From contig JAJQCV010000028.1 of NCBI GenBank assembly GCA_021202525.1, positions 18,305-82,304 on the forward strand: DNA of 64,000 bases. Reading direction: 5' to 3'. The DNA is from Akkermansiaceae bacterium (GTDB taxonomy: Bacteria; Verrucomicrobiota; Verrucomicrobiia; Verrucomicrobiales; Akkermansiaceae). The position numbers were made by a program, and so were the translations under genes. Under the pieces are notes generated by a model. It was not told the DNA's origin. It saw only the letters and a list, made by a program, of their open reading frames with translations, and did no database searches. Below, piece after piece: positions 1 to 64,000 of the stretch (positions are counted from its first letter, which is position 1; each line of letters begins with the position of its first letter).

Positions 1-233
1 AAAGTGGTTTATCCCGGCTTCCGGCATCAGGGCGGCGTCAGGACACGGGCGGCGGTAAATGTAATGAGAGGCTATCTTAAGTGCAAGCTATTGCACAGGA
101 ATGACACAATTGCCATTTCGGCGCATGAGTGCGCAACAAGTAAAATGTGCGGCAACTGCGTTCTACGTGGAATGTCGTCTTGACTATGTACGGGGAAAAG
201 TCCTTTATATCCCAAGTATTAAGTTCCGCTCTC
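1..233. other. Upstream region of bamA, no gene seen
   Basis: No convincing gene lies here. The two short ORFs in the track (77-304 minus, 101-316 plus) have no recognisable domain and overlap the bamA 5' end. The region presumably carries the bamA promoter, but I could not pick out convincing -35/-10 hexamers. Confidence 0.4.
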
Positions 234-2657
234 ATGATTCGCCCCGTTTTCCTGATTGTTTCTCCTCTTCTTCTGGCATGTTCGTCCGCCTTGTCCCAGG
301 ACAAAACTACTCTTAACAGGGGCGGTTACGGCTCCGTGATGACCCCGGAGCAGGTAGCTCGCGAACTGGGGCCGGAGACAGGTATTCTGCCCGGCGACCA
401 GGCGTATGAAGGCAAGCCCGTCAAAAGCGTTTCCGTGCGTTACAGAAGCAGCGGCAAAACCGTTTCGGAAGACCGCCTGAAAAATCTGCTGGCTACGCAG
501 CCGGGTACCAAATATTCCCCGGATGTGGTGAACAAGGACTTGGAACGCCTGCTGGAAAGCGGTTTGGTAGGGGGCAATACGACGGTTGCCGTGGAACCCT
601 CCGGCGACGGCGTCAGCGTGGTATTTGAAATGGCGGCCCAGAATCTGCTGGGCGGCGTCGGTTTTCAGGGCAATACCGCCTTCGACAGCCGGGATCTTTC
701 CGAAGAATGCGGGTTAAAGGGCGGGGAAGCCCTCAGCGACAAGGCGCTCAGCAGCGCCATCACCAAACTGCGCACCTACTATCAGGAATCCCGGTATCCG
801 GACGTGCAGGTCTCCTATTTTTACCAGAAAACGGAACGGCCCGGCTTTGTGGACGTGATCTTCAACATCAATGAAGGCAAAAAAGCCAACATCATCAACA
901 TTGACTTCGTGGGCAACGAGCATGTCAGCTCCAAGGACCTGCGCCAGGTGATGAAGACCAAGGAAAAGGGCTGGCTGACCTGGATCACCAAATCCGGCCG
1001 TATTGACCGCGAACAACTGGAGGACGACTTGGCGGAATTGGTGACTTATTACCGTAACAAGGGTTATCTGCGCGTCAAGCTGGACAAGATTGAATACTTT
1101 GATTCCGGCAAGGGCAACGAGCAGAAGCTCACCATGAAGATCACGATCTCCGAAGGCCGCCGCTACAAGGTCAACCAGGTGGCGTTCGGGCCCACCAGGG
1201 TATTCACTTCCCAGGAACTCGTGCCCGGCCTGAGCATGTACAACGGAGACACCTACTCCGCCCAGAAGGTGGCCGACGACGTGACGATGATCCGCCGCTA
1301 TTACGGTTCCCGCGGTTATGCGGATGCCACGGTCCGTCCGGATATCCAGGAAGTGGGCATTGATCCCAAGACCGGTTACGGACAGATCAACATCGTTTAC
1401 CATGTGTCGGAAGGCAACCCCTACCGCGTGGGCAACATCCGCGTCATTGGCAACAACCGTACGAAGGACTACGTCATCCGCCAGGAACTTCCCCTTCAGT
1501 CCAATGACCCGATGAACTCCGTGGACTTGGATACCGCCCAGAAGCGCCTCCAGAATTTGAACTACTTTGACCTGGTGGACGTAGCCCAGGTGGGGTCCAC
1601 CCGCCCCGGCTACCGGGACGTCAATATTGAAGTGGCGGAAAAACGCACCGGTTCCCTGAACATCGGCGTGGCGTTCTCCTCCATTGAAAGCGTGTACCTG
1701 TTTGCGGGGATTACCCAGTCCAACTTCGACATGTACGACTGGTCCTCATTCGTGGGCGGCGGCCAGCGCTTCGCCATCAACACGCGCGTCGGTTTTGAAA
1801 CGCAGGATGCCAGCATCTCCTGGGTGGACCCCTGGTTCCTGCACCGCAAGCTCGCCTTCGGCACGGAAATCTTCTACAGCAACTCCTCCTACTACTCCGA
1901 CTACTACGACCAGCAAAACTACGGCTTCGCCGTTTCCCTGCGCAAGCCGATCGGCGAGCTGGACTACGTGAAGCTGGAATACCGTCTGGAACAGTACCGG
2001 ATTGACGCCAAGGGGAACGCCCCCATCTTCTTCTGGCTCCAGGACGGGGACTACCTGCGCAGCCATGTGGAACTCTCCTACACCATCGACACCCGCGACG
2101 CCCAGATATTCCCGCGCAAGGGCGGCAAATTTGAGGTGCTCGCCGGTTATTCCGGTCTGGGCGGCGACGTGCATACCTACAACTTCGGCATCAACGGCGC
2201 CTATTACTGGAACCTGCGGGGAGACACCATTTTCAGCATCAATGCCGGTGTCGCCACCGTGGACTCCTACGGCGACCATGACGTACCCATCTTTGAACGC
2301 CTCTATCTGGGCGGCCCGTACAACATGCGCGGCTTCCGCTTCCGCGACGTGGCTCCTTACGATCCCGCCCTGAGCGGTGATGAAACCATGGGCGGCCGCT
2401 CCTCCTTCTTCTGCCAGTTTGAATACTCCATTCCGGTCATTGAAGAAGTCCGCATCGCTGTCTTCTATGATATCGGCTTCGTAAATGGAGACGCCTTTGA
2501 CTTCGGCACGTCCAAAATCGTTTCCGACTATGGCATCGGTCTTCGCCTGAACCTGCCCATCGGCCCGCTGGCCGTGGACTACGCGATTCCGGTCCAGAAA
2601 AACAATGCTATTGACCGCGGCGGCCAATTCCAGTTCTATCTTAACTATTCCTATTAA
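234..2657 (+). CDS. bamA: Outer-membrane protein assembly factor BamA (Omp85)
   Basis: BamA is the Omp85 barrel that folds and inserts beta-barrel proteins into the outer membrane. The ORF track begins at 147, but the ATG at 234 gives a clean signal peptide (MIRPVFLIVSPLLLACSSALSQ), so I use that start; an ATG at 186 is also possible. The first half contains successive POTRA-type repeats (for example the stretch with VDVIFNINEGKKANIINIDF). The last ~350 residues form the D15/surface-antigen barrel. It holds the conserved GGPYNMRGFRFRD segment, equivalent to the (V/R)RG(F/Y) motif of the lid loop, and ends in an aromatic-rich final strand (FQFYLNYSY) as expected for an outer-membrane barrel. 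The length is typical. An unrelated membrane-anchored coiled-coil gene follows after 22 bp, where many bacteria have ompH/skp. Identification is firm; only the start is uncertain. Confidence 0.95.
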   Translation: MIRPVFLIVSPLLLACSSALSQDKTTLNRGGYGSVMTPEQVARELGPETGILPGDQAYEGKPVKSVSVRYRSSGKTVSEDRLKNLLATQPGTKYSPDVVNKDLERLLESGLVGGNTTVAVEPSGDGVSVVFEMAAQNLLGGVGFQGNTAFDSRDLSEECGLKGGEALSDKALSSAITKLRTYYQESRYPDVQVSYFYQKTERPGFVDVIFNINEGKKANIINIDFVGNEHVSSKDLRQVMKTKEKGWLTWITKSGRIDREQLEDDLAELVTYYRNKGYLRVKLDKIEYFDSGKGNEQKLTMKITISEGRRYKVNQVAFGPTRVFTSQELVPGLSMYNGDTYSAQKVADDVTMIRRYYGSRGYADATVRPDIQEVGIDPKTGYGQINIVYHVSEGNPYRVGNIRVIGNNRTKDYVIRQELPLQSNDPMNSVDLDTAQKRLQNLNYFDLVDVAQVGSTRPGYRDVNIEVAEKRTGSLNIGVAFSSIESVYLFAGITQSNFDMYDWSSFVGGGQRFAINTRVGFETQDASISWVDPWFLHRKLAFGTEIFYSNSSYYSDYYDQQNYGFAVSLRKPIGELDYVKLEYRLEQYRIDAKGNAPIFFWLQDGDYLRSHVELSYTIDTRDAQIFPRKGGKFEVLAGYSGLGGDVHTYNFGINGAYYWNLRGDTIFSINAGVATVDSYGDHDVPIFERLYLGGPYNMRGFRFRDVAPYDPALSGDETMGGRSSFFCQFEYSIPVIEEVRIAVFYDIGFVNGDAFDFGTSKIVSDYGIGLRLNLPIGPLAVDYAIPVQKNNAIDRGGQFQFYLNYSY

Positions 2658-2679
2658 TTTAATTCCTCCCTCCTGACCT

Positions 2680-3456
2680 ATGAGCAATTTCCGTATCGTT
2701 ATTCTGGTGCTTCTGGTAGTGGCCCTGGCTGTGCTGGGACTGATATACGTGAATCTTTCCGGAAGAATGGACGTCCTCCAGCAACAGCAGCAGCTTGCCG
2801 TCTCTTCTTCGGCGCCTGCCGTGAATGCTCCGTCTCCTTATCTGCCCATGCCCACGCAGGCCGCCCCGGCGTCCATGCAGCCGGCAGTAGTGGCGGACCC
2901 CGTGATGGTTGAGGAACTGGCCCATGCAACGGCGGAACTGGAACGGGCGAAAAAGGAAAATGAAGACCTGCGCCGCCGCCAGGACGTAGCGGAACAAGAA
3001 CGTGCCCTTCTGGTACGGCGGAATTTGGAAAAGGGGGATCCCCAGCTTCAATGGCTTAACGACATCAGGGACGCCGAGCAGGTGGGCCGGGTGACGGAAT
3101 ACATCCGTGAAGCCAACCTTGTTTTGTTCCAGGCGATCGGCAAGCCGGAATTGACGGTCGGCCAGGAACTGGGCATCCGCCGCCGCGGGGGTATTTTCGC
3201 CGCGCTGATTGTGGATGGCGTTGATCCGGACGGCAAGACCTACCAGTCCTATGTGAAACGCAACAAACTCTTTGACAGTAACGACAAGGAACCTCTCAAA
3301 CCAGGGGATGAGGTGATTATTCCCCCTGCAAGCTGGCATGCCGGCCTGCCTGAGCTGGACGAAAACAATGCGAACCCTGCCGGCAGCGCTCCCGCTCCTG
3401 CTGCCGCGCCCGCCTCTTCGGCGCCCGAGCCTTTTGTGGTTCCCATGGAACCCTGA
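2680..3456 (+). CDS. Membrane-anchored coiled-coil protein of unknown function
   Basis: I do not recognise a named family. The 258-residue product has an N-terminal transmembrane helix (about residues 5-26, IVILVLLVVALAVLGLIYV), a glutamine run (QQQQQ), a Pro/Ala-rich stretch, then a charged heptad-like coiled coil around residues 85-115 (ELERAKKENEDLRRR). A compact domain of about 100 residues follows (DPQLQWLNDIRDAEQVGRV to KPGDEVIIPP), with a small-barrel feel and an Ala/Pro-rich tail. It is probably inner-membrane anchored with its bulk in the periplasm. It sits 22 bp after bamA, in the place where skp often lies, and 39 bp before metF, so co-transcription is likely. A role in envelope biogenesis is inference from position only. 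Confidence 0.75.
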   Translation: MSNFRIVILVLLVVALAVLGLIYVNLSGRMDVLQQQQQLAVSSSAPAVNAPSPYLPMPTQAAPASMQPAVVADPVMVEELAHATAELERAKKENEDLRRRQDVAEQERALLVRRNLEKGDPQLQWLNDIRDAEQVGRVTEYIREANLVLFQAIGKPELTVGQELGIRRRGGIFAALIVDGVDPDGKTYQSYVKRNKLFDSNDKEPLKPGDEVIIPPASWHAGLPELDENNANPAGSAPAPAAAPASSAPEPFVVPMEP

Positions 3457-3495
3457 TCCGCCCTGCCGGATGCATCCAAGCAAAAAAGAAAAGAC

Positions 3496-4431
3496 GTGCA
3501 TTTGAAAGAAAGATTGCAGTCGGACGCCGGTCCCACCCTGTCCTTTGAATTCTTTCCGCCCAAAAACGAACAGGCGGCAGCCGCCTTGTATCAGACCATT
3601 CGTGAACTGGAACCCTACCGGCCCAGTTTTGTCAGTGTGACATATGGCGCGGGCGGCTCCACCAGGGAACTGACGCGTGAAGTCGTCTTGCGCATCCAGA
3701 ATGAATCCCGCATTCCCACGGTGCCCCACCTCACCTGCGTAGGGCACAGCCGGGAGGAAATATGGAACATTCTGGACCGGTACGCCCAGGCGGGAGTGCG
3801 CGCGGTGCTGGCCCTTCGCGGTGATCCTCCCCGCGGCGTGGAGCATTACGACCGTTCGGCGGATGCCTTCAGATATGCAGCGGATTTGGTGGCATGCATT
3901 CGTGAATACAACGAATCCGGCCGCCATCCGGACCCGGACGGTTTTGCCATTGGCGTGGCGGGTTTCCCCGAAGGCCACCCCTCCACCCCCAACCGTCTGC
4001 GGGAAATGGACTTTCTTAAAGCCAAGGTGGATGCCGGGGCGGACTATATCTGCACCCAGCTGTTTTTTGACAACCACTGTTTCCTGGATTACCGGGAACG
4101 CTGCCTGCTGGCCGGAATCAAGGTGCCTGTTCTGGCAGGCATCATGCCCGTCACCAGCCTGTCCGGCATGAACCGCATGGCGGAACTATCCGGAGGCACC
4201 TGCTTCCCCGCCCGGCTGCTCAAGGCTCTGAAGCGTGCCGGGGGCAATCCGGACGCCATTCAGGAAGTGGGCATTCAGTATGCTTCCAGCCAATGCGCGG
4301 AACTGCTGGACGCCGGCGTGGACGGCATCCATTTTTATACGCTCAACCAGAGCCGCGCCACCCGCCAGATTTACCGCAATCTGGGGCTGAGAGATTCCCT
4401 CCAGCTCCTGGAACATGGCGAAGATAAGTAA
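3496..4431 (+). CDS. metF: 5,10-methylenetetrahydrofolate reductase
   Basis: MetF reduces 5,10-methylene-THF to 5-methyl-THF using FAD and NAD(P)H, supplying the methyl group for methionine synthesis. The 311-residue protein begins with the family hallmark FEFFPPKN and continues with SVTYGAGGS and TVPHLTCVGH. It also has LRGDPPRG, VAGFPEGHP and DAGADYICTQLFFD, all standard segments of the TIM-barrel flavoprotein. The start is GTG, preceded by an A/G-rich AAAAAAGAAAAGAC that may act as a ribosome binding site. Length is normal. Its product feeds methionine and hence the metK-ahcY cycle encoded at 20.7-23.3 kb, though the loci are unlinked as operons. No SAM riboswitch was seen upstream. Confidence 0.96.
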   Translation: MHLKERLQSDAGPTLSFEFFPPKNEQAAAALYQTIRELEPYRPSFVSVTYGAGGSTRELTREVVLRIQNESRIPTVPHLTCVGHSREEIWNILDRYAQAGVRAVLALRGDPPRGVEHYDRSADAFRYAADLVACIREYNESGRHPDPDGFAIGVAGFPEGHPSTPNRLREMDFLKAKVDAGADYICTQLFFDNHCFLDYRERCLLAGIKVPVLAGIMPVTSLSGMNRMAELSGGTCFPARLLKALKRAGGNPDAIQEVGIQYASSQCAELLDAGVDGIHFYTLNQSRATRQIYRNLGLRDSLQLLEHGEDK

Positions 4432-4483
4432 AAAGCTGATTGATTTGGCCGGCGCAACACTGTAGAACCCTCTTCAACGTACT

Positions 4484-5227
4484 ATGGATATCAAGGATAT
4501 TAAGCGGGCCATGGACAATATGCCCATGGGGGATGGAAGCGCTTTTGCGGAAATTTCCGTCGGACCGGCCAAACATGAGCAATTTCTGGATGAGCATTAC
4601 GGCAAGGTTGCCTTGATCGTGTTGCTGTGCATCCTTGGCGCCGCCGGCTGGATCATTTACAACGGCATGCAGGAATCCATGGAGAAAAAGGCCGGTGCCG
4701 CCCTGGTGGCCGCCATGCCTGAATCTCCTGCCACCGGAGAGATTTCTCTGAATGAACAGGGCCTTCAGCAGGTCATGTCTGACTTTGACGACTCGCGTGC
4801 CGCCGTCACGGCTTCCTATCTGCAGGCCGTCGCTCTGTGGAATGCCGGGAAGGAAGAGGAAGGCATCTCCAAAATGAAGGCGTTCATTGATTCCGCTCCC
4901 ACGGAGGAATGGAAGGCCCAGGCATCCGTTACGCTGGCCTGCCGCCTGATGAACGGCGGCAAGGCGGACCAGGCGGCAAGCCTGTTCCGTTCCGTGGTTG
5001 ATTCCGGTGATCCCACGTTTTCCGCTTTTGCCACCATGTGCCTGGGCGATATCGCCAGGGCTGGAAAGGACAGCGTTGCGGCCGGAACCTTCTACCGTGA
5101 ACTGGCCGAGAAATTCCCGTTCAGTGCGTTTGTTCTCGATTTGCAGCGGAATGGCTATGTGCGCCGCAAGGCTCTCTTTGACGTCCAAAGCCCTGTAAGG
5201 ATTGAGGCCGCCGCGGATAAAAAATAA
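4484..5227 (+). CDS. TPR membrane protein of YfgM/ancillary SecYEG-like type
   Basis: The 247-residue protein has a short cytoplasmic N-terminus and one transmembrane helix at about residues 44-62 (VALIVLLCILGAAGWIIY). Helical repeats then fill the periplasmic part, with TPR-like spacing (SYLQAVALWNAGKEEEGISKMKAFI; RLMNGGKADQAASLFRSVV). This arrangement is that of YfgM-type proteins, which attach to the Sec translocon and pass clients to periplasmic chaperones. Assignment to that family is by architecture, not by a diagnostic motif. It lies 52 bp after metF and is followed by an intrinsic terminator, so it probably closes the bamA-led run of genes. Envelope function would fit the bamA context. 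Confidence 0.7.
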   Translation: MDIKDIKRAMDNMPMGDGSAFAEISVGPAKHEQFLDEHYGKVALIVLLCILGAAGWIIYNGMQESMEKKAGAALVAAMPESPATGEISLNEQGLQQVMSDFDDSRAAVTASYLQAVALWNAGKEEEGISKMKAFIDSAPTEEWKAQASVTLACRLMNGGKADQAASLFRSVVDSGDPTFSAFATMCLGDIARAGKDSVAAGTFYRELAEKFPFSAFVLDLQRNGYVRRKALFDVQSPVRIEAAADKK

Positions 5228-5258
5228 AACCTTTCCTTTAAGAATACAGCTTCACCGG

Positions 5259-5296
5259 ACCGCATGCCGCAGTAATGCCGTGCATGCGGTTTTTTG
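5259..5296 (+). terminator. Intrinsic terminator after the bamA-metF-TPR run
   Basis: A 9-bp perfect stem (ACCGCATGC / GCATGCGGT) with a 14-nt loop is followed directly by a T-run (TTTTTTG). It lies 31 bp after the TPR gene stop. Confidence 0.8.
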
Positions 5297-5425
5297 TGTC
5301 CGGATGTACGGCTGACTGCCCATTGTTGACGGGTGCGTGACATATTTAGACAAAAAGGGAACTTTGTCCGCGCTTTACGGGTATGGACCTGATGGCCCAT
5401 GATTCATCAAACCATTTTCCGAACC

Positions 5426-5698
5426 ATGAACAAGTACATGAAATCTTTCTGGCTTCTTCCGCTGGCGGGACTGTCCCTTTCCCTGTTCCCGTCTTGCACG
5501 ACGGACAGCTACGGGAACACGTCAGTAACGCCCGGAGGCGCTGCCGCCATTGGCGTGGGCGCCCTGGCTGCCGGGGCTGCCATAGGTGCGGCCGTCCAGC
5601 ACGACCGTGACAAGGACAGGTACCGCAATGACTGGAATCATCACCATCCGCCGCCCCCGCCCCCTCGTCCCTACCACCGGCCTCACCGGCCGAGGTAA
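5426..5698 (+). CDS. Small Gly/Ala- and His/Pro-rich putative lipoprotein
   Basis: The ORF track starts at 5399, but the ATG at 5426 (MNKYMKSFWLLPLAG) or 5438 gives a normal signal peptide. The signal ends near FPSC, an imperfect lipobox, so a lipoprotein is likely but not certain. The mature part is only ~65 residues: a Gly/Ala-rich segment (AAIGVGALAAGAAIGAAVQ), which may insert in or lie against the membrane as in glycine-zipper proteins, then a charged stretch and a His/Pro-rich tail (HHHPPPPPPRPYHRPHRP). The tail could bind metal or wrap around another protein. No function is assigned. It stands alone between two strong terminators, so it has its own promoter. Confidence 0.7.
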   Translation: MNKYMKSFWLLPLAGLSLSLFPSCTTDSYGNTSVTPGGAAAIGVGALAAGAAIGAAVQHDRDKDRYRNDWNHHHPPPPPPRPYHRPHRPR

Positions 5699-5726
5699 CT
5701 CTCTCTTTTTTGTGGAATGATTGAAA

Positions 5727-5765
5727 GCGGCCCGTAAACGTACTTGTTTACGGGCCGCATATTTT
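5727..5765. terminator. Strong terminator hairpin between convergent genes
   Basis: A 13-bp perfect stem (GCGGCCCGTAAAC / GTTTACGGGCCGC) with a 6-nt loop is followed on the plus strand by ATATTTTTC. It ends the small lipoprotein transcript and may also stop the convergent tetR transcript. Confidence 0.85.
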
Positions 5766-5886
5766 TCAGGGGAATTGAAAAACGGAAACCGGAAAGCAGA
5801 GCCGACCCATCATGGTGGCATTCCGGCAGGCGTCTTGCCTTTTATGCCGCCTTATTGGTGTGAAAGGAGCGGTTTGGCGTGGATGC

Positions 5887-6522
5887 TCAAGTGCGTTCTC
5901 CCTGGCGGATGCCGTTCAGGGCCCAGTGCATGCGCTGTCTGGCGCTGTCCGGATCACTGAGAATGGACCCCAGTAGCTCCAGAACGGGGCGGGCCGCCTG
6001 GGGATCGTGCACCTGGAGCTGGCCGGAAAGAATGAAAGGCGCGCCGCCGCAGCAAACCAGATAAATAAGAACGTTCATGGGATTCCCGCTCACGATGGAG
6101 CCTTCCTCCTGGGCCGCCTGAATGGTCTCCAGCAGCACGAAAGGATGCCGAGTGTGCAGCCCGGAAATAAAGCGGATCGCCTCCTTTCCCCCTGCCAGGG
6201 CGTCCAGTACCAGCTGGGCGATAAACTCTCCGTGGAGGAGGAGGAAATCCATAATGTCCTCCAGAATAATCTCCAGCTTTTTTAAGGAGGGCAAATGGAC
6301 ATTGGCATGCGTCCTGACGCCGGTGAACAGGGGCTCGTACCAGCGTTCCAGCAATTCATTCAAAAAGGCGTCGCGATTTCCAAAGTGGTAGACGAAACTC
6401 CCCGGATTGGTTCCCGCACGCAGGGACAGGCCGCGCACGGTAAGGCCGCGGAGTCCGGATTCGCTGGCGATCATGGCTCCCGTATTGAGCAAATGCTCTC
6501 TGGTGGATCTCCGTTTGGTCAT
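5887..6522 (-). CDS. TetR-family transcriptional regulator
   Basis: The 211-residue protein has the TetR N-terminal helix-turn-helix (STREHLLNTGAMIASESGLRGLTVRGLSLRAG followed by PGSFVYHFGNRDAFLNEL), including the typical YHFG[NS][RK] end of the DNA-binding domain. The C-terminal ligand-binding half is helical and less conserved. It is encoded on the same strand as the RND efflux genes, 132 bp downstream of the pump gene. A strong hairpin at 6600-6636 separates them, so it probably has its own promoter. Control of the efflux set is a reasonable inference from position, but no palindromic operator was clear in the 6523-6600 interval. The ligand is unknown; a metal is less usual for TetR than a drug or lipid. 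Confidence 0.88.
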   Translation of the reverse strand: MTKRRSTREHLLNTGAMIASESGLRGLTVRGLSLRAGTNPGSFVYHFGNRDAFLNELLERWYEPLFTGVRTHANVHLPSLKKLEIILEDIMDFLLLHGEFIAQLVLDALAGGKEAIRFISGLHTRHPFVLLETIQAAQEEGSIVSGNPMNVLIYLVCCGGAPFILSGQLQVHDPQAARPVLELLGSILSDPDSARQRMHWALNGIRQGERT

Positions 6523-6599
6523 ATGGAGGGAATGATAAAACCATGTGTGCTCCTTATGATTTGGAAATGCAAGGACTTGTTACGTCTGTTATTGTAAAG

Positions 6600-6636
6600 G
6601 GCGGAACCGGGGCCTCGTCTGGTCCCCGATTCCGCC
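6600..6636 (-). terminator. Hairpin between RND pump gene and tetR
   Basis: GGCGGAACCGGGG pairs with CCCCGATTCCGCC (12 of 13 positions) across an 11-nt loop. On the minus strand it is followed by CCTTTACAATAAC, a weak U-tract. It most likely ends or attenuates the efflux transcript before tetR. Confidence 0.6.
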
Positions 6637-6654
6637 GTCTGGAATCCCGGCCGG

Positions 6655-9600
6655 TCAGGACTTGGCGTCCAGCTCTTTCCTTCGGGCCGAAATCCAGCGG
6701 GAAAACAATTTGGCCGTAGCCGGAATAATGAGCAGGTTCAGGATGGTGGCTGAAACCAGTCCGCCGAACTGCACGATGGCCAGGGGGCCGAGCAATTCGC
6801 CGCCGGGCTTGTCGATGGCCCAGATCAGCGGCAGCAGGCCCAGAACCGTTGTCAGGGACGTCATGATGATGGGAACCACGCGTTCACGCGATCCTTCCCG
6901 GATAGCTTCCACCGGGGCCATTCCCCTGTGTTCCAAGGCCCGGTACCTGTTGAGCAGGATCAGGCCGCTGCGGATGGCAAAGCCGATGACGGTCACGAAC
7001 CCGACGATAGAGGCTACGGACAGGATGGGCGGAATATACGTGGTGCCGAACAGGGAGGACAGGGTGCCCGGAGACGCCAGGAAAACGGCCACAATGCCGC
7101 CCACCAGGCACAGCGGAATATTCACCAGCGTCAGCATGGCGCGGCGCACGCTTCCCAGGGCGGAGGACAGGAGAAGAACGATCAGCACCATCACGATGGC
7201 TCCCAGCACGTAAAGCCGTTCGGAGGCCGACTCCCTCGCCTTGATGGTGCCGTCATAATCAACGGTGCAGCCCATGGCGTTCATGACCGGGTCCAGCTTC
7301 TCCCGGCAGGCCTTCGCCAGGTCCCCCAAGTTGGAATTGGGGGAGGGATTGCAGGAAATCATGGCTTTCCGCATCGTATTGTCTCTCAGAATCAGGTTGG
7401 AAACCTCCTCCCGGTACACCTGGGCCACGTCGTCCAGGCGCACGGTCTTTTTGTCCGGGGAAATAAGTTCCAGACTCTTGACGTCCTCCATGGACGTCTT
7501 CAGCTTGGGGTCGATGCGGAGAACGATATTCCAGTGATCCTGATTCTTGATCACCTCTCCCAGCTTCTGGCCGTTCATGGCTGTGGAAACCTGCTCCGCG
7601 GCATTGGCCATGGTCAGGCCGTGGGAGGCCAGGGCCTCCTGGTCGTACTGCACGCGAATGGTATCCACCATAATCTCCCGGTTGGCGCGTGCGTCGGCCA
7701 CTTCCGGCAGGGAGGCCAGAATCTCCTTGGCCTTCTGTGCCGCCAGCCGGAGCTGGGGCAGCTCCGTTCCGTAAATATTGATCGCGATTTCGGAATTGGA
7801 ACCGGACAAGGCGGAACTGATGCGGTGGGCCAGCGGGTAGCCGATCATGGAACTGGTGCCGGGAATATCGTCAATGCATTCCTTGATAGCGGCGCGCAAT
7901 TCCTTTTGGTCCTTGTTCAGGTCCACCCGGACAAGCAGCTCGGAGGCGCTGACGGGTTCTGCGTGCTCGTCGTTCTCCGCACGCCCCGTGCGCTGGGTAA
8001 CGCTCAGCACGCCGGGAATGTGTTCTATATCCTTCATCACCTTGCGGGAAATGCGCTCCGTTTCGTCCAGGGACGTTCCCGGCACCGTGCTGACGAACAC
8101 CGTATAGCAATCTTCGTTAAATGGAGGCAGGAAGCTCGTGCCGAAAGTGGAGCCCAGCCATAGGGCCAGCAGGGTGACGGCCGCCATGATGGCGCAGACC
8201 GTCTTGGAAAAACGCAGGCAGAACTCCAGTACGGGCGCATAAATGCGCTTGATGAGGCGGGAGCTGAAGGAATCCCCGCTCTCCAGCGTAGCGGCGTTCT
8301 TGCTCTTCTTGAACCACATGTAGCACAGCACCGGCGTGATGGTGACGGCTACGATGAGGGAGGAAAGCAGGGCCAGCATGTAGGAAATGCCCAGGGGGCG
8401 GAAAAACTGGCCTTCCAGCCCGGACAGGAAAAGAACCGGGGTGAACACCAGCAGGATAATCACGGAGGAGAAGGAAATGGACCCCACGATCTCTCCCTTG
8501 GCCTCCATCAGCACTTCATACTTGCTCTTTCGCTGTTCTTCCGGCAGGGCGGCGTTCCGGTTCAAATGCCGCCACGCTATTTCCACGAAAATGATGGCGT
8601 TGTCCACCACATCCCCCACGGCCACGGCCAGGCCGCCCAACGTCATGATATTGATCGCCAGCCCGAAAACCGGAAACATCATCATCCCGAACAGGACGGA
8701 CAGGGGCATGGAAATCAGCGTAATAATCGCCGTCCGCAGGTTCAGCAGGGTCAGGAAAATCACGATCATGACGACGGCGCCCGCTATGAGCAGCGTTTCC
8801 GTGCCGTTCTTCAGGGACATCTCGATGAAATCCGCCTGGCGGTACGCGCTGGTATGCAGCTTCATTCCCTTGGGAAGCTGGCTCTGGCTGAACTCCTTCA
8901 TGGCCGCGTCCACGGCTTGCGTCAGTGCCAGCGTATTGGCTCCGGGCACCTTCTGCACGGAAAGCACCACGGCGTCCTCTCCCATGAATCCGGCATCGCC
9001 GCGCCGCGGAGCTCCGTCGATCTTCACCTCTGCCACGTCCTGAAGTCGTAGAATGCCGGAAGGATGCCCAGGAACCAGGGCGCGGTTGAGCTGTTCGATA
9101 TTGGCCGTGCGGGTATCCTGCTGAATGGGAAGCTCCTGCCCGGCCACGTCTTCCAGATACCCGGCGGGCACGGAAGACTGGGACTCTTCAATGGCCGTTT
9201 TCAGGTTGGAAAGATCAACCCCGGCCAGCTTCAGCCTGTTGGGGTCGTAAACCACCTGGTATTCCGGCAGGCGGCCGCCCAGCACCGTCACCTGGCCCAC
9301 TCCGGGAATAGCCAGCAGGCGCGTGCGCAGCTTGTACTCCGCAAGCTGCCGCATATCCAGCGTGGAAGTATCCTTGTCCCCCGTCAGGGCAATCAGCATG
9401 ATCTCCCCCGTCACGGAAACGATGGGGGCCAGTTCCGGGGATGTATTCTCCGGCAGGGTATCCCGGACCGCGGCCAGGCGTTCCGCCACGATCTGGCGCG
9501 CCTGGTAAATATCCTTGTCCCAGTCGAAATCCACCCACACGAAGGAAAGGCCGCTGCCGGATGAAGCGCGCACCCCCTTCACCCCGGCCGTGCCGTTCAT

Positions 9601-9813
9601 GGCGGACTCAATGGGAATGGTGATATACTGCTCCACTTCCTCCGCCGTCAGGCCGGGGGCTTCCGTCTGGATGGTGACGCGCGGCACCTTCAACTCCGGG
9701 AACACGTCCACCGGAATATTCTTCACTACGAAAATGCTGATCGCCGCCAGGGCGAGCGTCAGCAGAATCACGGTGATTCTGTTGTTCAGGCAGAATGAGA
9801 TGAGAAAATTCAT
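6655..9813 (-). CDS. RND efflux pump, heavy-metal (CusA/CzcA) type
   Basis: This is a proton-driven inner-membrane RND transporter of 1052 residues, the usual length. It starts with the short cytoplasmic N-terminus and first transmembrane helix (MNFLISFCLNNRITVILLTLALAAISIF), then the porter-domain segment NIPVDVFPELKVPRVTIQTEAPG, typical of CusA/CzcA-like pumps. Transmembrane helix 4 carries the proton-relay acidic residues in GGLAVAVGDVVDNAII. A second repeat begins near residue 510 (SRLIKRIYAPVLEFCLRFSK), and the C-terminal half ends with the helix 10-12 bundle. It lies between the membrane-fusion protein gene and tetR, on one strand. The His-rich adaptor next door argues for a metal substrate, but the actual ion cannot be read from sequence alone, and some CusA-like pumps of this subgroup are poorly characterised. 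Confidence 0.9.
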   Translation of the reverse strand: MNFLISFCLNNRITVILLTLALAAISIFVVKNIPVDVFPELKVPRVTIQTEAPGLTAEEVEQYITIPIESAMNGTAGVKGVRASSGSGLSFVWVDFDWDKDIYQARQIVAERLAAVRDTLPENTSPELAPIVSVTGEIMLIALTGDKDTSTLDMRQLAEYKLRTRLLAIPGVGQVTVLGGRLPEYQVVYDPNRLKLAGVDLSNLKTAIEESQSSVPAGYLEDVAGQELPIQQDTRTANIEQLNRALVPGHPSGILRLQDVAEVKIDGAPRRGDAGFMGEDAVVLSVQKVPGANTLALTQAVDAAMKEFSQSQLPKGMKLHTSAYRQADFIEMSLKNGTETLLIAGAVVMIVIFLTLLNLRTAIITLISMPLSVLFGMMMFPVFGLAINIMTLGGLAVAVGDVVDNAIIFVEIAWRHLNRNAALPEEQRKSKYEVLMEAKGEIVGSISFSSVIILLVFTPVLFLSGLEGQFFRPLGISYMLALLSSLIVAVTITPVLCYMWFKKSKNAATLESGDSFSSRLIKRIYAPVLEFCLRFSKTVCAIMAAVTLLALWLGSTFGTSFLPPFNEDCYTVFVSTVPGTSLDETERISRKVMKDIEHIPGVLSVTQRTGRAENDEHAEPVSASELLVRVDLNKDQKELRAAIKECIDDIPGTSSMIGYPLAHRISSALSGSNSEIAINIYGTELPQLRLAAQKAKEILASLPEVADARANREIMVDTIRVQYDQEALASHGLTMANAAEQVSTAMNGQKLGEVIKNQDHWNIVLRIDPKLKTSMEDVKSLELISPDKKTVRLDDVAQVYREEVSNLILRDNTMRKAMISCNPSPNSNLGDLAKACREKLDPVMNAMGCTVDYDGTIKARESASERLYVLGAIVMVLIVLLLSSALGSVRRAMLTLVNIPLCLVGGIVAVFLASPGTLSSLFGTTYIPPILSVASIVGFVTVIGFAIRSGLILLNRYRALEHRGMAPVEAIREGSRERVVPIIMTSLTTVLGLLPLIWAIDKPGGELLGPLAIVQFGGLVSATILNLLIIPATAKLFSRWISARRKELDAKS

Positions 9814-9915
9814 AAACTCTTAGTGATTGAATGCTGATGATTAAAGATCGGAAAAAGTATTTCAAAAACCATGCACTGATTCATTCTCTCTTTAATCTTT
9901 CGTCTTTGGCCATAT

Positions 9916-11340
9916 TCAGTGTTCTCCTTCGTGGAACTGCCCGTCCGCATGGAAATGCCCGGCCGCTTTCTTGCTGCCTGAGCCTTCCGCGGGCAGAATA
10001 TACTTCAGCTCATACCCTCCCTTCGTGACGATGGTCTGGCCGGGAATCAGGCCCTTCACGGGCGTTTTTCCCTGGTGGGCGGGCAGTGTCTGCACCTTCT
10101 TCATGACAAAGGCGTCCTCTCCCATCTTGATAAACACCACGTCATTCACGCCCACTTTCACCACGGCGCTGTTCGGTACGGGAATAAAACCGTCCGTAGC
10201 GAAATCGCGGGAATACAGGTCCAGCCGTGCAAGCTGTCCGGCGTGCGTGCCTTCCGGCAGCCGGTCCGGCGTAAAATACAGGGCGCGTGACTGCGTGGCG
10301 GGGTCCACCTGGTCCGCTACCCTCAGAGAACCGTCCAGAAGCTCCGTATTCTTCCCCCGGGTCAGCGCAAGCTGAGCCTTGGCGTAATGGACGGGATCCG
10401 CCCCGTAAATGGTGGTGGCGAATTCCAGCTCCCCCTTGTTGGTCATCACGAGCGCGGGCGCGCCCTGTTCCCCCCAAGCCCCCTGGGTCATGTCCACGGA
10501 CTGCACGGAGCCGTCCGCGGCAGCGTGCACATAAAGCAGATTGTCTTTCAGCTCTCCGGAAGCGGTTGCCAGTTTCAATTTGTTTTCACTGGCCTTCAGG
10601 GCGGCTTTCAGGCTCTCTTCCTCCGTCTCCTTGAACCGGATGGTGGTGTTCAGCTCGCTGTTCTTGGTCCCTATCTTTTCCAGTGTGTCCCGGCGTTCCT
10701 TGAGGGCGGCCAGGTCTGCAATGCAGCGGTTCAGTTCCGCTTTGGCTTGGGCGGCGGCTCCCTCCATCTCCACAATATCCGGAGAGGCCAGCGTGTACAG
10801 AAGCTGGCCCTTGCGCACCTGCTGGGCGGATTTCACGTGGAACGTGACCCGGCCCGCCGCGGGAAGGGCGTAAGTATTCACGGCGTGCGGAGGAATGACC
10901 ATCTGGCCGTGCAGGGTCTTTTCCGCCCCGTGGGGCACGGCGGTCACCTTCTCAAAGCGCATATCCAGGGAATGGCGGGCTTTTTCATCCACGTGCAGGG
11001 GAATCATGTCCGCCAGGGCGCCGGCTCCTCCTGCTGAGGGCTTGTCGTGATCGTGGTCATGGTCGTCGGTGCAGGCCTCCCCTTCCGCGTGCTGGTGGCC
11101 TTCATGGCCGTGGTCGCCGGTGCAGACGGCGCCGTCCGGATGAGTGTGCTCCTTGTGGTCGTGGTCGTCCGTGCAGGTTTCCCCCTCCTTGTGCTGGTGT
11201 TCGTCATGGCCGTGGTCTGCCGTGCAGGGAGTGCCGTCGGCATGGTTGTGTTCTGCGGAAGCCTCCTGGGCGCCGGGAACGGGGCTGAGGCCGAAAACGG
11301 GGGCAATCCCCAGAATGATGGAAAAATAAAGACGTTTCAT
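9916..11340 (-). CDS. RND membrane-fusion (adaptor) protein with His/Cys-rich repeats
   Basis: This periplasmic adaptor links the RND pump to the TolC-like channel. The 474-residue protein has an N-terminal signal peptide (MKRLYFSIILGIAPVFGLSPVPGAQ), then four tandem 17-residue His/Cys/Asp repeats (residues ~31-98). The adaptor body follows: a beta-barrel/lipoyl-like start (AAGRVTFHVKSAQQVRKGQLLYTLASPDIVE), an alpha-helical hairpin (AELNRCIADLAALKERRDTLEKI) and a barrel domain (FIPVPNSAVVKVGVNDVVFIKMG). The C-terminus ends with another His-rich tail (GHFHADGQFHEGEH). His-rich extensions at both ends are known in heavy-metal adaptors and should bind Zn, Cu or Ni. It lies 102 bp upstream of the pump gene and 32 bp after the TolC-like gene. 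Confidence 0.9.
   Translation of the reverse strand: MKRLYFSIILGIAPVFGLSPVPGAQEASAEHNHADGTPCTADHGHDEHQHKEGETCTDDHDHKEHTHPDGAVCTGDHGHEGHQHAEGEACTDDHDHDHDKPSAGGAGALADMIPLHVDEKARHSLDMRFEKVTAVPHGAEKTLHGQMVIPPHAVNTYALPAAGRVTFHVKSAQQVRKGQLLYTLASPDIVEMEGAAAQAKAELNRCIADLAALKERRDTLEKIGTKNSELNTTIRFKETEEESLKAALKASENKLKLATASGELKDNLLYVHAAADGSVQSVDMTQGAWGEQGAPALVMTNKGELEFATTIYGADPVHYAKAQLALTRGKNTELLDGSLRVADQVDPATQSRALYFTPDRLPEGTHAGQLARLDLYSRDFATDGFIPVPNSAVVKVGVNDVVFIKMGEDAFVMKKVQTLPAHQGKTPVKGLIPGQTIVTKGGYELKYILPAEGSGSKKAAGHFHADGQFHEGEH
11047..11250 (-). repeat. Four 51-bp tandem repeats coding a His/Cys metal-binding region
   Basis: Four units of 17 codons lie end to end within the adaptor gene. Each encodes a version of H-x-H-x-(D/E)-G-x-x-C-T-x-D-H-x-H-x-x. 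Repeats differ at several positions, so they are not a recent perfect duplication. The pattern gives four His and one Cys per unit. Confidence 0.85.
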
Positions 11341-11372
11341 GTTTGTGAAAATGGTTGATGGAGGTGAATGAA

Positions 11373-12665
11373 CTATTTTGATTGAAGATTGGCGTGGGTG
11401 ATGTAGCGCAGCTGTGCCTGAATACCCAGCAGCTTGTCCAGATTATCCAGGAATGCCAGGCGGCTTTCGTAAAGCTGGTGGCGGTTTTCCGCCAGCTCCA
11501 GCAGGGAGGCTTCCCCGATGCCGTGCAACTTCTCCATGGTCTGGACGGAAGAGGAAAAGGACTCCATGCGCTGAAGCTCCGTCCGGCAGTGGCGGATTAC
11601 CATCTGCTGGGCGGCCTCAAGCTGGCGGGCGTTGAACAACTCCGTTTTCCAAAGCTGGACGGTTTCCAGCCGGGCCGTATTCCGTGCGCCGCGTGCCTCT
11701 GCAATGGCCTTGCGGTTGCGGTTCCAAAGGGGAATATTGAAACCTATTTCCCCTCCTACTTCCTTCTCCCCGTCGTCGCGGGTGAAGGACGGCCCCAGTT
11801 CCAGTTCCGGGTACTGCCTGCGGATTTCCGTCTTGAGCAGGGTTTCCGTGGTGGCGTAAGTGGCCATTTGGGTTTTTACCTTGGGGGACTCCGTCAGCGC
11901 GGCGGGAGACGGGGCGGCTACGGCGGCGGGAAGGTTGAAGCCCTGTCCGGTGAGGAAACGGAGCCTTGCAACGCTGGAAGGGTGCATGCCCATCAGCTTG
12001 ACCAGTTCCATCTGCTGCTCCAGTTCCGTCTCCGTGACATTCTGGAATTCCCGGATGGCGTCGTTCATGCGCTGGGAGGCCACCTGGCGTGAGGAAAACT
12101 CAACTTCTCCCGCACCGATCAGCTTTTCGATCATGCCGTTCTCCTTCTTCAGCACGTCCAGGCGTTCCTGAATCACGGACTTGCGGCGTTGCGTAACGGC
12201 CAGCTTGCTCCAGGCCTGGTCCAGGGAACGGAGGAAATCCAGTTCCGCCTGGCGCAGCAGCCAGAAATCCGCTTCCTTGTACTGTTCCGCTACCTTCTTC
12301 TCCAGGGCGGGCAGGCCGGTGACGGGAATCGTGAAGCCCAGGCTGCCGGACATATTGAGCGTATTCTCCTGCAGGACTTGTTCAATGTCCCAGGAAAAGG
12401 AGGGATCGTTCCACCAGCCCGCTTGTCTGGCTGCCTCTTTGCTGGAAGCCAGCTTCAAGCGCGCCTTGTTCAGGTCCGGATTCAGGATCAGGCCTATCTG
12501 GCGTGCCTGGATCTGGGTGACGGCAGTATTGCGGCCGATGGCCCCGGACTCCTGTCTCCACGCGGCTTCCTCCGCGTTCAGGTCAATGGGGGCGTTCTTG
12601 TAGACGCTGCATGATGCCAGGAGAGCCAGCAGGCCCAGCCCGGAATAAAGTGGTATGGATTTCAT
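11373..12665 (-). CDS. TolC-like outer-membrane efflux lipoprotein (CusC/NodT type)
   Basis: This is the outer-membrane channel of the tripartite efflux system. I use the ATG at 12665 rather than the ORF-track start at 12713, because it begins a lipoprotein signal (MKSIPLYSGLGLLALLASC) with a good lipobox, LASC. The mature protein is mostly helical with two outer-membrane-efflux-protein repeats (NPDLNKARLKLASSKEAARQAGWWNDP and GEIGFNIPLWNRNRKAIAEARG). The PLWNRNR segment is typical of the CusC/CzcC group. Order on the minus strand is small Cys/His protein, this gene, adaptor, pump, tetR. A hairpin before the gene may attenuate the upstream transcript. Confidence 0.9.
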   Translation of the reverse strand: MKSIPLYSGLGLLALLASCSVYKNAPIDLNAEEAAWRQESGAIGRNTAVTQIQARQIGLILNPDLNKARLKLASSKEAARQAGWWNDPSFSWDIEQVLQENTLNMSGSLGFTIPVTGLPALEKKVAEQYKEADFWLLRQAELDFLRSLDQAWSKLAVTQRRKSVIQERLDVLKKENGMIEKLIGAGEVEFSSRQVASQRMNDAIREFQNVTETELEQQMELVKLMGMHPSSVARLRFLTGQGFNLPAAVAAPSPAALTESPKVKTQMATYATTETLLKTEIRRQYPELELGPSFTRDDGEKEVGGEIGFNIPLWNRNRKAIAEARGARNTARLETVQLWKTELFNARQLEAAQQMVIRHCRTELQRMESFSSSVQTMEKLHGIGEASLLELAENRHQLYESRLAFLDNLDKLLGIQAQLRYITHANLQSK

Positions 12666-12773
12666 GTAGTGAAAGAGATGGGTAAACAAGGGAGTCCAAT
12701 TTGGGTTGGACAATGCGGAAGACGATTCCGCGGAAAAAAGGAAATGCCCGGATTCAAAAAACAGGCGAAAAAC

Positions 12774-12797
12774 GGAAACGCCGCCAAAAGGCGTTCC
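12774..12797 (-). terminator. Possible attenuator between the small Cys/His gene and the TolC-like gene
   Basis: On the minus strand GGAACGCC and GGCGTTTCC can pair around a short loop, followed by GTTTTTCG. The hairpin lies 15 bp after the small gene stop, so it could lower expression of the downstream efflux genes relative to the first gene. Confidence 0.4.
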
Positions 12798-12811
12798 TTG
12801 AAAAATCCTCT

Positions 12812-13237
12812 CTAAATCAGAAGGGGGCGTTGAAAGCCCTCATGTCCCGTGCCGTCGTCCGCCAGCGGGTCGGGAGGAACCGGCGCCGGGGGCTCCGCCG
12901 TCTGGCTTGTCAAAAGAAGAACGTGGACCAGCTGATGGAAATCCGGCAATACTTGCCAGACGATGCAGGGAAGGGAAACCGGAGAAGAAACGGCCGGAAC
13001 GACTGGATCGTCAATCTCCAGTTGACCGTGTTCGCACCGATGGTCTGCGGCGGGAATGGAATCCGTGGAATGGGAATCATGGCCGCCACAGCCGCAGTCG
13101 ACCGCCTTTTCATGGCAGGAGCAGGAGAACAGGAAAATCTCCTCATGGCACGAGCATACGGAAACCATGCCCATTCCGCCTATGATGACCAGCAGAAGGG
13201 TGAGCAGCATGATGCCGTTGCGCAATGCTCCAACCAT
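12812..13237 (-). CDS. Small Cys/His-rich membrane or exported protein heading the efflux genes
   Basis: The ORF track starts at 13639, but that overlaps the plus-strand gene at 13481 and lacks a signal. The ATG at 13237 gives MVGALRNGIMLLTLLLVIIGGMGMV, a clear membrane or signal segment, and a 141-residue product. Directly after this comes a dense metal-ligand stretch (CSCHEEIFLFSCSCHEKA, then CGCGGHDSH and HRCEH), and the tail is Pro-rich. I do not recognise a named family, though many CzcCBA/CusCBA operons begin with a short exported His/Cys protein (CzcI-like genes). Position at the head of the efflux set suggests a metal-binding accessory or sensor. The existence of the gene rests on composition and context, so it is moderate. 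Confidence 0.6.
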   Translation of the reverse strand: MVGALRNGIMLLTLLLVIIGGMGMVSVCSCHEEIFLFSCSCHEKAVDCGCGGHDSHSTDSIPAADHRCEHGQLEIDDPVVPAVSSPVSLPCIVWQVLPDFHQLVHVLLLTSQTAEPPAPVPPDPLADDGTGHEGFQRPLLI

Positions 13238-13480
13238 GGTATGGGGCGGATCGTAGAAAGGAGCTGTGGAAGCGTCAAGAGCAAAGTGGCGTATACCGGA
13301 ACCGTGGACGGGAAGAAAGAGTAGGGACTCTGCGCAAAAGGAGCAATCCTTCTCTGATTGATCTTGTAATAAAAATTTATACAATGTATTGAAATAGTAG
13401 CAAAAAGGAAAAAGCGGGGACAGGGAAAGTATATGGAAAATCAAGTAAAATTTTACCAATTGAGAAAATAAACGAACGGT

Positions 13481-14023
13481 ATGAAAACAAAAGTAATAAT
13501 TATCAGCTTGTGTCCTTTGCTGCCATGGAGCATCTGCGCGGCGGATGAGGTAAAAAATACGGAAAAACAGGCCGAAATAACGGATATGCAAGAGCGCCCT
13601 TTTAAAAAGGCTATAAAGGTAAGGAATGAGGTTGCACAACTGCAGCAGGAGCTCAAAAGATTCGTTTCCGCTTACGAAGAAAAGAAAATATCATTGAAGC
13701 AGCTCAGGAATTTCTATGAAAAACGGGTGAAGAGTTTCTGCCTTTATTACCACAAGTTGTCCAGGGAGGAACTGGCCGTCCTTCTCGATATACCTCCTGG
13801 ATTTTCTATGAATACAGGTTTCTTATGGGATATGAGAGTCAGGCTGAATGATTTGACGGAAATATTTCTCAGTGAAGACCAGGGGGAGTCAGTTCCGTTT
13901 ACAGGACGCAATTATTCTTATACGGGACCAAAAGAGGTGGTGGCGTTGAAAGTATTCTCCGACGGGATGGATGATTTTCTGAAATGGATGGAAATATTCA
14001 AGGATAGGATGGATGGCGCATAA
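13481..14023 (+). CDS. Exported helical protein of unknown function
   Basis: The 180-residue product starts with a signal peptide (MKTKVIIISLCPLLPWSICAADE). The mature part is Lys/Glu-rich and helical, with a coiled-coil-like segment (VRNEVAQLQQELKRFVSAYEEKKISLKQL). No family was recognised. Base composition around it is clearly more A/T-rich than in neighbouring genes, as is the upstream 13320-13480 interval, so recent acquisition is possible. It is divergent from the efflux genes and directly precedes a frameshifted relict at 14079-14452, with which it may have formed a two-gene unit. Confidence 0.7.
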   Translation: MKTKVIIISLCPLLPWSICAADEVKNTEKQAEITDMQERPFKKAIKVRNEVAQLQQELKRFVSAYEEKKISLKQLRNFYEKRVKSFCLYYHKLSREELAVLLDIPPGFSMNTGFLWDMRVRLNDLTEIFLSEDQGESVPFTGRNYSYTGPKEVVALKVFSDGMDDFLKWMEIFKDRMDGA

Positions 14024-14078
14024 TTGAGACAGCTCCATCCAGTCCGGATTCTCGCTTATTTTCTGGGCGTTCCTTCTG

Positions 14079-14452
14079 ATGCTTCTTGTCTTTTTCCCGG
14101 TGGGGTGTCTGTTGGTCTTCTCGCCGGCCCGGTGGAAAAAAAAGGCTTTCCCGGACTGATTATTTTATCACTTCCAAACGTGTCTTTCTGGCGGAGGAAA
14201 ACGATTTACGCCAGTTTCTCTGGAAAGATGAGCCGTATATCTCCTTGCAGATGCACCATGAATTACCGGGAAGCGTCTATATTTCACGCAGAACCCGTGT
14301 TAGTGCCTGCTTGGATAAGTTTTGGCCAAGGAAAGGTCAATGCCTATGAGACGGACGAAACGGGCAAAATGAACGGATTGTTAAACATTCCGCAGGCAGG
14401 AAAAGTATATGCGATGATTAAATCCCTCATGGTGCATTCAAAAGAGCCATAA
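14079..14452 (+). pseudogene. Frameshifted relict of a small membrane-anchored protein
   Basis: Three frames each hold protein-like sequence in sequence order. First, a transmembrane stretch (FWAFLLMLLVFFPVGCLLVF) ends in ARWKKK. An A8 run (TGGAAAAAAAAGG) then shifts the frame to RTDYFITSKRVFLAEENDLRQ..., which continues to RTRVSACLDKFWP. A second shift near 14325 restores GKVNAYETDETGKMNGLLNIPQAGKVYAMIKSLM up to the stop at 14452. Reading the three together gives a plausible ~130-residue protein with one N-terminal membrane helix. Either the gene is dead or the sequence has two indels. The family is unknown. Confidence 0.55.
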
Positions 14453-14804
14453 ATATCTGTTTTAAGACGGAGCCCATCATTTGACCGGAATTCTCCGGCA
14501 GCGGACTATTCATTTTTCCCAGCCCTGTTAATAGCGGGTATGCCGCTTCTTTATGGAAAAACAGGAAGCGAACTTTTTCACTGAAACAAGCTCTGGCACA
14601 ACTTTCCACACATTCAGTCCAATCCTGTCTTCATTGCTTGGGCCGAAATGGCGTAGAAACCGCACTGTCGGGAAGGCATGGCTGCCGCCGTCCGGGGAGC
14701 GGGGGATGATCTATGGGGATGGCCGGGTGTTTTTTGAAAGCCGGGAAAAAGCTTTCCCGTGAAGGCGGCCGGGTGCGCGGGCAGGAAATTCTTTTCTACA
14801 CCGG
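14453..14804. other. 352-bp intergenic region, no gene seen
   Basis: The short ORFs here (14427-14609 minus, 14553-14762 plus) show no domain, signal or conserved start. A small palindrome CGGGAAA...TTTCCCG lies at 14742-14759, 46 bp past the end of the convergent ankyrin gene, and may serve as a weak terminator. Confidence 0.4.
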
Positions 14805-15830
14805 TTATTTCGCCGCCGCATTGCGGAGCAGGTCCACGGTGTACTCAAAAGCCACGCCGCGGACGTCGATTTTCTGGGAGTGCTCGGCCACCGCTTCCAT
14901 GATTTCCTTCTTGAACTTGCCAGCGCTCTTCTCCGTGAGCAATTCCCTGGAAATCAGGCTGCGCGTGATGACTTGGAGCACGTAGTCGGTTTCCGTAAAA
15001 GCCTGGCGGCCGACTGCGGTTTTCATGGCTTCCATGAATTCGGAAACGTGTTCGGGGTATGTCGCGGAGACGACCTTTTCATAGGCCTCCGTAAAGATAT
15101 CAAGCGGAGTCTTGTCAACTTTCGTTTTGGTCAGGTCAAAGCTGGCCTGGTAGGCTGCCGCCCCCTCTTCCGCAAGTTGAAGAGCGGTTTTTCCGAATTT
15201 GTTGACGGCGTTCATGTCCGCTCCTTTGTCCAGCAGGAGGGCCACTACCTGAAGATTGCCGCGCATGGCCGCCAGCATCAGGGGCGTGAAACCGTTATCC
15301 TCCTGGTCGTTGATGTCCGCCTTTTTCTCAATCAGCATCTCGGACAGGCGGTCCAGTCCGCTCCAGGAGGCCCAGTGCAGGGCGGTCCAGCCGTCCTTGT
15401 CCTTCTGGTCGATCTGCAGGCGGGGATCCTGCAAAAGCCTTCCCAGATAGGGGGCCCGCTTGGCTTCCAGCTTGAGCGTGGTTTCAATATTATTGTAATT
15501 GGCGTAGCACACCCACATGACGGGTGTTCTGCCGTGCTGGTCCGTCATGTTGACGAAGGCTTTCCCTTGTTTTTTAGCCAGTTCTTCCCCTTTTTCCAGA
15601 TTCTGTTCAAATTCCTGCATGCCCTTTTCCCGGGCTTCCCGTTCCTCCTTTTCCGTGGAGGCATTCACTTCCTTGGACTCCGCCTTTTTCATGACGGTGA
15701 TGAGGTCCAGGGCCGGATTGTCTTCCCCTGAGAAGGACTTGGAGATCAGCAGGCTGAGGCCTCCGAGGACGGAACTGAAGGCTACCAGGACGAGGGAGTC
15801 CAGAATGATGTTGCGCGTGTGTTGGTTCAT
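14805..15830 (-). CDS. Membrane-anchored ankyrin-repeat protein
   Basis: The 341-residue protein has an N-terminal membrane segment (LDSLVLVAFSSVLGGLSLLI), then a charged coiled-coil-like stretch (KEEREAREKGMQEFEQNLEKGEELAKK). Ankyrin repeats occupy about residues 90-220: DQHGRTPVMWVCYANYN, DKDGWTALHWASWSGLDRLSEMLIEKKADIN, DNGFTPLMLAAMRGNLQVVALLLDKGADMN and KFGKTALQLAEE. The C-terminal ~110 residues are helical and unrecognised. Ankyrin repeats bind other proteins, so a scaffold or immunity-like role is possible, but no partner is evident. It begins 12 bp after the MFS transporter stop, so the two genes are almost certainly co-transcribed and may work together. Confidence 0.85.
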   Translation of the reverse strand: MNQHTRNIILDSLVLVAFSSVLGGLSLLISKSFSGEDNPALDLITVMKKAESKEVNASTEKEEREAREKGMQEFEQNLEKGEELAKKQGKAFVNMTDQHGRTPVMWVCYANYNNIETTLKLEAKRAPYLGRLLQDPRLQIDQKDKDGWTALHWASWSGLDRLSEMLIEKKADINDQEDNGFTPLMLAAMRGNLQVVALLLDKGADMNAVNKFGKTALQLAEEGAAAYQASFDLTKTKVDKTPLDIFTEAYEKVVSATYPEHVSEFMEAMKTAVGRQAFTETDYVLQVITRSLISRELLTEKSAGKFKKEIMEAVAEHSQKIDVRGVAFEYTVDLLRNAAAK

Positions 15831-15842
15831 CGTCTCGTTCTG

Positions 15843-17324
15843 TCAGGAGTTGGCTTCCGTAAGTTCTTCCGCCGTCACGGCTGGGTCCGTTTCCGTTTCA
15901 ATGGCTTCAATGGGCGGTGAGTCCGCCTCCTCTTCCGGGTGGTCGGAAGTGATGGTCTTGCGGGTCATGATGATGGCAATGGGACTGATGACGGCCAACG
16001 CGAGGTAAATGGTCCACATGAATTCCGGAGAGGACCAGAAACCGATGTGCCCGGTGTCCATCTTGGCGCAGATCCCGTCGTAGCAGAGGTAGGCTACAAG
16101 CAGGCCGCCGATGATTCCGTTGATGGGCTTGGCGATGAACATGGGCAGGGCGGCCAGGGACATATAGGAGGCCACCTTGTCCTTGGGCGCTACGCGTGCC
16201 ACATATTCGGAAAAACGGGGGGAGAACAGCAATTCGCCGAATGCAAAGACCAGGATCTGGGCCACGATGGCCACCAGATACGCCTGGGAGCGTGTTTCAA
16301 TTCCGGGAACCACATAGTACCATTCGATGGGGATGGCCATGAAAACAAGGGAAAACGCGGAGATGGACATGCCCACGATCATCAGGCTGACGGTGGAGAA
16401 GCGTCCCAGCAGGGGAATGAGAAGGATGAGCCCGGAAACGATGATGGCCGGGTTGATGGCATTGATGGTGCCGATGGCGAAGTCATCGTAAAGCGTGCGC
16501 ACATAATACTTGGGCATGACCAGGAATTGCAGCGTGAAGACGATGCGCACGCCCATGGTGAGGACGAGGAACAGGATCAGCTTGCGGAAGGCGGATTCCT
16601 TCCAGACCTCCCTGAAAAGCTGGAGGGGGCGGCGTTGCGGGGCTTTGAGGTTCGCTTCCTTTTCGCTCGGCTCCGCGAAATTGTTTTCATCAATGAACCG
16701 GGTGGTGATGCAGCCCAGCAGCACCATCAGCGTACCGAAATTGATGATCCAGAAACCGCTGTCCACGGCCCCGAAATGTTCCCGGAAAAATTCGATCAGG
16801 AACACGTTCGCGACGACGGCGGAAATATTCATCAGCAGGTAATAGATATTGAAACCCGTGGAGCGCGCATTCAGCGGGGAAAAACGCCGGATGGAAGTCT
16901 GAATGACGGGAGACATGAACGCCGTGCCGAACGACATGATCAGGATGCCCGTCATGACGGCCAGGCGTCCGCTCTCCACCGTGGGGCAGATATCCGGGCC
17001 CAGCCCCATGATGAGGCGCCCGGTGATGAGGATGATGAAGCCGATCAGGTAGGCGCGCCGGATGCCGATGATGTCGCAGATGGAACCCACTGCAAACACG
17101 AAGGCGGAAATGAACAGGGTGTACAGCCCCACCCACAGGGCCGCGTCGGCATCGTTGAAGCTGCAATAATCCGTCAGGTAGAGGACGAACACCGTGATCA
17201 TGGAGAAATAGGCCATGCCGTCAAAAAACTGGACGACGTTCGTGAGCCAGAAATCTTTGGAGACGGTTTTTAGGATCTTGAACTCGGAAAAATATTTAAC
17301 GATGGGGTTGACGGATTCATTCAT
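15843..17324 (-). CDS. MFS transporter, POT/PTR-like
   Basis: The 493-residue protein has about 12 hydrophobic segments and the layout of a proton-coupled oligopeptide transporter-like MFS protein. It has a short N-terminus (FWLTNVVQFFDGMAYFSMITVFVLYLTDY), a loop 2-3 region with DIIGIRRAYLIGFIILITGR, and a helix 4-5 stretch (SPVIQTSIRRFSPLNARSTGFNIYYLLMNISA). The FNIYYLLMNISA motif recalls the POT signature FxxxYxxxNxG. The C-terminal tail is acidic (EEEADSPPIEAIETE). Substrate is probably di/tripeptides or a related small molecule, but the POT ExxER motif was not seen clearly, so the subfamily is tentative. Operon with the ankyrin gene. Confidence 0.75.
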   Translation of the reverse strand: MNESVNPIVKYFSEFKILKTVSKDFWLTNVVQFFDGMAYFSMITVFVLYLTDYCSFNDADAALWVGLYTLFISAFVFAVGSICDIIGIRRAYLIGFIILITGRLIMGLGPDICPTVESGRLAVMTGILIMSFGTAFMSPVIQTSIRRFSPLNARSTGFNIYYLLMNISAVVANVFLIEFFREHFGAVDSGFWIINFGTLMVLLGCITTRFIDENNFAEPSEKEANLKAPQRRPLQLFREVWKESAFRKLILFLVLTMGVRIVFTLQFLVMPKYYVRTLYDDFAIGTINAINPAIIVSGLILLIPLLGRFSTVSLMIVGMSISAFSLVFMAIPIEWYYVVPGIETRSQAYLVAIVAQILVFAFGELLFSPRFSEYVARVAPKDKVASYMSLAALPMFIAKPINGIIGGLLVAYLCYDGICAKMDTGHIGFWSSPEFMWTIYLALAVISPIAIIMTRKTITSDHPEEEADSPPIEAIETETDPAVTAEELTEANS

Positions 17325-17404
17325 GCGGAAAAAGGGAGAAGAAATAAAATTTGACGACGGTGAAAGAGTGGGTTACACGCCCTGCCGATTCAAGATTTTT
17401 TTCT

Positions 17405-17426
17405 CCCAAAAGCCGGATTATCCGGC
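17405..17426 (-). terminator. Intrinsic terminator after the YugP-like gene
   Basis: GCCGGA-TAA-TCCGGC on the minus strand is followed by TTTTGGGAGAAAAAAA. It lies 31 bp past the stop at 17457 and upstream of the MFS gene. Confidence 0.6.
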
Positions 17427-17456
17427 AAAATGCAGCATGCTGCCGTCCCCTGCCGC

Positions 17457-18101
17457 CTACCTGGGCAGGATGCGCCGGAATCCGGCTACATGGCACCAGG
17501 TCAGCGCCTTCAGGCACTGTTCAATGGCCATGGCGTCCGAGGGAAGCTGGGGCCAGAGCCCGGCTTCCTTAAGTCCGGATTTGGCTATTTCCGCGGCTTT
17601 CCATTCACGGAACTGGGTAGGAATGGCGGAGAAGGTGAAGAAAGCCCAGCACGCCAGGCCTATGGCCAGGGCAATCTGGAATTTCAGCAGGCCCGCCGCT
17701 ATCATGCCCAGCAGAACCAGGCCGGTGAAAAAGGGAATCATCGTGGCGCGTGCGATAGCCGTTTTGCGGGCTTTTGCCGCCTCCGCGTTTTCCTTGACCA
17801 GGATGCTTAGCGCCCAGGTGTGGGCCACACAGGCCATCCGGCCTGCGGTCACCTTGCCTTCCCAGGCGGGCGGCAGGCTGATCAGGCCGTTTTCATCCAC
17901 GCCGGGTGTGCGGGCTTCCGCCAGTTTCCTCCGGCGTTTTTCCGCGCCGTCCAAACGGCGGATCAGCCCCACGGGACCGGGAAATCCCGGCAATTCGCGG
18001 GATTCATAAGTTCGCAGCGGAATGACGCCCTTGGTGAAGCGCAGCGCTGCAATGACGCCAAGCACCACCAGGGAAAGGAAAATCACTACTGCGAAAAGCA
18101 T
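17457..18101 (-). CDS. YugP-like membrane protein lacking the HExxH zinc-protease motif
   Basis: The ORF-track start at 18467 is too long and overlaps the divergent gene. The ATG at 18101 gives MLFAVVIFLSLVVLGVIAALRF, a normal first membrane helix, and a 214-residue protein. From memory its layout follows the neutral zinc metallopeptidase family Zn_peptidase_2 (B. subtilis YugP): an N-terminal helix, then LISLPPAWEGKVTAGRMACVAHTWALSIL, which lines up with the family stretch ending AAHEVGHALQ. Two membrane helices and SAIPTQFREWKAAEIAKSGL (compare LPVEFDASRRAL) come next, and then a C-terminal helix. The metal-binding HEVGH is HTWAL here, so the glutamate and second histidine are gone and it should be catalytically dead. 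Family assignment is by pattern memory and needs an HMM search. Confidence 0.55.
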   Translation of the reverse strand: MLFAVVIFLSLVVLGVIAALRFTKGVIPLRTYESRELPGFPGPVGLIRRLDGAEKRRRKLAEARTPGVDENGLISLPPAWEGKVTAGRMACVAHTWALSILVKENAEAAKARKTAIARATMIPFFTGLVLLGMIAAGLLKFQIALAIGLACWAFFTFSAIPTQFREWKAAEIAKSGLKEAGLWPQLPSDAMAIEQCLKALTWCHVAGFRRILPR

Positions 18102-18242
18102 AGGGTGATCTTTCGCATATCCCGCTTTTCCCGTCAATCTCCGCTCACGGCATGGGGCATGCCCGGTACAGGCTGGATTTGGATTGCTTTTGCGGAGTTT
18201 TTCGTGTAATTGCTGACCGCAATGGCGTACCTCCGGGAATGT

Positions 18243-18854
18243 ATGGGGAAATGGCTGCCCTTCGTTGTGATGGCGGCGGCGCTGGAGGCGTGCCCGGCCC
18301 AGGATGTAGCCAGCCCGGGCGCCTCGGAACTGGACCTGGATCTGGTCAGGTTGAAGAGCGGCCCCGCGGGCCGGCAGAGGGAAGCCATGAGAAGGGTGCT
18401 CCTGCTTGTGTACCTGAAGCAGAAGGAGGCCTGGCTGGCGGAATCCGCGGAAGATTCCTCCGTCCACCTGGCCGCGGAAATAGCCTTCCGGCGTTATCTT
18501 TCCTCCGTGGACGTATCTGCATGCCCGGAGGAATTCCAGCGCGCTTTCCGCCGTTATGCAGGGCTTCTGAACTCTTTTGAGGAAAAAAGCCTGAAGAGCG
18601 TCAAGGACTTCCCGGCCGTTCCCGTCCAGGAGGCCGGCAGAGAACTGTTCCGTGTATTGCTCAACTACCGTCTGGAACCGAACCTCCTTCTGGAGGAAAT
18701 GAAGGCCCTGGTGGATGAGGAAATTGAAGGCAAGGAGGACCTGTCCGTAGAGCGGATGACGGCCATCGTCCAGGAATTGAGGGAGTCCCTGCAGGCCGGA
18801 AAGCGTCCGTTTCCGGAAGAACGCTCCGCGGACGAGCTCGTGCCGGAGAATTGA
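18243..18854 (+). CDS. Exported helical protein of unknown function
   Basis: The ORF track begins at a TTG (18210). The ATG at 18243 (MGKWLPFVVMAAALEACPAQD) starts a good signal peptide, and CGGGAA just upstream may act as a weak ribosome binding site; an ATG at 18222 is also possible. The mature ~180 residues are mostly charged helices (for example RQREAMRRVLLLVYLKQKEAWLAESA). No domain was recognised. It is divergent from the YugP-like gene with a 141-bp gap and convergent with the Sel1-type gene, which ends 31 bp past this stop. Confidence 0.65.
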   Translation: MGKWLPFVVMAAALEACPAQDVASPGASELDLDLVRLKSGPAGRQREAMRRVLLLVYLKQKEAWLAESAEDSSVHLAAEIAFRRYLSSVDVSACPEEFQRAFRRYAGLLNSFEEKSLKSVKDFPAVPVQEAGRELFRVLLNYRLEPNLLLEEMKALVDEEIEGKEDLSVERMTAIVQELRESLQAGKRPFPEERSADELVPEN

Positions 18855-18885
18855 GCGTTTCCGGCATCAGTCAACCTGCGGAGCT

Positions 18886-19665
18886 TCAGGAAAGATCTTC
18901 GGAAATATTCTGAAACGCCTTCTCATCAATATTTTTTAAGGCCGATTTTACTTTTTCATTGGCAATCATGGATTTCAGAAGGAACCTGAACACAAATTCA
19001 TATTCAAATGAATCCAGCTCATGAATGTCTGTAAAGGAGGGAAACGGCTTGTCATCCCTGCCGAGCGCCCTCCGGTAGCGTTGGTAAAAGTCCGTTTTCT
19101 TCTCCGCTTCCGTTAAAGGAAAGATGTTCAACCGGTCCAGAGCGTAGAGGAGATAAAGGGCATTGGAATCATTGGCCTCCGCCGCCTGCCGGAAGAGGGC
19201 AAGGGCTCTTTGCTCGTCTGGTACAATATTGTACTTGTTGAATGATGAGTAAATGCAGCCCAATTCCCAAAGAGCGGGGCCGTAAGACTGCCCGGCGGCT
19301 TTAGTCAAATAGCTGAAAAGCTCCTCCTCCGGAAGATCAACATTATAATACACGTCCATTTGAACTGCCGGGTTTCCTCCCGTGTCGGCCGCTTTTTTCA
19401 GCCAGAACTCATAATCTTCAGAGAAGAGGCTCTCTTTGTCCATAAAGATATCCTTCGTCATCTGGAGCATGGCCGGCACATGCCCTCCCTGCGCCGCTTT
19501 TTGCAGAAGCTTGTCTCTCTGGACAAACCGCTGGGATGGAGATAACTCCATGTATTGCCGGTACAATTCCTCCGGCGAAGGTTCGCGGGAGGAAACCATT
19601 CCATAAATGCCCAGTGCCGCGGCAAGGAGGCAGCCGGAAATAATCAAGGCAGCTTTTATGTTCAT
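18886..19665 (-). CDS. Sel1-like-repeat membrane or exported protein
   Basis: The ATG at 19665 (MNIKAALIISGCLLAAALGIYGMVSS) gives a signal anchor, so it is preferred to the track start at 19743, which overlaps the neighbouring regulator gene. The 259-residue product holds loose Sel1/TPR-type repeats: KAAQGGHVPAMLQMTKDIF, KKAADTGGNPAVQMDVYYN, KAAGQSYGPALWELGCIYSS and QAAEANDSNALYLLYALD. The A-A-x-x-G-x-x-x-A spacing is typical. Sel1 proteins act as adaptor scaffolds; no partner is evident. It lies 47 bp beyond the stop of the SahR-like gene on the same strand, which may be read-through. Confidence 0.75.
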   Translation of the reverse strand: MNIKAALIISGCLLAAALGIYGMVSSREPSPEELYRQYMELSPSQRFVQRDKLLQKAAQGGHVPAMLQMTKDIFMDKESLFSEDYEFWLKKAADTGGNPAVQMDVYYNVDLPEEELFSYLTKAAGQSYGPALWELGCIYSSFNKYNIVPDEQRALALFRQAAEANDSNALYLLYALDRLNIFPLTEAEKKTDFYQRYRRALGRDDKPFPSFTDIHELDSFEYEFVFRFLLKSMIANEKVKSALKNIDEKAFQNISEDLS

Positions 19666-19712
19666 CAAAATATAAGCGTTGGTTCGGAATCTTTTTATCT
19701 GAAAAAGGCGGG

Positions 19713-20648
19713 TTACGGACGGTTGCCGTTCTCCCTCTTCCACGCGGCGGCCATCAGGGTCTGGAAATGGGGCGGCTCCGGCTCCCTGTCCACGATGTCC
19801 GTGTGAATGTTCCCGAATCCCGCTTCCTTCAGCATGCTCTCCAGGGCGGCGGGGGTAAAGCCCAGCCAGCGGTCCGCATACAGTTCCCGCGCCTCCTCCT
19901 GGCCGTGCTGGAGCAGGTCAAGAACGACCAGGCATCCGCCCGGTTTGAGGATGTTCCAGGCGGCTTCCAGCGCCTTGGCGGGCTTGTGCGCATGGTGCAG
20001 GGCCTGGCTGAGCAGGGCCAGATCCACCGTGCCGGGCTCAATGGGGGGGGATTCAATGTCTCCCAGACGGTATTCCAGATTGTCCAGACCGTGCTTGCGG
20101 GCCAGTTCCTGCCCCAGTTCCACCATGCTGGGGGAATTGTCCACCGCAATGACCCTTTTGGCGCTGGGGGAAATAAGCTGGGAGACGAATCCCTCTCCCG
20201 CCCCCAGGTCGGCGACAACGTCGTAATTCAGGATGCGGAGCAGCGCCCCGGCCAGCGCCTTCCATGAGCGGCCGGGGGCGTAATTCTTCCCCAGACGGCA
20301 CACCACTTCGTCAAAATAGGCCTGCGTGCGGTTTCTGCGCTTGTCCAGAATGACCTGGAGGGCCTTTTTGTCCGTCTCCGCCTCCGGCAGTTCCTCGCAG
20401 GCCTTCAGCGCTACGTTGTGCAGGTCGTCGGCCAGGGAAAGCGTGTAAAAGACGTTCTTGCCGGAGCGCGTGTCTTCCACCAGCCCTTCCTGCCGCAACT
20501 GGGCCAGCTGGGTGGAGATGCGGCTCTGCCCCATGCCGAGAATTTCCTGAAGTTCCGCAACGCTCAGGGATTCTTCATCCAGAACGTTGATGATGCGCAG
20601 ACGGGTGGGGTCTGTCAGGAGTTTTAGCGTTTTTAGGATTGACTTCAT
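19713..20648 (-). CDS. ArsR-family regulator fused to a SAM methyltransferase domain (SahR-like)
   Basis: The start at 20648 (MKSILKTLKLLTDPTRLRIINVL) matches the ArsR N-terminus, so the track start at 20699 is set aside. Residues 1-80 form a winged helix (SVAELQEILGMGQSRISTQLAQLRQEGLVEDTRSGKNVFYTL) without the usual metal-binding cysteines. Residues ~150-260 form a class I methyltransferase fold with SAM-binding motif VVADLGAGEGFVSQL. The fusion, and divergence from metK-ahcY, match what is known of SahR, the ArsR-family regulator that senses S-adenosylhomocysteine through its methyltransferase-like domain. A 28-bp imperfect palindrome lies in the 37-bp gap to metK. Function as an SAH-responsive repressor of the SAM cycle is inferred from family and context. 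Confidence 0.8.
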   Translation of the reverse strand: MKSILKTLKLLTDPTRLRIINVLDEESLSVAELQEILGMGQSRISTQLAQLRQEGLVEDTRSGKNVFYTLSLADDLHNVALKACEELPEAETDKKALQVILDKRRNRTQAYFDEVVCRLGKNYAPGRSWKALAGALLRILNYDVVADLGAGEGFVSQLISPSAKRVIAVDNSPSMVELGQELARKHGLDNLEYRLGDIESPPIEPGTVDLALLSQALHHAHKPAKALEAAWNILKPGGCLVVLDLLQHGQEEARELYADRWLGFTPAALESMLKEAGFGNIHTDIVDREPEPPHFQTLMAAAWKRENGNRP

Positions 20649-20659
20649 GGTGGAATAAT

Positions 20660-20687
20660 ATATCAACGAATCACGATTTATCGATAT
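20660..20687. promoter_or_regulatory. Candidate SahR operator overlapping the metK start codon
   Basis: The two arms ATATCAACGAATCA and CGATTTATCGATAT agree as an inverted repeat at 10 of 14 positions, centred at 20673.5. The site fills most of the 37-bp gap between the divergent start codons and its right end includes the A and T of the metK ATG. Binding there would block expression of metK and probably of the regulator itself. Confidence 0.55.
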
Positions 20688-21870
20688 GAGCAAAAACAAC
20701 CCTCACATCTTCACCTCGGAATCCGTGGGAGAAGGCCACCCGGACAAAGTGGCCGACTACATTTCCGACTCTATTTTAGACGCCTGCCTAGCTCAAGACA
20801 AAACTAGCCGCGTCGCGTGTGAAACCCTGGTGAAAAGCAACATGGTCATCATTGCCGGGGAACTGACGACCAAGGCGGTCATCAATCCGGAAAAAATCGC
20901 CCGCCAGGCCATTCGGGAGATCGGCTACTGCAACGGGAAGGATGACGACGTGTTCCATGCGGACACCGTCTTTTTCACGAACCTTCTCACGGAACAGTCT
21001 CCGGACATTGCGCAGGGCGTGGATGCCCGCGAGGTGAAGGGCAAGGGCCATGCGGAGCAGGGCGCGGGGGACCAGGGCATCATGTTCGGCTTTGCCACGA
21101 ACGAAACTCCGGAACTTCTCCCCGCCCCGATCGTGTTCGCCCACAGGATTCTCATTGAACTGGCCAAGCGCCGCAAGCGGGGCCATGTGGACTGGCTGCG
21201 CCCGGACTGCAAGTCCCAGGTGGCCGTGGCCTATGGCGAGGCCGGCCGCCCGGCCCATATTGAAAACGTGGTCATTTCCACCCAGCATACGGAGGACGTA
21301 AGCCATGAAACGATTTCCGACTACTGCAAAAAGCTGGTCAAAAGCGTCCTGCCTGAAGAACTGCTGGATGAAAAAACGGAATACTTCATCAACCCCACCG
21401 GCAAATTCGTGGTAGGCGGCCCCCATGGGGATTCCGGCCTGACGGGGCGCAAGATCATTGTGGACACGTACGGGGGCATGGGACGCCACGGTGGGGGTGC
21501 CTTCTCCGGCAAGGACCCGTCCAAGGTGGACCGCTCCGCCGCGTACATGTGCCGCTGGGTGGCCAAGCACATCGTGGCCGCCGGACTGGCGGACAAATGC
21601 GAGCTTCAGGTAGCCTACGCCATCGGCTACCCCACGCCGGTATCCATCCGCGTGGACACCTTCGGCACCGGAAAAGTGGCGGAAAACGTCATTGAAGACG
21701 CGCTGGAGGGCATCTTCTCCTTCAAACCCGCGGACATGGTCACCCAGCTGGACCTGCTGCGGCCCATCTACCGCCAGACCACCCATTACGGGCATTTCAC
21801 CAAGCCGGACCTCCCCTGGGAGACATTGGACGAAGCGCGCCTCGCATCCCTGAACAACCTCCTCCATTAA
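20686..21870 (+). CDS. metK: S-adenosylmethionine synthetase
   Basis: MetK makes S-adenosylmethionine from methionine and ATP in the cytoplasm. The 394-residue protein has the family blocks in order: [14 protein letters not shown] near the N-terminus, ATP-binding [12 protein letters not shown], and the triphosphate-loop [19 protein letters not shown]. It ends normally. Length is standard. It begins 37 bp from the divergent SahR-like gene, so its promoter must overlap that gene or the candidate operator. ahcY follows after 20 bp, forming a two-gene SAM/SAH-recycling operon. No SAM riboswitch was seen, in keeping with protein-based control. Confidence 0.98.
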
Positions 21871-21890
21871 TCCATCACCAGACTGACAGC

Positions 21891-23306
21891 ATGTTTTCAG
21901 AAACGGAACACTACAAGGTGCGCGACATCAGCCTTGCCGGCTTCGGCCGCAAGGAGCTGGACATCGCCGAACATGAAATGCCCGGCCTGATGGCCGTGCG
22001 TGAAAAATACGCCGCTTCCCGGCCTCTGGACGGAGTGCGCATCATGGGCTCCCTGCACATGACCGTGCAGACCGCCGTACTCATTGAAACGCTCACGGCG
22101 CTGGGCGCCTCCGTCCGGTGGGCAAGCTGCAACATCTTTTCCACCCAGGACCATGCCGCCGCCGCCATCGCCGAATCCGGCACGCCCGTTTTTGCCTGGA
22201 AAGGGGAGACCCTCAAGGAATACTGGGACTGTACCTGGAAGGCCATGAACTTCCCCGGCGGCCTGGGGCCGCAATTGATTGTTGACGACGGCGGGGATGC
22301 CACACTGCTCATCCACCGCGGCTATGAAATGGAAAACGGATGCGACTGGGTGAACACCCCGTCCGAATCCGAGGAAGAACAGGTCATCAAGGACCTGCTG
22401 AAAAAAATCTCCGCGGAAACGCCGGGCATCTTCCACCGCTGGCTGCCTGAACTCAAGGGCGTTTCCGAGGAAACGACCACGGGCGTGCACCGCCTGTACC
22501 AGATGCAGGCCGCCGGAAGGCTTCTGATTCCCGCTATCAACGTGAACGACTCCGTAACCAAATCCAAATTCGACAACCTGTACGGCTGCCGCGAATCCCT
22601 GGTGGACGGCATCAAGCGCGCTACGGACGTGATGATCGCGGGCAAGGTGGCCGTGGTCTGCGGCTACGGAGACGTGGGAAAGGGCTGTGCGCAATCCCTG
22701 CGCGGCATGGGTGCCCAGGTGGTAGTGACGGAAGTCGATCCCATCTGCGCCCTCCAGGCCGCCATGGAAGGCTACCGCGTCCTGACGGTGGAGGACACGC
22801 TGGGCTGGGCGGACATTTACGTGACCACCACGGGCAACTGCAACATCATCCGCATTGAACACATGGAGAAAATGAAGGACCAGGCCATTGTGTGCAACAT
22901 AGGCCACTTCGACAATGAAATCCAGGTGCACAAGCTCCAGACCTACCCCGGCATCAGGCATCTGAACATCAAGCCGCAAGTGGACCGCTACACCTTCCCC
23001 TCCGGCAACAGCCTGTACCTGCTGGCGGAAGGCCGCCTGGTGAACCTGGGCTGCGCCACGGGCCATCCCAGCTTTGTGATGTCCAACAGCTTCGCCAACC
23101 AGGTTCTGGCCCAGCTTGAACTGTGGAACACCCGTGAAACCCGTTCCGTGGGCGTGGAAGTGCTGCCCAAGGTGCTGGACGAGGAAGTCGCCCGCCTGCA
23201 CCTGGACAAGATCGGCTGCAAGCTCACCGTCCTCAGCCCGGAACAGGCGGACTACATCGGCGTTCCCGTGGAAGGCCCCTACAAGCCGGACTTCTACCGG
23301 TATTAG
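21891..23306 (+). CDS. ahcY: Adenosylhomocysteinase (S-adenosylhomocysteine hydrolase)
   Basis: AhcY splits S-adenosylhomocysteine into homocysteine and adenosine, relieving product inhibition of methyltransferases. The 471-residue tetrameric enzyme type is recognised by [16 protein letters not shown], the NAD-binding [25 protein letters not shown] and the invariant C-terminal KPDFYRY, which reaches into the neighbouring subunit. The start used gives [16 protein letters not shown], normal for the family. It is 20 bp downstream of metK and probably under the same SahR-like control. The 471-residue length, longer than archaeal forms, fits the bacterial long type with an extra segment ([16 protein letters not shown]). 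Confidence 0.98.
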
Positions 23307-23349
23307 AACAGGACGGAGAAAACGGCCGTCCGTATTTCTCCTTGCATGG

Positions 23350-23382
23350 CCGCAGCCCCTTGTTGGTGGCTGCGGCAGTTTT
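23350..23382 (+). terminator. Intrinsic terminator after ahcY
   Basis: CCGCAGCC and GGCTGCGG form an 8-bp stem around a 10-nt loop, followed by CAGTTTTATG. A weaker hairpin GGACGG...CCGTCC at 23311-23331 comes first. The T-tract is short. Confidence 0.65.
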
Positions 23383-23555
23383 ATGTTCAATAATGCCGCA
23401 AGAGGGGAAACTCCTTTTTGCCTCTGCTTTTGCTGTCCCGTATTTCCTGGGAATAAAAATATCGCGCGTCCGTCAAACCGAATTCAGAAGAGTGAACGGC
23501 ATTCTTCCATGTCAGGAAAAACGGCGGTGATGAATCGGGAATATAACGTATTTGA

Positions 23556-23586
23556 AATAAAAAAGCGCCGGAAAATTCCGGCGCTT
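23556..23586 (-). terminator. Intrinsic terminator after the sulfatase gene
   Basis: AAGCGCCGG and CCGGCGCTT form a 9-bp perfect stem with loop AATTTT. On the minus strand the stem is followed by TTTATTT. It lies 29 bp past the sulfatase stop. Confidence 0.85.
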
Positions 23587-23614
23587 GGAAAGGAAGGATT
23601 GACGGACCGCCCCG

Positions 23615-25276
23615 TTACCAGGTGGCGTCAAATTTGGGAATGGGCGTACCTTTTCCTCCGGGACAGTTTTCCGGGACTTTGTAGGCTTTCCGGAGTTCCT
23701 GGTAGCGCTTCTTGAGCTGTTCCACGGTGGTTTTGTAGGCCGGATCGTCAATGACATTCTTCATCTGCATGGGGTCCTTCTGCATGTCGAAGAGCATCCA
23801 TTCGTCGCTTGTCCAGATGTAGGAAAGCGTGTAGCGGTCCGTCCGGATGCCGTCGTGGCGCGGAGCGTTGTGTTCGCCGGGATTCTCGTAGAAGCAGTAG
23901 TAAATGGCATCCCTCCATTGGTCCGGCTTCTTGTTCGTAAAGGCCGTCGGGAGCAGGGAAACGCCCTGGAACGTGTTCATGTTCTCCGGCGTGTCGGCCC
24001 CGGCCGCGGAGACGATGGTGGGGGCATAGTCGATGTTCTGCACCATCGTCTTGTTGCGCGTGCCCGCGGGAATCTTTCCGGGCCATTTCATGATGAGCGG
24101 CATGCGGAGTGATTCTTCAAAAATCCAGCGCTTGTCGTACATGCCGTGCTCGCCCATGTAAAAGCCCTGGTCCCCGCAATAGATGACCAGCGTGTCCTTG
24201 GAAAGGCCTTCCTTGTCCAGATACTGCATGAGGCGGCCGATGCTGTCGTCCACGGAAAGCAGGCAGCCCAGATAGTCTTCCATGTACGCGTGCCATTTCC
24301 ATTCGGCAAAGGCTTTCGGATCTTTCAGCTTGCCGGATTTCATGCCGTCCACCAGGGACTTGGTGCGCTTGGCGTAATAATCCGTCCACTTCTTCCGTTC
24401 TTCCGGCGTCATGCGGCCCAGTTCCCCCAGATCCCAGCCGTAGCCGGGGGAGACGATGTTTTTGCGCATCTCTTCCGGCACCTGGTCCTTGAGAACCTTG
24501 AGATCGGAATAGATCGCCATGTGTCTGGCGACGGTCTGCTGGTTTTTCTTCAGGAACTCCGGACGGTTGGCGTAATCGTCGTGGAAATTGGCGGGTGGTG
24601 TCAGCCGGGACGTGTTTACCTTGCCCAGGTGGCGCAGGGCGGGGCACCAGGCGCGGTGGGGAGCCTTGTGGCCCACCACGAGCAGGAAGGGCTTGTCCTT
24701 GTCGCGGTTCTCCAGCCACTGGATGGACTTGTCCGTCACGACGTCCGTGGCATATCCGGGAAAGCGCTTTGTCTGGCGTCCCTTGCCGTCCGGCTTGGGG
24801 ATGATGAAGTCCGGATTGTAATAGCTGCCCTGGCCGGGGAAAATTTCCCAGGTATCAAATCCGGTGGGGTTGGATTCCAAATGCCATTTCCCGAACAGGG
24901 CCGTCTGGTAGCCGGCCTTTTGCAGCATTTTCGGATAAGTCGGCTGGGAGCCGTCCAGAGGATGCTGGCCGTTGAAAACGAAACCGTTCATGTGGGAATG
25001 CCGCCCGGTCAGGATGCAGGCGCGCGACGGGCCGCACAGGGAATTGGCGCAATAGCTGCGGTCAAAAACCATGCCCTGTTTGGCCAGTTTGTTGAAATTG
25101 GGCAGGGCAACGGGGGAATCATGCTTGCTGGTGCCCAGCGTCTGGTAGGCGTGGTCATCCGTAATGATGAACAGGATGTTCGGCTTTTTATCCTTTCCGG
25201 ACGCAGTCTGCGCCATCAGGGGAGAGGCCGCCAGCAGGACCAGCGTTCCGGCGATGATGGTTTTTAGAGAGGTCAT
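23615..25276 (-). CDS. Exported S1-family sulfatase
   Basis: The ORF in the track runs to 25987, but the ATG at 25276 starts a signal peptide ([23 protein letters not shown]), giving 553 residues. Right after the signal comes [17 protein letters not shown], whose paired Asp bind calcium. The formylglycine motif follows in [12 protein letters not shown] (C-x-P-S-R form, matured from Cys). Further blocks are [19 protein letters not shown] and [18 protein letters not shown], typical of alkyl/aryl sulfatases of the S1 class. Export suggests a periplasmic or outer-membrane enzyme. In Akkermansia such enzymes remove sulfate from mucin glycans, so mucin desulfation is the likely role; exact linkage specificity cannot be told. 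It is a single-gene unit with its own terminator. Confidence 0.93.
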
Positions 25277-25363
25277 AGTGGTGAAGGATATAGAACGCAC
25301 GCACCATGTCAATGTCATAGGATTCCTTTTGCCGTGATTCTGCGTTATGGTACAATAATCTCC

Positions 25364-27262
25364 ATGTATTCCTCCTCTTTGGAAGATGCGCTGCGCCGGT
25401 TCGGCAAACGGGAATTCCGCCCCATGCAGCGGGAACTGATGGAATGTGCCCTGCGCGGCCGTTCCTGCATCGGCATCCTCCCCACGGGGTCCGGCAAAAG
25501 CCTTTGCTACCAGATTCCCGCAGTTCTGATGGACGGAGTGACTGTGGTGGTTTCCCCCCTCATTGCGCTGATGCGGGACCAGGTATCGGGACTGGAAAAA
25601 CTGGGCGTGGCCGCGGCGCGGTATGATTCCTCTCTGAGTGATGAAGAAAAGGAGGCCTTGATGGCTTCCTTGAAATCCGGCGGCGTCCGTCTGTTGTTCG
25701 CCGCTCCGGAATCCCTGGAATCTCCGTGGATGAAACAGGCGCTGGAGCATGTTTCTCCCGGCCTGTTCGTTGTGGACGAGGCCCATTGCCTGTCCGAATG
25801 GGGCCACAGTTTCAGGCCCGATTATCTGGGATTGCCGGATTTCTTCAAAAAATACGGCTTCCGGAGCGTCATGGCTCTTACGGCTACGGCTACGGAACGG
25901 GTCTGCCGCGATTTGTCCGGCCTGTTTGACGTGCAGGAGGAATGCGTCTTCCGGGCCGCTCCCTACCGGGAGAATATCCTCCGGCATGTGGAAGTTCTGC
26001 CGGAACGGGACAAAACAGCGCGGGTGATTGAATTTTTACGGAACGGCGCCCACCGTCCCGCCGTGGTCTATGCACGCACCCGGAAGGATGCGGAAAGCCT
26101 GTCCTATGAACTGGGTCGTGCCGGATTTGTCGCCAAATCCTATCATGCGGGCATGCCTCCGGAAACGCGTGCCGGGGTTCAGGATGACTTTTTGAAGGGG
26201 ACGGCGGACGTCCTTGTGGCAACGATCGCATTCGGCATGGGAATCGACAAGCCGGACGTGCGTTCCGTCATCCATTACCATCCGCCGTCCAGCCTGGAAG
26301 CCTATGTTCAGGAATCCGGCCGTGCGGGACGCGATGGACTGCCCTCGGCAAGCCTGGTGATGCTGTCTTCACGGGACGGCGTGGCGGTGGAAAACCGTTT
26401 GCGAGCTTCCGTACCGGACTGGTCCGGGGTGAAGGGGCTGCTTTCCTCTCTGGCGCCAAAGGGGGAGCATATTGTCTCCCTGTATGAGGCGTCTGCCGTT
26501 CATGACCTGCCTGATGTGGTTGTGGACAGGATTCTGTTTGATCTGAAACGCCGGGGGCTCCTGACGGAACGGGGGGCCGGATATAAATACTACAAGGTTC
26601 GCCCCTTGTTCCGCATGGAGGAAATATTGTGCGGGCGCGAAGAAGAGGAAGGCGCCTTTCTGCAATGGCTGGATGGCCACCGCGAAGGGCAAGTGCTGGA
26701 TTTGGCCGTTGAATGCGGGATTCCATGGGAAGAGGCGGCAGCTCGGCTTGAGGACCTGGGCCTTTCAGGTGAATGGAAAGTGGAACAAAGGCAAACGGCT
26801 TTGCTCCTCTATTCGGAAGGATTTCCCGTGAATGAGACTGTGGAGGAATTGATGCAGTACTTCACCGGCGCCCTGCATCATGGGCTGGAACGCTGGGAAC
26901 TCTGCGTTTCCGCCCTGACGGCGGAAGCCTGCCTCAACAGGAGGCTGGACGAATACTTCGGGTTTGAAAAGGCCGGGCCGTCCTGCGGCCATTGCCCTGC
27001 CTGCTGCCGCGCCGTGCCCGTGAAGATGGAGGCGGAAGAAGAAGAGCCGTGGACGGAGGAACTCCGCGGAGCGGTGATGGAACTGGCCGGTCAAAGAAAG
27101 GCCGCCCTGTCCCGGCCTTCCCAGATGACGCGGTTTCTGCTGGGGCTGGCGTCCCCGGCGGCCATGCGCTCCCGGCTGTGGGGACATCCCCTATATGGAG
27201 CCCTGGCGGAACGGAAGTGGGAAGACGTGTGGATTGAAGCGCGTGCCCTGATGGAGGAATGA
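25364..27262 (+). CDS. recQ: ATP-dependent DNA helicase RecQ
   Basis: RecQ is a 3'-5' helicase in recombination and fork repair. I start at the ATG 25364 ([22 protein letters not shown]) rather than 25334. The 632-residue protein has helicase motifs in order: motif 0 FRPMQRELM, Walker [29 protein letters not shown] (DEAH plus aromatic-rich loop), TATATE, and [11 protein letters not shown] zinc-binding region with four Cys follows ([12 protein letters not shown]...SCGHCPACC), then a winged-helix-like part. No clear HRDC domain is present at the C-terminus, which makes it somewhat shorter in domain content than E. coli RecQ. It sits alone, divergent from the sulfatase by 87 bp. Confidence 0.93.
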
Positions 27263-27265
27263 GGG

Positions 27266-28459
27266 CTACTGTTTGCTGTGGGCGCTCTCATAAGCGACAA
27301 TAATGCGTCTGCAGGAATTGGTGGCGTGCAGCCGGTCGCACCAGTATCTGGAAATCTCATCGGGATCGCGGTTTCCGCTTTCCCAGCAACGGATTTCCTC
27401 CAGCAGGGCATCAGCCAGGCTTTCCGGTGTATTCTGGGAACTCAGTGTCCCGGAATCATGGGAAACATACCATTGCAGGCAGTTTAACTGCGGCATGATA
27501 TGAGGGCCTGCAATGGAAGCTCCTGCACAAAGGGCTTCTCCGGAAACGATGTGGGAGCTTTCATAGCGGGATGTGCACAGGTTGATTTTTGCTTTGGCAT
27601 AGACCTGAAGGAGTGCCTGGTTGGGGACGGACCCGGCCAGCCGGATGCGCGCCTGCTGCTCAGGCGGTAATGATTGATGCCATGCGTGCATGAATGGCGG
27701 TATTTTCCCGTATATTTCAATATCCCAGGTCAGATGCCGGCTCGTAACTATTTCCAGTGTGCGCATGAGAAGTTCCGGATTTTTTTGAAAATGATCGTCC
27801 CAGCGGCCAATGGCCAGGATGAGGTTTTGTTTGCGGGATCCGGGCTTCCACGCATTGCGTTGTGAAATGGGAGCGGGAATGAGAATGAACTTTTCACAAA
27901 TTTCTTTGCCGTAAAGCCATTGGCGGTCGCGGACGGAAGCCAGGGAGTCAGGCAGCGGGAAGGAAATAAGGTCTGCCATGCTCCAGTGTCTTTTCCTTCC
28001 TGAATCCAGCGCGCCGATAGTATGGGATTTGACCATGCGCAGGCAGGCGCGGATGGAACCTTTCAGGGGGCCGTTCCGGCTCTTTTCCATTGTCCATAGA
28101 TGGCGGGTAAGCGTTTTCCAGTGGCTCCAAGGATAGTACAAGCCGGAGGTATCCATGTAGGAGACCAGGTAAATGCCCGCTTCATGCACGGCACGGACAA
28201 TGGGCGTGTATTTTCCCATGCCCCAGGCGTAGAGCACCAGTCCGTCGATACCCAGGGACTTCCACCATGCGGGGTCTTCCAGATTGGCATAGTCGGTCCG
28301 GATCAGGTCGGGGTCGTCTCCTTCCTGGACGGGGGTGGGCATGATGGCCTTGCTTTCTATTCCGATTTCCTGGAATGCCTTGCAGAAGGCCCCGGAATCA
28401 CGGCAGAAAAAAGTATGGTCTCCTTTAAAAGGAACAGGAGTGCAGGTATACCATTTCAT
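27266..28459 (-). CDS. Glycosyltransferase, GT4-like (probable)
   Basis: The ATG at 28459 (MKWYTCTPVPFKGDHTFFCRDSG) gives a 397-residue protein; the ORF-track start at 28567 overlaps the previous gene. The C-terminal half looks like a GT-B glycosyltransferase: NLILAIGRWDDHFQKNPELLMRTLE, followed by RIRLAGSVPNQALLQVYAKAKINLCTSRYESSHIVSGEALCAGASIAGP. The E-x7-type acidic motif is SRYESSHIVSGEALCAG. The N-terminal half is less typical. It follows the other glycosyltransferase gene by 16 bp on the same strand, so the two likely act in one glycan pathway (cell-surface polysaccharide or glycoprotein). Acceptor and sugar are unknown. Confidence 0.75.
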   Translation of the reverse strand: MKWYTCTPVPFKGDHTFFCRDSGAFCKAFQEIGIESKAIMPTPVQEGDDPDLIRTDYANLEDPAWWKSLGIDGLVLYAWGMGKYTPIVRAVHEAGIYLVSYMDTSGLYYPWSHWKTLTRHLWTMEKSRNGPLKGSIRACLRMVKSHTIGALDSGRKRHWSMADLISFPLPDSLASVRDRQWLYGKEICEKFILIPAPISQRNAWKPGSRKQNLILAIGRWDDHFQKNPELLMRTLEIVTSRHLTWDIEIYGKIPPFMHAWHQSLPPEQQARIRLAGSVPNQALLQVYAKAKINLCTSRYESSHIVSGEALCAGASIAGPHIMPQLNCLQWYVSHDSGTLSSQNTPESLADALLEEIRCWESGNRDPDEISRYWCDRLHATNSCRRIIVAYESAHSKQ

Positions 28460-28475
28460 GGGAAAATATATATTT

Positions 28476-29660
28476 TTAGTGAAGGATAGACAATTCCTTG
28501 AAAACCTCACTGATGGATTGCAGCCATGCGGAGGAAGAATAGCGCGTGGAGAGAAGGCTCTGTCCATGCATCCCCATGACGGGCCAGCGCTCTTCTTCCG
28601 TGAAGGCCGTGTTCAAGGCTTTTGCCAGGCCGTCGGGCGACGGCTCTTCCGCAATCCATCCGTTTTGCCCGTGCGTGACAAGTTCCGGCAGTCCCCCGCA
28701 CGGAGAAACGACGATGGGGCTTGCGTGAAGCCACGATTCCAGAACGACCATTCCAAAGGTTTCCTCCCACAAGGACGGAGCGACGGAAAGGCCGCAGCTT
28801 GAGCGGATGGAGCCCTGTTTCTCATGGGGAACAAACCCGGTCAGGCATACTGAGCGGAGACGGTGGGCGGCGATGTAGTTTTCCAGTTCCCGGCGCAAAG
28901 GGCCGTCCCCCATCACATAAAGAGTGCGGTTTTCGGGGGAAAGGGTTTTCCAGGCTTGCAGCAATTGAAGTACCCCTTTTTCACGGGTAAGGCGCCCGGT
29001 ATAAAGGACGTCCCTGCGGGATTGGGTGGGAACGGGGAGAGGGCTTTCCCGAATGTAGTGCGGAATGACTTTCAGCCTGTCTTCGGGAATTCCGGATTGA
29101 ACGAGAAGTTCCTTCTGCCTCCGGCTGACGGCAATGTAGCGGGAAAGCCTGTTCCATACTTCCATTCTGCGTGTTTTGGAAAGGGCCGCCGCCGCCAGCA
29201 TGGAAGCCGTCGCGCTGCCTCTCCAACAGCGGTGCAGGACGCCGGGAAGGTAATTGCCTTGATTGCAGGAAAAACAGGGAGAGTCTCCACGGTGGAATAC
29301 CCCATTGAGGCATCCGGCCCTGTAATTATGCATGTAGTGGATAATGGGGACGGCCTGTTGCAGGGCAAGTTCATAGACACACGGGGACATGGCCGGGAAC
29401 GTGTTGTGAATGATCCATGCGTCATAATCGCGTTCGTGAAGACATTGGCGGAGCTTTTTCTCCACGTCCCGGTTATGGAGCATATAGCGCATTTTGGTCC
29501 ATTTGCCATGCGGACTGTGAAGAAGTTCTGAGGTCGAATAAACAAAGGGAGTGATGTCGGCAATCGAATTCAGGGTTCCCGTGAAGGCATTGAAACAGAC
29601 TTCCTCCCCTCCAACCTCTCCGTAACGGCTGAAAATATGTAGAATCCGGGGCCGGTTCAT
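28476..29660 (-). CDS. Glycosyltransferase family 4
   Basis: The 394-residue GT-B enzyme begins RILHIFSRYGEVGGEEVCFNAF, with the glycine-rich N-terminal loop common in GT4 enzymes. The C-terminal Rossmann domain has VLYTGRLTREKGVLQLLQAW, LYVMGDGPLRRELE and the donor-binding motif SLWEETFGMVVLESWLHASPIVVSPCGGLPELV (E-x7-E type). A Cys cluster (CLNGVFHRGDSPCFSCNQGNYLPGVLHRC) is known in GT4 enzymes of surface-polysaccharide loci and may bind zinc. It starts 19 bp after the barrel-protein gene and is followed by the second glycosyltransferase after 16 bp. Confidence 0.9.
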   Translation of the reverse strand: MNRPRILHIFSRYGEVGGEEVCFNAFTGTLNSIADITPFVYSTSELLHSPHGKWTKMRYMLHNRDVEKKLRQCLHERDYDAWIIHNTFPAMSPCVYELALQQAVPIIHYMHNYRAGCLNGVFHRGDSPCFSCNQGNYLPGVLHRCWRGSATASMLAAAALSKTRRMEVWNRLSRYIAVSRRQKELLVQSGIPEDRLKVIPHYIRESPLPVPTQSRRDVLYTGRLTREKGVLQLLQAWKTLSPENRTLYVMGDGPLRRELENYIAAHRLRSVCLTGFVPHEKQGSIRSSCGLSVAPSLWEETFGMVVLESWLHASPIVVSPCGGLPELVTHGQNGWIAEEPSPDGLAKALNTAFTEEERWPVMGMHGQSLLSTRYSSSAWLQSISEVFKELSILH

Positions 29661-29679
29661 GAATGAAACTGGATAAGGC

Positions 29680-30708
29680 TTATCCCTGGAGCTGCCTCCT
29701 GAGTCTTGCGGGGTCTTTCATCAATTCCTTCTGGATGGCTTCCTGCTGCTGGCGCAGGCGGTCTTCCCGGGTCTGGAGGGCTCTCTTGCCCGGCCCCTGG
29801 CCGGGATTGACAAAGGGGTTGTTGTCCCCCCACTTGGACCAGGGGCCGCGGGGAATGCGGTAGAATTCCACAAAGCGCCAGTGGACGATGGCCGTTCCGC
29901 CGGGAATGCCCAGATAATCGCGCACGGCGGGGGAAATGTCGATTCCGGCCCCCTTGTTGTGCGTGTTGACGGGGGGCTTGTCGCCAAAAACGTAGGGCCA
30001 GTCCTCCGTGGTGAACGGGCCGCAGTCCTCCCATTGGGCAAAGCAGCTCCGCTTGTTGTAGATGATCTGCACCCATCTTCCCTTGCAGACGGATTGTCCC
30101 TTCCCGGAGAATTCCCGGTGGAACCAGGGGATGACGCGGGAGGCTTCCGGCTTGTGCTCCCCCTTGCAGACGTCGTTGTAGGGAAGGGCCACATAAAAGG
30201 GATTCTGCCTGGGAATAAAGGTCTTGGGCCGGAAATCCATCGTGCGGTGCAGCGGGTCCGGATTATCGAACCCGCCGAAGTTTTCCTTCCACGCGGAATC
30301 CCAGGAGCTTTTGTGGTTGGCTACCGGATTGCGCTCCGTGGCGTCTTCCCCCACCCAGAACACGGTGGCGGTGATGTTGAGCCGCCACGGATAGGTCCCG
30401 GGGCTTTGCGGAGCCGTCCGGGGAAGGATGCGCGGCTGGGGTGCCGGTCGCTTGCCTGCTCCGTTCGCCGTAGGGGATTTGACGACTACGCCGGGCAGCG
30501 GGTCCCGGCGCGTGGGGGTGATGACGACGGGGCCTCTGGGCCGTTCCGTGCTGGACAGGGCGCGGGCGGCGGTTCGTCCGGCCTGGATGTCGGCGCGGGC
30601 ATTGCCCGCCGGTACGGCGGCCAGCAGCGGCAGCAGGCATGCGGCAAGAGAGGGTTTCCAGCAGGAACCCTTCCATGATGCCTGTTGACGCTGCCTGTGA
30701 TTTACCAT
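29680..30708 (-). CDS. Exported protein with a probable double-psi beta-barrel (RlpA/barwin-like) domain
   Basis: Using the ATG at 30708 (MVNHRQRQQASWKGSCWKPSLAACLLPLLAAVPAGNARA), the protein is 342 residues with a long n-region signal peptide. A Pro/Arg-rich linker (RPRGPVVITPTRRDPLP) leads to a ~180-residue domain. In it GRWVQIIYNKRSCFAQWEDCGPF, then GIDISPAVRDYLGI, follow the pattern of double-psi barrels in RlpA-type proteins (RVNDRGPF ... DLSxAAAxxLG). This is inference by motif. RlpA enzymes cleave bare peptidoglycan glycans, and the Asp of the DRGPF loop is E-D-C-G-P-F here. The start ATG overlaps the nadB stop (ATGGTAA), indicating translational coupling. Confidence 0.65.
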   Translation of the reverse strand: MVNHRQRQQASWKGSCWKPSLAACLLPLLAAVPAGNARADIQAGRTAARALSSTERPRGPVVITPTRRDPLPGVVVKSPTANGAGKRPAPQPRILPRTAPQSPGTYPWRLNITATVFWVGEDATERNPVANHKSSWDSAWKENFGGFDNPDPLHRTMDFRPKTFIPRQNPFYVALPYNDVCKGEHKPEASRVIPWFHREFSGKGQSVCKGRWVQIIYNKRSCFAQWEDCGPFTTEDWPYVFGDKPPVNTHNKGAGIDISPAVRDYLGIPGGTAIVHWRFVEFYRIPRGPWSKWGDNNPFVNPGQGPGKRALQTREDRLRQQQEAIQKELMKDPARLRRQLQG

Positions 30709-32306
30709 CGGTGCAGTTGAGTGACGAAACGGTGATCCAGCTTGCCGGGATAATCCGTGTTGAAATTCAGGCCGCGGCTTTCGTTGCGGCGCATGGCGCA
30801 ATCCACGATCAGGGAGGCCACGGCTACCAAGTTGCGCAGTTCCAGAATATCCGGCGTAATGCGGTACCCCCAGTAGAAATCCTTCACCTCCCGGTGCAGC
30901 ATGCGCAGGCGCGTGGCGGCGCGGTCCAGCCTCTTGTTGGTCCGTACGATGGAGACATAATCCCACATCAGTCGGCGGATTTCATCCCAATTGTGGTAAA
31001 TGACGGAAAGTTCATCCGGCAGGGCCGTATCTCCGTGGTGCCACGCGGGAATGCTGTAGCCGGTAGGGGCGTCTTTCCGCAGGGGCTGCTGGGCCAGCAT
31101 GGCGTTCAGGGCGCGCTTGGCCACCACCACGCATTCCAGCAGGGAATTGGAGGCCAGTCTGTTGGCCCCGTGCAGGCCGGTGCAGCCGGTTTCCCCGGCG
31201 GCGTAAAGGCCGTCCAGCGTGGTCTGGCCGTTGACGTCCGTCAGTACCCCGCCGCATTGGAAATGGGCGGCGGGAACCACCGGAATGGGCTCTTTGGCGG
31301 GGTTGATGCCGTAGCGGTTGCAGGTTTCGTAAATCAGGGGGAAGCGTTCCTGGACAAAGCCGTCCGGCTTGTGGGAAATGTCCAGGTAAACGCACATGCT
31401 GCCCGTCCTTTTCATCTCGGAGTCCACGGCCCGGGCGGTGATGTCCCGCGGGGCCAGGGACTTGCGGGGATCGTACTTCTGCATGAACTCCCTGCCGTCC
31501 GCGCCGATCAGCACGCCGCCTTCGCCGCGGACGGCCTCGGAAATGAGGAAGGAACGGGCTTCCGCGCCTTCCGCGCGCGTATTGAAAAAGCAGGTGGGAT
31601 GGAACTGGACGAACTCCATGTTGGCAATCGTGGCCCCCGCGCGCCAGGCCATGGCTACGCCGTCGCCCGTGGCGGAATCGTTGTTGGTGGTGTACAGGTA
31701 CACGCGGCCGCAGCCGCCCGTGGCCAGCAGAACGCGGTCTGAACGGAAAATCTCCACTTCCCCGGAATTGCGGTCCAGCACGTAGGCGCCCAGCACCCTG
31801 TCTTCCGTGACCAGGCCCAGCTTGGTTGTCGTGATCAGGTCGATAGCGAACCGGTCTTCCATCAGTTCGATGTTGGGGTGCAGCTTGGCCGCTTCCAGCA
31901 GCTTGGAAGTGATTTCCAGGCCGGTGGCGTCCTTGGCGTGCAGGATGCGCCGTTTCGTGTGGCCTCCCTCGCGGGCCAGTTCGTAATCCTCTCCCTGCGT
32001 CGCCTGGTCGAAGTTGACTCCCCATTCCAGCAGTTCCCGGATAGCTCCGGGGCCTTCCTCCACGATCGTGCGGACGACCTGTTCGTTGCACAGCCCGGCT
32101 CCGGCGTCCAGCGTGTCCGCGACGTGGTCCTCGAAAGAGTCGTCATGGTCCCACACGGCGGCTATGCCGCCCTGCGCCTTCGCGGAACTGCAATCCAGAA
32201 ATTTTCCCTTGGTTATGACCGCAACCCTGCCGTATTCCGCAGCTCTCAAGGCGAAACTTAATCCGGCAACACCTGCCCCAATGACTAAAAAGTCGCTCGT
32301 CTTCAT
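30702..32306 (-). CDS. nadB: L-aspartate oxidase
   Basis: NadB oxidises aspartate to iminoaspartate with FAD, the first step of de novo NAD synthesis. The start at 32306 (MKTSDFLVIGAGVAGLSFALRAAEYG) puts the FAD-binding GxGxxG at the N-terminus, so the track start at 32357 is set aside. Further motifs are SSAKAQGGIAAVWDHDDS, HTKRRILHAKDATG, GGCGRVYLYTTNNDSATGDGVAMAWRAGA and AAGETGCTGLHGANRLASNSLLECVVVAKRA, all diagnostic. The product is 534 residues, typical length. Neither nadA nor nadC is adjacent. It heads a minus-strand run with the barrel protein and two glycosyltransferases, an unusual grouping. Confidence 0.96.
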   Translation of the reverse strand: MKTSDFLVIGAGVAGLSFALRAAEYGRVAVITKGKFLDCSSAKAQGGIAAVWDHDDSFEDHVADTLDAGAGLCNEQVVRTIVEEGPGAIRELLEWGVNFDQATQGEDYELAREGGHTKRRILHAKDATGLEITSKLLEAAKLHPNIELMEDRFAIDLITTTKLGLVTEDRVLGAYVLDRNSGEVEIFRSDRVLLATGGCGRVYLYTTNNDSATGDGVAMAWRAGATIANMEFVQFHPTCFFNTRAEGAEARSFLISEAVRGEGGVLIGADGREFMQKYDPRKSLAPRDITARAVDSEMKRTGSMCVYLDISHKPDGFVQERFPLIYETCNRYGINPAKEPIPVVPAAHFQCGGVLTDVNGQTTLDGLYAAGETGCTGLHGANRLASNSLLECVVVAKRALNAMLAQQPLRKDAPTGYSIPAWHHGDTALPDELSVIYHNWDEIRRLMWDYVSIVRTNKRLDRAATRLRMLHREVKDFYWGYRITPDILELRNLVAVASLIVDCAMRRNESRGLNFNTDYPGKLDHRFVTQLHRW

Positions 32307-32412
32307 CTTGAATGGTACGGAACTGTAACATACGGGGGGGCGGCAAGTCACGCCCAATGATGGGGGCAGGGGGCATATTTGTCTGGAAAAAAGGCTGGAA
32401 ACACGTTAATTC

Positions 32413-33000
32413 ATGCGCATGAGACCCCAAGGGAATGAACAGGAGGCGCGCCGGAACAAGCATGTCCGCAGCGCTCCGGCAAAAATCGCCGTCAGGGCGC
32501 TGGGCGAGGATGCGCTGGATGAAATCCTGGACGGCGCGGCCAACCCCCTTCTGCTGATCCTTGACTGCGTGCAGGACCCGCACAACCTGGGCGCCATCCT
32601 GAGAACGGCCGACGGCGCGGGAGTGGATGCGGTGATCGCCCCCAGGGACAAGTCCGTGGGCATCACGGAAACCGTGCTGCGCATCTCCGTGGGGGCGGCG
32701 GAAAAGGTCCCCTTCATCCAGGTCACCAACCTGGCGCGGACCATGAAGCAGCTCCAGAGCCGCGGCATCTGGATATTCGGCACATCGGACAAGGGGGACC
32801 GGGATTTGTACGGAACGGATTTTACCGGCCCAGCCGCTTTGGTGATGGGCGCGGAAGGGGAAGGCATGAGACGGTTGACGGAAGAGAATTGCGACTTCCT
32901 CCTGCGGATTCCCATGAAGGGTTCCGTGCCCTGCCTGAACGTATCCGTGGCTACGGGCGTGTGCCTGTATGAAATCCTGCGCCAGCGGTCCCTCTCCTGA
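32413..33000 (+). CDS. TrmH/RlmB-family RNA 2'-O-methyltransferase, short form
   Basis: This SpoU-class enzyme methylates a ribose 2'-OH in rRNA or tRNA. All three family motifs are present: [28 protein letters not shown] (motif 1), [13 protein letters not shown] (motif 2) and [22 protein letters not shown] (motif 3), which form the deep trefoil knot and SAM site. At 195 residues it is shorter than typical RlmB (~245), because only about 40 residues precede the catalytic domain and the usual N-terminal L30e-like domain is missing. It is divergent from nadB and 27 bp before the phosphoesterase gene. RlmB-like 23S G2251 methylation is the best guess. Confidence 0.85.
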
Positions 33001-33027
33001 TTCGTTTTACTCCTCCATTCTGCGCTC

Positions 33028-33849
33028 ATGATCAAGGAACTTTCCCTTTCTCCGGGAGAACGCGTACGGCTTGTTTCCGACATCCACTTCGGCCATGCCA
33101 AGGCTCTGGTCAGGGAACCGGAAGAATTGAAGTTCCTGCTGGAAGGGTGTACCTATCTGGTCGTATGCGGAGACTTGAGCGAAACCCGCGAAAGCCCCTA
33201 TCAGGCGGAAGGGCTGGAAAAACGCGCCCGTTTTCTGCACATGTGCGCCGGGGCCGGAGTGCAGCCCGTCCTGCTGGCGGGCAACCATGATCCCGATGAG
33301 GAATTCAGCCTGCTGAAATTGCAGGGCGGCCGTTTTTACGCGCTCCACGGCCATGCCCTGTTCAAGGAAGTGGCGCCGTGGGGATGGGAATACCTGAAAA
33401 ACAAGCGTATTTCCCGCGAGTTGATTGCCGCCTTTCCGGACGCGGATGCGGACCTGTGCCGCCGTCTGGAGCTGGCCCGCGCCATGAGCGTTCTGGTTCC
33501 CCCCATTTACACGCGTTCCCGGGGTTACAGGAACAGGCTGGTGCGCTTTCTGGCGCATTCCGCATGGCCTCCGGAACGGCCCGTGCAGATTCTCCTGGCA
33601 TGGCTGACGATGATGCCGCGCATGCGCCGGTTTGCGGACCGTTTCTTTCCGGAGGCGGAGACGGTCTTCTTCGGCCATTTGCACCGCCGCCTGGTGAGCG
33701 GCGGCCGGGGAGGGCGCCGGTATGTCAACCTGGGAGCCTGTTTCCACCATGCCGCGTGTTATGCGGCTGATCTGACGGCGGAAGGTGAGGTGACCGTCCG
33801 CAGTTATACGCCCGCGGGTTATGAAGGCCCGGCAAGGGCTGTCCGCTGA
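33028..33849 (+). CDS. Calcineurin-like metallophosphoesterase
   Basis: The 273-residue protein shows the dimetal phosphoesterase motifs in order: SDIHFGH, GDLSE, GNHD, HGH and FGHLHR. The spacing between GNHD and the late GHLHR leaves room for an inserted helical section (about residues 120-215, RISRELIAAFPDADADLCRRLELARAMSVL). No signal peptide is seen, so it is probably cytoplasmic. UDP-diacylglucosamine pyrophosphatase LpxH or a nucleotide phosphatase are possible relatives; the sequence is not specific enough to choose. It lies 27 bp after the trmH-type gene, so the two are co-transcribed. Confidence 0.85.
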   Translation: MIKELSLSPGERVRLVSDIHFGHAKALVREPEELKFLLEGCTYLVVCGDLSETRESPYQAEGLEKRARFLHMCAGAGVQPVLLAGNHDPDEEFSLLKLQGGRFYALHGHALFKEVAPWGWEYLKNKRISRELIAAFPDADADLCRRLELARAMSVLVPPIYTRSRGYRNRLVRFLAHSAWPPERPVQILLAWLTMMPRMRRFADRFFPEAETVFFGHLHRRLVSGGRGGRRYVNLGACFHHAACYAADLTAEGEVTVRSYTPAGYEGPARAVR

Positions 33850-33880
33850 GAATTTGCCCCTTGGGGCGGAAAAAAGGGAA

Positions 33881-33958
33881 GGGGAACGCGTCCGGATTTG
33901 GCGATAATGTGTTAGAGCACCGGATGACTAGTCCATACAGTTTTTGGACGCGTTCCCC
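33881..33958. repeat. 78-bp inverted-repeat element with tRNA-like interior
   Basis: A 13-bp perfect inverted repeat (GGGGAACGCGTCC / GGACGCGTTCCCC) bounds 52 nt. The interior includes GTTAGAGCACCGG, which resembles a tRNA D-arm, and the 8-bp palindrome GACTAGTC. I could not fold it as a complete tRNA. It could be a small RNA, a tRNA relict or a REP-like repeat, and lies in the 431-bp gap between the phosphoesterase and dtxR-like genes. Confidence 0.4.
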
Positions 33959-34155
33959 AAAGGGGCTGGCCGTTCCTGCGCTTCCTTCCGGGAAGTCGTG
34001 CAGGCCCTTCCGCGGCACTTCAGCGTGCATTCCCGGCAGCAGCAGGGATGTGCGGGGGAAAAAAGCCGGGAAAAGAAACCGCCGGTTCTGTTGGGAGAAC
34101 CGGAGAAACGTTTCCACCCTTGGTTTTTTTCCGGGATTGGGCTGACCATGGACAA

Positions 34156-34175
34156 AAGTTAGTATCAACTAACTA
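34156..34175 (+). promoter_or_regulatory. DtxR-type operator upstream of the regulator gene (box a)
   Basis: AAGTTAG-TATCAA-CTAACTA matches the local consensus AAGTTAG-N6-CTAACTT with 6 of 7 arm positions paired. A possible -10 (TATACT) overlaps its right end. It lies 106 bp before the regulator start, so autoregulation is likely. Confidence 0.7.
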
Positions 34176-34280
34176 TACTTGCAAGAAAAAAGTTTGTTTT
34201 TCCTAATATTTCTTCGGTAAGAAATTGACTTCATTGAAACTTAAAGTATTGTTGTGTTAGGTAAATCTAATAATTTTGAG

Positions 34281-34691
34281 ATGATGAATAAAAAGAATGC
34301 CTTTCCCGAATTGAGCGACAGCCTGGAAGATTATATTGAGGCCGTGCGCAACATTGAACTGGAAAAAGGATGCGCCACCGTCGGGGAGATTGCGGAGGCC
34401 CTGAACGTGAAAAAGCCGTCCGTCTCTCTGGCCATGAAACAGTTGAAGGAACGCGGACTGGTGGAATATACGCAGTATTCCCCCATTGTCTTGACCAAAT
34501 CCGGCCGCCATGAAGCCGACCGCGTGATCTCCTGCCATACCATGGTCAAGGAATTCCTGATGACGGTGCTGCATATGGAAGAACCGCGTGCGGATGAAGT
34601 GGCCTGCGGCATTGAGCACATCATGTCTCTGGAGGAAATTTCCAGATTCCAGTTGCTCACGGACCATGTCCGGAAATGCGGGAAGTACTGA
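34281..34691 (+). CDS. DtxR/MntR-family metal-dependent repressor
   Basis: The ORF track starts at a GTG (34254). The ATG pair at 34281/34284 gives MMNKKNAFPELSDSLEDYIEAV, which aligns with the MntR start (MEDYIE); I use 34281 and a 136-residue product. The winged helix is TVGEIAEALNVKKPSVSLAMKQLKERGLVEYTQYSPIVLT. The metal site is readable: D and E in LEDYIE match MntR Asp8 and Glu11. His in SCHTMVKEFL matches MntR His77, and ACGIEHIMS puts Cys at the position of DtxR Cys102 (MntR Glu99), followed by E and H. So the site is mixed. There is no C-terminal SH3-like domain, as in MntR. It probably represses feo, porin and ATPase genes through the palindromes nearby. Confidence 0.88.
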   Translation: MMNKKNAFPELSDSLEDYIEAVRNIELEKGCATVGEIAEALNVKKPSVSLAMKQLKERGLVEYTQYSPIVLTKSGRHEADRVISCHTMVKEFLMTVLHMEEPRADEVACGIEHIMSLEEISRFQLLTDHVRKCGKY

Positions 34692-34710
34692 ACGGCATTG
34701 CCGGAGAGGC

Positions 34711-34761
34711 CCACATGGAAAAAGAGGTTTCCCGCAAAAAGAGCCGCTTTTTTTCATGTGG
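34711..34761 (+). terminator. Long hairpin after the dtxR-like gene
   Basis: CCACATGGAAAAAG can pair with CTTTTTTTCATGTGG (about 12 pairs), with the T-run on the 3' arm. It starts 20 bp past the stop codon and probably ends the transcript. Confidence 0.5.
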
Positions 34762-35226
34762 CGTGCGTGAAAATATTCCTTTTCTGCGGGATCACGCGTT
34801 CCCGGGCCTGAAGAGTAGCCGGACATGGCCTGGTGCCGGGTGCGCTGGCGTAAAGCGTGGAGGCGTTGTGAAAGAATGTCGGCAGGACCGTCGCCATGAA
34901 GCCGGGAACGCCCGGAAGAGTCAGGGAAAAGTTGACGCTAAAGGTAAAGCCGCGGCTCCCCTTGTTGGTAATATGGCCCATGATGGGATGCGATGGGGGC
35001 CGGGTGGCCGCCGGAGATTTACGGATGTTTGTGGAAACAGCTGATCGGCGGGAATTTGCGTAGCAGATTTTTCTCTGGTATCTCAGATAAATTAGTTTCA
35101 ACTAAGTTTTTTCAGGAGAGGAAAATATTTTTTGCATGGAGTATAAATTATTTACAATAAATGTAATTTGTTTCCGTCTGTGCAAGGGGATTTGTTCAAC
35201 GAGCGGGTCAAGACTGAGAAAAAGAA
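34762..35226. other. Long non-coding region between regulator and porin
   Basis: ORFs at 34676-35044 (plus) and 34754-35101 (minus) show no family features, signal peptide or convincing start, and I do not accept them. From about 35040 the sequence becomes strongly A/T-rich. It contains box b (35089-35108) and leads into the box c promoter. Confidence 0.45.
35089..35108 (+). promoter_or_regulatory. DtxR-type operator, distal site upstream of the porin (box b)
   Basis: AAATTAG-TTTCAA-CTAAGTT pairs at 6 of 7 arm positions. It is 147 bp upstream (start to start) of the promoter box c and closely resembles box f near feo (both contain ATTAGTTTC and CTAAGTTT). Confidence 0.6.
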
Positions 35227-35255
35227 TTGACTTGAAAGTTAGATATAACTAACTT
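35227..35255 (+). promoter_or_regulatory. Metal-regulated promoter with perfect DtxR-type operator (box c)
   Basis: TTGACT at 35227-35232 and TAACTT at 35250-35255 are spaced by 17 bp. The operator AAGTTAG-ATATAA-CTAACTT (35236-35255) has 7 of 7 paired arm positions and covers the spacer and -10. Repressor binding would directly exclude RNA polymerase. Confidence 0.75.
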
Positions 35256-35266
35256 CTGGCCGTTGC

Positions 35267-35473
35267 ATGAACTTGACTCATACAGGATATCACCGCCTCT
35301 TTCACCGGGCCTGCCGGTACTGGAAGTTTGCCGGTCTGCTGGTCCGGCGTCCCCGGTACCTCCTGCTCTGCGGGGGCTGCCTATCCTGTATGGGAGCATG
35401 CGGCAAAGCCGTGGAAACGCGGTCCTCCGCAAACCGGGAACAGGAATGTTCCTCCGGTTCCGGGCAGGACTGA
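35267..35473 (+). CDS. Possible 68-residue Cys-rich leader peptide
   Basis: This short ORF begins at an ATG about 11 bp after the -10 of promoter c, so its mRNA would be leaderless or nearly so. It encodes a basic start, then YLLLCGGCLSCMGACGKA, with five of its seven Cys. No family is recognised. It ends 42 bp before the porin start. It could be a regulatory or metal-binding leader peptide, or just 5' UTR of the porin; the evidence is position and Cys content only. Confidence 0.3.
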   Translation: MNLTHTGYHRLFHRACRYWKFAGLLVRRPRYLLLCGGCLSCMGACGKAVETRSSANREQECSSGSGQD

Positions 35474-35515
35474 ACATCCGCCAATGACGAGGAAGATTCA
35501 AGATACAGCATTACT

Positions 35516-36835
35516 ATGAAGAAAAGCTACATGATACCCGCCCTGTTCGCCTGCTCCGGCTTGTGCATGGCCGGTACGGCATCCGTAGCCACTCCCGCCG
35601 CCGCTCCGGCCGTGGAGGAGGCTGAAGGCAAAGGGTCCATTCTGGACGACATCGATCTGTTGGGAGACGAATACGGCGACGAAAGCACGCCCATCCCGAA
35701 CGATGCGCTCACCCGCGTCCTCACGGATCTGCACAAGGGAGCTTATGAGAAAGCCGGGTTCCAGTTCCTGCTGGAACAGGCGTTTCTCTACACCAAGGGC
35801 CATCACGCCGCGCCCAATGACGAGACTTCCGGTTCCAGCCAGAGCTGGTACAAGCTGCACGCCCAGGCGGGGCTGCAATTGTTCAAGTCCAGCCGCCACC
35901 AGGGCACTTGGATCAAGAGCGAGCTTTCCGGCTCCGTGGCCCTCAACAGGCACACCCACCGCACCACTCTGGACGATTCCTGGGGAGCGAGCGGCCCCGC
36001 CAACTGCGACGTTTTTGAAGACGGTTATTTCTACCTGCCGGAACTGCTCATTTCCCAGGGTTTCCTGGACGGCCGGCTCGTCGTCATGGGAGGCATGATC
36101 AATCAGACAAACTACTTTGACGCCAACACGTATGCCAACACCACCTTCGGCCAGTTCGGCAGCGCGCCCTTTGTCAACAACCAGGTGCTTCCGCTGGGCG
36201 ATTCCAACTTCGGCTTCGTGGGCCAGTACCAGTTCAATGACAACTGGTTCGTCCAGATAGGCGGCAACATGATGGACAATGAACCGCGGCGCAACCCCTT
36301 CCACAACACGACGGGGAAATCCTTCAACCTGCTCGGTGAAATCGGCTGGACGCATGAAAAAGCCTTCGGCATCGGCACCGGTACCTACCGCCTGCAGCCC
36401 TTCATGTTCCATGCGGACGGCAGGAACCACGGCGGCGTGGCGTTCAACTTGGAACAGGACCTGGGCGGCAGCCCCTTCGCCCTGTTCGCCCGCGCCGGGT
36501 GGAGCAGTGCGGAATCAGGCAACATCTGCGGAGCGGAAGCCCAGGCCTCCGCCGGGGTGGTATTCAAGAAGCCGCTTGAAGTCATGACCGGCGTGAAAGA
36601 GGCGGACGGCAACTTCTTCGGCGTAGGTTTTTCCGTAAGCAAGCCGGATTCCGATACGCTTGCGGAAACGCGTCCGGGGCATGACCGGGAAATGATTCTG
36701 GAATGCACGTACAGCTTTTCCATCACGCCGTACTGCCTGATCCAGCCTTCCTACCAGTACGTGAAGAATCCTTCCGGGCGGGATGACGTCAATTCCGCCA
36801 ATATCTTTTCCGTTCAGTGCGTGGTTACCTTCTAG
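35516..36835 (+). CDS. OprB-family porin, under a metal-responsive promoter
   Basis: The 439-residue protein has a signal peptide (MKKSYMIPALFACSGLCMAGTASVA), then a barrel sequence of alternating hydrophobic strands with abundant aromatic girdles. The C-terminus IQPSYQYVKNPSGRDDVNSANIFSVQCVVTF follows the OprB/carbohydrate-selective porin pattern (LQPDLQYVxNP...) and ends in Phe, as outer-membrane barrels do. Classical OprB proteins pass sugars. This gene instead lies behind a promoter holding a perfect DtxR-type box next to the regulator gene, so uptake of a metal, or of a metal complex, is a reasonable inference. A hairpin with a U-rich tail follows. The length matches the family. Confidence 0.8.
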   Translation: MKKSYMIPALFACSGLCMAGTASVATPAAAPAVEEAEGKGSILDDIDLLGDEYGDESTPIPNDALTRVLTDLHKGAYEKAGFQFLLEQAFLYTKGHHAAPNDETSGSSQSWYKLHAQAGLQLFKSSRHQGTWIKSELSGSVALNRHTHRTTLDDSWGASGPANCDVFEDGYFYLPELLISQGFLDGRLVVMGGMINQTNYFDANTYANTTFGQFGSAPFVNNQVLPLGDSNFGFVGQYQFNDNWFVQIGGNMMDNEPRRNPFHNTTGKSFNLLGEIGWTHEKAFGIGTGTYRLQPFMFHADGRNHGGVAFNLEQDLGGSPFALFARAGWSSAESGNICGAEAQASAGVVFKKPLEVMTGVKEADGNFFGVGFSVSKPDSDTLAETRPGHDREMILECTYSFSITPYCLIQPSYQYVKNPSGRDDVNSANIFSVQCVVTF

Positions 36836-36951
36836 GCCGCCATGCCTGTATGTCTGTGAAACCACGATAACGGTTCCATCTTCCCTGCCGCCCTGCATGT
36901 GGAATGCGGATTCCTGCATGCACCGGCATTGAAGAGGTCTGCGTGACCTGG

Positions 36952-36998
36952 CAACGTCGCATTCTCGATCAGGTAGGGGGTGCGGCGTTGCTTATTTG
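36952..36998 (+). terminator. Terminator hairpin after the porin gene
   Basis: CAACGTCGCA and TGCGGCGTTG pair over 10 positions (one G-U) around a 19-nt loop and are followed by CTTATTTGTTG. It lies 117 bp past the stop. Confidence 0.5.
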
Positions 36999-37003
36999 TT
37001 GTA

Positions 37004-37213
37004 TTATCTCAAAGGAAGCGAGAGGCGTTTGAAACGCCTGTGTTCCTGGACCTTCCTGCCCTGCTGGTCGGCCGGGGCCGCGGAGGGCCGGGCCTGCGCG
37101 GAAGCCGCGGCCTGGGCCTTCCGGACAGGTTCCGTACGGACGGAGGCAGCCTGGCAGGCGGCCGCGAGCAGGCATCCGACTCCCATCATGATTAATGCGT
37201 ACTTGTTCATCAT
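37004..37213 (-). CDS. Small lipoprotein
   Basis: The 69-residue product begins MMNKYALIMMGVGCLLAAACQAAS. LAAAC is a textbook lipobox, so the mature protein is a lipid-anchored peptide of about 50 residues, Ala/Gln-rich then very basic (HRRFKRLSLPLR). Start is at 37213 or 37210. No family is recognised. It is convergent with the porin gene and divergent from the gene at 37445. Confidence 0.6.
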   Translation of the reverse strand: MMNKYALIMMGVGCLLAAACQAASVRTEPVRKAQAAASAQARPSAAPADQQGRKVQEHRRFKRLSLPLR

Positions 37214-37288
37214 CGTGTTATTCGCGGCTGGTTGTGGCCGCTGATGGTTAGAGTAGCACCGGAACCGGGATGTTGAAAGTTCTTTGGT

Positions 37289-37317
37289 TTGACTAACAAC
37301 AAGTTAGGTGAATTAAA
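37289..37317 (+). promoter_or_regulatory. Weak promoter-like site with one DtxR half-box (box d)
   Basis: TTGACT at 37289-37294 is followed by AAGTTAG at 37301-37307. The downstream arm (TAAACAC) is poor and the -10 (ATTAAA) is weak. It lies 128 bp before the gene at 37445. Resemblance to box c is only partial. Confidence 0.3.
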
Positions 37318-37444
37318 CACGGAGAAGAATGTTATGGTCAGCACGTTGCGGACGGGCGGATTTATGACAATTAATGACGTTTCCGGCGTTCCGGACCGTT
37401 CAAAACCATGTTGACTTGCACGGAAAGCATTCTAAACTGACAGA

Positions 37445-37849
37445 ATGAGTAAGGTGCAATGGGAAATTTCAAATAACGAAGTGACCGACCGTGATACCGC
37501 TCTGCGCCGCCTCCAGGAAGGGACGACCGGCCATGTGGTGTGCGCCCGCGATGGAGCCTGCCTCCAGTCTTACAAGGAAATGGAAGGCATTTACCACTGT
37601 GAAATCGTGTTCAAGACGGACAGTTGCTGTCCGCCCGTCTTCGCCGCTCCGGAAGGGGTGACGGGAAAAGAGCTGGAAACGCTGTATGACCGCTTTGCGA
37701 ACGGGGACGATTTCTCCTTTGTGGAAAAGGAATGGGAGCCCCTGGTTGCCGTGGAGTACCGTCACCGCCACAATGTCATGTGGTTCGTGTTCCTGTTCAT
37801 TGCGATGGTGATTGTGGCCATGATGGCCTATGAACACGGCTGGATGTGA
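37445..37849 (+). CDS. Small membrane protein of unknown function
   Basis: The 134-residue protein has a soluble N-terminal ~105 residues and one C-terminal transmembrane helix (VMWFVFLFIAMVIVAMMAYEHGW), so it is likely tail-anchored. The soluble part includes HVVCARDGACLQSYKEMEGIYHCEIVFKTDSCCPPVF, with five Cys and a His that could bind a metal. No family was recognised. It faces the feo operon convergently and may be controlled by box d, which would place it in the metal regulon, but that is weak. Confidence 0.65.
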   Translation: MSKVQWEISNNEVTDRDTALRRLQEGTTGHVVCARDGACLQSYKEMEGIYHCEIVFKTDSCCPPVFAAPEGVTGKELETLYDRFANGDDFSFVEKEWEPLVAVEYRHRHNVMWFVFLFIAMVIVAMMAYEHGWM

Positions 37850-37956
37850 GATTGCCGGAAACGGGACGGCGGCGCTTGCCCGGCGGACTTTTCCGCAGGG
37901 GAATGCTTTTTTGTCCTCCGGGGTAGCATTTGGGGCGGAAGGCCTGCCTTGAATTC

Positions 37957-37990
37957 GAAAGCCCCCGGAATATCTTCCGGAGGCTTTCGG
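37957..37990. terminator. Hairpin between convergent genes
   Basis: CGAAAGCC-CCCGGAA and TTCCGGA-GGCTTTCG form a long near-perfect stem. No T-run follows on either strand, so it may be a transcript-stabilising or bidirectional stop hairpin. Confidence 0.4.
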
Positions 37991-38031
37991 GAGAAGCGGA
38001 CCCTTGAAGATGCGCCTGACTTCGTAGGCTG

Positions 38032-38223
38032 TTAATGGTGGCCGTGATGGTCGCCGCAATGGCACGAATGCTTGTTGCCGGTTTCCCCGTCAGAGGAGGG
38101 AACCTTTGACTGGCAGCATCCGGAGCAGCCGCCGCAGCACGATTTCCCCTTGGAGAAAAAGGTGCGGTAAATGGCATAGCAGAATGCCAGGAAAATCAGG
38201 GTTCCGATGATATATGTAGCCAT
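38032..38223 (-). CDS. FeoB-associated Cys-rich membrane protein
   Basis: The 63-residue protein matches the FeoB-associated family: an N-terminal membrane helix (YIIGTLIFLAFCYAIYRTFF), then a short basic turn and a Cys cluster (KSCCGGCSGCCQSK), with a His/Cys tail (HSCHCGDHHGHH). These proteins accompany FeoB in many gut bacteria and may help gate the channel or hand over Fe(II). It is the last gene of the feo operon, 12 bp after feoB. The His-rich tail is longer than usual in my recollection. Confidence 0.88.
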   Translation of the reverse strand: MATYIIGTLIFLAFCYAIYRTFFSKGKSCCGGCSGCCQSKVPSSDGETGNKHSCHCGDHHGHH

Positions 38224-38235
38224 GATGAATAGGAA

Positions 38236-41200
38236 TTAATGGATTGATTTCTTGGGAGCCGCCTTGCGGAAGATCAGGTAGAGGCCTCCTGCAAGGCCGA
38301 TCAGGGCGACGACTTGTCCCGCGCCGAACGTGCCGTCGCGGACAAGGATGCCCAGCTGGTACACCAGGAAGGCCACGTAATAGGCCCAGCCGCAGAGCCA
38401 GAGAATGGCGAACCATGTCCATTTGGCGCTGTTCATTTCCCGGCGCATGGCGCCCATGGCCGCAAAGCACGGGGCGCACAGCAGGTTGAAGAGCAGGAAG
38501 GAGAATGCCACGATGGAGTCGCCTCCCAGTGCATTGGCGGCACGGAGCACCCCGGCGGTGGCTTTTTCTTCCTGCGCCTCTTCGTCAAGCGCTTCTTCTT
38601 CAGCAGCGGCGGAAGCTTGTTCGCTGCCGGACGGCTCATCGGCGGCGGATGCCGGAGCTTCTTCCTCCGGAGCGGAGGCGGCTTCCTCCCGGGAACGGCT
38701 GGAATTCCATGTGTCCAGGGCGGCTACTGCCAGGGCGCTGAGAGCGTTGCCCTGTGTGAAGAGGCTGAATTCCGGTTCCGCGGGGGCTTCCTCCTCCTCT
38801 TCTTCAGTGCCTGTGCCGTAAAGCATGCTCATGGTGGCTACCACGTTTTCCTTGGCGATCAGGCCCGTAATCGTGGCTACCGTGGGCTTCCAGTCGCGCA
38901 CGTCATTCCCTGCCTGCGCCCACCCGAGGGGGGCGAAGACGGGAGAGACCGCGCTGCCGATGTCCGCCAGCATGCTCTTTTCAATGGGGAGAGGGGCAGA
39001 GCCTTCCTCCGTGGAGGCGGCGGCTTCGGCATGGTCTTCATCCAGATAGGTCATGCTCCAGTCATGGCTCTGAAGGAACCAGATGAGGGCGCAGGCAAGG
39101 AAAATAACCGTCCCGGCCTTTTGAACGAATGCCTTGCATCGTTCGATCGCCCGGAGGCTGACGTTGGAAACTGCCGGCGTGTGGTAGGCGGGGAGCTCCA
39201 TCACGAAGGGAGCGGGATCTCCGGCAAAGAAGGAACTCTTCTTCAGGATGATGCCGGAGACGATGATGGAAGCCAGGCCGATGAAGTAGGCGCTGGTGGT
39301 GACGAGGCCCGTGTCTTCCGGGAAGAAGGCGAAGGCCAGCACGGCAATGATCGGAATTTTGGCCCCGCAGGGCATGTTGGTCGTCAGGATGATCGTCATG
39401 CGGCGGTCCTTCTCGTTTTCAATCGTGCGTGTGGCCATGATGCCGGGCACGCCGCAGCCCATGGAAACGAGCATGGGAATAAAGGACTTCCCGGAAAGGC
39501 CGAATTTGCGGAAAATCCGGTCCATGACGAACGCCACGCGCGCCATGTACCCGCAGTCTTCAAGGACGGCCATGCAGAGGAAAAGCACCGCCATTTGAGG
39601 CAGGAAGCCGAGTACCGCGCCCACGCCGTTGACAATGGCATTCTGGACGAAGTCCACCAGCTTGTGGTCGCAGTTCAGCGCGAGCGTTCCAAGCATGGCT
39701 ATGCCGAAGCAGACGAGGGAAAGAACGATGTACTGCACCCAGAAGGATGCGACGCCCGTGCGCCCTTTAAGGGAGAAGATATGGGCCAGATTCCTGCGGG
39801 AGAAGGGGGACTTGTCCGGAACGGGTCCGAATTCATTCTTGTTCCTGACGCCGGGCTTGAACAGGCAAAGAGCCAGGAGGGCGGCGTTGGCGGCGCCCAG
39901 AACCCACATCAGAGGCTTGTAGAGGAACAGGAGAACGGCGCCCAGGGCGGAGGTCAGGCCTTCCACGCAGGAATCGTAAAATTCCATGAGGGAGGAAAGA
40001 GTGCCGATGACGGCGCCCTCATCACTTTTCTTTCCTTCTTCCGTCTGTTCCGCCGCCTCCCCGGCTGGGGCGTTGGCTGCTGTAGCGGCAGTATCGGCAG
40101 TATCGGCAGTATCGGCACTGGCCGCTTCCCCTTCTTCCGCCGTTGCGCTCCGGGCGTCGGCGGGGATGGCGGCGGGAGCTTCCATGGGCACGGTGTTTCC
40201 TTCGGAAGCCTCTTCCTCCTCAACGTTGGGCATGACGATGAACGCCAGAATGAAGGGAATGATGGTCAGATACATCCATGCCCCCTTGAGATTCAGGTCG
40301 TGCAGGCGGCGCAAGAGGAGCGGGAACAGCATGATCATGGAAAGGATGACGGCAATGAAGGCCACCAGGCCGATCCCTGCCGGTGCCGTGCCGATGAAGC
40401 CGTCCACCCAGGGGCCGACGATTTCCCCGAAGAAGGTGTCGTTGGCCCAGCCCGTGCCCCAGTCGCCCACCGTATTGATGGAAAGGTAATACACGGCCCA
40501 CATGACCAGGAAGAAAATGGGAAGGGCCAGAATGCGGTGGGTGACGATTCTGTCTATCTTGTCGCTGATGGAAAGCCCCATGTGTTTCTTGGTCTGGCTT
40601 TCCTTGACGATGGCGGCAATGGCGGTATACCGCTCACTGGTGATGATGCTTTCGCTGTCGTCATCCATCTCTTCTTCCACGGAAAGGATGATTTGCTCAA
40701 TGGCCTGCGAGGCCTGCCCGTCCAGATGGAGATGTTCCACGACTTTCGGGTCCCGTTCGAAAAGCTTGATGGCGTACCAGCGCTTTAAGTCCGGATCGCA
40801 GGAAAGGTATTCCGCAATCCGGGAAAGGGCTTTTTCCACCGTATCGTCCAAATGGACGGGCTGCGCCGGCCTGGTCTCCGGGTTTTTGGCCGTTTTGACG
40901 GCCAGCTCCACCAGTTCCTTGAGTCCGGTCCCCTTGAGGGCGCTGATCTCCACTACCGGGCAGTGGAGCGCTTGGGACAGCCTGGCCTTGTCAATGGTGA
41001 TGCCCCGCCTGGCCATCAGGTCCGCCATGTTGAGGGCAACGATGATGGGGCGACCCAGCTCCTGAAGCTGGGTAGTCAGGTAAAGATTGCGTTCCAGGTT
41101 CGTCGCGTCCACCAGGTCGACAATGACGGACGGTTCGTCCCGGACCAGGTAGTCGCGGCTGATGACTTCTTCCAGAGTGTAGGGGGAAAGGGAATAAATG

Positions 41201-41373
41201 CCCGGAAGGTCCTGAACCTCAATTTCCGGGTACTCATTCAGCTTGCCGGCTTTGCGTTCGACCGTCACGCCGGGCCAGTTGCCCACGTATTGGCTGGCGC
41301 CTGTCAGCGCGTTGAAAAGCGTGGTTTTGCCGCAGTTGGGGTTGCCGGCAAGAGCGATAGTTATGTTGTCCAT
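38236..41373 (-). CDS. feoB: Ferrous iron transporter FeoB, enlarged by a DUF805-like insert
   Basis: FeoB imports Fe(II) across the inner membrane. Residues 1-170 are the G domain with G1 [13 protein letters not shown]3 DLPGIYSL and G4 NMAD. A helical linker precedes the first core membrane segment ([20 protein letters not shown], ~279-297). The permease resumes at [19 protein letters not shown] (~582) with both gate motifs ([21 protein letters not shown] and [14 protein letters not shown]). Between them, ~330-570 is an insert. It has [12 protein letters not shown] (355), an Ala/Glu linker (383-452), CLFKPG...NEFGP (503-516) and [13 protein letters not shown] (533-545), which are DUF805 motifs in permuted order. 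Further acidic Ala/Glu inserts lie near the C-terminus. At 1045 residues it is ~270 longer than E. coli FeoB. The last of four operon genes is the Cys-rich partner. Confidence 0.95.
40084..40117 (-). repeat. In-frame 9-bp tandem repeat inside feoB
   Basis: On the plus strand GGCAGTATC repeats three times, encoding Ala-Asp-Thr units (ADTADTADT) in the Ala/Glu-rich linker. Copy-number change would add or remove three residues without breaking the frame. Confidence 0.75.
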
Positions 41374-41451
41374 GGATGTTTCCTTGTATCTTGAGATGGG
41401 AATATCCGACGTCTTGCTGTCAGGTCAGGAAACGTGCGGCGGAAGGAGGTA

Positions 41452-41682
41452 TTAGCTGATGTGGATGTTTTCGGCTTCCGATTTGCGGATGGAAAGTTCA
41501 TAGCCGCGGACGGTGACTTCAATGGGGTCACCCAAAGGCGCTACTTTGCGGATGAAGAGTTGCGTGCCTTTGGTTACTCCCATATCCATGATGCGCCTTT
41601 TGATGGGGCCTGCCCCTGACAGCTTGCTGACGGTGACCGTATCGCCAATGGCTGCATCCCGTAGTGTACGTTGCGTTGTCAT
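41452..41682 (-). CDS. feoA: FeoA-type iron transport accessory protein (first of two by position to feoB)
   Basis: The ORF-track start at 41976 overlaps the other feoA. The ATG at 41682 (MTTQRTLRDAAIGDTVTVSKLSG) gives a 76-residue SH3-like FeoA: GAGPIKRRIMDMGVTKGTQLFIRKVAPLGDPIEVTVRGYELSIRKSEAENI. The R-R-I-x-x-M-G-x-x-x-G and G-D-P-I-x-x-x-x-x-G-x-x-x-x-x-R pattern is diagnostic. It is cytoplasmic and contacts FeoB. It starts 29 bp after the other feoA and ends 78 bp before feoB, so all are one operon. Confidence 0.93.
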   Translation of the reverse strand: MTTQRTLRDAAIGDTVTVSKLSGAGPIKRRIMDMGVTKGTQLFIRKVAPLGDPIEVTVRGYELSIRKSEAENIHIS

Positions 41683-41711
41683 AGATGGTGCGTGGTGAAT
41701 GGAACGTGAAT

Positions 41712-41924
41712 TCAGGAGACGAAAATCTTGCTGGCAAGCAACTTGCTGAGTGCTATCCTGGATTCCTTGATGTTGACGATCAGGTTCCCGTCGCATTCGG
41801 AGACGACGGAGACCGTGGTACCGGCTACGAAACCCAGGCTTTCCAGAAAGTGCCTGGTGTCGTCCTTGCCGTGAATCTTGTTGACGTGGCGGATATCGCC
41901 GATATTGAGCATGGAGAGTGGCAT
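41712..41924 (-). CDS. feoA: Second FeoA-type protein, first gene of the feo operon
   Basis: The ATG at 41924 (MPLSMLNIGDIRHVNKIHGKDDTRHFLESLGFVAG) gives a 70-residue FeoA paralogue; the track start at 41981 falls within the promoter. It shares the SH3-like layout (LNIGD, FLESLGFVAGTTVSVVSECDGNLIVNIKESRIALSKLLASKI). Two divergent FeoA proteins ahead of FeoB are seen in several anaerobe operons. It lies 30 bp downstream of the box e promoter's predicted transcription start region. Confidence 0.88.
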   Translation of the reverse strand: MPLSMLNIGDIRHVNKIHGKDDTRHFLESLGFVAGTTVSVVSECDGNLIVNIKESRIALSKLLASKIFVS

Positions 41925-41953
41925 GATGTGGTTTTGAATCAAATCCGAAAAGA

Positions 41954-41981
41954 AAGTTAGTCTTATCAAACAACAAGTCAA
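41954..41981 (-). promoter_or_regulatory. feo promoter with DtxR-type half-box (box e)
   Basis: On the minus strand TTGACT (41981-41976) and TAACTT (41959-41954) are spaced by 16 bp, the same hexamers as promoter c. The operator arm CTAACTT is perfect; the other arm (TTGTTTG) matches only 4 of 7. It lies 30 bp before the first feoA start. Confidence 0.65.
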
Positions 41982-42041
41982 TGATATTATGCGCCTGTTT
42001 TGCTGTAGAACTTTTTTATTTGTTCATTATTAGAATTTTAT

Positions 42042-42061
42042 GAATTAGTTTCTCCTAAGTT
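42042..42061 (-). promoter_or_regulatory. DtxR-type operator, distal site upstream of feo (box f)
   Basis: Plus-strand GAATTAG-TTTCTC-CTAAGTT has 5 of 7 paired arm positions and shares ATTAGTTTC/CTAAGTTT with box b. It is 88 bp upstream of box e in the direction of feo transcription. TAAAAT just downstream on the minus strand could be a second -10. Confidence 0.5.
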
Positions 42062-42159
42062 TGGCGAGGTTTGAATTAAAGGGAAAATTAAGAACGCTTC
42101 TCATTTTCTGGCGGGAAACGTCGGTGTCCGGCTCTCGGGCCTGTTTTCCGCGGAACGGG

Positions 42160-42199
42160 AAAACAAAAAAGCCGCGCCATGAATGTTCATGGCGCGGCT
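42160..42199 (-). terminator. Strong intrinsic terminator after the cytochrome c peroxidase gene
   Basis: AGCCGCGCCATGAA and TTCATGGCGCGGCT form a 14-bp perfect stem with a 2-nt loop. On the minus strand it is followed by TTTTTGTTTTCC, 20 bp past the stop. Confidence 0.92.
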
Positions 42200-42219
42200 G
42201 GAAAGGAGGGAAGAGGACC

Positions 42220-43599
42220 TTACGGGGCGGGGCAGACCTCGCCCTGTACGGGCTTGCCCTGGTATTCGCCCGTCAGGGTTTTCAGGAAGGCGACCAACAG
42301 CCGCACCTCATTTTTGTCCAGCTTGTCGTAGCCAAGCTGGTAGTGGTACATTTTGGTGATGGCTTCTTCCAGCGTCTGTGCGGAAGCATCGTGCATGTAG
42401 GGCCAGGTGAGTTCCACGTTGCGGAGGGTGGGAACACGAAACCTGTGCTTGTCCGTTTCCTTCTTGGTGAAGTTCATCAGGCCGTTGTCGTCGTTGGTCT
42501 TGTTGCGGCCGCCGAAGAAGTCGCCCTTGAGGTCGGCGTATTCAAAGGACTGGCCGCCCATGGCGGGGCCGGTGTGGCATGTCTGGCAGCCCAGCTTGAG
42601 GAACAGCCGGTAGCCCTTCTTGGCGTTCTCGCTGATGGCGTTTTCATCACCCTTCAAATAACGGTCAAACGGGCTGTTCGGCGTAATGAGGGTTTTTTCA
42701 TACTCCGCGATGGCGTTGGTGATGGTTTCTCCGGTGAAGCCCTGGGGGTAAACCTTCTTGAACTCCGCGGCAAAGGCGGTGTCCGCATTCAGCTTGGCGG
42801 CGATCTTGCCCCAGTCGTCCGGGTGTTCGTAACCCATTTCCACGGGATTCAGGGGAGGTCCGCCGGCCTGTTCCTGGAGGTTGGCAGCGCGGCCGTCCCA
42901 GAACTGCTTGGTGTGGAAGGCTGCGTTGAAAACCGTGGGAGCGTTGATGCCGCCCTTCTGGCCGCGTACGCCCGTGGAAGTGGCCAGGTTGTCCGTGCCC
43001 GCCTTTTCCAGGGAATGGCAGGTTGCGCAGGAAACGGTGTTGTCCGTGGAGAGCCGTACATCATGGAACAGCTTGTAGCCCAGTTCCACCTTCGCCGGGT
43101 CCGTGGGCAACTTGTCCGGGATGGGCGCGATGGGGGAAATGGCGTATTCCTCACCCACCATGTCGCCGAAGATCTTCAGGCGCTCGTCCCTGATCCACTT
43201 CTGCATGGCCGCTTTTTCCAGGGGGGTGAGCGTGCTGCCCCAGTGAACCATGGTATAGGAGGTGGGGGGCATGGAGCCGGTCTGGAGCACATGCTCCAGT
43301 TTGGAGAGGGTGACGGCGGAGAGCGGTTCCTCCATGTTGTAGCTGCGCTGGCCGTCCCTCATGTGGCGGGCGAGAAGGCCGCCGGAAAGGGTGTTCACCA
43401 AGCCGGGAACCTCGGTGCCGGGCCTGTGGCAGTCCGCGCACTTGGTATCCATGGTATGGGCGGTAATTTCCGCCGCTTCGGCGGACGTCAAATCTTTTAT
43501 GTTCTGATTGGGCAGGAACAGCGGGGCGACGGCGGCCGTCACGATGACGGTGCCGCCCAGAATGGCTCCGGCCTGGAGAAAGGAACGTGTTTTGCTCAT
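42220..43599 (-). CDS. Tri-haem cytochrome c peroxidase (MauG/CcpA family)
   Basis: This periplasmic enzyme reduces H2O2 with electrons from cytochromes. The 459-residue protein begins with a signal anchor (FLQAGAILGGTVIVTAAVAPLFL). It has three haem c motifs: CADCH near residue 55, CATCH near 192 and CQTCH near 337. The second and third belong to the classic di-haem peroxidase core (GYKLFHDVRLSTDNTVSCATCHSLEKAGTDN; RLFLKLGCQTCHTGPAMGG), and FRVPTLRNVELTWPYMHDASAQTLEEAI is the conserved stretch near the C-terminus. The first haem lies in an added N-terminal domain, as in YhjA-type quinol peroxidases. It is 64 bp downstream of lipA. A role in oxidative defence next to iron uptake is plausible. 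Confidence 0.93.
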   Translation of the reverse strand: MSKTRSFLQAGAILGGTVIVTAAVAPLFLPNQNIKDLTSAEAAEITAHTMDTKCADCHRPGTEVPGLVNTLSGGLLARHMRDGQRSYNMEEPLSAVTLSKLEHVLQTGSMPPTSYTMVHWGSTLTPLEKAAMQKWIRDERLKIFGDMVGEEYAISPIAPIPDKLPTDPAKVELGYKLFHDVRLSTDNTVSCATCHSLEKAGTDNLATSTGVRGQKGGINAPTVFNAAFHTKQFWDGRAANLQEQAGGPPLNPVEMGYEHPDDWGKIAAKLNADTAFAAEFKKVYPQGFTGETITNAIAEYEKTLITPNSPFDRYLKGDENAISENAKKGYRLFLKLGCQTCHTGPAMGGQSFEYADLKGDFFGGRNKTNDDNGLMNFTKKETDKHRFRVPTLRNVELTWPYMHDASAQTLEEAITKMYHYQLGYDKLDKNEVRLLVAFLKTLTGEYQGKPVQGEVCPAP

Positions 43600-43663
43600 A
43601 AGATTCGCGGTTGCAGGAATTGGTTGTATGGTAAAGGGTGGACGAAGGAAATCAAGATTTATT

Positions 43664-44602
43664 CTAAAGTTCTCCCGCCTTTCTCAAATCTTCGTTGATG
43701 GCTTCCAGGACGTCCGCCTCCGGCTTGAAATTGGCGGCGTGGTAGGAACTGCGTACAAGCGGGCCGGACGCCACATGCTTGAACCCTTTGGCGCGGGCTA
43801 TTTCCTCATACCGTGCAAATTCGTCCGGATGGATATACCTGACCACCGGCAGGTGGTTGCGCGTGGGCCGCAGGTACTGGCCCAGGGTCAGGACCGTGAC
43901 GCCGTGCTCCAGCAGGTCGTCCATGGACTGGAACAGCTCGTCCTCCGTTTCTCCCAGGCCCAGCATGACGCCGCTCTTGGTCGCCACTTTTCCGTTTACG
44001 CAGTCCAGCGCCATCTTCAGTACGCGCAGGGAGCGGCGGTACTGGGCGCGGAAGCGCACGATGGGGGTAAGGCGTTCCACCGTTTCCAGATTGTGGCCGA
44101 AAATGTGCGGGCGCGCAGCCATCAGCGTCTGGATGGAGGCGGCCTTTTCATTCAGGTCTGAGGCCAGAACTTCAATGATGGTGGATGGGCTGGCCTTTCT
44201 GACGGCGCGGATGACCTGGGCAAAGTGGGCGGCCGCGCCGTCCGGCAGGTCGTCCCGGGTCACCATGGTGATGACGGCGTGGCGCAATTTCATATGCACG
44301 ACGGCGTCCGCCACGTGGCGTGGTTCTTCCGGATCAAGGGGGAAGGGTTTGGCCGTCTTGACGGCGCAGTAGGCGCAGGCGCGCGTGCATCGCTCCCCGG
44401 CGATCATGAACGTGGCCGTGCCCTGGTTCCAGCATTCGTAGCGGTTGGGGCAGTGGGCTTCCTCGCAGACGGTAAACAGGTTTTTGCCTTCCACGAGCTG
44501 CTTGACGTCCCAGAACTCCCTGCCGTTGGGCAGGCGTACCTTGATCCAGGAGGGCTTGCGTTCCGTGTCGCCCGTAGTTTCGTTGTCGTGCCGGGGTTCC
44601 AT
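43664..44602 (-). CDS. lipA: Lipoyl synthase
   Basis: LipA inserts two sulfurs into octanoyl chains on lipoate-dependent proteins. The ATG at 44602 (MEPRHDNETTGDTERKPSWIKVRLPNG) gives 312 residues; the long track ORF to 45235 runs through tadA in another frame. Diagnostic features are the auxiliary cluster CEEAHCPNRYEC (C-x4-C-x5-C), the radical-SAM CTRACAYC (CxxxCxxC) and the C-terminal VRSSYHA, whose Ser ligates the auxiliary cluster. It lies 50 bp after tadA on the same strand. lipB is not in the window. Confidence 0.97.
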   Translation of the reverse strand: MEPRHDNETTGDTERKPSWIKVRLPNGREFWDVKQLVEGKNLFTVCEEAHCPNRYECWNQGTATFMIAGERCTRACAYCAVKTAKPFPLDPEEPRHVADAVVHMKLRHAVITMVTRDDLPDGAAAHFAQVIRAVRKASPSTIIEVLASDLNEKAASIQTLMAARPHIFGHNLETVERLTPIVRFRAQYRRSLRVLKMALDCVNGKVATKSGVMLGLGETEDELFQSMDDLLEHGVTVLTLGQYLRPTRNHLPVVRYIHPDEFARYEEIARAKGFKHVASGPLVRSSYHAANFKPEADVLEAINEDLRKAGEL

Positions 44603-44652
44603 AGAGCCGTTAGCTTGCCGTGAGTCGGCCTTTTTGGCAAATGCAAAGTGGT

Positions 44653-45210
44653 TTATTCGGGGGCATTCCCTCCATCCTCCTGCGGGGTGGGGGGAAGTTC
44701 CCCGGCCTGTTTCCTTTTCTCCCTGGCCAGCAGGCGGGCCTCCCGGAAAAATTGCTGCAGGTGGTACAGGCATTCCTCCCCCAGTACTCCGGACTGCACT
44801 TCGCACCTGTGATTGAGGGGGGGATTGGAATCCAGAAGGTTGATCCATCCTCCGGCGGCTCCCGTCTTGGCGTCCGGACAGCCGAATACCACACGGTCCG
44901 GACGGCAATGCACGATGGCTCCCGCGCACATGGGGCACGGCTCCTTGGTGACGTACAGGGTGCAGCCTTCCAGCCGCCAGTCCCCCAGGGCTTCCTGGGC
45001 GGCCGTCAGGGCGATCATTTCCGCATGGGCCGTAGCGTCCTTCAGCGTTTCCACCTGGTTCCAGCCGCGGGCGATCACATGGCCGTCCCTGACCACGACG
45101 GCGCCGACAGGCACTTCCCCCCTGGCCAGGGCTTTTCTGGCTTCCTTCATCGCTTGGCGCATGAACCACTCGTCCGAACCGGGCATTTCCATCATTGCGG
45201 CTTTCATCAT
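44653..45210 (-). CDS. tadA: tRNA-specific adenosine deaminase
   Basis: TadA converts adenosine to inosine at the wobble position of tRNA-Arg(ACG). The 185-residue protein carries the zinc deaminase motifs TAHAEMIAL (His ligand and catalytic Glu) and EPCPMCAGAIVHCRPDRVVFG (two Cys ligands), and NPPLNHRCEVQSGVLGEEC, typical of the C-terminal helix. The exact start among the Met codons at 45210, 45207 and 45195 is not resolved. About 20 extra residues trail after the usual end (EKRKQAGELPPTPQEDGG). It precedes lipA by 50 bp. Confidence 0.95.
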   Translation of the reverse strand: MMKAAMMEMPGSDEWFMRQAMKEARKALARGEVPVGAVVVRDGHVIARGWNQVETLKDATAHAEMIALTAAQEALGDWRLEGCTLYVTKEPCPMCAGAIVHCRPDRVVFGCPDAKTGAAGGWINLLDSNPPLNHRCEVQSGVLGEECLYHLQQFFREARLLAREKRKQAGELPPTPQEDGGNAPE

Positions 45211-45354
45211 GAACTGTGCGGAGGCTGTCTGGCAAGCCCTTTTTAAGGGATATTTATTGTACTATATACAAGAAGTAGGCCATAGGACGGAATGGAATGG
45301 GCGCGAATGCGTTTTTGCGTTGATTCCCGAGGGGTGCTGGCATAAGTATGAACC

Positions 45355-46332
45355 ATGAGCTTTTCAGAACCCTGCGCACTGGCCGTGGACTTCGGCGGCA
45401 CCAGCATCAAGATGGGCGTCACGGCGGGCGACCGCATTCTGGCAACTGCCGACCGCATTCCGACCACCATGTTTGAAAGCCCCCAGGCGATCATTGACGC
45501 CATGGTCGCGACGGCGCTGGCCCTGCGCGAGCAATTCCCCACCGCCTGCGTGATGGGGATGGGCATGCCGGGATGGTGCGACTATTACAAGGGAGTGCTC
45601 TACCAGCTTACCAATGTGAAGGTGTGGGACCATGAAGTCCCGGTCAGGGAAATGATGGAACGCGCGGTGGGGCTTCCCGTCGTGCTGGACAACGACGCCA
45701 ACTGCATGGCCTATGCGGAATGGAAGCTGGGGGCCGGCCGCGGCATGTCCAGCCTGGTGTGCCTCACCATGGGAACGGGCATAGGGGGTGGCATCGTGCT
45801 GCACGACCGCATCCTGCGGGGCAGGCGGCTTTCCGCGGCGGAGTTCGGGCAGACGAGCATTCATTACCAGGGGAAGACGGGGCCCTTCGGCAACCGCGGC
45901 GCCATTGAGGAATACATCGGCAACAATGAACTGGCGGCGGAGGCCGTCAGACGGTATGCGGGGGCGGGCATTGACAAAAAGGTGGACGAATGCACTCCGC
46001 GGGACCTGGACGTCGCCGCCCGCGCCGGGTGTCCCGTGGCCCTGCAATTGTGGGAAGATACCGCGGAAATACTGGCCTGCCTGATCATGAACCTGATGTA
46101 CACGCTGGTGCCGGACGCCTTCATCATTGGCGGCGGCGTGGCCAAGGCCGGGGACCTGCTGATGAAGTCCCTGCTGGCCAATCTCAGGGCCCAGATGTTC
46201 CCGCTGCTGATGGAGGATCTGGTGATCCTGCCTGCCCGGTTCGGTTCGGAAGCCGGGCTGCTGGGGGCCGGAGCCATGGCCATGGACGAATTCCTGGGGC
46301 ATGGCGTTCTGGAAAGGTTCAAGCGGGAATAA
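45355..46332 (+). CDS. ROK-family sugar kinase lacking the usual zinc-binding cysteines
   Basis: ROK kinases phosphorylate hexoses or N-acetyl sugars. The 325-residue protein has the ATP-binding DFGGTSIKMGV, the catalytic DNDANCMAYAEW (Asp acting as base), and TMGTGIGGGIV. The C-terminal FIIGGGVAKAGDLL is also typical. The zinc motif normally CxCGxxGCxE with upstream His reads IHYQGKTGPFGNRGAIEEYIG, with no cysteines. So the fold is kept but the zinc site is lost. It could act on glucose, mannose or N-acetylmannosamine; no sugar gene neighbours it. It is divergent from tadA by 144 bp and ends before the box g promoter. Confidence 0.88.
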   Translation: MSFSEPCALAVDFGGTSIKMGVTAGDRILATADRIPTTMFESPQAIIDAMVATALALREQFPTACVMGMGMPGWCDYYKGVLYQLTNVKVWDHEVPVREMMERAVGLPVVLDNDANCMAYAEWKLGAGRGMSSLVCLTMGTGIGGGIVLHDRILRGRRLSAAEFGQTSIHYQGKTGPFGNRGAIEEYIGNNELAAEAVRRYAGAGIDKKVDECTPRDLDVAARAGCPVALQLWEDTAEILACLIMNLMYTLVPDAFIIGGGVAKAGDLLMKSLLANLRAQMFPLLMEDLVILPARFGSEAGLLGAGAMAMDEFLGHGVLERFKRE

Positions 46333-46346
46333 TGCTGGCAAACCTT

Positions 46347-46366
46347 GTGTTAGGTATAACTAACAG
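46347..46366 (+). promoter_or_regulatory. DtxR-type operator upstream of the P-type ATPase (box g)
   Basis: GTGTTAG-GTATAA-CTAACAG pairs at 6 of 7 arm positions and has the same spacer pattern (N-TATAA) as box c. It lies 46 bp before the ATPase start, in the 79-bp gap after the ROK gene. The possible -10 is TAACAG, with no clear -35. Confidence 0.68.
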
Positions 46367-46411
46367 GAAGCTTGCCATAGCGGCGCAGCGGGCGTACAAG
46401 CGGAACAGATC

Positions 46412-48346
46412 ATGAGCAAGGAACATTCCCACGAACACGCTTTTGAAGAAATGTCCTGCGGGACCGGGTGTTGCTGCTCGGGAGGTTCCTGCGGAACGGA
46501 AGGGGCAATCAGACCCGTGCCCGCCATTCTGGGGACAGCCCTGTTTGCCGCGGCTCTGGTGGCGGGGAGCGATACCTGGGTCGGTTTGGCGGCGTATGCG
46601 GGGGCCTATCTGCTGATCGGGTGGGATGTCTTGAAAACGGCTTTTATCGGGCTGAGGCACGGGCGCGCTATGGATGAAAACTTCCTGATGCGCATCGCTT
46701 CCCTGGGAGCCATGTTCCTGGGGGATTATTCCGAGGCCGTGGGGGTAATGCTTTTCTACCGGGTGGGGGAATACCTCCAGGAACGCGCCGTGGGGAGTTC
46801 CCGCCGTTCCGTAAGGGAACTGATGAAACTGAAGCCGGATGCGGTGCATGTGAAGGAGGCCGGCGCCGTTCGGGACCTCCCTCCGGCGGATGTCAAGCCG
46901 GGTTCCCTGATTGAAGTGAGGGCCGGGGAGCGCATCCCTCTGGACGGCGTGATCGTGGGCGGCCATTCCGTGCTGGACACTTCCGCCATGACCGGGGAAT
47001 CCCTGCCGATGGAGGCGGGGGAGGGAACCGCCGTTATGGCGGGCTATATCAACAGCCAGGGCGTGCTGTCCGTGCGCACGGACCGTGACTGGAAACACTC
47101 CGCCCTGGCGCGGGTGCAGGAACTGGTGGAAGCCGCTTCCGGCAATAAGTCCCGCATTGAGGGAAGGCTGAGCAGGTTCTCCCGTATTTATACGCCGCTG
47201 GTTATTGCCATTGCCGTCCTGGTGTTCCTGTGCTACCCCTTCGTGACTGGCGGAAGCTGGGGAGACGGCCTCTTCCGCGCCCTGGTGCTGCTGGTGATTT
47301 CCTGCCCGTGCGCCCTGGTGCTGTCCGTCCCCCTGGGTTTCTTTGCCGGGATAGGCCGGGCGGCGCGCAACGGAATCCTGGTGAAGGGCAGCAACTATCT
47401 GGATGCGCTGCGCAAGGTGAAGACTGTGGTGTTTGACAAGACGGGGACGCTGACGGAAGGCGTGTTTGCCGTGGATGAAGTTCTGCCGTGCGCCGGGGTA
47501 TCCCCGGAAAGCCTGCTGTACTGGGCGGCCCATGCGGAAAGCGCCGCTTCCCATCCCCTGGGCCGTTCCATTGTGAAGGCGTATGGAGGCGCCCTGTTTC
47601 CGGAGCGTGTGGCGGATATGGTGGAAGTGACGGGCGGGGGCGTTTCCGCCCGGGTGGAAGGCAGAGCCGTTCTGGCGGGCAGGAAGACGTTTTTGGAGAA
47701 TGCCGGTGTGGCGGTCGATGACCTGGAGGAACGCGGTGCAACGATTTACGTGGCCCTGGACGGAATGCTGCTGGGGCGCCTGCGCATGTCCGACCAGGTG
47801 AAGTCCGGAGCGGCCCTGGCCGTCAGGGAATTGAGGGATTTGGGCGTAAACAGGCTGGTCATGCTGACGGGGGACTCTTCCTCCGCCGGCAAAGAAGTGG
47901 GGGACAGGCTGGGACTGGATGAAGTATTCAGCGGCCTGATGCCGTCGGACAAGCTGGAGCATATCCAGGAACTGAAAGGCGTAAACGGTCTGGTAGCCTT
48001 TGTGGGGGACGGCATGAATGACGCGCCGTCCCTGGCCGGGGCGGACATAGGCATCGCCATGGGGGGCGTGGGATCGGATGCCGCCCTTCAGGCGGCGGAC
48101 GTGGTGCTGATGAAGGGTGACCCCGCGGCCGTTCCGGAAGCCATCCGCCTTTCCATGGCAACGGAGCGCATCATTGTGCAGAACATCGTCATGATTTTGG
48201 GAATCAAGGTATTGGTCATGGTTCTTGGCATTCTGGGGCTGGCCGGCATGTGGGCCGCCGTGATGGCGGACGTGGGCGTTTGCCTGCTTGCCGTCGGCAA
48301 CTCCATGCGCATTTTCCGCATAAAAACCCGGCAGGGGAAGGAATAA
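46412..48346 (+). CDS. Heavy-metal P1B-type ATPase
   Basis: P1B ATPases pump transition metals out of the cytoplasm. The 644-residue protein has a His/Cys-rich N-terminus (HSHEHAFEEMSCGTGCCCSGG), without a full HMA domain. It has about eight membrane helices with the metal-selecting SCPCALVLSVPLG, and the catalytic core: TGES, DKTGTLT (phosphorylated Asp), SHPLGR and VGDGMNDAPSLAGADIGIAM. SCPCALVLSVPLGFF resembles the Zn/Cd (P1B-2) branch. Box g immediately upstream links it to the DtxR-like regulon, which makes ferrous iron export or detoxification another possibility (compare PfeT-type exporters), but the CPC motif alone does not settle it. A repressor box on an exporter is odd, so the box could act as an activator site. 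Confidence 0.9.
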   Translation: MSKEHSHEHAFEEMSCGTGCCCSGGSCGTEGAIRPVPAILGTALFAAALVAGSDTWVGLAAYAGAYLLIGWDVLKTAFIGLRHGRAMDENFLMRIASLGAMFLGDYSEAVGVMLFYRVGEYLQERAVGSSRRSVRELMKLKPDAVHVKEAGAVRDLPPADVKPGSLIEVRAGERIPLDGVIVGGHSVLDTSAMTGESLPMEAGEGTAVMAGYINSQGVLSVRTDRDWKHSALARVQELVEAASGNKSRIEGRLSRFSRIYTPLVIAIAVLVFLCYPFVTGGSWGDGLFRALVLLVISCPCALVLSVPLGFFAGIGRAARNGILVKGSNYLDALRKVKTVVFDKTGTLTEGVFAVDEVLPCAGVSPESLLYWAAHAESAASHPLGRSIVKAYGGALFPERVADMVEVTGGGVSARVEGRAVLAGRKTFLENAGVAVDDLEERGATIYVALDGMLLGRLRMSDQVKSGAALAVRELRDLGVNRLVMLTGDSSSAGKEVGDRLGLDEVFSGLMPSDKLEHIQELKGVNGLVAFVGDGMNDAPSLAGADIGIAMGGVGSDAALQAADVVLMKGDPAAVPEAIRLSMATERIIVQNIVMILGIKVLVMVLGILGLAGMWAAVMADVGVCLLAVGNSMRIFRIKTRQGKE

Positions 48347-48523
48347 AGGCAGTGTTTTCCTGTCTCTTCTGGCGTTACTTTAGCAAACATGGCAACTTGC
48401 AGGCCGTGTGATGGGAATTCATGTTTTTTCCTGTCTGCCTGCTGTCCATCCGCAACGGGCGGCAGAGTGGCGTTCCGGCGGGAAGGGATGAAAGCTTTTT
48501 CCCCTCATTTTTGCCCTTGATCC

Positions 48524-48558
48524 ATCAAAAACCTCCATGCCAGGATGCGGCACGGAGG
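48524..48558 (-). terminator. Intrinsic terminator after rho
   Basis: On the minus strand CCTCCGTGCC and GGCATGGAGG pair over 10 positions (one mismatch-type G-U), followed by TTTTTGATGG. It lies 33 bp past the rho stop. Confidence 0.8.
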
Positions 48559-48591
48559 CTGGAGGAATGAAAAGCCCGTGAATGCTGGGTT

Positions 48592-50034
48592 TTAACGCAG
48601 GCCGGTCAGAAGCAGCTCCGCATTGTTCTGTGTTTTGGAAATATTTTGCAGCAGGGCCTGAAGGCCCTCCCAGCCGGGTTTCATGGCGAGCTGGCGGCGG
48701 AGTTGCATGATCTTGACGAACTCCTGTTCGTTATACAGCCTGTCGTCATTGCGGGTGCCGCTTTGGGAAAGGGAAATGGCCGGATAAATGCGCCGTTCGG
48801 AAAGTTCCCTGTCCAGGCGGATTTCCAGATTGCCCGTACCCTTGAACTCCTCGAAGATCACTTCGTCCATTCTGGATTCCGTGTCCACCAGGCAGGTAGC
48901 GATGATGGTCAGGCTGCCTCCTTCCTCCACATTGCGCGCGGCGGAAAAGAACTTGCGGGGTTTTTCCAGGGCATTGGAGCCGAGGCCGCCGGACATGATG
49001 CGGCCGCCCGTCTGATTGGCATTGTAGCCGCGTGCCAGGCGGGTCAGGGAGTCCAGCAGAATGACGACGTCCCGGCCCATTTCCACCAGGCGCTTGGCGC
49101 GTTCAATGACGAGGTCGGAAACCTGGGCATGGCGGCGGGAAGGTTCGTCAAAGGTGGAGGCATAAACCGGGGCGTCCACAGTCTCTTCAAAATCGGTCAC
49201 TTCCTCCGGGCGTTCGTCCAGAAGCAGAACGATCAGTTCCACCTTGGGATAATTGGCCCTGATGGAGCGCGCGATCGTTTTCAGAAGAACGGTCTTGCCG
49301 CCGCGGGGAGGCGCCACGATGAGCCCGCGCTGCCCTTTGCCGAAGGGCGTCATCAGGTCCAGCACGCGCATGGCCGCGGAATTGACTTCCTTGTTTTCCA
49401 GAAGCAGGCGTTCCTTGGGGAAGAGGGGGGTGAGGCGTTCAAAATCCTGCCCCGCCCTGTATTCTTCTGCGGGAATGCCTTCCACGCTGATGACGGCGGA
49501 GGCGGAGAGGTATTTGTCATGGGGCCTCAGCTTGCGCAGCCTGACCTTGATCAACTGGCCCACGCGCAGATGCAGGGGCTTGATCAGGTTGCCGCCCAGG
49601 TAAATGTCGTCCGGGGATGTGCGGAAACTTTTGACCGGGTCCCTCAGCATCGCATAATTGTCCTTGGCTTGCTCCATGACGCCGGAGACGACTACTTCAT
49701 GACCCTTGGCGAGAAGCTGCCTGCCCAGCTCGAACACAAGCTGTGACTTGGTGAGGGAAGAGGCATTCCGGATGGGGAGGGTTTCCGCCATTTCCTGGAG
49801 GTCGTTCAAGGGGCGCCGGCGCAGTTCGTTGATGTCGATCTGTTCCAGAACGGGCCGGGATTCCGATTCCTCCTGTGCGGATTCCTGGGTGGGCGGCACC
49901 TCCGGGGCGCTCTCTTCCGCCGGGGCGGGGAGCAGGACCGGGAGAGACTGTTCCGGAGCGGGAGCATTCTGTGCGGAGTCGGCCTGGGGAGTTTCTTCGT
50001 CGGGGAGCGGCTTGTTTTCGCGTTCTTCAGTCAT
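48592..50034 (-). CDS. rho: Transcription termination factor Rho
   Basis: Rho is the hexameric RNA helicase for factor-dependent termination. The 480-residue protein has an acidic/Pro-rich N-terminal extension (~60 residues), then the Rho-N helical part ([21 protein letters not shown]). The primary RNA-binding site ([29 protein letters not shown]), Walker [13 protein letters not shown], Walker [14 protein letters not shown] and the R-loop/Q-loop region ([24 protein letters not shown]) follow. All match. The start ATG overlaps the coaE stop (ATGACTGA), showing coupling. Extended acidic N-termini are known in several phyla and may bind RNA or condense. Confidence 0.97.
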
Positions 50035-50632
50035 GGAAAAAGTGTTGATGAAATCTTTGGGTTTGTTGTTGGAGCAAGGAGGGCGGGCCTTCGTTCCAGA
50101 TCACGAAATCGGCTTTGGCCACCTTTTCCATAATGGGATGCTGTGCGGCCAGAATAGCCTCAATCATATCCTCGCGGAATCCGTTCCTGAGGGCCAGGCG
50201 GCCCTTTTGCGTTTCCCGGGAAACGGCTACCACGCATACGGAATCCTGATGATAGCGCGCCGATGTTTCAAAAAACAGCGGCACGTCAATGACAAACCCG
50301 TTTACCGCCGCATTCTGCCGCGCCGCCTGCATTTGCGCAAGACATTCTTGGTGCAGCAGGGGATGAATAAGCCCTTCCAGAATCTTTCTGCTTTCCGGAT
50401 TGCGGAAGACCAGCTCCCTCAGGAAATGTCTGTCCGCCCGTCCCGCGCCGTCCACACTGCCGGGGCCGAACGCCCGGATAAGGGCGTCTTTCAGAAGGCC
50501 GCTGTCCAGCAGTCTGCCTGTTTCCGCATCACAGTCAAACAGGTGCAGATGCGGGCCGCCCATTTCCATAAGAAGGCGGATGGCTGTGGATTTGCCTGTG
50601 GCGATTCCGCCGGTGACAACCAGTGTTTTCAT
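50027..50632 (-). CDS. coaE: Dephospho-CoA kinase
   Basis: CoaE adds the 3'-phosphate in the last step of coenzyme A synthesis. The ATG at 50632 (MKTLVVTGGIATGKSTAIRLL) puts the P-loop GGIATGKST at the N-terminus; the track start at 50722 is within a hairpin region. Other features are DCDAETGRLLDSG and FVIDVPLFFE. The 201-residue length is normal. It overlaps the rho start by 8 bp and is separated from the pilus-like cluster by a strong hairpin. Confidence 0.93.
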   Translation of the reverse strand: MKTLVVTGGIATGKSTAIRLLMEMGGPHLHLFDCDAETGRLLDSGLLKDALIRAFGPGSVDGAGRADRHFLRELVFRNPESRKILEGLIHPLLHQECLAQMQAARQNAAVNGFVIDVPLFFETSARYHQDSVCVVAVSRETQKGRLALRNGFREDMIEAILAAQHPIMEKVAKADFVIWNEGPPSLLQQQTQRFHQHFFHD

Positions 50633-50671
50633 GATAGGTAAAGTTGGAAAGACGCTAGGTTGGGATGCAAA

Positions 50672-50703
50672 GAGCGGGTGAAAGGTCACCCTTTCACCCG
50701 CTC
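50672..50703 (-). terminator. Terminator hairpin between the pilus-like cluster and coaE
   Basis: GAGCGGGTGAAAGG and CCTTTCACCCGCTC form a 14-bp perfect stem with a 4-nt loop. On the minus strand it is followed by TTTGCATCCC, so the U-tract is short. Confidence 0.7.
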
Positions 50704-50727
50704 CGGTATGGACTTTATGCACACTGA

Positions 50728-53454
50728 CTACATAGGAGGCAGCAGGCCTACTTCAGCGGACGGCAACGCGTTTTCCACACCGGCGGCGGTCGTCGGGAGG
50801 GAATTCCCGCGGACAGACTGGCCGGTGGCATCAATGATCTGACCGGTCACGAAGATCATCAGATTCTTCTTGATGTGGTTGTCGGAGTTGCTGCGGAAGA
50901 AGCGGCCTACGAGGGGCAGGTCACCGAAGATAGGAACCTTGTCTTCCACTGTCTGGACGTTTTCCGTGATCAAACCACCGATTGCCACGGTGTGGCCGTC
51001 GTAGATGAACAGGGACGTTTCAACGGAACGCTTGGAGAAGATAGGCTGCTCAATGCGGTTTTCCGTCAGGGTCAGAGACATCGGCTTGCCGTCGGAACCC
51101 ACGCCGGTGGATTGAATCGGGCTGCCGTAGTTCACGAAGCCTTCAAATTCCACAATGCTGGGCTTGAAGCTCAAGTCAATGATGTACTTGTTCTCCGCGA
51201 TGGTGGGCACCACTTCCAGGGTAACGCCGACGGGCTTCATTTCAAACACGCCGGGAGTGGCGGGAGTGACGGGGAAGCTGGTCACCTGGGCCGGATTGTT
51301 GTTGAGGACATCGTCCAGAACATTGTTCCCGTTGTTGTTGCCGCCCCAGCTGCTGACGTTGTTGGGAAGTTCCGGGGGTTCGTATTCGGTGGGATACCAG
51401 AATTCACGGATGATTTCAATTTTGGCCGTTTCACCGGACTTGGCGGTAACGCTCGGAGCGGTGAGAACGTCGGAACCCTTCTTCTGGGACAGGCCGCGCA
51501 TCAGCATCTGGAAGGCGCCTTCATCATAAATGCCCGTGAGGGACATGATGCCGGGAGCCGGGCTCTTCTGCGTGGCTTCGGAACGGTTGGTGCTGTTGAG
51601 CAGGTTGTCCACGGAGTTCTTGGAGATGGCAAAGTCGCCCGTGCGGTTGCCGCCTACCAGGCCGTTCACCAGGCCGTTTCCGTGTGAGTCCGTGCTGCTG
51701 CTGTTCACGGGCCAGCCGCTGACGCCGCCGGGAGACTGGGTGAAATCGCTGGAATTGAGTCCGGAACCTTCGCTGGTGCCTCCGCCCAGGAAGGTGCTGC
51801 GGTCATTGCTGACGGAGAACGGAGTGACAATCCAGTCAAAGCCGAGTTCTTCCGTGTTTTCCTGGGTCACTTCCACGAACTTGGTCATGATGCGCACCTG
51901 CTGGGATTCACCGCGGGTTTGCTCAATCAGCTGTTCAATGAGGTCCAGGTTGCCCTGCGTGTTGCGGACGATAAGGGTGCCGTTGCTGGCGCTGAAGATG
52001 GCGGATGCCCCTTCCGGGAACTGCACGCCGGCCTTCTTGAGCAGGTTGTAAGCGGAAGGCAGGGGCTTGATGCCGGAGGAGGAGCTGTCGCCGCCGCCGA
52101 AGGGATCGGCGTCGCCAACGTCGTCGCCGCCGCCCAGGGAACTGGACAGGGAGCGGAGGAAGCCGGGAGGCACGGGGAACGTGCGCTGGTACAGGTCCAC
52201 GTCATTGCCGCCGGCGGGAAGGATGGTGACGGCGTAGTCTTCCACCTTCTGGCGCAGGCCTGCATTGCGGCAGATGAAGTTGAGCACTTCCAGCATCGGA
52301 ACGTTGGTGAGCTTCAGCTGGCCGATCTTGCGGGTGCGGATGCTTTCCTGGGGAGCTGCCGCTACCGGAGCGGGTTCCGTGGATTCCATGCCGTCTTCAC
52401 CAAAGCCGGGGTCATCCGCAGGAACGGTGGCCACGGGAGTGGTGCCCACGGGCTGGGCGTCATTGATGACAAAGTTGATGCCGCGTTCTCCATTCACGCC
52501 GGTACGGTCCAGTTCCACGGACTTTCTGCGCAGATAGTCGATGGCATCTTCCACCGTGGTGTCTTCAAAGGAAACGGAGGGAATGATGATGCTCTTGAGC
52601 TTCATCAGGTTGGCGGTGGCGCCGCTGACCCCGGGATCAGGACCGGTACCAATACCGGGTTCAGTCTCCGGAATTTCAACCGGAACGGGGCGTTCCCAAA
52701 TCTGGTCCACTTCCGCCAGCATGGTGCTGCGGGTTTCGTCGTACGCAGCGCGGTAGTAGGCGGACCTGCGGCGGTTTACCGTTTCCATGCCGCGGCGCGC
52801 CGCTACGTTGTAGCGGTCAATCGTAAGAACCTTGTTGAATTCGGCAATGGCTTTATCATATTCGCCGAGGTCATAGTAACCATAGGCCATGTGAAGGAGG
52901 GTGTTCACCTTTTCCACGTTCTTGACGTGTTCGGGAGTGAGCGCCGGATTCGTACGAATCGGGTCCTTCATGTATTCGAGCGTCTGTTTGGCAAGCGCGG
53001 CTTTCTTGGGATTGAGCCGGATGGCGTCCTGCAGGAGCTTGTCGGCTTCATCATAGCGGCCTACCTTGATATATTCCTGCGCAACGGCAATGCTGGCGTC
53101 GCCAATGTTGTTGGCGATGGCCTGCCTGCGCTGGTCGTTGACCGGTGCGGCGGGCAGCGTGCTGTAGGCGGCATTGAATTTGTCCAGGGCTTCCTTGTAC
53201 TTGCCTTCGCGGTACAGTTCACGGCCTTCGGAAAGGAGCTGCATTGCTTCCTGGGTTTGAGCCTCGCGGCGCGCCATGGCGCGGCGTGCCGCGTCTGACT
53301 GGCCCGCAGAATAGTATCCAGCATAGGAGGTACCCAAGGCGCTGGAGGCTCCGACGCTGCCGTAATCACCGGCCTGCGCAAAAGGGCAGGACGCGGCAAT
53401 GGCCATCAGCGCGATCAGAGAACGCTTCGATTGATAAAGTGGTGCGTGGTCCAT
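50728..53454 (-). CDS. Secretin with N-terminal TPR region (Amuc_1098-like, PilQ/GspD type)
   Basis: Secretins form the outer-membrane gate for pili or type II secretion. The 908-residue protein has a signal peptide (LIALMAIAASCPFAQA), then TPR-like helices (ELYREGKYKEALDKFNAAYSTLP; MAYGYYDLGEYDKAIAEFNKVLTID). N-domain segments follow (TVEDAIDYLRRKSVELDR; LKLTNVPMLEVLNFICRNAG), with an NTLIVRNTQGNLDLIEQLIEQT-type N1/N3 piece. The C-terminal secretin core has KFVEVTQENTEELGFDW and VGVTLEVVPTIAENKYIIDL. It matches from memory the Akkermansia protein annotated Amuc_1098, which is abundant in its outer membrane. It is the last gene of the five-gene minus-strand cluster. Fusion of TPRs (as in pilotins/PilF) with a secretin is notable. 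Confidence 0.88.
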   Translation of the reverse strand: MDHAPLYQSKRSLIALMAIAASCPFAQAGDYGSVGASSALGTSYAGYYSAGQSDAARRAMARREAQTQEAMQLLSEGRELYREGKYKEALDKFNAAYSTLPAAPVNDQRRQAIANNIGDASIAVAQEYIKVGRYDEADKLLQDAIRLNPKKAALAKQTLEYMKDPIRTNPALTPEHVKNVEKVNTLLHMAYGYYDLGEYDKAIAEFNKVLTIDRYNVAARRGMETVNRRRSAYYRAAYDETRSTMLAEVDQIWERPVPVEIPETEPGIGTGPDPGVSGATANLMKLKSIIIPSVSFEDTTVEDAIDYLRRKSVELDRTGVNGERGINFVINDAQPVGTTPVATVPADDPGFGEDGMESTEPAPVAAAPQESIRTRKIGQLKLTNVPMLEVLNFICRNAGLRQKVEDYAVTILPAGGNDVDLYQRTFPVPPGFLRSLSSSLGGGDDVGDADPFGGGDSSSSGIKPLPSAYNLLKKAGVQFPEGASAIFSASNGTLIVRNTQGNLDLIEQLIEQTRGESQQVRIMTKFVEVTQENTEELGFDWIVTPFSVSNDRSTFLGGGTSEGSGLNSSDFTQSPGGVSGWPVNSSSTDSHGNGLVNGLVGGNRTGDFAISKNSVDNLLNSTNRSEATQKSPAPGIMSLTGIYDEGAFQMLMRGLSQKKGSDVLTAPSVTAKSGETAKIEIIREFWYPTEYEPPELPNNVSSWGGNNNGNNVLDDVLNNNPAQVTSFPVTPATPGVFEMKPVGVTLEVVPTIAENKYIIDLSFKPSIVEFEGFVNYGSPIQSTGVGSDGKPMSLTLTENRIEQPIFSKRSVETSLFIYDGHTVAIGGLITENVQTVEDKVPIFGDLPLVGRFFRSNSDNHIKKNLMIFVTGQIIDATGQSVRGNSLPTTAAGVENALPSAEVGLLPPM

Positions 53455-53525
53455 AGTTAGGTTCTTCTTTTTACATGTTTTTCGGATTTGTGAAGCTTTT
53501 TTTTTAGAAAAGTGAAAATCCGGGT

Positions 53526-54539
53526 CTATTTTTTCTTGCTCAGTGTTGTTTGTTCTCCTGTTGTTTTGTTGGCAATGGTTACGGTTTGCGTTGCATTATC
53601 AACGGTTTTCAGCGTGTAAGTCTGCTTGGTGTCACCGGGTATCTGGAAGTCGGCGCCTTCCTCTACTTCAAAGCTGGTATCCCGTTTGGGACCGGCGGCA
53701 ATAGTAAGGTTTACTTTCTTATCAATGATGGGTATGAAATACTTGGCTCCCCTTCTTACCGTATAGGTTTGGCCGTTCTTGGTCGGCTTCAAATCCTTGA
53801 CGATTGCTTCGGGGTCCGTTTCCACCATGTTGAGGCTTTCATTTTTGAATTCCTTGTTGTCCACGCTGACAAGCTCGAACCTGGGCTTTTCATTCGTGTT
53901 CTTTCTGGCTCCGAATTGACCGTTGAGCTGGACGGTGCTTCTCCACAGGTCCTGTCTGGCGCGATTCTGCCCCTTGAAGGTGAAATCGTTGCCGTCCGCC
54001 TGTGAGAAGACCAGGTAAAAGCCGAACTGCTTGATTTCGTCCACATACAACTTGTTGATGAGGGGCGGGTGACTGTTCGGATCGTTGGGATGTGTTTTGG
54101 CCTCGTATTCCTCCTGGACAGTAAAGCCGTCGTTGTCCGGGTCCCGGGTCAGAACGTCCGAATAAATGAAAATGTCTTCCAGCCCGTTGTCCAGGAACCA
54201 TTTATTGGGGATATTCCCGTGAATGGGCGGTCCGGACACGATGTCGAAGGGTTCCGTCCCTCCCGTCTTGATCCAGAGATTGGGGGCAACGAATCCTACA
54301 TATTCCTGAGTTTCCTGAACGATGGGTTTGAGTTCGTGGGAAGCCGAGATTTCCTGGTTGACTGTTTCCGCCTTCTTGATGCCGGAGGGCGGTTCCACGG
54401 GCTTTTCCGAAACACGGGTGGTAAATTTATACTGGTCGTCCAGCTTCATGAAGGTCCAGGCGCCGTAAGCGGCCACTCCCAGGCCCAGAACAATGCCGGA
54501 GACCATCAGGATCTTGTCGTAGTTTTGTTTTTCAGACAT
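53526..54539 (-). CDS. Pilus-cluster membrane protein with thrombospondin-3-like calcium motif (Amuc_1099-like)
   Basis: The 337-residue protein has one N-terminal membrane helix (ILMVSGIVLGLGVAAYGAWTF) and a periplasmic remainder. At about residue 130-155 lies RDPDNDGFTVQEEYEAKTHP followed by NDPNS, the pattern of thrombospondin type 3-like or dockerin-like calcium loops (D-x-D-x-D-G). The rest is beta-rich with a C-terminal domain (FEVEEGADFQIPGDTKQTYTLK). It matches the second gene of the Amuc_1098-1102 cluster from memory. A PilP-like role of linking the inner-membrane platform to the secretin is inferred from position and topology, since no PilP motif was recognised. Confidence 0.8.
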   Translation of the reverse strand: MSEKQNYDKILMVSGIVLGLGVAAYGAWTFMKLDDQYKFTTRVSEKPVEPPSGIKKAETVNQEISASHELKPIVQETQEYVGFVAPNLWIKTGGTEPFDIVSGPPIHGNIPNKWFLDNGLEDIFIYSDVLTRDPDNDGFTVQEEYEAKTHPNDPNSHPPLINKLYVDEIKQFGFYLVFSQADGNDFTFKGQNRARQDLWRSTVQLNGQFGARKNTNEKPRFELVSVDNKEFKNESLNMVETDPEAIVKDLKPTKNGQTYTVRRGAKYFIPIIDKKVNLTIAAGPKRDTSFEVEEGADFQIPGDTKQTYTLKTVDNATQTVTIANKTTGEQTTLSKKK

Positions 54540-54573
54540 GGTGAAATTGTTTTCTGCGAATTGATTGCCGTAA

Positions 54574-55530
54574 TTAGTCTTCAGACGGTTCCTGCGTCTT
54601 GGGCTGTGCGAAGTGAACCAGATTCAGGGAGACCTGGACCATCACCTGTTCCTTGCCCATATAGGGCTTGATTATTTGCTGGATGGGCGGTTCCGCCGGA
54701 GCGGCCGCCTCCCCCGCCGGCGTCAGGCTCGCCGCTCCCGTCTGGGGCTGTGCGGCGGCAGGCTGCGCGGCAGCCGGATTGGTGATGGGCGGCGGCATCA
54801 TCCGTTCGTTGCGTATTCTGATGGAATTGACCGTGAACAGGTATTCCTGGGAATCCGTAATGGCGTTCATGGCTTTCAGCACGCTTCCCCGGTCGCCCTG
54901 GAAGGCGATTTCCAGAGGCATGCCCGTCCAGGGAGCCTTCTGGTCTGAATCTTCCTCATCTTCCGTGTTCCGCGCCGGGTTTTCAATGGGAAGCTGGGAG
55001 CGGTAAACCTTGATGAATTTGGTCAGTCCGCAGTCCGTGAGCTTGTTGACCAGGCTGTTGATGGCCTTCATTTCAAAGGTCAGCGTGGGCGTAGCCTGCA
55101 CGGAGGGAGCCTGGGTGCTGTAAAGCTGGAAGCCAAGCCAGGAAGAAGTATCTGTAATCTGGATATTTTTTTCCTTGCAGGAGGCGATCAGGGATTCCCG
55201 GAAGGCCTTCAGTTCATTCTGGAACGCCGTGGGCGTGGTGGGCGCCAGCACGGAGGAAGCCATAAAGGGTTTGTATGCCGTTTCCAGGTTGCCGATGGCC
55301 TTGGCATAGCGGTTCAATTCCTTTTCCAGCTCCTTGTTGGACGCATGGCTTGGCGTAATTGTCGCAGCGTTGGCCGACTTGATTTCCTGGGAAGCGGACT
55401 TGATTTTCTTATCCAGGTCGCTGCGTTCGGAATTAGCCATATACCCAGCCACGGACAGCCCGAGGAATAAGAGAAGCCCCACGCCCGCTACCGTAGCCGC
55501 AGGCTTGTTGTCTGTAATCCAATTGCTCAT
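54574..55530 (-). CDS. Amuc_1100-like outer-membrane-associated pilus protein
   Basis: The 318-residue protein begins MSNWITDNKPAATVAGVGLL and closely follows A. muciniphila Amuc_1100 along its length. That protein is enriched in the outer-membrane fraction and known for signalling through TLR2. It has a membrane helix (~12-31), a coiled coil (SDLDKKIKSASQEIKSANA) and then two alpha/beta domains, a layout like PilO/PilN. A Pro/Ala tail segment (PAAAQPAAAQPQTGAAS) precedes the last strands. Many scattered substitutions relative to my memory of the type-strain sequence (e.g. VAGYMANSERSDL versus ATGYIVNSKRSEL) argue for a different lineage. It lies 29 bp after the PilM-PilN fusion gene. Confidence 0.9.
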   Translation of the reverse strand: MSNWITDNKPAATVAGVGLLLFLGLSVAGYMANSERSDLDKKIKSASQEIKSANAATITPSHASNKELEKELNRYAKAIGNLETAYKPFMASSVLAPTTPTAFQNELKAFRESLIASCKEKNIQITDTSSWLGFQLYSTQAPSVQATPTLTFEMKAINSLVNKLTDCGLTKFIKVYRSQLPIENPARNTEDEEDSDQKAPWTGMPLEIAFQGDRGSVLKAMNAITDSQEYLFTVNSIRIRNERMMPPPITNPAAAQPAAAQPQTGAASLTPAGEAAAPAEPPIQQIIKPYMGKEQVMVQVSLNLVHFAQPKTQEPSED

Positions 55531-55559
55531 AAAATGTATCTTGTTGGGGTTGGGTAGTC

Positions 55560-57401
55560 TTACTTGTTAAAATGTACGGGAATGGGGGTTTTCAGCGGAA
55601 GCACCAGCTTGAAGGGAACGAAGGCCCCTGCCGCGGCGTCTATCTTGGCGTCCTTGGCGCCCAGTTCCATGATCTGGCGGACTTCCAGCTTCCTGTCTCC
55701 GTCCTTGAATGTGAACAGGGAATCCTTGTTCGCATCCATCTTGGCCTGGAGGTCCTGGATAAGCTTCTGGCCGCCGTCGGAGCGTTTGGCGAGGCCGGTC
55801 AGACGGATGGCATTGACGCTGTAAACGGCATTTTCCTCTCCGTCACTGGCGGAATTTGCGGCCGTCTCCGTCCTGATGTTTTCCACCAGGGAGGTGTTTT
55901 TGTCGGAAAGGAAGGAATCCTTGATGACGGAGTAGCCCGTGATCTGGGTGGCGTCTTCCGGATTGAAATGCGCCACAGGTTCAAAATCCGTGAACCAGTA
56001 GGGGTAATTTTTGTGTTCCGACTGTTCCAGAAGATGTTTGATAATGTCCGCATAGCCGTACCGCTGGAGAGTCAGCTGCTGGTAGGAGGCGAGGGTGGCG
56101 TCCATCTTCTTCAATTCCTGTTCCTTGAGGCGCAGGGCGGATTGTTCGGACTTGATGGAGCTGACGGTGGGGGATACGCCGGAAAGGGTTTGCTTGGCCT
56201 TTTCCACGCCCATGTAGCCCGTGACCGCATAGGCAGCCGCGCCGAGCACGGCGATGACGGCCCCGGTGATGATGGCGGGCATCTTCTTCTGGTTGACCCG
56301 TCTTTTAGCCACTGCGGTGGGCTCCAGGTCAATGTTGAGGGAAGCGCGGTCAACGGCGTTGATGGCCGTTCCGATCATGCCGCCCAGGGTGAAGGCTTCA
56401 CGGGAAATGGTGTTCACGTCCACGCCGGAACCTACGCCCACGTTATGCATGGGGTTGAAGAAGGAAATCGGTATGCCCAGCTTGTCTTCCAGGAATTCCT
56501 TGGTGTACGGAAGGGAGGAGCCTCCGCCGCACAAGTAGGCCTTCACTGGCGCACTCCCCTTCATCTGGGCACGGTAGTGGTTGGTCGTGCGCTGGATTTC
56601 GGAAGCCAGCCTGGTCATGGCCGTGCGGATGATGGTAGCCAGGTTGGCCGTGGCCGGGTCCAGCCCTTCCGTCTGTCCGTTGCTCATGGAAACGAGTCCG
56701 CTGGTGATCTTCAGACGTTCGGCCTCCACGAAGGGCAGATTGAATTCACGGGCGATGGCGGAAGTGACGAAAATGCCGCCCGCGGAAATGCTGCGGGTGA
56801 AGAAACGGCCCTGTTCGCTGTAAATCAGGTCGGTGGACTTGGCGCCGATGTCGATGAGCATGACGGGCTCCTTCTCTTCCGGGTAGCTGTCCACGTACGC
56901 GTTGTACAGGGAGGTCTGCGTGCAGTCCACCTTGCCGGTGGAAAGCCCGTGGGAGGTGATTTCATCATTCAGGGAATCCAGGTCTTCCGCCTTGATGGCG
57001 ACCAGGACGGCCTCGCGTTCCAGCCCGTTGGCCGGCAGGAGGTGGTAGTCCCAGACGACTTCATCCAGCGGGAAGGGAACATGCTGCTGGGCCTCAAACC
57101 GGATGAGCTGTTCAACGTCCGTGTCGTCCAGGGCGGGAAGCTTGACAAAGCGGATGAAAACGGACTGCCCGGATACGGAATAATTGGCCACGCCGCCTTT
57201 GACGTGGAGCTCCTGAACGAGGTCGGCGACGGCCTCCCCTACTTTTGCCAGGCGCATGCCTTCTGCGGATGGATCCAGTACGATGAGGCGCGTAGCGTAG
57301 CGGTCCAGGATGAGAGCGTTCTTATTCGTCTTGGAAAAGACGCCCATCGATACTCGCTGGGAACCTACGTTTAATGCGACGATTTGTCGTGAATTAGCCA
57401 T
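55560..57401 (-). CDS. PilM-PilN-type fusion protein (Amuc_1101-like)
   Basis: Residues 1-~350 form an actin-fold PilM: IVALNVGSQRVSMGVFSK, VFIRFVKLPALDDTDVEQLIRFEAQQHVPFPLDEVVWDYH (the PilM signature) and EPVMLIDIGAKSTDLIYSEQGRFF. KAYLCGGGSSLPYTKEFLEDKLGIPI follows. Residues ~375-395 form a transmembrane helix (PAIITGAVIAVLGAAAYAVTGYMG), followed by a coiled coil and a ~200-residue periplasmic domain, as in PilN. PilM and PilN are normally separate proteins joined by the PilN N-terminal tail in the PilM groove; here both are one 613-residue chain. The gene sits between the Amuc_1102-like and Amuc_1100-like genes. Confidence 0.85.
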   Translation of the reverse strand: MANSRQIVALNVGSQRVSMGVFSKTNKNALILDRYATRLIVLDPSAEGMRLAKVGEAVADLVQELHVKGGVANYSVSGQSVFIRFVKLPALDDTDVEQLIRFEAQQHVPFPLDEVVWDYHLLPANGLEREAVLVAIKAEDLDSLNDEITSHGLSTGKVDCTQTSLYNAYVDSYPEEKEPVMLIDIGAKSTDLIYSEQGRFFTRSISAGGIFVTSAIAREFNLPFVEAERLKITSGLVSMSNGQTEGLDPATANLATIIRTAMTRLASEIQRTTNHYRAQMKGSAPVKAYLCGGGSSLPYTKEFLEDKLGIPISFFNPMHNVGVGSGVDVNTISREAFTLGGMIGTAINAVDRASLNIDLEPTAVAKRRVNQKKMPAIITGAVIAVLGAAAYAVTGYMGVEKAKQTLSGVSPTVSSIKSEQSALRLKEQELKKMDATLASYQQLTLQRYGYADIIKHLLEQSEHKNYPYWFTDFEPVAHFNPEDATQITGYSVIKDSFLSDKNTSLVENIRTETAANSASDGEENAVYSVNAIRLTGLAKRSDGGQKLIQDLQAKMDANKDSLFTFKDGDRKLEVRQIMELGAKDAKIDAAAGAFVPFKLVLPLKTPIPVHFNK

Positions 57402-57472
57402 GGGTGATTTCTGTTAAATAAAAAAGTGAAATGTGTACGGTCTTGGAAGGAACGGAACGAAGCGGTAATGGA

Positions 57473-58189
57473 TCAAAGATCGTCGGTTTCCGGAGGAGTC
57501 GGCGTTCCGAAGCCGGAAGGTTCCGGGGCCGAGCCTCCCTGGTGGAGGTTGGGCTTCATGATTTCCGGATAACGGTCATACCAGTACACGGAAAAGGGCG
57601 TTTCATCCTTGTTCAGCAGGGGATAATAGGTGGTTTCCACGATGCTGGGGGACTGGATGGCCCACCATTTTTCCATCTTGCCGCGTTCGGAGGAATAGGT
57701 AGCCACTACCTTGCCGTTATATTCCACGACAACGCCTTCATACTTGACCCACTTGCCGCGGCCGCCTTCGGAACCGGTGATGCGCTTGACGGAGGAGGGA
57801 GAAAGGTAAACGGAAGCGTAGGTGGATTCACCCACCGGAACGTTGACGTACTTGATTTCCTTGTACAATTTCAGGTACTGGCGCGCGCGGTCCGGATTGA
57901 CCACGGCAATATAGAATTTGAAAGTCAGGGAATCGATGTAGCCGGATTTGGGCATCGGAGAAGCTTCCACCTTGAAGGGCACTTCAAAATCCGCCCATCT
58001 TTTCGGCTTGGGCAGGGGCCGCGGATCATCCTGCGTGGGCACGTTCGGAGACTGGCGCATGTACAGGGACAACTTGTCCAGGGTAACGCGCACCTGCGTT
58101 TTTGGGTTGCTCGTGCTTTGTGCGGATGCCGCAGGAATAAGAAGCACGGCAGCCAGCATAGCCGTGATGGAAGTAAGGATGGATTTCAT
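57473..58189 (-). CDS. Exported protein, first gene of the pilus-like cluster (Amuc_1102-like)
   Basis: The 238-residue protein has a signal peptide (MKSILTSITAMLAAVLLIPAASAQ). The mature part is beta-rich (TQVRVTLDKLSLYMRQSPNVP; EVPFKVEASPMPKSGYIDSLTFKFYIAV), with no recognised domain, and the C-terminus is acidic/Pro-rich. From memory it matches Amuc_1102, whose structure was reported as related to minor pilins or archaeal pilins. It is 71 bp upstream of the PilM-PilN gene and probably leads the operon. No prepilin peptidase-type leader (G-F-x4-E) is present, so it is not a classical type IV pilin. Confidence 0.8.
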   Translation of the reverse strand: MKSILTSITAMLAAVLLIPAASAQSTSNPKTQVRVTLDKLSLYMRQSPNVPTQDDPRPLPKPKRWADFEVPFKVEASPMPKSGYIDSLTFKFYIAVVNPDRARQYLKLYKEIKYVNVPVGESTYASVYLSPSSVKRITGSEGGRGKWVKYEGVVVEYNGKVVATYSSERGKMEKWWAIQSPSIVETTYYPLLNKDETPFSVYWYDRYPEIMKPNLHQGGSAPEPSGFGTPTPPETDDL

Positions 58190-58283
58190 AGCACAATTCG
58201 ATTCCCTGATTAGTTACACCAAAAACCGGATTGTGGCTAGCAAAAATCTCTTGTTTCTTTCATGAAAACGGCAGGGAAAATTT

Positions 58284-58309
58284 GCTTGCGGTATTTGAGG
58301 GCCGCAAGC
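58284..58309 (+). other. Hairpin in the M42 peptidase leader
   Basis: GCTTGCGG and CCGCAAGC form an 8-bp perfect stem with a 10-nt loop, in the 193-bp gap between the divergent Amuc_1102-like and M42 peptidase genes. There is no U-tract. It could be a 5' UTR structure or, on the other strand, a promoter-proximal element. Confidence 0.35.
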
Positions 58310-58382
58310 ATCCGGTCAAGAAAAAATCATGCGGCACGGCTGCGGGCTTGACCTGGCAAGGGCGTTTTCACATGCTCGTCCC

Positions 58383-59477
58383 ATGGCGATTGATTCGGAT
58401 CTGCTGAAAAAATTTTCAGAAGCCCACGGTATCTCAGGGCATGAGGATGAAGTGAGGGCGCTTGTGGCGCAGGAACTTTCCGGATATGGGGAATTTTCCG
58501 CGGACGGTTCCGGCTGCCTGTTCTGCACAAGCGGGGATTCCGGGCCCCGCGTCATGCTGGCGGCGCATATAGATGAAATAGGCTTTCTCGTTCAGAACAT
58601 TACGGCCGGCGGCTTTCTGCAGCTGGTGGGCATCGGCGGCTGGTGGCCGCACACCCTGCTGAGCCAGCGTGTTCTGGTGAAAACCCGCTCCGGACGCAGC
58701 ATTCAGGGGGTGATCGGTTCCCGACCTCCCCATTTTTTGCCGGAAGGCCAGCGCAACAGTGTCATGGCCATGGATGCCTTGTTTGTGGATGTGGGTGCTG
58801 AAAGCGCAGAGCAGGTGAAGAACGAATTCGGTATCCGGCTGGGAGACCCCGTGGTGCCTGACGCAGCCTTTTCCCATCTGGAAAATCCGTTCCGCGTCAT
58901 GGGCAAGGCATTTGACAACCGTGCCGGTTTATCCGCCATGGTGGAGGCTTTCAAGACACTGTGCCGGGAAGGGCACCCCAACACGCTCATTGCCGCCGCG
59001 ACGGTGCAGGAGGAAGTGGGAACCCGTGGCGCCAGAACGGCGGGCGCCGCCATGAAGCCGGATTGCGTGATTGTACTGGAGGCACCCCCCGCGGACGATA
59101 CCCCGGGATTTTCCCCCGGCGACTCCCAGGGAGCTCTGGGCGGCGGCGTGCAGATCAGATTGTTTGACCCTACGGCCATCACCAATCCCCGGCTGGCCGC
59201 GCTGGCGGAGGAAGTGGCCGTGAAGGCGTCCATCCCTTTCCAGCTCACCGTGCGCCGTTCCGGCGGTACGGATGCCGGAGCGCTTCATCTCTCCGGAAAG
59301 GGGGTGCCCTGCATCGTGCTGGGAATCCCCGCCCGGTACATTCATGCCCATAACGGGGTGCTGGACCTGCGCGATTACCGCGCTGCAACGGAGCTGACGG
59401 TTGCCCTGGTACGAGCCCTGGACCGTGAAGCCGTGGAAAGCCTTACCCAATACCTGCCCGGAAAGGAACATTCATGA
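58383..59477 (+). CDS. M42-family glutamyl/leucyl aminopeptidase
   Basis: M42 peptidases are cytoplasmic dizinc dodecamers that trim peptides. The ATG at 58383 (MAIDSDLLKKFSEAHGISGHEDEVR) fits the family N-terminus better than 58329. Metal ligands and catalytic residues are in VMLAAHIDEIGF (first His/Asp), GKAFDNRAGL (bridging Asp), AATVQEEVGTRGARTA (Glu pair) and VLEAPPADD (Asp). A last His is in PARYIHAHNGVLDLRDY. Length 364 is typical. The stop overlaps the lgt start (ATGA), so the two are translationally coupled. Confidence 0.93.
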   Translation: MAIDSDLLKKFSEAHGISGHEDEVRALVAQELSGYGEFSADGSGCLFCTSGDSGPRVMLAAHIDEIGFLVQNITAGGFLQLVGIGGWWPHTLLSQRVLVKTRSGRSIQGVIGSRPPHFLPEGQRNSVMAMDALFVDVGAESAEQVKNEFGIRLGDPVVPDAAFSHLENPFRVMGKAFDNRAGLSAMVEAFKTLCREGHPNTLIAAATVQEEVGTRGARTAGAAMKPDCVIVLEAPPADDTPGFSPGDSQGALGGGVQIRLFDPTAITNPRLAALAEEVAVKASIPFQLTVRRSGGTDAGALHLSGKGVPCIVLGIPARYIHAHNGVLDLRDYRAATELTVALVRALDREAVESLTQYLPGKEHS

Positions 59478-60532
59478 GTGCGTCTCCCTATGTACACGAC
59501 CTGAACCCTGTCATCTGGCAGTTTACGGACTCCATCGCCCTGCGCTGGTATGGCGTTGCCTACCTGCTGGGATTTATTGCCGGGTATTTCCTGCTTTCCT
59601 GGCTCTCCCGCAGGAAGTTGTACCCTGTTCCGCAGAACAGGCTGGCCGACTTCGTGACTTATGTGGCGATCTTCGGCGTGCTCTTCGGGGGCCGGCTGGG
59701 TTATGTATTCTTTTACCATATACCCAATCACGGCTGGGCCCATTTCCTGGCGGATCCCTTCGTGATCCTGCGCGTGTGGGAGGGCGGCATGGCCAGCCAC
59801 GGCGGCATGATCGGCGTGGGGCTTTACACATTTTATTATGCCTGGAAGCACCGCGTCAAATGGGTGGCGCTGCTGGACGGCCTGGCCATTGTCGCTCCCG
59901 TCGGCCTGTTCTTCGGGCGCATGGCTAACTTCATTAACGGAGAACTGTACGGGCGCATTGTCCCTCCCGGCTCCTCCCAGGGCATGATCTTTCCGGCGGA
60001 ACTCGCACAGGACCCGGACTTGTTCGTGCGGGTGGCCTCCCGCATTTATGAGGAGCCCGGGCTGCTGGACAGGATGTACCTTTCCGGCATCCCCGTGCCG
60101 GAGCAAATGAATGCCGCCTGGGTGGCGGACAGGGTGAGGGATACCCCTGCCGTCAAGGAAATCGTGGCCCAGGTGATGGAGGGCCATGCGCGCTACCCCT
60201 CCCAGTTATACGAGGCCTTTGCGGAAGGCGTGGTGCTCTTTGCCATCCTGTGGTTCATCCGGGTGAAATTCCCGCGGGCCTGGAATGGCGTGTTCTGCGG
60301 CGTATTCGCCATTGTCTATGCCATCGGCAGAATTGTCTGCGAGGAATTCCGGGAGCCTGACTCCCCGTTCTCCATGGGGATGACGCGCGGCCAGTTCCTT
60401 TCCGTATTCCTTATCGTCATAGGCATTGCCTTCCTGGCGTATGCCTTCAAGACCCGGAAGACGGTGCAGGACTGCGTTTTCTATGATCCTGCGGAAAAAT
60501 CTGCCGCGGACGAGGAGAAGAAATCCGCTTAA
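59474..60532 (+). CDS. lgt: Prolipoprotein diacylglyceryl transferase
   Basis: Lgt transfers diacylglycerol to the lipobox cysteine of prolipoproteins. It has seven membrane helices with the signature GLFFGRMANFINGELYGR, an earlier SIALRWYGVAYLLGF and WEGGMASHGGMIGVG (conserved His). YPSQLYEAFAEGVVLF and GRIVCEEFREPD complete the set. At 352 residues it is longer than E. coli Lgt, with a longer periplasmic loop (about residues 170-230, LAQDPDLFVRVASRIYEEPGLLDRMYL). The window contains several lipoproteins that would be its substrates. The start overlaps the M42 stop by 4 bp. Confidence 0.97.
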   Translation: MSASPYVHDLNPVIWQFTDSIALRWYGVAYLLGFIAGYFLLSWLSRRKLYPVPQNRLADFVTYVAIFGVLFGGRLGYVFFYHIPNHGWAHFLADPFVILRVWEGGMASHGGMIGVGLYTFYYAWKHRVKWVALLDGLAIVAPVGLFFGRMANFINGELYGRIVPPGSSQGMIFPAELAQDPDLFVRVASRIYEEPGLLDRMYLSGIPVPEQMNAAWVADRVRDTPAVKEIVAQVMEGHARYPSQLYEAFAEGVVLFAILWFIRVKFPRAWNGVFCGVFAIVYAIGRIVCEEFREPDSPFSMGMTRGQFLSVFLIVIGIAFLAYAFKTRKTVQDCVFYDPAEKSAADEEKKSA

Positions 60533-61236
60533 AACGGGTCCAGGTCAATCTCACCCGTCTTGGGAATGTAGCTTGAAGGGCCGCCCTTGAAAATGGAGGA
60601 AACTCCGTTGGCGAAAAGCCGGAGGTTCCGCTTGTCAAAGGCAAAGCGCTCAAACTCCTTGACGGAAAACAGGGTGATGGGGTCCGTATTATAGGCCTTG
60701 AACTCCATGATGCTGGCATCCGTGCGCGTGTCCACAAGACGCCCTTCAATACCCACGTCCCCGCTCATGCAGCTGCCCAGGAGCAGGGACGTTCCTGGCA
60801 GGGGGGAGGCCAGGGAAACCAGGTCCGACATGATGTTGCCGCCCACGTCCGTGGCTTTCAGCTTCACCATGGCCACGTCCAGAATGATGCAGCCCTCCGT
60901 GGGTTGGGAAACCAGTTTCCAGTTGATCTTGCCGCCGGTCTGTCTGCTCTTTTCTTCCAGGACTCTGGCAATATCCTTCTGGAGTTCCGTTCTGAACTGT
61001 TTCGCCAGTGCCGGGGCTTCCTTCGGGAACTTGGTCTTGATGTAATTGATATTGACGGGCGCTACGTACACGTGCAACTTGGGGGTACTCCAAACGGACT
61101 GTTCCCTGGGATTGTACCATACCCCTTCAAAGCAGCTTTGCCTGGAATCCGGATGCAGGGGATGGGTGATCAGGGGTGAGGAAGGCAATTTTTGGGAATT
61201 GGAGCAGGAAAGCGCCAGTCCGGCGCCCAGCAGCAA
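60529..61236 (-). CDS. Putative lipoprotein whose signal peptide is broken by a T-tract
   Basis: The 235-residue ORF starts at a TTG and reads LLGAGLALSCSNSQKLPSSPL, a lipoprotein-like h-region and Cys but lacking a basic n-region. Upstream in another frame is ATG (61292) coding MSGTVSRFF; adding one T to the T7 run at 61235-61241 would join both into MSGTVSRFFLLLGAGLALSC, a complete signal peptide. The mature protein is a mixed alpha/beta domain (KLHVYVAPVNINYIKTKFPKEAPALAKQFRTELQ; VSQPTEGCIILDVAMVKLKATDV; GDVGIEGRLVDTRTDASIMEFKAYN). It resembles DUF3313-type lipoproteins in pattern. It is convergent with lgt (4-bp overlap). Whether it is functional depends on the T-tract length. Confidence 0.65.
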   Translation of the reverse strand: MLLGAGLALSCSNSQKLPSSPLITHPLHPDSRQSCFEGVWYNPREQSVWSTPKLHVYVAPVNINYIKTKFPKEAPALAKQFRTELQKDIARVLEEKSRQTGGKINWKLVSQPTEGCIILDVAMVKLKATDVGGNIMSDLVSLASPLPGTSLLLGSCMSGDVGIEGRLVDTRTDASIMEFKAYNTDPITLFSVKEFERFAFDKRNLRLFANGVSSIFKGGPSSYIPKTGEIDLDPF

Positions 61237-61417
61237 AAAAATCGTGAAACCGTTCCGGACATGCAGGGTGTGACGGAATTCGAAAGGCCCCTGTTAGGGG
61301 TTATGACCCGATTCCTTCCGTGCGCGCTTCTTTTCTTGCGGAAGGCCGCTGAATCCATGCAATGCACCTGTCCCGATGCATGATTGACAAGCCGGAAAAC
61401 CGGAGCATGCTGTTGGT

Positions 61418-62701
61418 ATGAGATACGAGCCGCTTCCCTCCTCCTTCTATTCCGGCAACCGTGAGGAACTGGCCTCCCGGCTGCCTGCCGGCAGCATGCT
61501 GATCCTGCACGCCAACGACGTATTCCCTACCAATGCCGACGGCACCTTTGCCCTGCATCAGAATGCCAACCTTTTTTACCTCACCGGCATCGACCAGGAG
61601 GAATCCGTGCTGATCATGACCGTCCGGGAAGACGGGTGGGATGAAATCCTGCTGCTGAGGGAGACGAACGAACAGATCGCCATCTGGGAAGGGGAACGGC
61701 TCTCCCAGGAACAGGCCCGGGAACTGAGCGGCATTCAGGACGTGCGCTGGACGAAGGAATACGACTCCCTGCTGGACCGCCTGGTGCCGTCCGCCACAAT
61801 GATTTTTGTGGAGGCCAACCAGCATCCCCGCTGCACCTGCCCGGTGGAAACGCGCAATGCCCGCATGACCAAGGAGCTGAAGGAAAAATTCCCGGACGTG
61901 GTTCTGAAAAACGTCTATGAAATCCTCTCCCTGATGCGCCAGATCAAAAAGCCGGAGGAAATTGAAGCGCTCAAAAAAGCCTGTGAAATCACCAATGAAG
62001 GGTTCCGTGCGCTGCTCGGCTTCATCAGGCCGGGACTGGGGGAATGGCAGATAGAAGGCTTCCTCTCCAACGAATTCATCGGCAGGGGCGCCCGCAAATT
62101 CTCCTTCCTGCCCATCATCGCCTCCGGAAAGGACACCTGCGTACTGCACTACATCCAGAACAGCAAGCGGTGTGAAGACGGCGCCCTGGTGCTCATGGAC
62201 ATAGGCACGGAATACGGCAACTACAACTCCGACATGACCCGTACCGTTCCCGTGAACGGGAAGTTCACGCCCCGCCAGCGCGCCGTGTATGAAAGCGTGC
62301 TGAACATGATGACCTATGCCAAAAGCATCCTGAGGCCCGGAATCCTCAAATCCGAATACGAACGCCTGGTGCGTGTCTTCGCCGCGGGGGAACTCGTCAA
62401 GCTCGGCCTCATTACTCCGGCCCAGGTGGCGGAAAACCCGGCTGATCCCCCCATCGTCCGCAAATATTACATGCACGGATGTTCCCACTTCCTGGGGCTG
62501 GACGTGCACGACGTCGGGGAAAGCAACCCCGTCGTGCTGCCGGGCATGGTCTTCACCGTGGAGCCGGGCATCTACATCGCGGAGGAATCCATCGGCATCC
62601 GCCTGGAAAACGACATCCTGATCGGCGAGACGGAAAACACGGACCTGCTGGGGGACGTGCCCCTGCTGCCGGATGACATAGAACGACTCATGGCCCGTTA
62701 A
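61418..62701 (+). CDS. pepP: Xaa-Pro aminopeptidase (M24B)
   Basis: PepP removes the N-terminal residue before proline. The 427-residue protein has the N-terminal AMP_N domain (ALHQNANLFYLTGIDQEESVLIM) and a pita-bread catalytic domain. Metal ligands are Asp residues in LMDIGTEYGNYNSDMTRTVPV, His in MHGCSHFLGLDVHDVGE, and Glu residues in VFTVEPGIYI and GIRLENDILI. The length is normal and there is no signal peptide, so it is cytoplasmic. It faces away from the lipoprotein gene and is followed by hisG after 65 bp. Confidence 0.95.
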   Translation: MRYEPLPSSFYSGNREELASRLPAGSMLILHANDVFPTNADGTFALHQNANLFYLTGIDQEESVLIMTVREDGWDEILLLRETNEQIAIWEGERLSQEQARELSGIQDVRWTKEYDSLLDRLVPSATMIFVEANQHPRCTCPVETRNARMTKELKEKFPDVVLKNVYEILSLMRQIKKPEEIEALKKACEITNEGFRALLGFIRPGLGEWQIEGFLSNEFIGRGARKFSFLPIIASGKDTCVLHYIQNSKRCEDGALVLMDIGTEYGNYNSDMTRTVPVNGKFTPRQRAVYESVLNMMTYAKSILRPGILKSEYERLVRVFAAGELVKLGLITPAQVAENPADPPIVRKYYMHGCSHFLGLDVHDVGESNPVVLPGMVFTVEPGIYIAEESIGIRLENDILIGETENTDLLGDVPLLPDDIERLMAR

Positions 62702-62766
62702 ATTAACCGGGATGAGGTTCTGAACTTGACAATGAGGCCCGCGTGGGTTTTCATTTTCGTCCCATC

Positions 62767-63642
62767 ATGTCGAAGAAACTCAAAATAGCACTTCCCAAAG
62801 GCAGTTTGCAGGACTCCACCGTGGAATTGTTCCGCAAGGCCGGCTACAACATCTATGTATCCAGCCGCGGCTACCGTCCGACTTCCGATGACGACGATCT
62901 GGAACTCTTCCTGATCCGCGCCCAGGAAATCGGCCGTTACGTGAACGACGGTTTCATCGACTGCGGCATCACCGGACGCGACTGGATCTATGAAAACCGC
63001 GCGGACGTGGAAGTGCTGACGGACCTTCAATACTCCAAGGCCACCTCCAGGCCCACCCGCTGGGTGCTGGTGGTTCCGGAAGACTCTCCCATTACCTGTG
63101 CGGAAGACCTGCAGGGCAAGCGCATCGCCACGGAAGGCGTGGGCATTACGGAACGCTGGCTTCAGGAAAAAGGCATCAAGGCCCATGTGGAATTCTCCTG
63201 GGGCGCCACGGAAGTAAAGGTACCGGAACTGGTGGACGCCATCGTGGACATCACGGAAACGGGCAGCTCCATCAAGGCCAACAAGCTCCGCATCGTGGAC
63301 ACCCTGATGACCTCCTATCCCCAGTTCATCGCCAACAAGGAAACGATGGAGGACGAATGGAAGAGGCAGAAGCTGGAAGCCATGGTGCTCATGCTCAAGG
63401 GGGCTCTGGAAGCACGCCGGAAGGTGGGCTTGAAAATGAACCTTCCCGCCTCCGCCCTGGACGGCCTGGTGGAGGCCCTGCCGTCCCTGCGCCGCCTCAC
63501 CATCTCCCATCTGGCGGAAGAAGGATGGCTGGCCGTGGAAACGGTCATTGACGAATCCGCCGTACGGGATATCATTCCCCGGCTCAAGTCCCTGGGAGCG
63601 GAAGGCATCATTGAATACCCGCTCAACAAACTGGTCTATTAA
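62767..63642 (+). CDS. hisG: ATP phosphoribosyltransferase, long form
   Basis: HisG catalyses the first step of histidine synthesis from ATP and PRPP. I use the ATG at 62767 ([28 protein letters not shown]) rather than 62743. Conserved elements are [29 protein letters not shown] and VDIVEtype [19 protein letters not shown] with the PRPP loop. The C-terminal regulatory domain ([26 protein letters not shown]) marks it as the long, histidine-inhibited form, so hisZ is not needed. At 291 residues it fits. No other his genes lie in the window. Confidence 0.96.
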
Positions 63643-63682
63643 CCCTTTCTCACCACAGTAAAACAACAAACGAACCACAATC

Positions 63683-63787
63683 ATGGGATCGCTCAAAAAA
63701 CGCCGTAAAGCAAAAATCAACAAGCATAAGCGCAGCAAGCGCATGCGTCAGAACCGTCACAAGAAGCGTTTGCGTTACAAGTCCTAG
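63683..63787 (+). CDS. 34-residue basic ribosomal-type protein (AURKAIP1/COX24 domain; bS22-like)
   Basis: This gene is too short for the ORF track. It reads MGSLKKRRKAKINKHKRSKR then MRQNRHKKRLRYKS and stop. The composition and the pattern KKRRKAKINKHKxxKRxRxNRHKKR match the tiny AURKAIP1/COX24 (DUF1713) proteins found in many Bacteroidota and Verrucomicrobiota, related to mitochondrial mS38 and bacterial bS22, which bind the decoding-site helices of the small ribosomal subunit. An ATG with A-rich upstream sequence (AACAAACGAACCACAATC) starts it 40 bp after hisG. A strong terminator follows. Confidence 0.88.
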   Translation: MGSLKKRRKAKINKHKRSKRMRQNRHKKRLRYKS

Positions 63788-63840
63788 GGTTTGTGCGCTT
63801 CGCTGCTCAAACTGGCAGTCAATCCGATTTCCGGAAAATC

Positions 63841-63877
63841 CCGGCGTCCTCCGTATCACGGAAGGGCGCCGTTTTTC
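63841..63877 (+). terminator. Intrinsic terminator after the bS22-like gene
   Basis: CGGCG(TC)CTCCGT and ACGGA(AG)GGCGCCG form a stem with a small internal mismatch, followed by GTTTTTCTTTT. It lies 54 bp past the stop. Confidence 0.85.
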
Positions 63878-64000
63878 TTTTGAACGGCTTCACGGCAACA
63901 ATTTGATTTTATTTTGCCAATTTAAAGTATATGTATTGACATTTAGGATTTATTTGTAACAATTAGAATGTGTATCTAATAAGTAAAAAAAGACCAGCAT
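63878..64000. other. A/T-rich window end, no gene seen
   Basis: The last 120 bp are strongly A/T-rich, with stretches such as TTGACATTTAGG that could be a promoter for a gene beyond the window. Nothing codes here. Confidence 0.35.

Follow-up and report, generated by a model that had tools for sequence, protein, structure and literature searches.

In the present study, we analysed a window of 64,000 nucleotides (the whole stretch of DNA presented above), whose minus strand carries a five-gene cluster of the Amuc_1098-1102 type (Table 1). The gene at the centre of this report, read from 57401 down to 55560, encodes a protein of 613 aa and fills exactly the span in which an earlier note, made from the sequence alone, had seen PilM and PilN fused into one chain; a 600-aa frame on the plus strand across the same span was rejected as the shadow of this gene. 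The protein matches the NCBIfam model NF045709 (Amuc_1101_fam) over residues 1-609 with 730 bits (cut-off 650), and since A. muciniphila records encode an Amuc_1101-type protein 88-89% identical to it, we take the source organism to be a gut Akkermansia. Upstream lies Amuc_1102, and downstream follow Amuc_1100, Amuc_1099 and the secretin Amuc_1098, then the genes for dephospho-CoA kinase and Rho. The gaps between the five cluster genes measure 29-71 bases, which is consistent with a single operon. Furthermore, one envelope fraction of A. muciniphila is enriched at least 10-fold in each of the five proteins, Amuc_1101 among them (PMC5332112), as would fit a membrane-anchored PilM. The same paper names Amuc_1101 FtsA; another names it PilM and remarks on the lack of a reference structure (PMC13174399). 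Neither describes it as a PilM-PilN fusion.

Table 1. Features of the cluster and of the fusion protein, in window coordinates
Feature	Position	Strand	Basis
Amuc_1102 / MUL2A family, 238 aa, first gene of the putative operon	57473..58189	-	NF042424, 228.8 bits (cut-off 55)
PilM-PilN fusion protein, 613 aa (Amuc_1101 / MUL2B family)	55560..57401	-	Open reading frame; NCBIfam NF045709
Cytoplasmic PilM (actin-like) domain, residues 1-349	56355..57401	-	PilM_2; profile to 3jc8 PilM; Foldseek
Junction peptide LNIDLEP (355-361), read as a decayed PilN N-terminal INLLP motif	56319..56339	-	Conservation; 5eou alignment; pLDDT
Predicted single membrane helix, residues ~376-396	56214..56276	-	Hydrophobic stretch; model helix 362-460
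Predicted periplasmic coiled coil, residues 397-460	56022..56213	-	Model helix; aligned with the M. xanthus PilN coiled coil
PilN-like ferredoxin-type periplasmic domain, residues ~461-610	55572..56021	-	Model beta-beta-alpha-beta; hhalign; Pfam PilN in L026
Amuc_1100 family, 318 aa, pilO position	54574..55530	-	NF038287, 294.3 bits (cut-off 180); PDB 6lad, 6kny, 6laf
Amuc_1099 family, 337 aa, between the pilO and pilQ positions	53526..54539	-	NF042425, 311 bits (cut-off 50)
Secretin (Amuc_1098 / PilQ), N-terminal TPR repeats, 908 aa	50728..53454	-	NF042912, 1084 bits (cut-off 750); Pfam Secretin, 103 bits

The PilM actin fold that the earlier note had recognized stands out clearly in the first part of the protein. 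Pfam PilM_2 covers residues 11-346 with 107.1 bits against a cut-off of 27, the signature FEAQQHVPFPLDEVVWDY occupies residues 102-119, and the ten best Foldseek matches of the AlphaFold2 model are all PilM structures, with E values from 3.9e-27 (5eou_B, the best) to 3e-24. The NCBIfam pilM model TIGR01175 gives the fusion 129.6 bits, just below its cut-off of 133, and scores 152-175 in the relatives L033, L038, L050, L063 and L084. A profile built from 24 full-length relatives aligns its positions 1-349 with M. xanthus PilM (3jc8) at E 2.9e-73 and ends at residue 389 of 395, and thus, judged by this alignment, the PilM part runs to the natural C-terminus of PilM. Among structures in the PDB, the relatives of this half are PilM chains from Myxococcus, Thermus and Pseudomonas. 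Additionally, the phosphate-2 (D184, G186) and GG (292-293) positions of an actin-type nucleotide site are kept across the family, which makes nucleotide binding by the PilM head plausible.

Directly after the PilM match, and without overlapping it, comes a match to PilN: positions 355-479 of the same profile align with residues 3-127 of M. xanthus PilN (3jc8) at E 2.3e-10, so that the two proteins lie covalently joined in one chain, as had been proposed. At the junction itself, L359 and P361 are invariant in 24 of 24 and in 64 of 64 relatives, and INLLP is the majority sequence (profile A1, most distant relatives), the Akkermansia version being NIDLEP. Through 'inLlPp' the 24-relative profile aligns into the 'INLLPW' of 5eou, a PilM-PilN(1-12) chain engineered by crystallographers. 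In the AlphaFold2 model, residues 351-360 form an extended segment with a pLDDT of 95, as would be expected of a peptide docked on PilM, if it is indeed docked. One may speculate that the partial decay of INLLP in Akkermansia reflects a selection that was relaxed once the link had become covalent.

The structure prediction of residues 1-613 that the earlier note had suggested as a check (mean pLDDT 82.7) returned, beyond the PilM fold, a helix at 362-460, strands at 468-477, 527-539 and 594-609, and a further helix at 544-557; the order of strand, strand, helix, strand after the long helix is the one expected for PilN, with low confidence in the insertion (~480-525) and in the stretch 570-590, where the pLDDT falls below 60 in parts. 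When the C-terminal profile alone was searched against 177,635 distinct PDB sequences, M. xanthus PilN came out best (E 2.6e-7) and Thermus PilN fourth (E 0.06). Comparisons of single sequences gave less, namely a weak 15% probability against E. coli HofN and matches to E. coli HofM and GspL too weak to count as positive. A search of the home genome with Pfam PilN, at E up to 10, found no separate PilN.

The fusion is apparently no local oddity but a near-universal trait among the sampled members of the phylum, to judge from their genomes. In a survey of Verrucomicrobiota of the kind the earlier note had called for, PilM was found in 224 of 241 sampled genomes, and 149 of the 150 PilM matches listed, which leave aside lower-scoring matches and thus do not stand for all 224 genomes, lie in frames of 511-735 aa, against about 355 aa for a canonical PilM by PDB chain length. 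The only short frame among these 150 (334 aa, in G186) runs off its 3,679-base contig. Similarly, 78 of 80 named loci encode complete proteins of 560-619 aa, and in the remaining two the frame reaches a contig end. Families remote from Akkermansia, and distant classes of Verrucomicrobiota, show the five-gene order as well. The recurrence of the long frame across the phylum excludes a frameshift or sequencing artefact as the cause of the fusion. The raw count of Pfam PilN matches over the phylum was left out of the evidence, since most of these matches fall in other frames, of about 390-590 aa. Many members of the phylum outside Akkermansia also show a clear Pfam PilN domain in a second protein, apparently GspL-like; the only such frame read (L135:1471-2934, minus) is GspL-like, and behind it lie a GspM-like gene and the first part of a gene resembling that of a secretin.

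Within the Amuc_1098-1102 cluster we found no ATPase, PilC, pilin or prepilin peptidase gene, in accordance with the earlier note. The genome search for pilB, pilT and pilD that it had recommended located these parts elsewhere. Contig 33 carries two PilB/GspE-like ATPases along with PilC/GspF and a GspG-like pilin; on contig 129 two PilT-family ATPases (441 and 420 bits against a cut-off of 319) are direct neighbours, and contig 27 encodes a prepilin peptidase (PilD). Altogether T2SSE matched four times in the genome, two of the matches being the PilT-family proteins, and there are seven N_methyl pilin matches. Besides the pilin of contig 33, prepilin-type N-termini occur on other contigs. The pilin beside the PilB-PilB-PilC genes (contig 33, 13598-14263; L015:937-1602, minus) is GspG-like, with 31.6 bits for T2SSG at a cut-off of 21, so the genome mixes a pilin of type II secretion kind with PilM and PilT of type IV pilus kind. 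A second secretin paralogue of 840 aa with a TPR-like N-terminus lies on contig 109 (17502-20024; L155:4503-7025, plus), with no pilMNO-type genes adjoining it. Genes of T4aP systems are usually scattered across several loci (PMC6668835), and we infer that the scattered motor genes serve the Amuc_1098-1102 cluster.

How, then, should the chain be read? Its overall plan is also that of GspL of type II secretion, in which an actin-like part in the cytoplasm is followed by one membrane helix and, in the periplasm, by a ferredoxin-like part (PMC3815138). Moreover, the GspL-like protein of L135 and the Amuc_1101-type profile align over their full length (97%, E 7.6e-11), and the pilin linked to PilC is, as described above, GspG-like. 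It is nevertheless improbable that the protein is a GspL rather than a fusion of type IV pilus proteins, for neither Pfam T2SSL nor GspL_C matches it, whereas the E. coli GspL control scores 283 and 144 bits with the two models; the fusion profile reaches only 2% probability against E. coli GspL, and the head is strongly of PilM type. Type II secretion systems normally lack PilT-family ATPases, and this genome encodes two of them above the cut-off. A still smaller chance, and to our mind a very slight one, attaches to the thought that the C-terminal half is some other periplasmic domain that has nothing but the membrane helix and the coiled coil in common with PilN. The alignment to PilN in the PDB search does consist chiefly of the helix, the coiled coil and the first strand, Pfam PilN finds no match in the 613-aa protein, few of the in-frame relatives exceed the cut-off of that model, and the insertion is poorly modelled. 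Against this, hhalign carries the C-terminal profile through the last strand of an independent PilN-domain profile (97.9%, E 3.9e-13), and in the relative L026 residues 453-538, after the membrane helix, pass the curated Pfam PilN cut-off (23.2 against 22.8 bits) with a model that covers the globular domain of PilN; profile searches therefore do place PilN-like sequence behind the helix, on which point the earlier note had staked its claim. The match also begins as early as PilN residue 3, with INLLP. Furthermore, in a control, a profile of the Amuc_1100 family, which likewise has a membrane helix and a coiled coil and is similar in composition, found no PilN, so that the match of the fusion is not accounted for by the composition of the helix alone.

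A third alternative is that the operon no longer makes a pilus and that PilMN, Amuc_1100, Amuc_1099 and the secretin form a conduit for glycan binding or transport that works in the absence of PilB and PilT motors. In its favour, the cluster holds no motor, platform or pilin gene, and the published description of MUL2 likens it to a secretion system (PMC13174399). We still regard it as unlikely, though somewhat less so than the two foregoing readings, because all motor parts are encoded in the genome, the scattering of pilus genes is usual, and there would be little use for a conserved PilM head with no ATPase to contact.

Taken by sequence and model together, the protein is a genuine PilM-PilN fusion, including the peptide by which PilN docks on PilM in canonical systems, in which residues ~355-610 represent PilN from its own N-terminus, that is, the decayed INLLP, the membrane helix, the coiled coil and the ferredoxin-like domain. 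Very probably, it is a covalent fusion at the base of a type IV-like pilus whose motors come from elsewhere in the genome. In the chain, a full-length PilM ring subunit is joined directly to the N-terminus of PilN, so that the tail with which PilN ordinarily docks on PilM is supplied in cis. In such a machine, the fusion would provide both the cytoplasmic ring and the inner-membrane anchor of the pilus base. Amuc_1100 may take the PilO role, Amuc_1099 may link towards the secretin, and Amuc_1098 would be the outer-membrane gate, with PilB, PilT, PilC, PilD and the pilins encoded elsewhere bringing about extension and retraction. The fusion would fix PilM and PilN at a 1:1 stoichiometry and make permanent the link between cytoplasmic ring and periplasmic collar, which in canonical systems depends on the binding of the INLLP peptide. 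Cells need the MUL genes, pilus genes included, to accumulate mucin internally (review PMC12418764), and the MUL2 locus has been linked with attachment to glycans rich in fucose (PMC13174399). The MUL2 machine may serve both glycan attachment and glycan uptake, and the fusion is most likely the inner-membrane base of a MUL2 pilus used in glycan capture.

Covalent joining of PilM and PilN is already known elsewhere, and the Akkermansia protein is a further case. Fusions of PilM and PilN in one chain have been published for Clostridioides difficile (PMC6916266) and, among Campylobacterota, for the majority of T4P clusters (PMC11870540), in other phyla, the likeness being drawn from the published descriptions. 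The Verrucomicrobiota fusion, unlike these, is near-universal in the sampled phylum and tied to the Amuc_1098-1102 gene set; Amuc_1101 or MUL2B of A. muciniphila is the same gene in the same operon as that of our window. GspL is accepted as the counterpart of PilM and PilN taken together (PMC3815138, PMC4471445). The fusion has its plan in common with GspL, but by sequence it does not belong among the GspL proteins and its head is of PilM type. The engineered P. aeruginosa chain 5eou likewise has PilM directly followed by the INLLP peptide; this man-made construct stops at the peptide, whereas the natural fusion continues into the whole of PilN.

More boldly, one may imagine that Verrucomicrobiota had the fusion from their common ancestor onwards and that it is the hallmark of a distinct hybrid machine, with a PilM-PilN chain as in GspL and a GspG-like pilin, but with PilT retraction motors and the phylum-specific Amuc_1099, Amuc_1100 and Amuc_1102. 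By pilus retraction this machine would draw polysaccharides such as mucin through a secretin of its own to the periplasm, much as competence pili take up DNA, and Amuc_1100 would be its PilO-like inner-membrane collar. This scenario is a tentative one and rather unlikely.

As for what the assignment offers, the annotation of Amuc_1101, hitherto FtsA or PilM, would become a full one in which the protein supplies both PilM and PilN, and these two proteins together would furnish the missing structural reference for MUL2B. The set Amuc_1098-1102 becomes readable as a pilus base of the order pilMN, pilO position, Amuc_1099, pilQ. Additionally, a PilM-PilN system locked by nature would be well suited to asking whether pilus dynamics need the dissociation of PilM from PilN.

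The most useful consequence may be the pilO position of Amuc_1100, a widely studied candidate therapeutic and 'probiotic' protein, known as the TLR2-active 'outer membrane' protein. Its gene stands directly after pilMN and ahead of Amuc_1099 and the secretin, and the protein has an N-terminal membrane anchor. If Amuc_1100 is the PilO counterpart, its native place would be the inner-membrane collar, in conflict with its usual description as an outer-membrane or surface protein. Profiles A4 and A7, compared with the PDB and Pfam, gave no PilO match for Amuc_1100, and published work places the protein on the cell surface (PMC5332112), a location that fits a PilO role poorly. For Amuc_1099, a PilP/GspC fold was sought by AlphaFold2 and Foldseek, with no match below E 0.05. 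Its family carries an invariant D-x-D-x-DGF...EE motif at residues 133-144, on which the bacterial TSP3 repeat of Pfam falls in 10 of the 16 members and which EF-hand calcium proteins match weakly; the motif is likely a calcium site, predicted to lie in the link between the inner membrane and the secretin.
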